A DNA stretch of 35,787 nt, taken from positions 1-35,787 of the forward strand of contig JAJPJE010000118.1 in NCBI GenBank assembly GCA_021324365.1, in the 5' to 3' direction. A program made the translations under genes and the position numbers. Below, in pieces: positions 1 through 35,787 of the stretch (positions are counted from its first letter, which is position 1; each line of letters begins with the position of its first letter). The stretch comes from Terriglobia bacterium (lineage in GTDB: Bacteria > Acidobacteriota > Terriglobia > Terriglobales > Acidobacteriaceae). The notes under the pieces were generated by a model, which was not told where the DNA came from, searched no databases, and worked only from the letters and a program-made list of their open reading frames with translations.

Positions 1-863
1 GCCACCTGTAGATAGTTGTCTCTGGGAGGCAGCGGGCATGTGGCGTAGGGCGTGTACCCGCACGGAGGCGTGAAGGCCTTGTTGAAGTCGAGCGTGACTT
101 TCCCATCTTTGCTGGCATGTGCATAAAGAAAGCGCCCGGCAGGATAGGTCTCCTTGCCGCTGGTAAGGTCTTTCATGATGAAGAAATATTCCTGTGGGTC
201 ATCTTCGATCAGAGGCGTGAGCCGCGCTTTGGTTCCGTTCACGGTGAACTCAACATATCCGGGACTCTCCATCTCAACGCTCTCGCCCAAGACGGTCGGG
301 ATGGCAAGCTTCTTCGGCGTCTCGAACGGCACAAATTTACCAACTACGCGGTACGACTCCTGGATAGGAAAGAATGTAAGTCCTGTGAATTCGCGCGCTC
401 TTTCACTGTTCGTATCTTTCACGCGAATGCCGAAGCGCTCGTTGCGTTGGATTACGTGCATGCGCAGATCGCCGAGTTCGAGAATCGTAGGATATCCCGT
501 AACATCTGACTTGAGCTTCATCTCCGTAACAGGTTTGCCGCCGCTAATCAGATTCGATCCGGGTAGACCTTTTACGCTGACGACACCCTTCTGCAGGACA
601 AAGATGCCCGCTTGCTCCGGAGCCTTGCCTCGCGGCAGCAGGACCGGATCGTTAGCATTCGATCCAAACTGATTGTTGCCTTCCTTCAGCCAGAAGAGTC
701 CGACCAGCGGTAGCCAGTTCTCCTTCAGGCTGGCTACTCGTTGCTGCCGCCACTTCATGATTTCAGCCTGGTATCTGGAGTCCTTCTGCGCCGTATCCGC
801 AGCAAACAAACAGGCTGTGCAACCGAATAACAGAATCCCGATCCAATGCCGGCTGAGAAGCAT
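1..863 (-). CDS. DUF1684 family secreted protein (C-terminus beyond the window)
   Basis: This gene reads leftward and is cut by the window edge after about 287 residues. The start ATG (861-863) follows a GGAGG-like ribosome site at a spacing of about five bases. The first 22 or so residues form a hydrophobic Sec-type signal ending near LFAAD; a Cys at residue 15 makes a lipoprotein signal possible but the lipobox is poor. The visible end carries PPCGYTPYATCPLPP, the hallmark of DUF1684, a bacterial family of unknown biochemical role. Since that motif lies near the end of family members, only a short tail should be missing. It is divergent from the OsmC gene with about 140 bases between them. 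The family call is firm; the function is unknown. Confidence 0.85.
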   Translation of the reverse strand, partial: MLLSRHWIGILLFGCTACLFAADTAQKDSRYQAEIMKWRQQRVASLKENWLPLVGLFWLKEGNNQFGSNANDPVLLPRGKAPEQAGIFVLQKGVVSVKGLPGSNLISGGKPVTEMKLKSDVTGYPTILELGDLRMHVIQRNERFGIRVKDTNSERAREFTGLTFFPIQESYRVVGKFVPFETPKKLAIPTVLGESVEMESPGYVEFTVNGTKARLTPLIEDDPQEYFFIMKDLTSGKETYPAGRFLYAHASKDGKVTLDFNKAFTPPCGYTPYATCPLPPRDNYLQV

Positions 864-1003
864 GCGCCCTCCGCGAATAAAAAGTATCCCGCGTAATCCT
901 AACAAACCTGCAAAAAAGGTTTGCCAGAATTCGCGCGACCGAACCCGAAGCACAGGCGTAAGATTTGGTGGGATTTGGATGCAATGAAATCCACGGAGGA
1001 ATC

Positions 1004-1426
1004 ATGATACGAAAAGGAAGTGCGGTCTGGACAGGCGGCCTGAAAGACGGAAAAGGCACGGTTTCTAGTGCCAGCGGAGTTTTGAAAGACACGCAGTACT
1101 CGTTCTCCACGCGATTCGAGAATGGTATCGGAACAAATCCGGAGGAGTTGCTGGCCGCTGCGCATGCTGGATGCTTTTCCATGGCGCTCTCGGCGCAGTT
1201 GGGAAATGCAGGTCTGACGGCGGAGCGCATTGCGACAGAGGCAGCAGTCACCCTCGACAAGGTAGACGGCGGGTTTGGAATCACTCAAGTTCATCTTACG
1301 GTTACTGCTAAGATCCCCGGGGCCAGCGCAGATGCATTTCAAAAGGCGGCTGAAGGTGCCAAGGCCGGTTGCCCTGTTTCGAAGCTGTTCAATACGAAGA
1401 TCACTATGGATGCAAAGCTTGTTTAG
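1004..1426 (+). CDS. osmC: OsmC/Ohr family peroxiredoxin-like protein
   Basis: The predicted 140-residue protein is full length for OsmC, a thiol peroxidase that reduces organic hydroperoxides in the cytoplasm. The two redox cysteines are visible: Cys57 in HAGCFSMAL and Cys123 in AGCPVSKLF, with Arg37 and Glu47/Glu48 at the places expected for the active site. The start at 1004 is chosen because ACGGAGGA lies just upstream; a longer reading from 965 has no ribosome site and adds unconserved residues. It is monocistronic, divergent from the DUF1684 gene, and followed by a hairpin terminator. Ohr is the close alternative, but the SASGVLKDTQYSFSTRFENG stretch fits OsmC better. Confidence 0.93.
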   Translation: MIRKGSAVWTGGLKDGKGTVSSASGVLKDTQYSFSTRFENGIGTNPEELLAAAHAGCFSMALSAQLGNAGLTAERIATEAAVTLDKVDGGFGITQVHLTVTAKIPGASADAFQKAAEGAKAGCPVSKLFNTKITMDAKLV

Positions 1427-1447
1427 TTCGGTATGTGATTTCAAAAC

Positions 1448-1475
1448 GATGGCTAGTCGGAGGCGGCTAGCCATC
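1448..1475 (+). terminator. Hairpin terminator after osmC
   Basis: A perfect 9-bp stem, GATGGCTAG (1448-1456) with CTAGCCATC (1467-1475), closes a 10-base loop 21 bases after the osmC stop. It is followed by a moderately T-rich run (TTGCTCTTG). Confidence 0.65.
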
Positions 1476-1739
1476 TTGCTCTTGAGTATTAGCAATCGAC
1501 GTCACTCTTGATTTCGTGATCCGAATCGCGTGCCTTGCGGCAACCATCACCCAGGCGCAGTTCGAGAGCACGATCAGACGGTCCGCCCACCCATCCAGAG
1601 CAAGTACACCCGCCGGCAGCGCTCTGGGCGCCAAAACCGGAGCAGCTTCGCCATTTTGATTAAATGAGTGGAGTTCAGAAGAACGACCAACTAGCGTTTG
1701 CGCTGGGCCATCTCAAGGTAAGTACATTGGGATGACGCA
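1476..1739. other. Intergenic stretch before the glycosyltransferase
   Basis: Together with the terminator this makes about 310 bases without a convincing gene. A 23-codon frame (1664-1735, starting MSGVQKNDQL) ends five bases before the next start. It could be a leader peptide, but it has no clear ribosome site and is not called. I see no good promoter. Confidence 0.4.
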
Positions 1740-2852
1740 TTGAACATCGTCATATTCGGTCTAACGCTCTCATCTTCCTGGGGTAATGGACACGCCACTC
1801 CATATCGGGCAATCCTGCGCGCGTTGTGGCGTATGGGTCATCGGGTGACCTTTTATGAAAAGGACGTCCCGTACTACGCGTTGCACCGCGATTTCAGCCG
1901 TTGTGACTTCTGCGGTCTGGTCCTTTACCGCAATTGGGCAGATGTTTCCAGACGCGCGATTCGCGATGTGCGCCGGGCAGATGTTGTTATCAACGCAAGC
2001 TATTGCCCCGAAGGCGCGCGCATTATCGACGAAACAAGGGGCGACGTCACCGGGCTGCGGGTTTTCTACGATCTCGATACTCCGATCACTCTCTCGAACT
2101 TGAGCCGTGGAGATGTCGACTATCTGCGGCGGGATCAGGTCATTGATTTCGATCTGTATTTATCCTTCACCGGCGGCCAAATCCTGCGCGAACTTGAAAC
2201 GGAATGGGGAGCGCGCATGGCGCGTCCTCTCTATGGCTGCGTGGACCCTGACATTTACCAGCGCGTGCCGGAGCAGGCCAGGTTTCGATGTCTGCTGAGT
2301 TACATGGGAACCTATGCGGCCGATCGGCAGGACAAATTCGATCAACTGTTCCTTGAGCTAACCCGGCAACTTCCGAATCAGCAGTTTGTGCTCGCGGGAT
2401 CACTCTATCCGTGGGAGTGGCACTGGCCCGAAAACGTTCGTTACTTCGAACATGTCTCGCCGGGCGAGCATCCTGCGTTCTATTCGAGTTCGCGCTTCAC
2501 CCTCAATATCACCCGCGGCGATATGGCACGCGGAGGATACTGTCCCTCGGGACGATTTTTTGAGGCCGCGGCTTGCGGCGCTCCGATCATCAGTGACTGG
2601 TTCGATGGGTTGGATTCGTTCTTTTTACCCGGACGAGAAATTGTCATCGCAAGCCAGCCGGAAGAAGTCCGTGATGCTTTGCAAATGTCTGAACAGGAGA
2701 GACTCGCAATGGCAAAGTGCGCTCGGGAAAGAACGTTGGCGGAACACACGGGCGAGCGCCGTGCGCAGCAGCTACTGGAATATCTGCAGGAAGCCGGAAG
2801 ACGCGCGACTGTCCATCAACCACGCACTATCAGCATGGAGGCTTCATCATGA
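1740..2852 (+). CDS. GT-B glycosyltransferase, CgeB-like (glycosyl transferases group 1)
   Basis: The 370-residue protein begins MNIVIFGLTLSSSWGNGHAT, the first beta strand and glycine loop of a GT-B Rossmann fold. A second nucleotide-sugar-binding half carries SGRFFEAAACGAPIISDW (around residues 270-290), the E-x7-G donor-binding region seen in CgeB/GT1-type enzymes. It probably transfers a sugar from a nucleotide donor to an unknown acceptor in the cytoplasm. The start is a TTG at 1740: the nearby ATG at 1732 hits a stop after three codons, and the protein fold starts exactly at the TTG. It overlaps the nucleotidyltransferase gene by four bases (ATGA), so the two are translationally coupled and probably act in one glycan or glycoside pathway. 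Confidence 0.82.
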   Translation: MNIVIFGLTLSSSWGNGHATPYRAILRALWRMGHRVTFYEKDVPYYALHRDFSRCDFCGLVLYRNWADVSRRAIRDVRRADVVINASYCPEGARIIDETRGDVTGLRVFYDLDTPITLSNLSRGDVDYLRRDQVIDFDLYLSFTGGQILRELETEWGARMARPLYGCVDPDIYQRVPEQARFRCLLSYMGTYAADRQDKFDQLFLELTRQLPNQQFVLAGSLYPWEWHWPENVRYFEHVSPGEHPAFYSSSRFTLNITRGDMARGGYCPSGRFFEAAACGAPIISDWFDGLDSFFLPGREIVIASQPEEVRDALQMSEQERLAMAKCARERTLAEHTGERRAQQLLEYLQEAGRRATVHQPRTISMEASS

Positions 2853-3610
2853 TTGGAATCATTCCTGCAGCCGGAGCTGGTCAAAGAATTCAACCTCTGG
2901 GATGTTCGAAGGAACTCCTTCCGGTGGGATCTCGCTTCATCGAGAGTGTCGAGAGGCCTAAAGCCGTCATGGAGTATCTGGTGGAACGCATGATCGCAGC
3001 CGGCGCGGACCAGATCTGCATGGTGATTTCCGGTGAAAAGACCGATATCGTCCGCTACTTCGCCGAGCGCGATTACGCTGCCGAAATCTTCTATGCCGTC
3101 CAGAATGAGCCGCGAGGGCTATGTGACGCGCTCTTCCGCGCCGAACCGTTTGCCAGGAACCATCGCGAAGTGCTCATCGGTCTGCCGGATACCATCTGGT
3201 TCCCGGAGAATGCTTACCGCGCAAGCCTCGATCTCCACGAAGATGCTAATGTAAACTTGGTGTGTTTCCCGGTCCAGGACGCGTCTGCGTTCGACTCAGT
3301 AGTCGCGGATGACACTGGATACGTGAAACGAGTAGATGTGAAAATACCCAACTACCAGTCGCTATGGATCTGGGGGGCAGTGATCACCACCGGAGATGCT
3401 TTCCGAGATCTGAAACTGCTATGGGAGTCGCGGCATCGCGAAGATGAATTTCTCGGCCACTTGATGAACGCCTATATCGAGGCCGGCAATTCGGTTCGGG
3501 CGTCGCATGTGGGAGAAGTGTATATGGATGTGGGAACGTTGCCGGGATATCACGCGGCACAGGATTTCCTTCGCGGGCTGCGTCGGCCAGAGCAGCGAAG
3601 AGCTGCCTAG
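2849..3610 (+). CDS. Sugar-1-phosphate nucleotidyltransferase (RfbA/GalU-like)
   Basis: The 253-residue enzyme carries the NTP-binding signature of sugar nucleotidyltransferases at its N-terminus (residues 6-25), AAGAGQRIQPLG followed by CSKELLPVG, with the phosphate-contacting Lys. An acidic LIGLPD segment (around residue 110) fits the metal/sugar site. Such enzymes make NDP-sugars from NTP and sugar-1-phosphate; the sequence alone does not tell glucose from another sugar or dTTP from UTP. The ATG at 2849 overlaps the stop of the glycosyltransferase as ATGA and has GGAGG about eight bases upstream. Coupling suggests it supplies the donor for that transferase. It converges with the small gene at 3616. 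Confidence 0.88.
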   Translation: MIGIIPAAGAGQRIQPLGCSKELLPVGSRFIESVERPKAVMEYLVERMIAAGADQICMVISGEKTDIVRYFAERDYAAEIFYAVQNEPRGLCDALFRAEPFARNHREVLIGLPDTIWFPENAYRASLDLHEDANVNLVCFPVQDASAFDSVVADDTGYVKRVDVKIPNYQSLWIWGAVITTGDAFRDLKLLWESRHREDEFLGHLMNAYIEAGNSVRASHVGEVYMDVGTLPGYHAAQDFLRGLRRPEQRRAA

Positions 3611-3615
3611 CTCCT

Positions 3616-3858
3616 CTACCCGCCCAATTGCGCCGTCTGAGCGCGCAGGTTATCGCGAATCTCGCGATTTATCCGGGCGGCGTCCCGGGAGGCATTGTCG
3701 ATGAGTTCCAGCCAGCGCTTACCATTTTCGTCCAGACTGCTTTGCGCCAGCAGGTAGGACGCCTGCATGATGGTTTCAATGGAGTTACTCAAATCGTGGG
3801 CCAGGGTCCGAAGCTTGCTGTTGGTTTCGATTGCGCTGTTGGAAGTTTCCATAGTCAT
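3616..3858 (-). CDS. Stand-alone histidine-kinase-like dimerisation (DHp) protein
   Basis: The 80-residue protein is almost entirely two predicted amphipathic helices. Helix 1 contains LAHDLSNSIETIMQASYLL, matching the H-box of HisKA-type phosphoacceptor helices with His21 as the candidate phospho-site. Helix 2 (from about residue 43) reads GKRWLELIDNASRDAARI, like the second DHp helix. There is no HATPase domain and no room for one: the gene ends six bases before the convergent nucleotidyltransferase stop. It may be a phosphotransfer or dimerisation partner for another kinase, or a remnant. The ATG at 3858 is preferred over a TTG at 3861; AAGGG lies upstream. The fold call is moderately sure, the role unknown. 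Confidence 0.6.
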   Translation of the reverse strand: MTMETSNSAIETNSKLRTLAHDLSNSIETIMQASYLLAQSSLDENGKRWLELIDNASRDAARINREIRDNLRAQTAQLGG

Positions 3859-4295
3859 CAACGCGAGCCCTTCTGCTCTGAAGTAGTAGTGTACAACCCT
3901 AACCCCTCATCTAAGTATGCTCGAGGGAAGACCACCATTCAGCAGAGACTTTCCCCTAACCCGATGTGTTAGAAGCAGATTTCAGCAGAAGAGTTGGTTG
4001 CTCTCCGAATCTCCGCAACAACTCTGCTGGTAATTTTCCGCCTTGAATCCCTTTGGTGAGTTGCTGCTTCAAGACAAAATGCATTTCCGCATCATCTACT
4101 TAGTCGTTCTACCCTGAATTCCTAGGTCTCGGACTAAGGTTAAGTAGCTAGACCCATTACGGCCTTCCTCGGAATCGATTCCGCTGCTCCGGTCCATAGA
4201 ATTTACACAATGTCCACGTTCAAGGTAGCTGCTGGTCGCCACTGCCATGGCTGGTTTTGGAGCGTGTCCCCCAGAACTAGAAACCGGAGGCATGA
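3859..4295. other. Intergenic region between divergent genes
   Basis: About 435 bases, relatively AT-rich, separate the DHp gene (leftward) from the secreted hydrolase (rightward). I find no convincing gene here. It contains the palindrome at 4170-4183 and a ribosome site, CCGGAGG, at 4284-4290 just before the hydrolase start. Confidence 0.5.
4170..4183. promoter_or_regulatory. 14-bp perfect palindrome, candidate operator
   Basis: CGGAATCGATTCCG is a perfect palindrome 112 bases upstream of the hydrolase start, in the divergent intergenic region. It may be a regulator site; no promoter elements around it are clear enough to confirm this. Confidence 0.3.
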
Positions 4296-6176
4296 ATGCG
4301 CAGAGTGTGGTTCCCGGCTGCGGTTGCAGCGGTACTGTTTATTGCGGCGTTAGAAGCGCTGGCTGGAAGTGCAGTTAGTCCTAGTACGACCTTATCGGCA
4401 GAGACTGGCAATAATACGAGCACGGCCGAATCGTTTCAGGGTTGGTCCAACGGCAACGAAGCGGCGACAAATGTGAGCAAAGTTCCCATACGAAGCCTGC
4501 TTTACCCTGGCTCAAATACCAGGATCTTCGCCCACTTCCTCCCGTGGTTCGGGCAGGGAGGCCACGCGGATATCGGCTATAACTCGGCCAACCCTGGGCA
4601 GGTGGTGCGCCAGGTCGAAGACATGATCAGCCGCGGCATCAACGGCGCGATCATCGACTGGTACGGACAAAAGGGCTCTCACGAAGACATCACGACCCAG
4701 TACATGATGTCGGCGGCGGAAAGCCATAACGGATTTCTCTTCGCGATTATGGAAGATGCCGGTGCCATCCGTGGCTGCGGCTCTTGCCAGGACGCGCTGA
4801 TCAGCGACCTTACCTATGCCTACAACAAGTACGAACAGTCGCCAGCCTATTTCCGCATCAACGGAAGACCTGTTGTCTTCTTCTTTGACGCGCCAACTTT
4901 ACCTGGCGTGAATCTGGCTGCCGTGCGAGCCGCTGTGCCCGGCAATCCCATTTTTGTTCTCAAGGACGCGGCAGGTTTCATCACGGCGGGCGCTGAAGGC
5001 GCATATAGCTGGGTATCAGATCAGTTCAATAACAGCAACTGGGGCCAGGCCTATCTTGACTACTTCTATAAGACCGGTTTGCTCAACAACTCGAAGCAAG
5101 CCTTTGGCTCGACCAAGAAAGGCTTTAATGATTCCAAGGCGAGTTGGGGGGCGGGCCGTGTCGTCCCTCAGAATTGCGGTCAAACATGGCTGAATACCTT
5201 TGCTGAGATTGGCAAGTACTACTCTGCCAGCAATCAGCTCGAGAATCTGCAACTGGTTACGTGGAACGACTACGAGGAAGGCACCGCGCTGGAGATGGGC
5301 GTGGACAATTGCTTGTCGATCTCAGGCAGCGCTTCCGGCGATACCGTGAGCTGGAGTATCAACGGCGCGGAAAACACGCTGGACCATTACACCGTCTATA
5401 TTTCGTCCGACGGCGAGAACCTCATGCCAGTGACCGATGTTCCCGCTGGCACACATCAGCTAAATCTCGCTCAGTACGGTTTTCCCGCTGGCGCTTACAC
5501 CGTCTACGTCAAAGCCGTGGGCCGTGCCTCCATTCGGAACCACATGACAGGCGCAATCTCGTATCACTCATCAGGCGGACCAGGGACCATCAGCGTGGGA
5601 GGGGGGAACGCGTCTCCAACCGCCACGCCTGCGGTTTCGTCCACAAACATAACCGCGGAACCTTCGGCCCTCTCCATTCCGAGTGGCCAGTCCGGCACCA
5701 TGACTGTGACCCTGCGCCCATCAACTACATTCACCGGAACTGTGTCTCTTGCGTGCGCGGGGTTGCCGGTCGGCGTGAGTTGTAGCTTTGCCAATCCAAC
5801 CGTCGCTCTCGCAGGTCAGCCTGTCTCAACGACCCTCACAGTTTCGACCGGCGCTGTGCAAAGTGCCAACCTGACGCCGCATGGCGGAATGCTTGCGATG
5901 TGGCTTCCAGGACTCGGATTTGGAATGGTTGTGGTTGGCTCTCAGCGACGCTCAAAGAAGTTCTGGGCGGGATTGGTGATGCTGGTCCTGATCGCAACGC
6001 TCGTTTCCGTTGGCTGCGGTGGTGCGTCGAACTTTGCGGCCAAAGCTTCGGCGAACGGAACAGGAGGCACGGTGGGCACGACCGCAACCGTGCAGCCTGG
6101 AACATATCAGATTACGATACAAGCGAGTGCCGGTTCCACTCAACAAGCGACGACCGCAGTCCTGGTCGTGCAATAA
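4296..6176 (+). CDS. Secreted GH71/GH99-like glycoside hydrolase with Ig-like tail
   Basis: The 626-residue protein starts with a signal peptide (residues 1-24). Residues 65-345 look like a TIM-barrel hydrolase of the GH71/GH99 type: FAHFLPWFGQ (78-87), GINGAIIDWYGQ (around 115) and TWNDYEEGTALE (322-333), with Glu327/Glu328 as candidate acids. A fibronectin-like segment follows (about 345-425), then an Ig-like repeat (about 450-525). The tail has a hydrophobic helix ending LIATLVSVGCGG (about residues 565-577) and a final strand-rich piece, GTYQITIQAS. This split tail is common in Acidobacteria as I remember them. The likely substrate is an alpha-glucan or alpha-mannan, which cannot be fixed from sequence. 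ATG 4296 follows CCGGAGG; the ATG at 4292 is in another frame. Confidence 0.75.
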   Translation: MRRVWFPAAVAAVLFIAALEALAGSAVSPSTTLSAETGNNTSTAESFQGWSNGNEAATNVSKVPIRSLLYPGSNTRIFAHFLPWFGQGGHADIGYNSANPGQVVRQVEDMISRGINGAIIDWYGQKGSHEDITTQYMMSAAESHNGFLFAIMEDAGAIRGCGSCQDALISDLTYAYNKYEQSPAYFRINGRPVVFFFDAPTLPGVNLAAVRAAVPGNPIFVLKDAAGFITAGAEGAYSWVSDQFNNSNWGQAYLDYFYKTGLLNNSKQAFGSTKKGFNDSKASWGAGRVVPQNCGQTWLNTFAEIGKYYSASNQLENLQLVTWNDYEEGTALEMGVDNCLSISGSASGDTVSWSINGAENTLDHYTVYISSDGENLMPVTDVPAGTHQLNLAQYGFPAGAYTVYVKAVGRASIRNHMTGAISYHSSGGPGTISVGGGNASPTATPAVSSTNITAEPSALSIPSGQSGTMTVTLRPSTTFTGTVSLACAGLPVGVSCSFANPTVALAGQPVSTTLTVSTGAVQSANLTPHGGMLAMWLPGLGFGMVVVGSQRRSKKFWAGLVMLVLIATLVSVGCGGASNFAAKASANGTGGTVGTTATVQPGTYQITIQASAGSTQQATTAVLVVQ

Positions 6177-6249
6177 GCAGGCGTTCGCGTGAGGGTGACT
6201 CTTGAGCTTAGACCGGGATGGAAATCTTATCCATCAATCAACTGTGAAG

Positions 6250-6272
6250 CGGCGCGGCTGTCGGGCGCGCCG
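6250..6272 (+). terminator. GC-rich hairpin after the hydrolase
   Basis: CGGCGCG (6250-6256) pairs perfectly with CGCGCCG (6266-6272) around a 9-base loop, 74 bases after the hydrolase stop. The T run is short (GTTTC), so this is a weak intrinsic terminator or simply an RNA 3' end structure. Confidence 0.45.
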
Positions 6273-6336
6273 TTTCGAACCGGATAGGTGCCAGATCACA
6301 GGCGATGGACAATCCTGTGCGCAGTTACTTCCAAAA

Positions 6337-6356
6337 GGCGTAGCTTCAGCCATGCC
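6337..6356. repeat. Dispersed hairpin repeat, copy 1 (single hairpin)
   Basis: GGCGTAGC-TTCA-GCCATGCC forms an 8-bp stem with one A-C mismatch and one G-T pair. Its plan matches the first hairpins at 11568-11587 and 34960-34979: a GGC outer stem, a variable middle and a TTCA/TTTA loop. The second hairpin of those copies is absent here. Confidence 0.6.
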
Positions 6357-6390
6357 GAAGCACGATCTCATACGCTACGGGAATGCTGGT

Positions 6391-6418
6391 TTGACATGCG
6401 CTGATGCGCCTGTACAAT
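6391..6418 (+). promoter_or_regulatory. Strong sigma-70 promoter upstream of tRNA-Leu
   Basis: TTGACA (6391-6396) and TACAAT (6413-6418) are separated by 16 bases, which is near consensus. The start of transcription would fall near 6425, immediately before the hairpin at 6426. It is the best-matched promoter I see in the window. Confidence 0.8.
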
Positions 6419-6425
6419 AATGTGA

Positions 6426-6453
6426 GTGGGCGTCGAGAGACGCCCGCTTTTTT
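6426..6453 (+). terminator. Terminator-like hairpin at the promoter's start site
   Basis: GGGCGTC (6428-6434), a GAGA tetraloop and GACGCCC (6439-6445), extended by two outer pairs, are followed by GC and six T (6448-6453). This is a textbook intrinsic terminator, but it begins where the transcript of the promoter at 6391 should start. It may be an attenuator or processing leader for the tRNA, or the end of a roughly 30-nt RNA. Confidence 0.7.
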
Positions 6454-6497
6454 GCACGCAGACCTTCTGATTATTCAGACGTCCGCAGTTGTGATAA

Positions 6498-6584
6498 GCC
6501 GAAGTGGCGGAACTGGCAGACGCGCATGGTTCAGGTCCATGTGCCGGCAACGGCGTGGGGGTTCGAGTCCCTTCTTCGGCACCA
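6498..6584 (+). tRNA. tRNA-Leu (anticodon CAG)
   Basis: The 87-base gene folds as a class II tRNA. The acceptor stem is GCCGAAG with CTTCGGC, the anticodon stem CATGG/CCATG encloses loop TTCAGGT (anticodon CAG), a long variable arm GCCGGCAACGGC follows, and the T loop is TTCGAGT. The 3' CCA is encoded. It decodes CUG leucine codons. A strong promoter lies about 75 bases upstream and a 10-bp terminator 38 bases downstream, so it is a single-gene unit. Confidence 0.97.
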
Positions 6585-6621
6585 AAGTTCAAGTAAAACC
6601 GCTGATAAACGAATAAATTTT

Positions 6622-6648
6622 AGCCCTGCAAGCATTTGCAGGGCTTTT
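6622..6648 (+). terminator. Intrinsic terminator of the tRNA-Leu unit
   Basis: AGCCCTGCAA (6622-6631) pairs perfectly with TTGCAGGGCT (6636-6645) around a GCAT loop, followed by TTTTGATTT. Confidence 0.9.
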
Positions 6649-7078
6649 GATTTGCTGCGAACGTGCTCTTGAGTGTGTGCAATACCCCCTGTTCCTCTGA
6701 ATCTTCGAGCTAAATCGAGCTAAACTTTCTGCCTGAGTAATACAGCTTCGAACGATTTCCGCCAACCCAAGGGGCGATCTCGGGCTGGTCGTCCGAGCGG
6801 GGTTGTGTCGAACGGCGTCGTAGGGTCGAGCGACGGATGGCTGGACGTGGACAGGTGCCTTGTTTTCGGTTCGGTTGCGTCCGGCTCAACCCGAAGACTG
6901 TGGCTGAGTGGCTGCGGCGAAGAATGCCCAACTGAAGAGTCTCGGCGCTCAGAGCCGTCTGCGGATTGCAGAATCGCTTGGCAGGTACAGGGTGGTGCCG
7001 GAGGCGCAGAGCCATTTTGGGCCAAGCTAGGCGTGGATTGTGGCGGCTAGGCTCCGGGCCGCAGCCTGTGTCTGCGAT

Positions 7079-7355
7079 ATGGCGAATAAAAGCGAAAATG
7101 ATATGCTGACGCAAGTCATGCACGAGCTTCGGTGGCTCTGCAAAGCATAGGGACGAAGGCCGCAAACGTGTTCTGCTGATCGCCGCTTCCATCCTCGCTG
7201 CCCGGCGACTGGCACAATGGGACGGTCGCCCCTCACCTGCGTTCGAATCAGCGATTGCCGATGCTATCAGCATTGCGGAGCGGATCATGCAGAGGATCGC
7301 TCAACGGTATTCGCAGGCGAACTCATTCTGGCGAGTGCTCTCCCCGCGACGGTAA
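7079..7355 (+). pseudogene. Frameshifted small conserved-looking gene
   Basis: A frame from ATG 7079 reads MANKSENDMLTQVMHELRWL and stops at 7148-7150. Immediately after, another frame with no start codon (from 7152) reads on for 67 residues, including KRVLLIAASILAARRLAQWD, SPAFESAIADAISIAERIM and a C-terminal arginine-rich end, stopping at 7353-7355. The second part has the codon pattern of a real protein and resembles small acidobacterial proteins I remember with an ILAAR-LAQ-DG-PSPA-E-AIADAI pattern. The simplest reading is one gene of about 90 residues broken by a frameshift at about 7150. A sequencing error is the alternative. Function unknown. Confidence 0.5.
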
Positions 7356-7544
7356 TACAGAGCGAAGCCGAGGTTTGCCTGAATCGCTGGTGTGAGGGAA
7401 GGAGATGCCTTCCTCCAAGAGTTCCGTGACGCGGGTTTTCACATTGCCATCCTCATTCGTACGGGGCGTAACGCTCGTACGAGAACCCGCGTGTTCTGGC
7501 CGCCGAAATACGCGCATTGCGCTGAACGGGCAAATAGACTTCAG

Positions 7545-7565
7545 TCCCGGTGCAGCACACCGGGA
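7545..7565 (+). promoter_or_regulatory. Hairpin in the 5' region of the dioxygenase gene
   Basis: TCCCGGTG (7545-7552) and CACCGGGA (7558-7565) form a perfect 8-bp stem with a 5-base loop, 28 bases before the start codon at 7594. It may be an upstream terminator or a leader structure. Confidence 0.4.
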
Positions 7566-7593
7566 TTAGAATCTCTGCGCAGGAGCTTCCGGT

Positions 7594-8376
7594 ATGTCGC
7601 AACGAATGCCAGCCATCTTCTTCGGACATGGGAATCCGATGAATGCTCTTCTTCAGAATTTGTATACACAACGATGGGCGGCAATCGGCGCGAAACTTAC
7701 AAGGCCAAAAGCCATCCTGTGCATATCGGCGCATTGGTACATCGAGGATGCTGCAGTTACCGTCAGCACAGCCCCGAAGACAATTCACGACTTTGGCGGA
7801 TTTCCTCGTGAACTGTATCAGGTTCAGTACCCGGCCCCCGGCGACACCGGCCTCGCTGCTCGTGTCCTGAAGTTGCTGGCTCCGATTCCGGTCAGAAGCG
7901 ATGAGCGATGGGGGCTCGACCATGGGACGTGGTCGATCTTGTGCCACGTCTATCCGAAAGCTGATGTCCCAGTGGTGCAACTGAGCATTGATGAAACTCA
8001 ACCGCCTTCGTTCCACCATGAAATCGGAAAGCGTCTCGCGCCACTGCGTGATGAGGGTGTCCTCATTGTGGGCAGCGGGAACGTCGTCCACAACCTTCAC
8101 GCATACGCATGGGGGCGGCATGCCCAAGAGCCGTATGAGTGGGCAGTTTCGTTTGAGCAGCGAGTGCGTGAGTTGTTGGTGGCCAATGATGCCAAGCCCA
8201 TAGTCAATTACGAGAACCAACTGGGCAGCGAGGCGATGCTGGCAGTTCCGACCCCTGACCACTATCTTCCGCTGCTGTATGTCATCGGTACACGAACGGC
8301 ATCTGAGGCTGTCACCTTTCCCGTCGAGGGCGTCGATGGCGGGTCGATTTCCATGTTGGCGGTTCAGGTCGGATAG
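7594..8376 (+). CDS. ygiD: DODA-type extradiol aromatic ring-opening dioxygenase
   Basis: The 260-residue protein matches the LigB/YgiD family (4,5-DOPA extradiol dioxygenase-like). The four expected metal or active-site histidines are present: His12 in FGHGNP, His47 in SAHWY, His166 in VVHNLH and His223 in TPDHYLP. Their spacings (35, 119 and 57 residues) are close to those I recall for E. coli YgiD (35, 120 and 57). It probably opens catechol-type rings with O2 in the cytoplasm; the physiological substrate is unknown. ATG 7594 has AGGAG nine bases upstream; an in-frame ATG four codons later is less likely. It is monocistronic and converges on the response regulator at 8604. Confidence 0.92.
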   Translation: MSQRMPAIFFGHGNPMNALLQNLYTQRWAAIGAKLTRPKAILCISAHWYIEDAAVTVSTAPKTIHDFGGFPRELYQVQYPAPGDTGLAARVLKLLAPIPVRSDERWGLDHGTWSILCHVYPKADVPVVQLSIDETQPPSFHHEIGKRLAPLRDEGVLIVGSGNVVHNLHAYAWGRHAQEPYEWAVSFEQRVRELLVANDAKPIVNYENQLGSEAMLAVPTPDHYLPLLYVIGTRTASEAVTFPVEGVDGGSISMLAVQVG

Positions 8377-8428
8377 GTCGTTTATCGGGATACCGGAAGG
8401 GGAGACTTCTTAAAGCAGAATCGAGCTT

Positions 8429-8584
8429 CCTAAGTTCCTAAGCCATCCTAAGGCAGAGGCTTCTTCCTAAAACAAATTTGCAGTGTTCGCCCAAAAACTG
8501 AGTTCCTCCTAAATCCTCGATTTTTCGACTTTAAGTTTTAGCTTCATTCGTGCGAAAACGAAAAACTTGGCTGCGCTTTCCTAA
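8429..8584. repeat. Cluster of six CCTAA motifs
   Basis: CCTAA (TTAGG on the other strand) occurs at 8429, 8437, 8447, 8466, 8508 and 8580, mostly as TTCCTAA or TCCTAA, in the space between two convergent genes. A 5-mer is expected about 0.15 times in this length, so the clustering is unlikely to be chance. No gene or clear terminator fills the 227-base gap at 8377-8603. Confidence 0.4.
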
Positions 8585-8601
8585 TCCCTCCTTCCGCACC
8601 A
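8583..8601 (+). other. tRNA 3'-end-like fragment
   Basis: The 19 bases AATCCCTCCTTCCGCACCA look like a T-arm 3' strand, acceptor 3' strand (CTTCCGC) and CCA end of a tRNA, without the rest of a tRNA. They also resemble the 3' end of the tRNA-Leu at 6498. It may be an old attachment-site remnant or chance similarity. Confidence 0.35.
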
Positions 8602-8603
8602 AG

Positions 8604-9215
8604 TTAAGGCAACCGATTCTTCCTCTGTTCCAGCATCTTCAAGACGGCCGAATCGACCATGTATTTGACAGTTGTGCTACACGAGGGACACTCCGCCGTG
8701 CGGAGTTCCGTGTCCGTTGAGGAATCGTCAACGGGGAATGATCGTAGACACTCGGTGCACGCAGCGACGATATACCCAGCTTCTCGGCGTGGAATCCATA
8801 GTGGGGCCTTGTCCAACTTCGGCGGGTGCGGACGGATCGGTGATTCTTCAATGAGGTTGCGAATAGTCAGGAAGAGCTCTGCAGGCGTATAGCCGCCTTT
8901 TTGGAAGAAAACATCCATCAGAAGCCCAGGTGGCATTTTTTCCATGATGTACTCGCCGCTGATCGCAATGACCGGAATATGCGGGAATCGACGACGCACG
9001 ATTGATAGGAACTCAAACCCTGACATCCCCGGCATGCGGAGGTCGGAAATGATAATGTCGGGTTCAGCATCCCTTAAGGCGATGAGCGCGGCAAATCCGT
9101 CTGATGCAACTCGAACTGAGAATCCCTCGCCCTCCAGGATCGCAGACATCGTTTGCAAGATGATAGGCTCATCGTCTACAACCAACACTCTTCGTTGAAA
9201 ATGTTCGGTTGGCAT
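8604..9215 (-). CDS. Response regulator with C-terminal zinc ribbon
   Basis: The 203-residue protein has a receiver domain (residues 8-122): acidic pair Asp14/Asp15, phospho-acceptor Asp58 in ISDLRMPG, switch Ser86 in AISGEY and conserved Lys106 in FFQKGG. There is no DNA-binding or enzymatic output domain. Instead, residues 150-180 hold CTEC (Cys153, Cys156) and CPSC (Cys176, Cys179), a four-cysteine zinc-ribbon-like knuckle, then a short helix. It may signal through protein contact or bind nucleic acid via the ribbon. The ATG at 9215 has GGAG six bases upstream. No histidine kinase is adjacent, so it is an orphan. The receiver call is sure; the output is inferred. Confidence 0.88.
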   Translation of the reverse strand: MPTEHFQRRVLVVDDEPIILQTMSAILEGEGFSVRVASDGFAALIALRDAEPDIIISDLRMPGMSGFEFLSIVRRRFPHIPVIAISGEYIMEKMPPGLLMDVFFQKGGYTPAELFLTIRNLIEESPIRPHPPKLDKAPLWIPRREAGYIVAACTECLRSFPVDDSSTDTELRTAECPSCSTTVKYMVDSAVLKMLEQRKNRLP

Positions 9216-9343
9216 CCGGGCTCCAACTTATCCTAAGATGCATCAAACTCGAGAGACAGGTATTGCAAATCGCAGGAACCGGGGATACGGAGTTCAATGA
9301 ACTAGCCTGCATTGTTTCGCCCTTGGCCTATTCGAGGCTGGAC

Positions 9344-9757
9344 TTACTCGAGCGGTTCGGCTTCGATACCGATGTTCTTTTCGCCGCGGGCTTTCTTCTC
9401 GTTGTACTTCTTCACCCAGGCTTCGAAACTTTTCCCCGCTGCAGTATCTTTGCCCGTGAACGCGAGTGCGGCGATTTCGTTGTAGCCGATCCGGCGCTTC
9501 TCGGTTGTGCCTTTGGGGATAATGCGGACATAGCAGTCGGCGAGGTTCTCGCTCTCGCAGCGGCGATCGAACAGGTATCCCTCGACAGTCTCGCCGTTTT
9601 TCAGAGTGATGGTCAGATCGCCGCGGTAGTCGAAAGCTTTTTCGAGTGCTTCGCGGATTTCGGCATCGGTAGCCAGTGCAGGAATCCAGCCCTCCAGATT
9701 CTCGTGCACGAATCCGGGCGCAGTATCTTCGTTGTTCACATGCATTGGTTGCGACAT
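9344..9757 (-). CDS. Conserved small protein coupled to hpnH (Sm-like region)
   Basis: The 137-residue protein has no signal or membrane segment. The middle (about residues 45-97) alternates beta strands: DLTITLKNGETVEGYLFDRR, then a CYVRIIPK strand and RRIGYNEIAALAF. This pattern resembles the small beta-barrel of Sm/LSm-like or PRC-type domains, which is inference only. The C-terminus is a charged helix (SFEAWVKKYNEKKARGEK). The start ATG lies one base after the hpnH stop (TAA-A-ATG on the minus strand), so it is the second gene of an hpnH operon and may assist hopanoid side-chain synthesis. I do not recognise a named family with certainty. Confidence 0.75.
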   Translation of the reverse strand: MSQPMHVNNEDTAPGFVHENLEGWIPALATDAEIREALEKAFDYRGDLTITLKNGETVEGYLFDRRCESENLADCYVRIIPKGTTEKRRIGYNEIAALAFTGKDTAAGKSFEAWVKKYNEKKARGEKNIGIEAEPLE

Positions 9758-9758
9758 T

Positions 9759-10853
9759 TTATGCCTGAGGAGCGGTGTGAATGTGAACCAGCGGGCCGTG
9801 GCTAGGAGTCATCTGATCGTCGTCGATATCGGGATCGTTGTATTTGTTGAAGACCATGGCGCGCACTGTCGCGACCAGTCCGCCCAGCGACCCAAAGGTA
9901 TGATTGACGGCGCTGGCTTCGTAGCCGCTGTGTACCATGCAATTCGCGCATTTCGGATTGCCGCTTTCTCCGCCGTAATTCTCCCACTTGGTTTCGCGGA
10001 GTAGTTCTTCGTATGTATCGGCGTAACCATCCTGCATAAGATAGCAAGGTTTCTGCCAGCCGAAGATGTTGTACGCAGGCATGCCCCACGGTGTGCAGTT
10101 GTAATCGCGTCGGCCCATGAGATATTCGAGGAAGAGCACGCTCTGATTGAACCGCCAGTTCGATTTACGATTGCTCAGAATGTGGCGGAACAGCTGGCGC
10201 GTTTTCTTCTTGCTCAGGAAATGATCCTGGTCGGGAGCTTTGTCGTACGTGTACCCGGGCGAAAGCATCATCCCCTCTACACCCAGCTCCATCATCTCGT
10301 CGAAGAAGGCACGTACGCTTTTCGGATCGGCCCCGTCAAACAGCGTCGTATTTGTAGTGACACGGAAGCCGCGGCGGAGCGCTTCTTTCATTCCTTCGTA
10401 AGCTTTGTCGTAGGTGCCTTCGCGGCAGACCGAGAAATCATGATGCTCGCGTTGTCCGTCCATGTGAACGGAGAATGTCAGGTACTTGCTTGGCTTGAAC
10501 AGATCCAGCTTTTCTTTCAGCAGCAGTGCGTTGGTGCACAGGTAAATGTATTTCTTGCGAGCGATCAGGCCTTCTACGATCTCCTGGATCTGCGGATGCA
10601 TGAGCGGTTCGCCGCCGGGGATGCTGACCATCGGTGCACCACATTCTTCCACGGCTTTGAAGCACTGTTCGGGCGAGAGGTTCTGTTTCAGGATGTGTGC
10701 GGGATACTGGATTTTGCCGCATCCGGCGCAGGCGAGATTGCACCGGAACAAGGGCTCTAGCATGAGGACCAGCGGGTACCGCTTACGCCCTTTCACCTTC
10801 TGCTTCAAAACGTAAGATGCCACCGTCCACATCTGCGACACAGGTACTGCCAT
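9759..10853 (-). CDS. hpnH: Adenosyl-hopene transferase HpnH (radical SAM)
   Basis: The 364-residue radical-SAM enzyme joins the 5'-deoxyadenosyl group to diploptene, the first step in making C35 extended hopanoids. The cluster motif CNLACAGC (Cys38, Cys42, Cys45) has the C-x3-C-x2-C spacing. The following [16 protein letters not shown] and the SAM-binding [10 protein letters not shown] (around residues 79-90) are typical of HpnH, as is the C-terminal [11 protein letters not shown]. The protein begins [15 protein letters not shown], matching family starts, and GAGAGGAT lies upstream. The partner gene at 9344 follows after one base. hpnB lies about 8.5 kb away on the other strand, so the hopanoid genes are dispersed here. 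Confidence 0.95.
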
Positions 10854-10991
10854 CCTCGCGTATCCTCTCGTGCTGCTTAGGGTTAGGCCGTAGAAGGCCC
10901 GTTCAGGCTTCTTAGATGATAGTGGATAGGAGGCTGATGCGCCAGTTCACTTCTAACCACCAGCGGCACGAAGGTGCACGAGGTAAGACCC

Positions 10992-11471
10992 TCATTTCAG
11001 TAGCCTTAGGATATCAGCTTCGATCTTCGCCGGTGGCGTCAGCGGCGCATAACGGTCGACGATTTTACCTTCCTTGTCGATCAGGAACTTGGTGAAGTTC
11101 CAGCGGATAGCTTTGCCCAGCAACCCCGGTTTCTCCGACGTCAGGTACTTGTAAATGGGATGTGCGTTTTCGCCATTCACGTCCACTTTGCTGAACAACG
11201 GGAACTTGACCGCGTAATTTAGATCGCAAAACGACTTGATATCCACGTCAGATCCGGGTTCCTGATGGCCAAACTGGTTGCACGGGAAGCCGAGCACTTC
11301 CAATCCGCGCGCCTGATACTTGGCATAGAGTTCCTGCAGCCCTTTGTACTGCGGCGTAAATCCACACTGACTCGCGGTGTTCACGATGAGCAGAACTTTC
11401 CCTTTGTAATCGGCTAGCGACTTCTGGTTGCCGTTGTTCAAAGTGGCCGAGAACGAATAGATCGACGACAT
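10992..11471 (-). CDS. Glutathione peroxidase family thiol peroxidase
   Basis: The 159-residue protein is full length for the cysteine-type, non-selenium GPx family (BsaA/BtuE-like). The catalytic tetrad is visible: Cys36 in NTASQCGFTPQY, Gln66 in FPCNQFGHQEP, Trp124 and Asn125 in RWNFTKFL. Cys82 (SFCDLNY) sits where thioredoxin-dependent members keep the resolving cysteine, so thioredoxin rather than glutathione is the likely reductant. It reduces hydroperoxides in the cytoplasm. It lies between hpnH (138 bases away) and a dispersed repeat, and is probably its own unit. Confidence 0.95.
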   Translation of the reverse strand: MSSIYSFSATLNNGNQKSLADYKGKVLLIVNTASQCGFTPQYKGLQELYAKYQARGLEVLGFPCNQFGHQEPGSDVDIKSFCDLNYAVKFPLFSKVDVNGENAHPIYKYLTSEKPGLLGKAIRWNFTKFLIDKEGKIVDRYAPLTPPAKIEADILRLLK

Positions 11472-11560
11472 AGCCTTTCAGCCCTTGCAGTCATTGTGTG
11501 GGGCGGACGTTCCTGTCCCCCCGCTGTCGGAGACTCTAGAGGTGGTTTAACAAATGTGAT

Positions 11561-11630
11561 TTGAAGGGGCGCGGCTTCAGCCGTGCCGTACTGACCTTCA
11601 AAATTCCAGGGCTTTAGCCCCTGGGGCTCC
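11561..11630. repeat. Dispersed double-hairpin repeat, copy 2
   Basis: Hairpin 1 is GGCGCGGC-TTCA-GCCGTGCC (11568-11587, 8 bp with one G-T pair). Hairpin 2, at 11606-11624, is CCAGGGC-TTTA-GCCCCTGG with a one-base bulge. The order TTGAAGGGGCG, hairpin 1, about 18 bases, hairpin 2 is repeated at 34951-35030. It lies between the glutathione peroxidase and the molybdenum hydroxylase genes. Confidence 0.7.
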
Positions 11631-11678
11631 CATGTTCTTTCCGCGCAGTCCATTGACGAAACTATCGGTACTGAATCT

Positions 11679-13949
11679 TCAAGCGCTCAAGTTCGTCTTG
11701 GAGATTGGCAGCTCTCGAATCCGTTTCCCCGTTGCCGCGAAGATCGCGTTACACAGCGCCGGAGCGAACGGAGGAACTCCCGGTTCTCCCACTCCCGCAG
11801 GTGGCGCACTGCTCTCCACGATATGAATGTTCGTGCGCCGAGGCGCCTGGTTCATGCGAGATACCAGGTATTGATGAAAATTGGTCTGCTCAATGACCCC
11901 GTCTTTTGCCGTGATCTCGCTGAACATTGCCAGGCTGGTCCCGAATACAGCCGCGCCTTCAAACTGCGAGCGCAACGTATCCGGGTTCACCACCGTTCCC
12001 GCATCAACAGCAGTGTTCACCTCGTGGATTCGAACATCGCCATCTGAGGTTACTTCTGCTGCCACCACGGTTGCTACATACGTAAGGAAGCTGCGATGTG
12101 CGGCAATGCCCATGCCATAGCCTTTGCCGAGTTTCCGCTTGCCCCAACCTGCCTTTTCGGCTGCGATTTCGGTTACTCGACGCAGGCGTGCGGTGTCAAA
12201 GGGATACTTTTCATATGCGGCGCCATAGTTCGGCATTGCGCGTTCTTTTGGAAGAACTCGATCGGGTCCAATGAGCGCCAACAGGTACTCAACCGAGTCT
12301 TGATTCGCCGCATGCGCCAGCTCGTTGGCAAACGACTGCACACCAAACGCGTGATAGATGTTCGCCACCGACCGGAACCACCCGATACGCACATGATTCT
12401 GTGCCGGACCGTTCTCCACGCGCAGGTTGGGCAGGTCGAATGGAATGTCGCTGAAACCCTGGCCGAGATCTCCCGGTCCGCCGTAGGTCGCGCCTGCAAC
12501 GAACGTCGATGCAATAGGCGGAAATACCGAGCGCTGTAACCACGCTGTCGGTCTTCCATTCTCGCCGAGGGCTGCTTTCATGTACATCGCTGCGACTGAG
12601 TGAAAATAGTCAAACTGAATATCGTCTTCGCGTTTCCATACCACCTTCACAGGGCGTCCGGTTTTCTTCGATAGCACAGCGGCTTCTACCGCGTAATCGG
12701 GCTTGGACTTGCGTCCAAAGCCTCCGCCCAGCAGCGGTACCCGGCAGATCACTTTCTCCTTTGGAACGCCGACAGCTTTTGAGATGGAAGTCTGGACCTG
12801 TTGCGGATTTTGCGTTGATGCCCAGACGAACACTTGTCCATCGCGATAGTCGGCAAGAGCGACTGGTGGCTCCATCGGAGCATGCGAAAGATGCGGCGCA
12901 TAGTATTCGGCTTCCACCACCTTGCCGCCTTTGCCGAACTCCGTGTCGACGTTTCCAATTTCCCGAGCCACCTTTCCGGGCTGCCGAGCTGTCTGCTGAA
13001 GCTGCTTCCGGTACTCATCGGAGGTGTACGATGCGTTTGGCCCGTTGTCCCACGAAACATTTAACTTCTTACGGCCCTGGAATGCAGCCCAGGTATTGTC
13101 CGCAAGTACGGCAACTCCTCCCAAGGGCTGGTATTCATGCGGAGGCGTGAATGGATCAATCGGTATTACGTGGCGAACTCCACGAACTTGCAAGGGAGCT
13201 TTATCGTCATACGACTTGACTTTCCCACCAAGCACCGGAGGATGCTCGATGGACGCGTACAGCATTCCTTCCAGCTTTGTGTCCATGCCATACTCTGCTT
13301 TGCCCGTACAGATGGCAGCGATATCGTAGCTCGGCATGCCCTTTCCGATGTAGCGCCATTGGCTCGGCTGCTTCAATTGCAACTCTTCTTTCTTTGGAAC
13401 TGCCAGTTTCGACGCTCCAGTTACGAGCTGTCCGTAGTCGGCGCGGCGATTGCTTTTGTTGTGAACTACTGCATGCAGGTCGGTGCTGCACTCCGATTCC
13501 GGCACGCCCCACTGCTGGGCAGCCGCCCGCACCAGCATCAACCGTCCCGTAGCGCCGGCCACGCGCATCGATTCGAAGAATTCGCGCACCGAATGCGAAC
13601 CGTCTGTGTCTTGCGATCCATACCGCTCGTCACCGATCGCCTGCTCAATCTTGACCCGCTTCCAGTCAGCATCAAGTTCGTCCGCTACGATCAGTGGAAG
13701 GCTGGTGCGGCTGGTCGTACCCATCTCCGAGCGATGAGCAATGATGTAGGCCGTGCCATCCGTATCCACTGCGAGGAAAAGATCCGGATGTAACACCGCG
13801 CGATTGAACGCCTGTGAAGTCCCTGTCGACTCAGTATCCACTGCACCCCAGGCCGCTTGCGGCAGCACTTTCACGCTGAGCACGAATGCGCCGGTCGAGA
13901 CAACACCTTTGAGGAATCCGCGGCGGGAGACATTCTCGATCATGCTCAT
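11679..13949 (-). CDS. iorB: Molybdenum hydroxylase large subunit (IorB-like, xanthine dehydrogenase family)
   Basis: The 756-residue subunit binds the molybdopterin cofactor of an aldehyde oxidase or isoquinoline oxidoreductase-type enzyme. It begins with a twin-arginine export signal, [15 protein letters not shown], so the complex is probably periplasmic. Markers include [19 protein letters not shown] in the cofactor domain and the catalytic glutamate region [17 protein letters not shown], with Glu722. The true start is ATG 13949, which overlaps the iorA stop as ATGA; a longer frame reaching 14231 is antisense overlap and is rejected. No XdhC-type cofactor-insertion gene is adjacent. The actual substrate (N-heterocycle or aldehyde) cannot be read from the sequence. 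Confidence 0.9.
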
Positions 13950-14401
13950 GCGGTCTCCTTGGCAGCAGCCTTGATCGCTGCGCGAATGCGCTGATACGTG
14001 CCGCAGCGGCAGATGTTGCCGGACATGATTTCGTCGATATCGCCATCGGTCGGCTTCTTGTTGCCGTTGAGCAACGCGACTGCCTGCATGATCTGGCCGG
14101 ACTGACAGTATCCGCATTGCGGAACATTGGTCTCGATCCATGCACTCTGAACGGGATGTAATCCGCGTGTCGCAATCGCTTCTATTGTCGTGACGTTCTT
14201 TCCTGACGCCGTGCTCATCGAGGTGGAACACGAGCGCACTGCTTTGCCGTTCACGTGCACAGTGCAGGCGCCGCAGAGACCCATGCCGCAGCCGTATTTT
14301 GTGCCAGTCAGTCCGAGTTCATCGCGCAGGTACCAAAGCAGAGGCATATCGGGATCGCCATCGTAGGTGCGATCCGCACCATTCACTTTTAAACGGATCA
14401 T
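13946..14401 (-). CDS. iorA: Molybdenum hydroxylase [2Fe-2S] small subunit (IorA-like)
   Basis: The 151-residue iron-sulfur subunit passes electrons from the molybdenum site. The plant-type ferredoxin cluster ligands are Cys38, Cys43, Cys46 (CGMGLCGAC) and Cys58. The second cluster uses Cys96 and Cys99 (CGYC) with Cys131 and Cys133 (CRC). Length and motifs are standard for IorA. The start at 14401 follows GGAAGGAC; an in-frame extension to 14515 has no such site and adds unconserved residues. It is the first gene of a two-gene operon with iorB, sharing an ATGA overlap. There is no export signal of its own, so it would travel with IorB through the Tat system. Confidence 0.94.
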
Positions 14402-15006
14402 GTGTCCTTCCGGTTGGTAAGACAGTCGCCGGCGTTCGGCGTTACTACAGAGGATAAATGAAACCGAGCTGTTAAAAGATGATGAATATTCTGTAATTCT
14501 GTTGAACGGCAGCACCTAACCGGAAGCCGCGCAGGAACTTAGTGGGTTCTGCGGCGCTGAGCAGCAACATACAACCAGCTCAGCCGTCGTTCCATCGGAC
14601 TGAGGAGCGGATCAGTTATGTTGATAGCCGGAATATTGATACTGGTCTCCGTCCTCACAGTCCTAACGCTTCGTTGGCTCTACGCGCACAGTCATGCGTT
14701 TTTTTTCCTCTGCACAGCCATTGAACGGTTCTTGGTGCGGAGGAACTTCGATGCGCCCGGTGCCGGCGGTGCCGATTCTACTTCCCGCAAGGCGCGCGCA
14801 GCCGCGCCTTGATCTGTGCTCAATCAACGTTCCTGACACTCGAACGGGTGGAAACGTGGGTTGGCTTGCCTATAAAGGTATCCTGAGCGTCAATGCCCGC
14901 TCCGTAGCATGGTGACCGGAGTCACGTTGACGGGACACCGCCAGCATTAGAAGATGGGCGACCGACGCTACGGGAGAAGAATCCCAGCGCGCAAGGACCC
15001 ATCTGC
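14402..15006. other. Divergent intergenic region
   Basis: Around 600 bases separate iorA (leftward) from the gene at 15007 (rightward). Apart from the doubtful small membrane ORF at 14618-14812, I see no gene. A short inverted repeat, GTGAC-CGGA-GTCAC, is at 14912-14925, and TATAAA at 14871-14876 is a possible -10 element without a matching -35. Confidence 0.4.
14618..14812 (+). CDS. Possible small single-pass membrane protein
   Basis: A 64-residue frame starts MLIAGILILVSVLTVLTLRW, a good single membrane helix, followed by a second aromatic-rich stretch (HAFFFLCTAIERFLV) and an Ala/Gly/Arg tail. GAGGAG lies about 10 bases before the ATG. The C-terminal third looks unstructured and the gene has no recognised family. 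It could be a genuine small membrane protein or a chance frame. Confidence 0.3.
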   Translation: MLIAGILILVSVLTVLTLRWLYAHSHAFFFLCTAIERFLVRRNFDAPGAGGADSTSRKARAAAP

Positions 15007-15879
15007 ATGCCGATAGACGGTTTAGCGACACAGCGGTTCAAGCTTGCAAACCATGTTCTGTTGCCGATTTACGTTGAATTGGCGCAGTCGATGGGTTCCG
15101 CCGCGCCTGCACGTCCCAAGGGCATTGTCGAAGGGGAAAGTGAGCACGTCGCCGATCCGGAAGAGTGGTTAGCGGCTATTGACTCAGTAGTAACGCCTGC
15201 ACAGTTGCGGCAATTCATTCAGAAGAGTGGCCTGGCAAACCGAAAAGAATCGCTCGAGTGGATGATCAAGCGCTACGTGAAGCGCGCCGGCGTGAGCCAA
15301 CCCGACCTCGATAAGCTGGACTTCCTGCTCGTACAGTATCTTTCGGCTTGCCACGGCGATAAAGCCGAAGCCAACGACTTCCCACTGGAAAAGGTTGCGG
15401 CCGTCCTGGAACCGCTGGTTGGCGCCATGGCAAAGCCACTGCCGCCATGGAGCGTGAAGCTCAACGAGCTTGCCGACGAAATGAAGGCCTACGAGCATCT
15501 GCAGGACATGACCAAGCATGAGCTCGTCGAGCGAGGTCGCAAGCTGAAAAGCTCCATCCGCCGCCAGCCAAATGATCCTACGATCCTGATTACCTTCGCG
15601 CGTTTCAACTATCTCGTGCGTGCGACCTTTGTCCTGCTCTGGCAAGCGGACGTCTGGTGGATCGAAGAAGGCCTGAAATATCTCGAATCGCGCGGCGAAT
15701 GCTTCCTCGACTGCTCCACCGTCCAATTCTCACCCATCCAGCCCATCACGGAGCTCTATCCCATTCTCGACAAGTGGAAGAATCCGTCGCTCGCCGACTA
15801 CGCATTGGATTCGACTTACCGCCAACTGCAGGGACTGCGCCATATCGTTGATACGGCGATGGGGCCAGTATACGAATAG
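15007..15879 (+). CDS. Conserved-looking cytoplasmic protein of unknown function
   Basis: The 290-residue protein has no signal or membrane segment and is largely helical. A Pro/Gly/Ala linker near residues 30-40 is followed by a helical first half (DPEEWLAAIDSVVTPAQLRQ onward) and a second half with tryptophan-rich helices (VLLWQADVWWIEEGLKYL, around residues 212-230). The C-terminus, LQGLRHIVDTAMGPVYE, is compact. I recognise no catalytic motif. Codon use matches its neighbours, so the gene is real. It stands alone after a 600-base gap and 100 bases before the acetyltransferase. I infer no function. Confidence 0.75.
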   Translation: MPIDGLATQRFKLANHVLLPIYVELAQSMGSAAPARPKGIVEGESEHVADPEEWLAAIDSVVTPAQLRQFIQKSGLANRKESLEWMIKRYVKRAGVSQPDLDKLDFLLVQYLSACHGDKAEANDFPLEKVAAVLEPLVGAMAKPLPPWSVKLNELADEMKAYEHLQDMTKHELVERGRKLKSSIRRQPNDPTILITFARFNYLVRATFVLLWQADVWWIEEGLKYLESRGECFLDCSTVQFSPIQPITELYPILDKWKNPSLADYALDSTYRQLQGLRHIVDTAMGPVYE

Positions 15880-15980
15880 TGCGGGTCCAACTGGACCGGA
15901 TGCATACTACGAGTTAGGCCCATCAATCAAGGTCCCGTCTTTTGATTTCATCAAGCGCAGCTTATACTCTGAAATATTCC

Positions 15981-16499
15981 ATGCCTCAGGCGACGGTATC
16001 TATTCGACTACTCGTACCCGATGATGCTGAAGCATTTTGGAATCTGAGGATGGAAGGACTTCGCTCTGAACCAGCTGCATTTCGCGAGTCCGAGGCTGAA
16101 CACAAGGCTGGCTCAACAAAAGCGACTCGGGAACGGTTGGCACGCCATGGGAGCGACTTCATTGTCGGTGCTTTTATCGAGAGAACACTAATCGGCACTG
16201 CAGGATTCCACCGAGACCAGGGCGATAAGGTGCGCCACAAAGGCCTGATTTGGGGCGTTTATGTTTCACCGCATATACGACGATCGGGAGTCGCGCGAGA
16301 GATGTTGAAGACCTTATTGCAGCAGGTGAGAATGATTGGCGGTATGGAATACCTGTATTTGTGGGTCGCGGATTCACAAGCTGCCGCCCGGCAATTGTAT
16401 GATTCCCTCGGTTTCCGGCTTTGCGGAACCGAACCGCGAGCTCTTCGGCTAGGTAGCGCGACGTATGTAGATGAGCACTTGATGGTTCTCCCTCTCTGA
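15981..16499 (+). CDS. GNAT family N-acetyltransferase
   Basis: The predicted 172-residue protein has the GNAT fold order: strand 1 and helix 1 (VSIRLLVPDDAEAFWNLR), core strands (FIVGAFIERTLIGTAGF) and the acetyl-CoA site in strand 4/helix 3 (GVYVSPHIRRSGVAREML, a degenerate Q/RxxGxG/A loop). The end is YDSLGFRLCGTEPRAL. It moves an acetyl group from acetyl-CoA to an amine of an unknown small molecule or protein. The start is uncertain: ATG 15981 fits the fold, while a TTG at 15942 would add 13 residues; neither has a good ribosome site. Its promoter and partners are unknown. Confidence 0.85.
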   Translation: MPQATVSIRLLVPDDAEAFWNLRMEGLRSEPAAFRESEAEHKAGSTKATRERLARHGSDFIVGAFIERTLIGTAGFHRDQGDKVRHKGLIWGVYVSPHIRRSGVAREMLKTLLQQVRMIGGMEYLYLWVADSQAAARQLYDSLGFRLCGTEPRALRLGSATYVDEHLMVLPL

Positions 16500-16503
16500 A
16501 CCT

Positions 16504-16533
16504 GGTATGTGATCATACCGAAATCAGATTTCG
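16504..16533. other. Two tandem inverted repeats before ppc
   Basis: GGTATG-TGAT-CATACC (16504-16519) is followed, sharing one base, by CGAAAT-CAG-ATTTCG (16519-16533). They lie five bases after the acetyltransferase stop and about 55 bases before the PEP carboxylase start. They could end the upstream transcript or be regulator sites; no T run follows. Confidence 0.35.
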
Positions 16534-16588
16534 AAACGATCTCCCGACAATCAGATGATTTTCAAGTCGCAACCGTGATGTGGTATCA

Positions 16589-19378
16589 ATGACCATGGCC
16601 GCGGATCAGCCACTTTGGGGTGTTAAGGACCAGAACAGCCGCCTGGCTGAGCTGACTGCACGCACGTCCGATGCAACGAAAGAAGCGCCGCTGCGCCGTG
16701 ATGTGCGCTCGCTCGGAATCCTGCTCGGTCGTGTATTAACGGAACAACATGGCAGCGAATTATACGAGCTCGTGGAACGGCTGCGGCGCGCGCTGATCCA
16801 TCACCGCGAGCGCTCGGCAGAGCCGGGCTCAGGGCTGAAACTGGCCGATGATGATCTCATGGCGGATGTTAGGGAGATCGTCGCAAAGATGGAAGTCGAA
16901 GAGGCTTACCGGGTCACAAAAGCCTTCGCGATCTATTTTGAACTAACAAATCTGGCGGAAACCAATCATCGCAAGCGCCGCCGACGCGCAGGAAAGCTTC
17001 ACCTGGACGAACCGCCGTTGCCAGGATCTTTTCGTGGCACATTGCTTCGCATGAAACAGGCGGGCATCTCGGCCGAAGACGCCCTGGAAACCTTGCGTAG
17101 AGTCAAGGTTATTCCCGTATTTACAGCGCATCCAACAGAAGTCTCTCGGCTCACTGTCCTGCTGAAACGGCGCCGCATCGCGGCTTTACTGGAGCGACTG
17201 GATCGCCTGCCGTTGACTGACGCCGAGGCACTGGAATGCGAGTCCGTCATCAAAGCGGAAATCACTGGCCTGTGGCAAACCGATGAAGTGCGTCTGCGGA
17301 AACCCCGCGTTTCGGATGAGATCCGCATCGGGCTGGAATATTTTCCGATGTCCCTGTTCGAGACGATGCCCCGGCTATACCAGGAATTTCGCGATTCCTT
17401 CCTGAAGGTGTACGGGTTGGATCTTGACCAGGCGCACTTGGCGGAATTGGTCAATTTCGGATCGTGGATCGGCGGTGATCGGGACGGAAATCCATTTGTG
17501 ACTCCCGACTGCACGAGGGATGCGCTGGAGAAGGCCCGCGCGGCTATCCTCGATTTTTACAGTAAAGCGATCTGGGAAATGCTGGAAGGCCTCAGCGCCT
17601 CGGTGCGGCAAGTGGGGGTTTCCGACGAACTGCGAAAGAAGTTGGCGGAATACGAATCTCGCATTGAAAACGTAGAGTTTCGCTGGGCGGCACAAGCCGA
17701 AATCGAACTGTATCGGCGTTTTTTGGGATATGTGCTTCGGCGTTTGCAAAGCACACAGAAAGCGCGAGCGAACGAAGGTTACGGCAATGCAGAAGAGTTC
17801 GAGGCGGATCTGCTGCTGGTACACCGAAGTCTGTGTGAAAACCGCGGGGCGAATCTTGCGGAGATGCTGATTAACCCGCTGCTACGCAAGCTGCACATCT
17901 TCGGATTTCGGCTCTACACGCTCGATATCAGGCAACATGCGCGCGTGCATGCGCAAGCATTGAAAGAGCTGACGGCTGCGGTTCAGGCTGGAGGTGAGCG
18001 CGGAGACCTGGCGAGTTCGCTTTCTCCGGCGACGATCGAAGTTCTGGATACGATGCGCACCGTGAAGCATTTGAAGGAAACCTATCCGCCTCAATCAATT
18101 CGGCAATACGTAATCAGCGGCGCGGAGACGGAGCAGGATGTATTTGCCGTCCTCCAGCTTGCGGCTTTGGGTGGGGTAAGAGTTTCGGGAGACGCAAACG
18201 ATCCCGGCCTGATGCCGGTCCCGCTATTCGAGTCCATCGAATCGCTGCGTGCAGCTTCAGGGGTAATGCGGCGAATCTGGACGGTGCCCGGGTATCAACC
18301 GGCGCTCGATTCCTGGGGACGCTGGCAGGAAGTGATGCTCGGCTATTCCGATTCGAATAAGGACGGAGGCATGCTTACCAGCACGTGGGAATTGTATAAG
18401 GCCCATCGCGACCTGCACCGAGTTGCCGAAGAGTGCAATGTAAAACTGCGCCTGTTTCATGGCCGCGGAGGCACGGTCGGACGCGGTGGCGGTCCCACCC
18501 ACGCAGCGATCCTCGCGCAGCCCCCCGGCTACTTCTCCGGGCAGATTCGCATTACCGAGCAGGGCGAAGTGATGAACTGGAAGTATGCCGATCCCGTGCT
18601 CGCCGAATGGAATCTGGAACTGATGATTTCGGCATGCCTCGAAGCGATGGTGCGTCCGAATGGGCCTGCTCCGGGGAGTGATGAACGATGGGGCCCAGCG
18701 ATGGAGGAGATGTCGGGTTGCGCGTATGCGTTTTACCGGCAGCATATTGCGGAAAATCCGGACATCATGGAATATTTCGAGCAGGCTACCCCGGTTAACG
18801 AGCTCGACAACGCGCGCATCGGATCGCGCCCGCCCCGCCGCACCAAAACACGCCGTCTTGAAGATCTGCGCGCCATACCCTGGGTGTTCGGATGGATGCA
18901 GAGCCGTCACGCCGTACCCGCTTGGTTTGGCGTGGGATTCGCCCTTGAGCGCTTTTGCTCAAAAAGCAAGGCGAATGAAGCGTTCCTGCGCGACATGTTC
19001 AAGCAGTTTCCATTGCTCTCCGATTTGATTCGCAATGTCGAGATCGCAATGGCGAAAGCCGACATGGGCATTGCCCACATGTATGCCCGGCTGGTGAAAG
19101 ATGAGACGTTACGTGAGCGAGTTTTCTCGGTGCTGGCGGAAGAATTTCATCGTACCCGGCAAATGATTCTCCACATTACCGAGCAGCACGAACTGCTGCA
19201 GAATAATCCGGTCCTCTCGCGCTCCATCCGTCTGCGCAATCCATACGTGGATCCCATGAGTTTGATCCAGGTGGAACTCTTGCGCCGCAAGCGCGCCGGC
19301 TTGGATACCGAGATGCTGAACTACTCTCTCGGCGCTACGATCAACGGCATCGCCGCCGGTTTGCACAATACCGGATGA
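16589..19378 (+). CDS. ppc: Phosphoenolpyruvate carboxylase
   Basis: The roughly 929-residue enzyme carboxylates PEP to oxaloacetate, refilling the TCA cycle. Both signatures are present: VFTAHPTEVSR with the catalytic His (residue 181) and, around residue 590, GYSDSNKDGGMLTSTWELY. Next comes FHGRGGTVGRGGGPTHAAIL, the glycine loop, and the C-terminus NTG matches the family ending. Length is normal for bacterial PEPC (880-960). The start is ambiguous: ATG 16589 is used, ATG 16595 and GTG 16580 are in frame, and no clear ribosome site helps. hpnB follows after 34 bases and may be co-transcribed, though the functions are unrelated. Confidence 0.97.
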   Translation: MTMAADQPLWGVKDQNSRLAELTARTSDATKEAPLRRDVRSLGILLGRVLTEQHGSELYELVERLRRALIHHRERSAEPGSGLKLADDDLMADVREIVAKMEVEEAYRVTKAFAIYFELTNLAETNHRKRRRRAGKLHLDEPPLPGSFRGTLLRMKQAGISAEDALETLRRVKVIPVFTAHPTEVSRLTVLLKRRRIAALLERLDRLPLTDAEALECESVIKAEITGLWQTDEVRLRKPRVSDEIRIGLEYFPMSLFETMPRLYQEFRDSFLKVYGLDLDQAHLAELVNFGSWIGGDRDGNPFVTPDCTRDALEKARAAILDFYSKAIWEMLEGLSASVRQVGVSDELRKKLAEYESRIENVEFRWAAQAEIELYRRFLGYVLRRLQSTQKARANEGYGNAEEFEADLLLVHRSLCENRGANLAEMLINPLLRKLHIFGFRLYTLDIRQHARVHAQALKELTAAVQAGGERGDLASSLSPATIEVLDTMRTVKHLKETYPPQSIRQYVISGAETEQDVFAVLQLAALGGVRVSGDANDPGLMPVPLFESIESLRAASGVMRRIWTVPGYQPALDSWGRWQEVMLGYSDSNKDGGMLTSTWELYKAHRDLHRVAEECNVKLRLFHGRGGTVGRGGGPTHAAILAQPPGYFSGQIRITEQGEVMNWKYADPVLAEWNLELMISACLEAMVRPNGPAPGSDERWGPAMEEMSGCAYAFYRQHIAENPDIMEYFEQATPVNELDNARIGSRPPRRTKTRRLEDLRAIPWVFGWMQSRHAVPAWFGVGFALERFCSKSKANEAFLRDMFKQFPLLSDLIRNVEIAMAKADMGIAHMYARLVKDETLRERVFSVLAEEFHRTRQMILHITEQHELLQNNPVLSRSIRLRNPYVDPMSLIQVELLRRKRAGLDTEMLNYSLGATINGIAAGLHNTG

Positions 19379-19412
19379 GCTGCGACGCGGGTTACTCGCG
19401 GCTTTCGAACGT

Positions 19413-20618
19413 ATGCATATTGCGCTCATGATCGGCGGTGTAACTTCACTGGCTGCATGGGCATTCCTTCTACTTGCGCGTGGAGCTTTCTGGCGAATTC
19501 GGGGCTTACCTTCTCCGACCGCAATTCGTGTTAATTCGAACCTGACAATTGCGACCGTAATTCCTGCGCGCAACGAAGCGGATGTCATCGCTCGCGCCGT
19601 TACCAGCCTGTTGCAACAACAGATCGATGCCACTGTTAACCTCATCCTGGTTGATGACAGCAGTGATGACGGTACCGCGGTCGTTGCCATGGAGGCCGCG
19701 ACGGCGCTCGGCTATTCACATCGGCTCACCGTTTTTCGAGGCATGCCTCTTCCTCCCGGCTGGTCAGGCAAAGTCTGGGCCCAGCAACAGGGTGTTGAGA
19801 AAGCACTGGAGTTTAATCCGGACTATTTGCTGCTCACCGACGGTGATATCGAGTACGACCCTGACAGTCTTGCCCTGCTGGTTGGTCTCGCAAAAATCAA
19901 TAACTCCGACCTGACATCATTCATGGTGAAATTGCACTCTAGCTCTTGGTTCGAGCGCTGGCTCATTCCGGCATTCGTGTTTTTCTTTTTTATGCTCTAC
20001 CCGCCCGCATGGATCTCAAATCCGCACAAGAGAACTGCTGGCGCTGCGGGTGGTTGCATGCTGCTTCGTCCCGAGGCGCTTACCAGAGCCGGTGGGCTGC
20101 AGGCCATTCGTGGTGAGATCATTGACGACTGCTCGCTTGCTCGCGCGGTAAAGGCCACCGGCGGAAAACTCTGGCTGGCGCCGACAGAAATTGCGAAGAG
20201 TATTCGTCCCTACACATCCATCGCCGAAATCGGCCGAATGATCTCGCGCACTGCCTTCAATCAGCTCGGCCACTCAGCCTTGTTGCTGATCGGAACCCTG
20301 TTTGGCCTCGCAATCGTCTACCTTTTTCCGGTCGCATTGCTTTTCTCGCACCACGCAATTGCCGGTGCGCTCGGCGCCGCCAGCTGCATTGCCATGCTGA
20401 TTGCGTACCTGCCTATGATCCGGTTCTACCACCTGAATCCTGCTTGGGCCTTGAGCCTCCCTTTGGCCGCCGTCTTTTACATGGGAGCTACTATCCATTC
20501 CGCGATCCAGTACTGGTCCGGAACAGGCGGCATGTGGAAAGGAAGGGCGCAAGATAAAGGCGCAGATCTTACAGGAGAGGACACGGGGCACGCACCGGCT
20601 GGAAAAGAACCTTTGTGA
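19413..20618 (+). CDS. hpnB: Hopene-associated glycosyltransferase HpnB
   Basis: The 401-residue protein is a family 2 glycosyltransferase anchored in the membrane. An N-terminal helix is followed by the GT-A domain: TVIPARNEADVI, LILVDDSSDDGT (Asp81/Asp82) and the metal-binding TDGD (Asp143, Asp145). The PLPPGWSGKVWAQQQG and C-terminal GGMWKGRAQ motifs are the HpnB hallmarks as I recall them. Two or three helices follow residue 290. Its role in the hopanoid pathway is assumed from genetic association, not well proven. It follows ppc by 34 bases and may share its transcript. hpnH is about 8.5 kb away, on the other strand. Confidence 0.92.
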   Translation: MHIALMIGGVTSLAAWAFLLLARGAFWRIRGLPSPTAIRVNSNLTIATVIPARNEADVIARAVTSLLQQQIDATVNLILVDDSSDDGTAVVAMEAATALGYSHRLTVFRGMPLPPGWSGKVWAQQQGVEKALEFNPDYLLLTDGDIEYDPDSLALLVGLAKINNSDLTSFMVKLHSSSWFERWLIPAFVFFFFMLYPPAWISNPHKRTAGAAGGCMLLRPEALTRAGGLQAIRGEIIDDCSLARAVKATGGKLWLAPTEIAKSIRPYTSIAEIGRMISRTAFNQLGHSALLLIGTLFGLAIVYLFPVALLFSHHAIAGALGAASCIAMLIAYLPMIRFYHLNPAWALSLPLAAVFYMGATIHSAIQYWSGTGGMWKGRAQDKGADLTGEDTGHAPAGKEPL

Positions 20619-20876
20619 GAACTCGTTTTTCGAGCGGTCACGTGGAACAAAGATTTCAAGTCCGTGTGAGCGGACGCTCGAAAGTAGCCTCTGACGAAGT
20701 CCTCGGTAAAGGTAGAATTGATCGAGTCCGCTTTATCGGACGCATGAAGTTCTCTCCCAAACTCGGAAGAGGTGACGATAACCTTACTGCAGTACTCCCT
20801 CTCCTTGCCGCCGCTGCAAAGGCACGCTCTTTTGTGAGATGATCTGCGGCTGTTCAGGCTATCTCAGAGAGACCCA
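20619..20876. other. Intergenic region before the M28-like gene
   Basis: A 75-codon frame from GTG 20615 overlaps the hpnB stop as GTGA, but its protein (SSGHVEQRFQVRVSGRSKVA and on) has no recognisable feature. I do not call it a gene. No promoter is obvious. Confidence 0.35.
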
Positions 20877-21770
20877 GTGACTCGCCGCATCCTCATCGCC
20901 TTGTTGATTCTTCTGTTCAGCGTAGTGGCCGTTGCAGCCGCCAACCGCATTGTGTTCCTGCAATTGGGGTTGCATATTGTTCAGGAAAGAGTGGGCTTGG
21001 TGCCGCTGCGCGACGAAGACCGTCCTGCGCGCTTGCAGCAATTGTTCACGAACGCCGGTTGCCCGCAAGACCACCAGCAGCTGCAGACTACTGATTCGGA
21101 GCTGCCAAACGTGATCTGTACGATTCGCGGCAGCGGGCCGAACGCAATCGTGATCGGAGCCCACTACGATCATCATGGAGGTTCGGGTGCCCTAGATAAC
21201 TGGAGTGGCGCCGCAATGCTGCCCATCCTCGCCGAATCCATCGGTTCAGTTGCCATGCGACATACGCTGATATTCGTCGCCTTCGGAGGGAAATATCACG
21301 GTGCCAGCGGCTCTCGCGTATTCATGCGCAACCTGACCGATGACCAGAAACAGCACATCACTGCGATGATCAACCTTGATAGCCTCGGCCTGACCATGCC
21401 CCGTTACTGGCCGGACAACGGTCTGGTTCAGCCGCTGCAAATCGCAGCGTTGAACGAGCACCTGCCGCAATTGAGGGCGTGGCAGGTTGATCACGAAGGT
21501 CTCGCAGATACTGATGTATTTCGCAAAGCGAAGATCCCCAGCATTACCATCCATTCACTTGGCCGCGAGGGAACAGACCTCCTCTACGTCGTGCACTCCC
21601 GGGAAGACACGGTGAAGGCGCTCGACATGCGCGCCTATTACGAAACTTATCAGATCCTTTCTGTATTCCTTGCCTACCTCGATCAGATCGACGGCTCGAT
21701 TCGCCTGGGGCCGTCCGATATTCCCATGCACGACCGCATGCGCCAGCCGGGCTCGCACCAGCACCGTTAG
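20877..21770 (+). CDS. M28-like exported peptidase homologue lacking both active-site glutamates
   Basis: The 297-residue protein has a signal peptide or anchor (residues 1-23) and an M28 aminopeptidase fold. Zinc ligands His96 (GAHYD), Asp107 (LDNWSGAA), Asp168 (INLDSLG) and His240 (VVHSREDT) are in place. The usual FxGEExGLxGS motif, whose first Glu is the general base and second a zinc ligand, reads FGGKYHGASGS here: Lys139 and Tyr140 replace both. It should therefore be inactive as a peptidase or have a different activity. The start is GTG 20877 after a weak GAGAGA site. It stands alone, and the frame is intact, which argues against simple decay. Confidence 0.82.
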   Translation: MTRRILIALLILLFSVVAVAAANRIVFLQLGLHIVQERVGLVPLRDEDRPARLQQLFTNAGCPQDHQQLQTTDSELPNVICTIRGSGPNAIVIGAHYDHHGGSGALDNWSGAAMLPILAESIGSVAMRHTLIFVAFGGKYHGASGSRVFMRNLTDDQKQHITAMINLDSLGLTMPRYWPDNGLVQPLQIAALNEHLPQLRAWQVDHEGLADTDVFRKAKIPSITIHSLGREGTDLLYVVHSREDTVKALDMRAYYETYQILSVFLAYLDQIDGSIRLGPSDIPMHDRMRQPGSHQHR

Positions 21771-21947
21771 CCGAAAAACATTCTGTTGCGCAAAGTTTTG
21801 CGATTCCATTTTGAAATTTTCCACAAAATGAATTTTTGGAACCAATGCTGCTACTGCTGTGTATGAGGGTGAGCAATTAATTTGTTTCTACCCAGAAGCA
21901 TTCCCAAATTTGTTTGAACGCCACAGGTATTCCCAGGTAGGTAAGGA

Positions 21948-22823
21948 ATGGGTTTCCGTCATACATCAGAAGTAACATTCTTGCAGTTGAGTCATTCTGT
22001 TTTCTGTGTACAGTGCGAACTTATCAGCTATAACAGCACCACGAATTGTCTTGCTTGCGGCAGCCAGGCGATCTTGAATCTTGGACGCCTCATGGGCGGC
22101 TCTCTCCTCGCGCACGATACTGCAACCGTCATAACCGACGAAAAGATGCGAAGCGTTGTTGCAGAACTGCTCGGCCCCAATGCTCTGGGACGGAAACCGG
22201 CGACTCCAGTGGAAGCTCCGGCGAACCCTGGGCCCCGTTTGGTTGCGCGTTCCGCGGAGAGCGCCCCCGGAAAAATTCCCGTCCGGTCGGAGCATTCGCC
22301 TGACTATCGCGTTGTCAATGGTTCCCTGGTTCATCTCGACTCGCCGATACGACTCGTGCTCGATCGCGCTATCGGACTTACAGACGCGTCGGGTTCGGCA
22401 CTGGCGCTTGTGAATGATGGTCGTCTGCAATGTCATGCCAGCATGGGATCTGGTGTTCCGGAGTTAGGAGCGCCCGTGAGCACCCAGCGTGGCTTATCGG
22501 GACTGAGCGTGCGTACCGGAAAAGCGTATCGCTGCGATCGGGTTACGGGCGATCCGTATGTCGATCTCCAGGCTTGCCGCTCGCTCGGTATTCAATCGCT
22601 CGTAGTTGCTCCGCTTGTGCACCTGCAGCAGGTGCTCGGTATTCTTGAAGTCCTTTCAACCCAGCCATGCGCGTTTGACGATCACGATGTTGCCACCGTA
22701 CAGTTCCTGGCCAGCATGATGGTGATGATTCTTACAAAACGTGACGAAAAGGACGTAACCCCCTCCGTACTGGCAGCGTCCAGCTCCATGGTCAATCGGC
22801 GGACATCTGCGCTTGTCGTGTAA
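21948..22823 (+). CDS. Zinc-ribbon plus GAF-domain signalling protein
   Basis: The 291-residue cytoplasmic protein opens with a four-cysteine zinc ribbon: FCVQC (Cys20, Cys23) and CLACG (Cys34, Cys37), followed by SQAILNLGRLMGGSL. After a Pro/Ala linker (about residues 75-115), residues 130-265 form a GAF domain: ASGSALALVNDGRLQCHASM, then GLSGLSVRTGKAYRCDRVTG and the last core strand LVVAPLVHLQQVLGILEVLS. GAF domains bind small ligands or chromophores, and no output domain is attached. This ribbon-GAF layout seems typical of Acidobacteria. AGGTAGG lies just before ATG 21948. The signal sensed is unknown. Confidence 0.85.
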   Translation: MGFRHTSEVTFLQLSHSVFCVQCELISYNSTTNCLACGSQAILNLGRLMGGSLLAHDTATVITDEKMRSVVAELLGPNALGRKPATPVEAPANPGPRLVARSAESAPGKIPVRSEHSPDYRVVNGSLVHLDSPIRLVLDRAIGLTDASGSALALVNDGRLQCHASMGSGVPELGAPVSTQRGLSGLSVRTGKAYRCDRVTGDPYVDLQACRSLGIQSLVVAPLVHLQQVLGILEVLSTQPCAFDDHDVATVQFLASMMVMILTKRDEKDVTPSVLAASSSMVNRRTSALVV

Positions 22824-22886
22824 AGAATCGTAAAGAAGGTGTGGTGTCGCTGGATTCGGCGAAAAGCTGCCACTTATAGTGACTGA

Positions 22887-23699
22887 ATGTACGGACGGAA
22901 GTTTCTGCTCGTGTTCGGCATGTTTTTTGCTGTTTCAGGAGTGCAGATTAGCGGCCAGACCACTGCCACATCGCAGCCGTCTGCCCCCAGCGGCACCGCC
23001 ACCGACGCGAGCGAGCATCAATCCTCCGGAATGAGTCCGCAAAAACGCCGTACTCAAAAAAGCAAAGAAGAACTGGAAATCGAACGTAAAGAGCAATCGC
23101 AGAGAATTCTCGGCGTCGTGCCGGACTTTGGCACGACCAGCCGTCACCACGCGCCGCCGTTGACACCCGGTGAAAAGCTGCATTTGTTTGTGAAAGGTAC
23201 TGCCGACCCGTTTAATTGGACCGCGATTGGAATTCAAGCGGGAATCAGTCAGGGAGAGGACGAGTTCCGGGAATACGGGCAGGGCGCCTCCGGATACTTC
23301 AAACGGTATGGCGCGGCCCTGGCCGACAACACCTCTAGCGGATTCTTCGCCAACTTCCTTTATCCTATCGTCTTCAAAGACGACCCCCGTTATTTCCGCG
23401 CAGGGCAGGGCAGCATCAAACGTCGTGTCGGGTATTCGCTGGCCCAGGAGTTCGTCTGCCATAGCGATAAAGGCACCAGTCGCACCAATTTTCCCAACAT
23501 CCTCGGTGCCTTTACCGCGGGGGCGATCTCGAACTCCTACTATCCGCCAAGTGATCGCGGCTTCGGCCTGACCATGAGCCGCAGCGCCATTTCTCTCCTC
23601 TATGGGAGCGTGGGCGGCTTGATGTCCGAGTTTTGGCCTGACATCGACCGCAAAGTCTTCCATAAGAAAGACAAAAGCCAGCAACCACCCACTCCTTAG
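22887..23699 (+). CDS. Secreted protein of unknown function (Acidobacteria-type)
   Basis: The 270-residue protein has a signal peptide (about residues 1-23), a Ser/Thr/Pro-rich linker, a charged helical stretch (TQKSKEELEIERKEQSQR), then a compact domain from about residue 90: DPFNWTAIGIQAGISQGEDE, KRYGAALADNTSSGFFANFL and the C-terminal SLLYGSVGGLMSEFWPDI. Alternating small and aromatic residues suggest membrane or outer-membrane association. I remember similar unnamed proteins in Acidobacteria but no function. TATAGT (22875-22880) sits only six bases before the ATG with no ribosome site between, so the mRNA may be leaderless. It is 63 bases after the GAF gene. Confidence 0.72.
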   Translation: MYGRKFLLVFGMFFAVSGVQISGQTTATSQPSAPSGTATDASEHQSSGMSPQKRRTQKSKEELEIERKEQSQRILGVVPDFGTTSRHHAPPLTPGEKLHLFVKGTADPFNWTAIGIQAGISQGEDEFREYGQGASGYFKRYGAALADNTSSGFFANFLYPIVFKDDPRYFRAGQGSIKRRVGYSLAQEFVCHSDKGTSRTNFPNILGAFTAGAISNSYYPPSDRGFGLTMSRSAISLLYGSVGGLMSEFWPDIDRKVFHKKDKSQQPPTP

Positions 23700-23785
23700 C
23701 GTCTTCACCTTCTTTCCTCCGGCCAGTTCACGACTAGTGACTGCTTCGGGTATCCTTTGTTGCCGTAGTGTGAGGGAGGATGATG

Positions 23786-24322
23786 ATGAAATTCATCAGT
23801 CTGCTTGGCCTTGCTTTGTACTTGACGGTGGCATCACTTGCACAACAACTGCACTCGGCGCAAACTTCTGACCGCATTGCGCGAGAAGTCCGCCACGAGC
23901 TGCTCATGCTGCCTTATTACGACGTTTTCGACGACATCAAATACAGAGTGGACGGATACAACGTCATTCTCATCGGATACGTCACTAATCCCGCGTTGAA
24001 GTCCGATGCAGGCAACGTCGTCAAAAAAATCGAAGGCGTTGAGCAGGTAAAGAACGACATCGAGGTGTTGCCGCCTTCTTCGATGGATTCCCAACTGCGT
24101 CGCAGACTCTATCGTGCGATCTACGGCTTTCCTTCCTTACAGAAGTATGACTTGCCCGTCATCAAGCCGATTCGAATTATTGTCAAGGGCGGGCGCGTCA
24201 TTCTGGAAGGCGTCGTCGATAACGAGGCCGATAAGAAGCTCGCCGGGGTGCGTGCCAACTCAGTGCCGGGAATCTTTGCCGTGACCAACAACCTGCAGGT
24301 CGTTCCTGCGAAAACAAGCTGA
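23786..24322 (+). CDS. Exported protein with two BON domains
   Basis: The predicted 178-residue protein has a signal peptide ending near SLAQQ (about residue 20) and two BON domains, which are small alpha/beta modules thought to bind phospholipid or hold the envelope together. The first (about residues 28-95) ends GYVTNPALKSDAGNVVKKIE then GVEQVKNDIEVLPPSS. The second ends RIIVKGGRVILEGVVDNEAD and VTNNLQVVPA. Three ATGs lie in a row at 23780, 23783 and 23786; the last is chosen because GGGAGG then stands six bases away. It precedes the marC-like gene by 31 bases and may be co-transcribed with it. It should act in the periplasm. Confidence 0.88.
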   Translation: MKFISLLGLALYLTVASLAQQLHSAQTSDRIAREVRHELLMLPYYDVFDDIKYRVDGYNVILIGYVTNPALKSDAGNVVKKIEGVEQVKNDIEVLPPSSMDSQLRRRLYRAIYGFPSLQKYDLPVIKPIRIIVKGGRVILEGVVDNEADKKLAGVRANSVPGIFAVTNNLQVVPAKTS

Positions 24323-24353
24323 ATGGACTTGCGGTTGCAGAGAAGGGAGAATC

Positions 24354-24992
24354 GTGCCGATCCAACATCTTCTGTTGCGCAGCCTTCCTGAGGCAGCCAT
24401 CGGCACTTTTCTCGCTCTTTTTCCTATCGTAAATCCGTTCGGTGCAGTGCCAATTTTCTTTGCGCTCACCTCACCCTACGAAAACGCGGAGCGCCGTAAG
24501 ACAGAAATCAAGGTCGCCATCTCGGTCATCACCATCCTGGTTTTCTTTCTTCTCGTCGGACGATTCGTGCTGAACTTCTTTGGGATTAGCTTACCCGTAT
24601 TGCGTATCGCCGGCGGCCTCATCGTTGCGAATACGGCCTGGGGCATGGTCACGAGCAAAAGCAGAATTACTCCTGCGGAAGGTGATGAGGCAGCTACCAA
24701 GGAAGACATTTCGTTTACGCCGATGGCAATGCCAATCCTCGCCGGACCAGGTTCAATTGGCGTGGTAATGGGACTGGCCGCGAACAGCACGAATTTCATG
24801 GCTTACATTGGAATGATCGTAGGAATCGCCGTGCTCGGTTTGGTTGTCTATCTCTTCTTGCGACTCGGCGGACCTTTAGTTCAGTGGCTGGGCCCGAATG
24901 CGGTCGGTTCCATCAACCGTATTTTCGGATTCCTGATCCTCGCCGTCGCCGTGCAGTTGGTCTGGGATGGCCTCGCCGAGTTCCGCTTCTGA
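24354..24992 (+). CDS. MarC family integral membrane protein
   Basis: The 212-residue protein has six likely membrane helices and the MarC/UPF0056 hallmarks: FLALFPIVNPFGAVPIFFAL near the start, LPVLRIAGGLIVANTAWGM in the middle, then FTPMAMPILAGPGSIGVVM. The C-terminal helix INRIFGFLILAVAVQLVWDG is typical. MarC was once linked to multiple antibiotic resistance, but that link has been questioned and its transport role is unknown. The start is GTG 24354 with AAGGGAGA ahead. It ends only two bases before the stop of the convergent patatin gene, so no dedicated terminator fits between them. It is probably co-expressed with the BON gene. Confidence 0.93.
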   Translation: MPIQHLLLRSLPEAAIGTFLALFPIVNPFGAVPIFFALTSPYENAERRKTEIKVAISVITILVFFLLVGRFVLNFFGISLPVLRIAGGLIVANTAWGMVTSKSRITPAEGDEAATKEDISFTPMAMPILAGPGSIGVVMGLAANSTNFMAYIGMIVGIAVLGLVVYLFLRLGGPLVQWLGPNAVGSINRIFGFLILAVAVQLVWDGLAEFRF

Positions 24993-24994
24993 TC

Positions 24995-27175
24995 TCAGAA
25001 TACCCGGCCAACCTGGAAAAAGAACTTCTTGTGTCCCGTGGTTCCGTAACTTCCGCCGGCAATTACCGGCCCAAACGCGGTTTGAACGATCATCCCAAGT
25101 ACTCCATCCGCCGGCCATTGCGATTCGTTTCGCTGGTTATAAACGCGGCCTCCTTCCACTTCGCCGTAAGCGTAGATTCCTTTGCCAAGAATGGCTGGGA
25201 ACTTCACGATTTGTTCCAGGTACCCAGCTTGAATCAGAGCATACTGGTTGGTAAGCAGTTCGTTGCGGCCATAAGCGGCGAGCCTCAGCGGATCACCTAA
25301 GCTGAAGGAAGGCAGACCGGATTGTGTGTAGCCAAAATCAGTGCCGCCTGAAAATGTAGTGAACACCGTCCCTAGACTGCTCACCGGCTGGTAGCGCGCG
25401 CCGCGGATTTCGGCGGAAGGAAATGCGCTCGGAACTCCGAGGTAAGTATCGAACCAACTGAAGTGCGAGTCGATCGTCTCCCCTTCGTGAGGTACGACCG
25501 GATCATCGACTAGATCGAGATGATACGAAACAGAACTCTCACCCAACCGGTCGCCGAGATTGCCCAGTACGGGTGAGCCCACTTGCTGCTTCAACGTCAG
25601 ATAGCCCAGCTCATATCCAAACCGAAGCTCACTGCTCCGGCCGAACATATAACCAGCGTCGAAATAGCCGGATACCTTCTGCATGCGATAAGCCGCAATC
25701 TGAGTATTCCGGTAATAAACGTCGAATGGTGAGGTGTTCGCGATAATGCCAGGGTCGATGAACCAGCCGGGAACCGATCGGAATGGACGGAAGTAGTCCG
25801 TCGAGAGGCCGTACTCGGACCCAAACGCAAGATCCGTTCGCCATTCCGACTCGCTCTCTCCTGTCCCAAACTTGGTGAGACGGGCGCCAAGCGCAAACCG
25901 GACATTCTGAATCTCAGATCCATCAATTGCGATCAGCGGATTAATCAGAATGGGCGATTGTTTCTGCGCTGCACTAATCAGCAGTCCCGTTTGCCCCTGC
26001 TGTTGGGCGAGACTGTAATCCAGCGTCGAAAATCTGCCTGTGCCGACAATTCGGGTCAGGTCCTGGTTGAGTTTCGTGTAGTCAAGCGGTCTGCCGGTAA
26101 GCTTCTTCAAGTCCCGCTGTATCATCTTCGTGGCATCTGGCGTAGCGCCCTGAACGGCAACGAACTCTGGCTGCTGGACGACATTGATCCGGCGCGAATT
26201 GCGCTCCGCTACGTACTGATTCCATGTCGCATCGTCGACGCTGAACTGTCGAAGGATGCTGGCTTTTTCTTTGGCAGCCTCGTAGCCGCGCGCAATGAGC
26301 TTATTCACATCCTGGTAATCGGTCGAACTGAAATCGGAAACGTCAACCGAAACCAGCAAATCCGCTTTCTGCATGCTCGCCAATTCATTTGCGGCTACCA
26401 CCACGGAGACCGACTCAGACATTACACCAAACGATGAAAGCGTTGCCCCTGGCGAAAGCGGTTTCGTCTGCAGATGTACGGCGAGAACGAGGTCAGCGCC
26501 CATCGCGCGCCCCACGTCGACGGGCAAATTGTCCAGGAGCCCTCCATCTACGTAAATGTGCTGACGGTCCGATACTGGGCTGAAAAACGCCGGCAGTGAC
26601 ATCGAGGCGCGCATCGCCTGCGCGACCGGTCCACTGTCAAAAACGTACTTCTGCCGCGACACCAGATCGACAGCCACGCAGCGGAACGGTATCGGCAATT
26701 GATCGAAATTCTTGATGTCCGAATACGGAAGCATGTACCGATCGAGAATCAGCCCGACTTGGTAGCCGGAATTGAATCCGGAGGGCAGGCGCAAGCCGCT
26801 TTGCAGGCCTAATTCGAGCGCGTTGGGATAATCCCGATAATCCTGCTTCCGCCGATAGGCAAGATCCTGGTAGGGGATCTGATCGCTCAGCACAGCGTCC
26901 CAGTCGATGCTGTTCACGATCTGTTGCAGTTGTGCCGGATCGTTCCCAGTAGCATAGAGTCCGCCAACCAGCGCGCCCATGCTCGTCCCGGCCAGATATC
27001 GCACGGGAATATGGTTCTCCTCCAGCCAGCGAATCACGCCGATGTGCGCGATTCCCAGCGCGCCTCCGCCCTCCAGAACCAGCCCTATCCGCGGGTGCGG
27101 CGTCGCGGAAGGTTGTTGGGGTATTGCCAGCGAGGTGAAAAGACAGAGCGCAGCCAGCAGCAGGTGTAATTTCAT
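24995..27175 (-). CDS. Patatin-like phospholipase with outer-membrane barrel (PlpD-like)
   Basis: The 726-residue protein has a signal peptide (residues 1-20), a patatin lipase domain (about 28-310) and a C-terminal half with the strand pattern of a POTRA-plus-beta-barrel. The lipase nucleophile is Ser65 in GTSMG, the oxyanion loop GGGALG (36-41) and the catalytic Asp210 in DGG. Residues 330-400 fit a POTRA domain. From about 410 on, short amphipathic strands end in FFFQVGRVF with a terminal Phe, the Omp85-type export mark. This matches type Vd autotransporters such as PlpD, which expose or release the lipase outside. GGGAGAG precedes the ATG. It is divergent from the LysR gene. Confidence 0.9.
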   Translation of the reverse strand: MKLHLLLAALCLFTSLAIPQQPSATPHPRIGLVLEGGGALGIAHIGVIRWLEENHIPVRYLAGTSMGALVGGLYATGNDPAQLQQIVNSIDWDAVLSDQIPYQDLAYRRKQDYRDYPNALELGLQSGLRLPSGFNSGYQVGLILDRYMLPYSDIKNFDQLPIPFRCVAVDLVSRQKYVFDSGPVAQAMRASMSLPAFFSPVSDRQHIYVDGGLLDNLPVDVGRAMGADLVLAVHLQTKPLSPGATLSSFGVMSESVSVVVAANELASMQKADLLVSVDVSDFSSTDYQDVNKLIARGYEAAKEKASILRQFSVDDATWNQYVAERNSRRINVVQQPEFVAVQGATPDATKMIQRDLKKLTGRPLDYTKLNQDLTRIVGTGRFSTLDYSLAQQQGQTGLLISAAQKQSPILINPLIAIDGSEIQNVRFALGARLTKFGTGESESEWRTDLAFGSEYGLSTDYFRPFRSVPGWFIDPGIIANTSPFDVYYRNTQIAAYRMQKVSGYFDAGYMFGRSSELRFGYELGYLTLKQQVGSPVLGNLGDRLGESSVSYHLDLVDDPVVPHEGETIDSHFSWFDTYLGVPSAFPSAEIRGARYQPVSSLGTVFTTFSGGTDFGYTQSGLPSFSLGDPLRLAAYGRNELLTNQYALIQAGYLEQIVKFPAILGKGIYAYGEVEGGRVYNQRNESQWPADGVLGMIVQTAFGPVIAGGSYGTTGHKKFFFQVGRVF

Positions 27176-27219
27176 AGGCGACTCTCCCGAGCATTATCAC
27201 CTCTGGGAGTGAGCCCCGA

Positions 27220-27273
27220 AATAATCGCCTTGTCACATCTATTATTGGTTCAACGGAACGGATACTTTATAGT
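27220..27273 (+). promoter_or_regulatory. Divergent promoter region with inverted repeat
   Basis: An inverted repeat, AATAAT (27220-27225) and ATTATT (27241-27246) with 15 bases between, is of the T-N-A size used by LysR regulators. It lies just upstream of a plausible lysR promoter, TTGGTT (27245-27250)/TATAGT (27268-27273), spacing 17. The site may serve both the regulator and the patatin gene. Confidence 0.45.
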
Positions 27274-27288
27274 GTTCAGCAAGCCAAC

Positions 27289-28233
27289 ATGGACTTTGAC
27301 CAGTTAACGACGTTTATCGAAGTTGCCAAACTGGGAAGTTTCTCGCGTGCCGGACAGAAGGTTTTTCGTTCTCAATCGGCGGTTAGCGCGCAGATCCGCC
27401 AGCTCGAGGACGAGTATGGCGAGAAGTTACTCGATCGCAGCGGCAAGGTAGTCAGGCTCACCCCCGCTGGCGAAGTCTTTTTTGAATACGCGCAACGCCT
27501 GCTCACGTTACGTCGTGAATCGCAACGGGCGGTCGCCGATCAGGGAAACACTCCCCGCGGTGTGCTCGCCATTGGCGCCAATGAGGCCACCTGCCTCTAC
27601 GTGCTCCCTGATGTCTTCGCCGAATATCTGCGCCTCTACCCGGCAGTCCAGATCAGCATATACCGCAACTTCAGCCGCAAGATTCTGGAGCGGGTTGAAG
27701 ACGGCTCAATCGACGTTGGCATTGTTACGCTCCCCGTAAAGTCCAGCAGTCTGAAAGTGCGGTCCATTTTCAAAGACAAGCTTATGCTGATGGTGGATGC
27801 CAACAGTCCTCTTGCAAAGCTTCCAACTGTCGCTATCAGCCAGGTGGCAGAGCAGCCACTTATCTTTCCCAAAACGGGCTACACGCGCCAGATCCTCGAC
27901 AAGCTCTTCCGTCCCTACAACACCCAGCTTCAGGTGCGTATGGAACTCCCGAGCGTTGGCATGATCAAGAGCTTTGTAACCGCCGGATTGGGCGTCTCGC
28001 TCATCAGTACCAGCTTTGCCCGTGACGAGGTGCGCTCCGGGCAGGTGAAACTGGTCCCGCTAAAGGACGTGGAATTGACCCGTGAACTCGGGCTCGTTTA
28101 CCGCCGCGATCGTAGCTTGCCGCGTTCAGCGGCCGCTTTCGTCGAACTGATCCAGCATCGGACCCCAGCGATGAAAGCCGCCGTCGCTGCACTTACCGAA
28201 AAAACTGCGCCCCGGCCCGCTGCCCACGCGTAG
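27289..28233 (+). CDS. LysR-type transcriptional regulator
   Basis: The 314-residue protein has the N-terminal winged helix (residues 1-60): MDFDQLTTFIEVAKLGSFSR, the recognition region SQSAVSAQIRQLEDEYG and the DRSGKVVRLTPAGEVFFEYA turn. The effector domain (about 90-295) contains GVLAIGANEATCLYVLP and GMIKSFVTAGLGVSLIS. It resembles the CysB/CbbR/CysL group and would bind a small co-inducer. It is transcribed divergently from the patatin gene with 113 bases between, a common arrangement for a LysR regulator and its target. A hairpin terminator overlaps its stop codon. The target is inferred from position only. Confidence 0.95.
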   Translation: MDFDQLTTFIEVAKLGSFSRAGQKVFRSQSAVSAQIRQLEDEYGEKLLDRSGKVVRLTPAGEVFFEYAQRLLTLRRESQRAVADQGNTPRGVLAIGANEATCLYVLPDVFAEYLRLYPAVQISIYRNFSRKILERVEDGSIDVGIVTLPVKSSSLKVRSIFKDKLMLMVDANSPLAKLPTVAISQVAEQPLIFPKTGYTRQILDKLFRPYNTQLQVRMELPSVGMIKSFVTAGLGVSLISTSFARDEVRSGQVKLVPLKDVELTRELGLVYRRDRSLPRSAAAFVELIQHRTPAMKAAVAALTEKTAPRPAAHA

Positions 28234-28243
28234 ACGCGTTTTT
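28226..28243 (+). terminator. Terminator overlapping the lysR stop codon
   Basis: ACGCG (28226-28230), loop TAGA that contains the stop codon, CGCGT (28235-28239) and five T form a compact hairpin with T run. Confidence 0.6.
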
Positions 28244-28342
28244 CTGATCCGAAACATCAAAAATTCGAATTTCCCCTCTGTCGCCTTGCGCGCTTTAATA
28301 GGCACAGCCCATAGGGCATTCATTACCTAAGGAGGAAGCAAG

Positions 28343-28522
28343 GTGGTTTGTCCGACCTGTCATTCTGAATTCACTTCTTTGAATCCTTGCTCCTGCCATT
28401 CGCTGTCATTCGCTTCGGTAGTGCAGGAATCCAAAGAAGACCGGAAATTGTCCGACGCGGAACCCGTATATGCCCAGACGGGATTGAGCAATCCGTTCTG
28501 GGAGACTCCGTCGCGAGATTAA
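28343..28522 (+). CDS. 59-residue Cys-motif (zinc-knuckle-like) miniprotein
   Basis: A GTG start at 28343 follows a near-perfect AAGGAGGA at six bases, the strongest ribosome site in the window. The protein begins MVCPTCHSEFTSLNPCSCHS with CPTC (Cys3, Cys6) and CSC (Cys16, Cys18), a compact zinc-knuckle-like arrangement. It continues with an acidic, polar tail ending NPFWETPSRD. The gene stands alone: lysR ends about 110 bases upstream with its own terminator, and a strong hairpin terminator follows at 28611. I do not recognise a family. A regulatory or metal-handling role is possible but not shown. A ribosome site this good with flanking terminators argues that it is translated. Confidence 0.6.
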   Translation: MVCPTCHSEFTSLNPCSCHSLSFASVVQESKEDRKLSDAEPVYAQTGLSNPFWETPSRD

Positions 28523-28610
28523 CTGTTGCGTGTCTCTTAGTTAGTGCTCCTGCTGTGTCTTCATACGTAGTGCTGGTTCTCCTCCTATAGCGTGTGCTGT
28601 GAAGGGAGAT

Positions 28611-28636
28611 GGCGCCCTGCTCCGGGGCGCCTTTTT
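28611..28636 (+). terminator. Intrinsic terminator after the miniprotein
   Basis: GGCGCCC (28611-28617) pairs with GGGCGCC (28625-28631) around a 7-base loop, then TTTTT (28632-28636). It ends the miniprotein transcript 89 bases after its stop. Confidence 0.88.
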
Positions 28637-28690
28637 ATTTACTGAAGAACATCGTGAGCGCCCTTCGCGGCGCGGGCGACCTTCGCCCGA

Positions 28691-29242
28691 GTGGACAACA
28701 GTCATGCTGCCTGTGCTTCAACATTGAAGTATCATCCTCTGGTGCTCCGCCGCTCTTCGTCGTCGAAAGCCGAACGCCGTGCCCTCTCCGCTTATGTCAA
28801 ACTGCTCCGCGCCAGTGACACGGTTCACGCATTAGCCACCCGCGATCTCTCCCAGTGGGACCTCACCGCCAGCCAGTTTGCCGTGATGGAGGCCCTGTAT
28901 CACATCGGTCCGATGGTCCTCTCGGAAGTTGCCCGAAAAATCCTGAAAACCGGCGGCAATCTGACCATGGTAGTCCGCAATTTAGAGAAGCGCGGACTTG
29001 TGAAGCGGGTTCCAGGTCAGCACGATCGCCGTTTTGTGAGTCTCAGCCTTACAGATAAAGGCTCCCGCCTCATCGCCGAGCTCTTCCCCATGCACGCAGC
29101 CTGCATCACTCGACTGCTCGCCCGACTCAGTGCGGACGAACAGGAGCGGCTCGCTGCCCTTTGCCGCAAATTAGGACGAGGTTTGCAGGAATGGGTAATC
29201 GACCAGGGAAAACCCAGGTACAGCAGAGCCCAAAAGAACTGA
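28691..29242 (+). CDS. MarR family transcriptional regulator
   Basis: The protein, at most 183 residues, has the MarR winged-helix core (about residues 55-130): WDLTASQFAVMEALYHIGPM, SEVARKILKTGGNLTMVVRN, LEKRGLVKRVPGQHDRRFVS, the wing with the DRR motif. Dimer helices follow. The first 25 or so residues are atypical; the GTG at 28691 is the longest start but a TTG at 28724 or a later codon could be real, as no start has a clear ribosome site. Such regulators often sense phenolics or oxidants and control an adjacent gene. The pirin gene follows by 82 bases, with a palindrome between. Confidence 0.9.
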   Translation: MDNSHAACASTLKYHPLVLRRSSSSKAERRALSAYVKLLRASDTVHALATRDLSQWDLTASQFAVMEALYHIGPMVLSEVARKILKTGGNLTMVVRNLEKRGLVKRVPGQHDRRFVSLSLTDKGSRLIAELFPMHAACITRLLARLSADEQERLAALCRKLGRGLQEWVIDQGKPRYSRAQKN

Positions 29243-29278
29243 AACACCAAGAACTGAAGAACTTGCCTCTGAAACTAT

Positions 29279-29290
29279 TTTAACGTTAAA
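29279..29290. promoter_or_regulatory. Palindrome TTTAACGTTAAA, candidate MarR operator
   Basis: This perfect 12-bp palindrome lies between the marR stop and the pirin start, 34 bases before ATG 29325. Size and place suit a MarR dimer site acting on pirin; no second copy precedes marR. Confidence 0.5.
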
Positions 29291-29324
29291 GCATCTAATT
29301 CCCCTGTAGAAGGGAGTTGGGGAC

Positions 29325-30032
29325 ATGATCACAGTACGGCCGGCAGGCCAGCGTGGACACTTTGACCACGGTTGGTTGAATACCTATCACACTTTTTCTT
29401 TCGCGGATTACTACGATCCTGAGCATATGGGATTTCGCGCTCTGCGCGTAATCAACGAGGACTGGGTTCAACCCGGCCATGGCTTTGGTACGCATCCCCA
29501 TCGCGACATGGAGATCGTTACCTATGTCCTCGAAGGGGGTCTCTCCCACAAAGACAGCATGGGGAACGGCTCCACCATTCTGCCCGGCGACGTCCAGCGT
29601 ATGAGCGCCGGTACTGGGGTGTTGCATAGTGAATTCAACCATTCGAAGGATGAACCGGTTCATCTACTACAGATATGGCTTTTGCCGGAAACCCGCGGCA
29701 TTACGCCCAGCTACGAGCAGAAGAACTTCGCCCGCGAGGAGAAGCTCAACCGCTTGCGTCTGCTTGCTTCACCTGACGGACGCGACGGCGCCGTAGCGAT
29801 CCACCAGGACGCGGAGTTGTACACCTCGGTTCTGGAAGCCGGCAAGGCGGTGCACCATACCCTGCAGTCGGATCGCTACGCGTGGCTGCAAGTGGCTCGC
29901 GGCACTGTAAACCTGAATGGAAACAAGCTGAAGCACGGGGATGGCGCTGCTATCAGCAACGAGAAGCAGCTTAACATTATCGGACTGCCAGGTGATGAGG
30001 ACGCCGAAGTGCTCCTCTTCAGTCTGGCGTAG
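29325..30032 (+). CDS. Pirin family bicupin (YhhW-like)
   Basis: The 235-residue protein is a full-length bacterial pirin. The metal ligands of the N-terminal cupin are His57, His59 (GTHPHRDME), His101 and Glu103 ([10 protein letters not shown]). Other family marks are the [20 protein letters not shown] start and the [19 protein letters not shown] box. Several pirins open flavonols such as quercetin with O2; others act in redox sensing, so the in vivo role here is open. The ATG follows GAAGGGAG at a short distance. It sits directly after a MarR gene with a palindrome between, suggesting aromatic- or stress-responsive control. Confidence 0.95.
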
Positions 30033-30038
30033 TCGAAC

Positions 30039-30067
30039 TGCGGCCGCCCTCACCATAGGCGGCCGCA
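30039..30067. terminator. Strong hairpin between convergent genes
   Basis: TGCGGCCGCC (30039-30048) pairs perfectly with GGCGGCCGCA (30058-30067). The 40-base gap lies between the pirin stop and the stop of the minus-strand gene at 30073, so it could stop both. T runs are weak on each side. Confidence 0.65.
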
Positions 30068-30072
30068 TTCAA

Positions 30073-30495
30073 CTAAATCGAGTGCAGGAGGCGTTGCGGG
30101 TTAGGAAGGCTGCTGTCGTCGTCAGACTTCTCGGGGAGCTGATTCTTTTCCGCACCAGGTTTGCTCGGCGCCACCGCTTGCGGAGCAGCAGTCACGCAAT
30201 TGCCCGCTTTGTCCTTGGTGGCGCAAGTATCCTTCGATCGCGACTGAACCTGGTTCTGGGGATTGTTCTGGTTTGCGGCGTGCTGTTGTTGCAGATCCCG
30301 CATCTTGAGAGCGCTAAGTTCCTTGCTGTCCAGAAACAGCGTCTTGATCATCGTGCGTTGCGAATCGATCGTACGTCCCTGCTGGAAACTTAGGCCAGCA
30401 ACGATGATCGACGAGAAAACCAGGATTACGATCAATCCATCGCGCGTGAATCCTGCACGACGGGGAAGTTTGGGACCGCTGAGATTCTCTGCCAC
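30073..30495 (-). CDS. Membrane-anchored protein of unknown function
   Basis: The 140-residue protein has a short basic N-terminus, one membrane helix (GLIVILVFSSIIVAGLSF, about residues 20-37), a helical stretch (RTMIKTLFLDSKELSALKMR) and a Gln/Asn/Pro-rich tail. The tail holds a small Cys pair (DTCATKDKAGNC) and ends in SLPNPQRLLHSI. The layout suggests an anchored periplasmic protein. I recognise no family. It starts at GTG 30495 with GGGGTGA upstream and converges on pirin. A divergent 336-base region separates it from the mutase gene. Confidence 0.7.
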   Translation of the reverse strand: MAENLSGPKLPRRAGFTRDGLIVILVFSSIIVAGLSFQQGRTIDSQRTMIKTLFLDSKELSALKMRDLQQQHAANQNNPQNQVQSRSKDTCATKDKAGNCVTAAPQAVAPSKPGAEKNQLPEKSDDDSSLPNPQRLLHSI

Positions 30496-30831
30496 AGTTC
30501 ACCCCAGGAGCCTACCTAGTAAATACCACTTAGATGCAGTTCTAAGACCAAAGCTGCATTTCGTGCAAGGCGTTATTCTTTGATGAGTTGGCTTCGGGCT
30601 CCGGTGGCATCGAAACTGATCAGGTGAAAAGAATTGCACACTCCTGCACATTGTTGCTAGCGCACTCCACAGCAGTGTGTTGTTTTGTTGCAAGCTGCAC
30701 GCGTTCAGTAACTTTCCATCAGTTCCTGTAAATGTGGAACGCTTGACGAACCTCTGTGTGTTACTCGCAAAAGTCGCCGCTGTTGCCCTCCGATTCGGCA
30801 TCTTCTAATATCGCAGCTATAAACCGCACTT
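30496..30831. other. Divergent intergenic region
   Basis: About 336 bases serve the genes at 30495 (leftward) and 30832 (rightward). TATAAA at 30818-30823 ends eight bases before the mutase ATG, so the mutase mRNA would have almost no leader. The rest is relatively T-rich with no gene, repeat or confirmed promoter. Confidence 0.45.
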
Positions 30832-32634
<1,803 letters not shown>

Positions 32635-32889
32635 AATCAGAAGTACGAAGAGAAAATTCAGATTGAAGAGTGGAAATTAGAGCGCAAAGCACGCCGTTGG
32701 TATATCCGCTTCGTAGTTATTGCCAATACTAGGGCAACTACCATCCGTGCGATTCCACTGCTGACCACCATCCAGATGTTTGCGAGGATGACTAACTTCC
32801 TCATACACTTTCAGCCGAAAGCTTCAAAATGCAAATCTCGCACAGTCCTCTTGCTTGAGCATCACATCCCATTGTGATCTCATATCCGT
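32635..32889. other. Intergenic region before the AraC gene
   Basis: I see no gene or clear regulatory element in these 255 bases. Confidence 0.4.
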
Positions 32890-33711
32890 ATGCCGTACCT
32901 GCGCTACCGGCCGTCGCCGCCGTTGTCCCACTTCGTGGAACTGTTCTGGTATTACGAAGGCGAAGCAGGCAGATCACACAAAAAAGAACGGCTGCTCCCG
33001 CAGGGATCGTCCGAGCTTGTTATCAATCTGCGTGAAGATGAGATGCGCATCTACGATCGGTATAGTCTCAGCCCGACAGAGAAGCTCTCCGGATCAGCCA
33101 TCTGCGGTCCGCATTCCCGGTTCTTCGTCATTGATACTGCCGAGCAGGACTGTGTAGCCGGTGCGCACTTCAAACCAGGCGGCGCTTTTCCGTTTTTCAA
33201 AGCTCCGTTCAGCGAATTTCACAACCAACATATATCCTTGGACGTTCTTTGGGGACGGGCAGCAATCCGTCTTCGTGACCGCCTCCTGGAAGAGTCGACG
33301 CCCGAAGCCAAGCTGCGGCGTTTCGAGCAAGTTCTCTTAGAGCAGATTTACCGACCTCTGGAACAGCACAGAGCCGTGAACTACGCTTTGGCGCGTCTGG
33401 GTTCCGGGTCGACCGCGATCGCCGACCTTTCCTCCGAGATCGGGCTCAGCACTCGCCGATTGACCGACCTCTTCAACCAGCAGGTTGGAGTCACGCCTAA
33501 GCTGTTCAGCCGTGTGCAGCGCTTTCAGAATGTGGTTCAGTCGCTTCCCTCCGAGCACGATATCGACTGGGCTGAGGTTGCCCTCGGTTGCGGCTACTAC
33601 GATCAGGCGCACTTCATTCACGACTTCCGCGACTTCTCGGGACTGAGTCCCAGCACCTACATGAAGTTGCGTACGGTACACGCTAACCACGTCCCCATCT
33701 TCGAAGATTAG
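32890..33711 (+). CDS. AraC family transcriptional regulator
   Basis: The 273-residue protein has an N-terminal effector domain starting MPYLRYRPSPPLSHFVELFW, typical of the AraC group with a short cupin-like domain (DUF6597-like), where GAHFKPGGAFPFF is visible. The C-terminal DNA-binding domain (about residues 165-265) has two helix-turn-helix units: IADLSSEIGLSTRRLTDLFN and VALGCGYYDQAHFIHDFRDF, then SGLSPSTYMKLR. It is followed by a VOC-family gene after 79 bases, an arrangement I recall as recurrent, so the VOC protein may be its target. ATG 32890 fits the family start though the ribosome site is weak. The inducer is unknown. Confidence 0.93.
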   Translation: MPYLRYRPSPPLSHFVELFWYYEGEAGRSHKKERLLPQGSSELVINLREDEMRIYDRYSLSPTEKLSGSAICGPHSRFFVIDTAEQDCVAGAHFKPGGAFPFFKAPFSEFHNQHISLDVLWGRAAIRLRDRLLEESTPEAKLRRFEQVLLEQIYRPLEQHRAVNYALARLGSGSTAIADLSSEIGLSTRRLTDLFNQQVGVTPKLFSRVQRFQNVVQSLPSEHDIDWAEVALGCGYYDQAHFIHDFRDFSGLSPSTYMKLRTVHANHVPIFED

Positions 33712-33790
33712 TTCGGATTTTTACAATACCGGCTTCCCCAGTCGCGCAAGAATGGCTGCGTGGCGAATCAATTCTGATTCGGAGGATGAC

Positions 33791-34258
33791 ATGACCAACA
33801 AGCCCAGCTACATTCCTGCGGGATATCACGCAATCACCGCTTATCTGATTGTGAAAGGCGCCGCCAAAGCCATCGACTACTACGTCAACGCATTCGGCGC
33901 GAAAGAACTCATGCGCTTCGAGGACCGTGGCCGCATCAGCCATGCCGAGTTGCAGATCGACGACTCGCACATCATGCTGGCCGACGAACATCCGGAGATG
34001 AACATTCGCGGTCCTCAGTCGCTGGGCGGATCATCCGTTGGCATCCTGCTATATGTGAAAGATGTTGACCATGTGTTCCGGCGTGCCGTCATTGCAGGCG
34101 GCACAGTCGAGCGCGAGGTGAAAGACCAGTTCTATGGAGATCGCTCCGGCAACCTCGTCGATCCCTTCGGGCACAAGTGGACCATCGCCACCCACGTGGA
34201 AGAGGTTTCGCCAGAGGAGATGAAGCGCCGGGCTGAATCCGCGATGCAGAGCACATAA
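33791..34258 (+). CDS. VOC family protein (PhnB/glyoxalase-like)
   Basis: The 155-residue protein has the paired beta-alpha-beta-beta-beta units of the vicinal oxygen chelate fold: AITAYLIVKGAAKAIDYYVN, then MRFEDRGRISHAELQIDDSH and the closing FYGDRSGNLVDPFGHKWTIA. It belongs to the PhnB-like subgroup of uncharacterised VOC proteins; metal ligands cannot be assigned with confidence. The start at 33791 follows GGAGGATGAC; an in-frame start at 33752 has no ribosome site. It is likely cytoplasmic and linked to the AraC gene upstream. Confidence 0.92.
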   Translation: MTNKPSYIPAGYHAITAYLIVKGAAKAIDYYVNAFGAKELMRFEDRGRISHAELQIDDSHIMLADEHPEMNIRGPQSLGGSSVGILLYVKDVDHVFRRAVIAGGTVEREVKDQFYGDRSGNLVDPFGHKWTIATHVEEVSPEEMKRRAESAMQST

Positions 34259-34279
34259 ATTTCAGAATAAAAACAGATG

Positions 34280-34306
34280 CCGGCAGAACGCCTGCCGCTC
34301 TGCCGG
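34280..34306 (+). promoter_or_regulatory. Hairpin between the VOC gene and the next gene
   Basis: CCGGCAGA (34280-34287) pairs perfectly with TCTGCCGG (34299-34306) around an 11-base loop, 22 bases after the VOC stop and 15 bases before the next ATG. It may end the VOC transcript or mask the next start. Confidence 0.4.
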
Positions 34307-34320
34307 TGTCTAATAAAGGG

Positions 34321-34878
34321 ATGCGTCGGTCCGTCAGATTCGCCGTCATTGCGGTTGCCTTCGGCCTGCTCTTCGCCGCCCTCGGCTGGTGGTATTACGG
34401 ACCGGTCACTTGGAGTTATCCACAATGGAAAAGCCAGGTCCGCTTGCGCGTCTGGCGAATCCTGGGTGATCCGCTGGATCATGAGGCGCGGCGCATCGCT
34501 GGCCCCGACGCGGTAAACTGCGGAACCTCCAATGGACGCGAAGACGACACTGCCCGTGTTACCGGCTGTATCTCCGACGCAATCGGCCACCATAGGGGTT
34601 TTAGAGCTCGATTCAGCTACTTCGCTGCCAGTTCCTATGGCGCTGAAGGATTGGCCGGCGCTCCCAACGGCCCGGTTTATGAGTTGGTACTGCGCCTCTC
34701 ACCTGTTTTCGCCGGAGAAGAAGTCTCACTCATTCGTCGCCGTTGCCCAGAACCTATGCGTGTTGCCATGAGGGAAGACAGCCCCATTCCTGGCTGCGCA
34801 CCCTTCGCGACTTCAATCAGCGATTACCAGGTTCTTCGCGACGATGGTGCCCCCAACCGTGCCTCTCTCGGTTACTAA
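34321..34878 (+). CDS. Membrane-anchored protein of unknown function
   Basis: The predicted 185-residue protein starts with a basic end and one membrane helix (FAVIAVAFGLLFAALGWWYY), then an extracytoplasmic domain with four scattered cysteines (NCGTSNG, TGCISDA, RRRCPEP, IPGCAPF) that could form two disulfides. The domain has aromatic- and Gly-rich strands (FRARFSYFAASSYGAEGLAG) and ends RASLGY. No family is recognised. The start is uncertain: ATG 34321 has AAAGGG directly against it, while GTG 34306 lies within a hairpin. It follows the VOC gene by 62 bases, but a common function is not implied. Confidence 0.65.
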   Translation: MRRSVRFAVIAVAFGLLFAALGWWYYGPVTWSYPQWKSQVRLRVWRILGDPLDHEARRIAGPDAVNCGTSNGREDDTARVTGCISDAIGHHRGFRARFSYFAASSYGAEGLAGAPNGPVYELVLRLSPVFAGEEVSLIRRRCPEPMRVAMREDSPIPGCAPFATSISDYQVLRDDGAPNRASLGY

Positions 34879-34950
34879 GACGCTAATCTCTCAGCGTACT
34901 AACTTGAGAGCGCGTTTCTACTGCCTGCAGAAAAACGCGACTGGCAGATG

Positions 34951-35030
34951 TTTTGAAGGGGCGCAGCTTTAGCTGTGCTGACCGAAGTTCTTTTTTATGA
35001 CATTCCCAGAGGACTTCAGTCCTCAAGGAA
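34951..35030. repeat. Dispersed double-hairpin repeat, copy 3
   Basis: Hairpin 1 is GGCGCAGC-TTTA-GCTGTGCT (34960-34979, with two G-T pairs). Hairpin 2 is GAGGAC-TTCA-GTCCTC (35009-35024), a perfect 6-bp stem. Both match the layout at 11561-11630, including the TTGAAGGGGCG lead-in, and the stems differ by paired changes. Confidence 0.7.
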
Positions 35031-35129
35031 TCAGAATGTTTCGATTTGTCCCCAACCCCGTTCACCGGACGACAGGAGTTTTGTGACAGCTCCATAAGTC
35101 GTGGGCAACTGGGGCCGGCCCTTTTGCGC

Positions 35130-35660
35130 CTAGAAATCGCAAACGTGCGGGCATCCGCGTGAAACGACAATCGAGTTCGGAACCAGGTAAAGGTGGCGTT
35201 TGATCAGATCTCGCCGGATCGGCGGAAGACCAATCAAGGAACGCGTGTGCGATTGGTATCGTCGCTGCGGACAGCCAGTGCGGAAATCATGTAGAAATTC
35301 TGGCCAGGTATCTTCGCCGGGGCCAAGGAAGATCGCATCAGCGTGTTGAGCAGCTTCCTCGGGCAACGACGTGACGTGCAGTCCGCCTAGCACCACGAAC
35401 GTTCCCTGACGGCGATAGTGATCGGCAATGCGATAAGCGCGAAACGCCGAGGTGATATATGCCTGGATGACAACCAGGTCAGGGGCATCGTCCAGCGAGA
35501 GTTTTTCTACGTGCTCGTCTACCAGTATCACTTCATCGTTTGCATCCAGATAGGCTGCCAGTGTGGCAAGTCCCAGGGGAGGGAACAGAGAGTACTTGAT
35601 CGGACGAAACAGCGGGCTGGTGGCTTCCGTCAGCGCGGGCAGAATCAGCTTCACCTTCAT
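35130..35660 (-). pseudogene. Truncated B12-binding radical-SAM gene
   Basis: The 176 residues form a cobalamin-binding Rossmann domain (VKLILPALTEATSPLFRPIK, LPPLGLATLAAYLDAND-like start, LVVIQAYITSAFRAYRIADH, VVLGGLHVTSLPEEAAQHAD, FLGPGEDTWPEFLHDF), then the linker of B12-dependent radical-SAM proteins and SRGCPHVCDF. A TAG follows directly. The cluster motif needs a third cysteine right after DF (C-x3-C-x2-C), and the whole barrel should come next. Reading past the stop in any frame gives no radical-SAM sequence, so the 3' part is lost or displaced, and the dispersed repeat lies a further 100 bases on. A short stand-alone B12-binding protein is a less likely alternative. The start is ATG 35660. 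Confidence 0.75.
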
Positions 35661-35680
35661 GGCGAACGAGAGTACATCAC

Positions 35681-35701
35681 GTACTTTATATTGTAAAGTA
35701 C
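35681..35701. promoter_or_regulatory. 21-bp inverted repeat, candidate operator
   Basis: GTACTTTA and TAAAGTAC, perfect 8-bp arms around TATTG, lie 20 bases upstream of the radical-SAM start and at the head of the rightward region leaving the window. The size suits a dimeric repressor. An embedded TATAAA on the minus strand could be a -10 element. Confidence 0.5.
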
Positions 35702-35787
35702 TTGTGATTTATGCACCTGCAGCGTTGGCAACTACCGTGAAACGGGTACTCATCGTACTGCTGTGGGTAAGAAGGATCAGAAAAACA
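35702..35787 (+). other. 5' region of a gene beyond the right edge
   Basis: Reading rightward, an AAGGATC ribosome-like site (35771-35777) ends about 10 bases before the edge, so a start codon probably lies at or just past 35787. A GTG at 35737 opens a frame MKRVLIVLLWVRRIRKT that stays open to the edge; it could be an alternative N-terminus. Confidence 0.3.

Follow-up and report, generated by a model that had tools for sequence, protein, structure and literature searches.

A B12-binding radical-SAM gene truncated at its third cluster cysteine, in the vicinity of a methylmalonyl-CoA mutase gene, is probably a recent and ordinary pseudogene

The window, i.e., the whole stretch of DNA analysed, is an entire contig of 35,787 bp from a 4.44 Mb draft assembly in 125 contigs (95.39% complete). 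The gene considered here (Table 1) starts 127 bp from the contig end, and the join at which it is cut lies 655 bp from that same end. In its open reading frame, a B12-binding domain is followed by a linker and by cysteines one and two of a radical-SAM cluster motif (RGCPHVCDF). The translated C-terminus, VVSRGCPHVCDF, is directly followed by TAG, hence two of the three cysteines of the CxxxCxxC motif are present and the stop codon sits at the third. The Pfam B12-binding family PF02310 matches residues 26-122 of the protein (1e-12, 48.4 bits vs. a cut-off of 32.1), and the radical-SAM barrel family PF04055 matches neither the 176-residue protein nor its place in the window. Two further genes separate the mutase gene from the hypothetical gene. 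Elsewhere, at 9759-10853, the window carries a complete radical-SAM gene with a DUF3463 domain, which we take to be HpnH-like.

Table 1. Coordinates of the genes and sequence features discussed at the locus.
Feature	Position	Strand	Remarks
Methylmalonyl-CoA mutase gene	30832..32634	+	600 aa, no B12 domain match
AraC-type regulator with DUF6597, intervening	32890..33711	+	
Glyoxalase/VOC family gene, intervening	33752..34258	+	
Hypothetical gene	34306..34878	+	190 aa, no Pfam match
Dispersed intergenic repeat	34931..35047	.	nine further partial own-genome copies, 71-94% identity; ends 84 bp from breakpoint
Truncated B12-binding radical-SAM gene	35130..35660	-	176 aa, ATG start, TAG at 35130-35132 replacing third cluster Cys
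Breakpoint	35131..35132	.	read along the minus strand, 35132 is the last base identical to the DNA of intact relatives
B12-binding domain (PF02310), predicted Rossmann fold	35295..35585	-	Pfam match and structure model
Remaining upstream flank to contig end	35661..35787	-	127 bp
Imperfect palindrome GTACTTTATATTGTAAAGTAC	35681..35701	.	20 bp before start codon; common to part of the intact relatives

Relatives of the gene were collected by a scan built on a four-sequence alignment, which confirmed at least 562 of them, the best 80 being retained. RGCP..CD is part of the scan patterns and the third cysteine is not, hence a copy cut after RGCP..CD could have been found. These best 80 of at least 562 share 72-83% identity with the fragment and come, according to their record titles, from Acidobacteria, Chloroflexi, Cyanobacteria, Bacteroidota, Actinobacteria, and others. 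In all 80, an in-frame TGC or TGT stands where the window has its TAG, which bears out the first-pass annotation in its reading that the frame stops at the third cluster cysteine; 77 of them end at 397-558 residues and three run off their contig. It may be argued that this exact position is nothing special: a breakpoint has to fall somewhere, and in this case the codon right after it is, by chance, a stop.

In a draw of 398 genomes of the same family, the gene is present in 22 at E <= 1e-40, the window's own genome included. The other 21 all keep the cysteine, and the barrel frame is open in 20. Together with genomes G046 and G060, and with weaker matches (43% identity or less) left out, they make up 23 close relatives, on which the comparison with the intact locus proposed in the first-pass annotation was carried out: the third cysteine is kept in 23/23, and a frame of at least 468 residues is open in 22/23 (six of these 22 being measured from the frame start, where the start pattern was not found). 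Locus L150 (genome G115) has a frameshift in its barrel, the remainder being readable in another frame, from a sequencing error or as a second pseudogene. None of 103 related records (the 80 best of at least 562 plus the 23, with at least two genes in both sets) is cut at the fragment's end. The fragment shares 69-84% identity with intact relatives over its 176 residues and has lost the barrel, i.e., it is clearly homologous to intact genes and carries a disabling change. The 60 relatives compared include no member of the same genus, therefore the state just before the break is not seen.

Some diversity is observed within the family. The close relative L069 (8001-9482) has an in-frame insert of ~34 residues with QN repeats inside its barrel, and a second subgroup (L011, L012, and L146-L159) displays a GCPQHC motif. 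A gene read from its sequence as uppS-like (undecaprenyl-diphosphate-synthase-like) precedes the radical-SAM gene in L011 and L150 and lies downstream of it in L010, from the first subgroup; a lipid link for the family is possible. No neighbour is common to the intact gene across the best 80 of at least 562 loci, and its neighbours differ from lineage to lineage. The commonest neighbour clusters, with 10 loci each among these 80, comprise a 694-residue protein and a protein that reads as response-regulator-like. A family spread over very distant phyla at 72-83% identity without common neighbours looks like one subject to horizontal transfer. For two intact relatives, no curated NCBIfam model reaches its cut-off; HpnJ and HpnR come first and are far below theirs. 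None of the literature matches listed names this B12 radical-SAM family.

At the join, the relatives read GA(T/C)TT(C/T)TG(C/T)TA(C/T) and the window reads GATTTCTAGGCGC. Identity stops after GATTTCT, i.e., after the first base of the cysteine codon, hence homology ends between 35132 and 35131. Beyond the breakpoint follow, in this order, 84 bp with no match at E 0.05 among the compared loci, the dispersed repeat, and the convergent hypothetical gene. The repeat contains an inverted repeat with 7-base arms (GAGGACT GA AGTCCTC), and it folds no better than its shuffles (z -0.50). A join mediated by this repeat was rejected, as the repeat stops short of the breakpoint by those same unmatched 84 bp. 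A foreign piece distinguished by composition was likewise rejected, GC content being even across the join in 600-base steps, as was a homing intron inserted at the conserved motif, since a search of 32500-35787 against Rfam gave nothing at E 1. A consensus scan of 34880-35787 found neither a terminator nor a sigma-70 site.

The first-pass annotation had suggested looking for the missing barrel across the genome. When the own assembly was queried with a relative's C-terminal part, the barrel of this gene was not found: the only matches are four other radical-SAM genes at 26-36% identity. A gene split in two with its barrel at another place was accordingly not found in this assembly. Recoding of the TAG by read-through or frameshifting was rejected, since the barrel part of three relatives matches the window at chance level only (E 0.45 or worse) in every frame.

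Upstream of the gene, the reverse complement of the palindrome GTACTTTATATTGTAAAGTAC matches it with 3 mismatches, and 100 shuffles gave no chance match at 3 mismatches or fewer. The start codon and palindromic site that had been described ahead of the gene are both real, although the palindrome, described as strong, is imperfect. The TTTACA within it may be a -35 element; the consensus promoter scan was empty. A 22-base consensus, AAGTACTTTACAATACAAAGTA, was derived from some of the very sequences that were then scanned with it. In four of six same-family genomes of the subgroup, it is found with 0-1 mismatch, 20-24 bp before the start; the two remaining genomes show 3 and 7 mismatches. The window has it 21 bp before the start, with 1 mismatch. 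Fourteen further intact loci were scanned, of which eight have 2-7 mismatches and six have no site (11 or more mismatches). Out of 2000 random stretches, two showed fewer than 6 mismatches; both are perfect matches and are probably real sites, since the pool contained them. The own genome contains no second TACTTTN7AAAGTA, and TACTTT...AAAGTA palindromes are observed upstream of the intact gene in L067, L069, L075, L083, L140-L142, L144, L145, and L012. L101, L111, L121, and L124 carry a gene for a small winged-helix-like regulator 1-4.5 kb upstream, and such a palindrome is not seen in these four loci; a link between this regulator and the palindrome is only a guess.

The mutase gene is convergent with the intact radical-SAM gene in three of six same-family regions fetched, a count covering these six regions, with 14 of the 21 family relatives outside. 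In L163, 200 bp separate the two stop codons; in L162 and L161, where other genes stand between, the distance is ~4 kb and ~7 kb, respectively. No mutase gene was found in the other three regions (L160, L164, and L165), the closest relative in the tree (L069, genome G117) being among them. For genomes G131, G158, and G032, the mutase match is placed on a different contig or at a distance of ~2 Mb. The hypothetical gene has distant homologues directly beside the mutase gene in G128 (37% identity) and G026 (27%), two of the 11 other genomes in which it has a match at all. The mutase's small B12 subunit passes the cut-off in 12 of 12 other genomes picked and has no match over the cut-off in the own assembly. 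Only pieces of it were obtained in G084 and G210, the latter with two partial matches (C160, 11903-12200). It lies within ~5.5 kb downstream of the mutase gene in five of the 12 (G128, G079, G006, G084, and G210), and elsewhere in the other seven. A gene named glycosylase-like from its sequence is found around the mutase or radical-SAM gene in five of eight relatives' regions and had no match in the own assembly, in a search run without a positive control. It is possible, though not necessary, that both genes are located right beyond the contig end, and the absent small subunit is perhaps an assembly gap.

Constraint on the fragment was assessed with 102 distinct N-terminal sequences (two duplicates dropped), using the 90 columns in which the sequences other than the window reach at least 95% conservation. 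The fragment has no violation in these 90 columns, as is the case for 50 of the 102 sequences, the window among them. This agrees with the earlier description of a well-preserved cobalamin domain, as does the PF02310 match. Ranked upwards from the least conserved of the 102 sequences, it is 63rd by mean leave-one-out score, and its terminal branch, 0.115 long, is slightly above the median (0.091; 72nd shortest of 102). Between the fragment and eight close relatives, dN amounts to 0.11-0.16, compared to 0.11-0.23 among those eight intact ones, and dS, wherever computable, is at least 1.7. The dN values are those of intact pairs, and constraint has not visibly been lost since the break, as would be expected of a recent one. 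Absent decay implies that, compared with these divergences, the break is recent, or that the fragment is constrained, or that the break is an artefact, and the constraint data cannot separate these three. Much of the conservation can also be argued to date from before the break.

Structurally, the AlphaFold2 model (39 sequences) predicts a Rossmann-type domain with a mean pLDDT of 85.5, with two stretches of low confidence, residues 11-30 (block pLDDT 63 and 67) and residues 161-176 (53 and 49). The best structural matches of the model are CysS (PDB ID: 9n1b), TokK (7kdy), and AprD4 (6fd2), with TM-scores by query of 0.48-0.66; the isolated TM0182 domain (4q37) is also among the best. By sequence, AprD4 is the best PDB match of one full-length relative (6e-10).

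Taken together, the fragment is probably a recent, ordinary pseudogene, i.e., a gene remnant left by a deletion or rearrangement. That such an event removed the barrel had been put forward in the first-pass annotation, and it is supported by the intact relatives, the common palindrome, the partly common neighbour, the failure to find the barrel, and the lack of decay. The ancestor would have been an intact radical-SAM gene of roughly 470-500 codons, cobalamin-dependent to judge from its domain, and in convergent orientation with the methylmalonyl-CoA mutase gene. In the variable DNA between both genes, a deletion or else another rearrangement would have removed codon 177 onward (~0.95 kb in L161-L163). 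The gene would thereby have been joined, after the first base of the third-cysteine codon, to intergenic DNA near the dispersed repeat, with TAG as the first codon across. We favour a deletion over other rearrangements, and any product would be functionless. Weighing against this reading are the nearby contig end in a 125-contig draft, the three of six fetched regions in which no mutase gene was found, and the slightly long terminal branch.

The main rival is an assembly error, because the gene starts so close to the contig end. The gene would then be intact in the cell, and the last 656 bases of the contig would be misjoined or would contain a local skip. This is unlikely on balance, although the short distance from the join to the contig end speaks for it and a fragment without decay is equally expected of an artefact. 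The own assembly also lacks the small mutase subunit and the glycosylase-like gene, and may break off inside a block of linked genes; that the small subunit lies near the mutase gene in only five of 12 genomes weakens this argument. A random misjoin would hardly place the gene beside a common neighbour in the common orientation, and it also has to contend with the hypothetical gene, whose distant homologues sit beside the mutase gene in G128 and G026, and with a promoter region resembling that of the relatives. A random misjoin is thus unlikely given the neighbour gene, and a local artefact is possible. An artefact by collapse needs a repeat across the join, whereas nothing longer than 16-24-base matches to 35100-35787 was found elsewhere in the assembly and the dispersed repeat ends short of the breakpoint; the base composition, moreover, is unchanged there. 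The join may exist in the cell as it does in the contig, and the common neighbour and promoter speak for this.

Two other explanations accept the break and give the fragment a function. A working cobalamin-only protein, for example a carrier or sensor whose domain would fold and bind cobalamin without the barrel, had been offered as the alternative to a deletion. The start codon, the promoter palindrome, and the domain are all present, the predicted Rossmann fold is confident, and no sign of relaxed constraint is seen. Furthermore, the isolated cobalamin domain of another enzyme, TM0182, has been crystallised, although it was solved without bound cobalamin, according to the portion of PMC13331322 consulted. 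This explanation is nevertheless improbable, and the corresponding claim is not supported: the truncated form is absent in the relatives (0/80 of the best of at least 562, and 0/23), residues 161-176 are modelled with low confidence, the conservation may mostly reflect the time before the break, and nothing found indicates a new role. Replacement by the fragment of the small B12 subunit of the neighbouring mutase would fit a mutase protein without a B12 domain match and an assembly without a small subunit. In most non-radical cobalamin enzymes, cobalt is bound through a histidine loop after strand 1 (PMC13331322, in the part consulted). This loop (DxHxxG) reads DGHDRG in 10 of 10 aligned small subunits, and the fragment has no histidine at the matching place, which makes such a replacement very unlikely, to the point that it hardly counts. 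The small-subunit profile TIGR00640 gives no match at the fragment at E 0.1, and none at E 1 in the NCBIfam scan. Besides, the assembly is 95.39% complete, and since the subunit lies shortly downstream of the mutase gene in five of 12 genomes, it may lie past the contig end. There is likewise very little to be said for a natural deletion that left a free-standing, promoter-driven cobalamin-binding protein with a new role, possibly beside the mutase, for which the assembly yielded no B12 subunit.

A gene remnant by itself matters little. If the pseudogene is real, a widespread and strongly conserved radical-SAM family would be dispensable in at least one acidobacterium-like genome, and a variable locus beside the methylmalonyl-CoA mutase gene would be indicated. 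Production and use of the 176-residue protein, if they occurred, would make it a naturally occurring case of a radical-SAM enzyme pared down to its cofactor carrier. The fragment looks, however, like an ordinary, recently broken gene, and not like a new kind of protein.

Several known systems resemble the fragment. The small B12 subunit of methylmalonyl-CoA mutase (TIGR00640) is a free-standing B12-type domain, as is the fragment, which sits near a mutase gene. Class 1 cobalamin-dependent radical-SAM enzymes (OxsB, TokK, and TsrM), as presented in the consulted part of PMC13331322, likewise have an N-terminal B12-type Rossmann domain before the radical-SAM part; in contrast to them, the fragment is devoid of the barrel, the third cluster cysteine, and the C-terminal region. 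AprD4, a radical-SAM dehydratase, is alike in structure. The TM0182 domain consists, as does the fragment, of the B12-type domain alone. According to its title and to the same part of PMC13331322, however, it is the N-terminal domain of a larger enzyme, whereas in the window the gene itself is cut.
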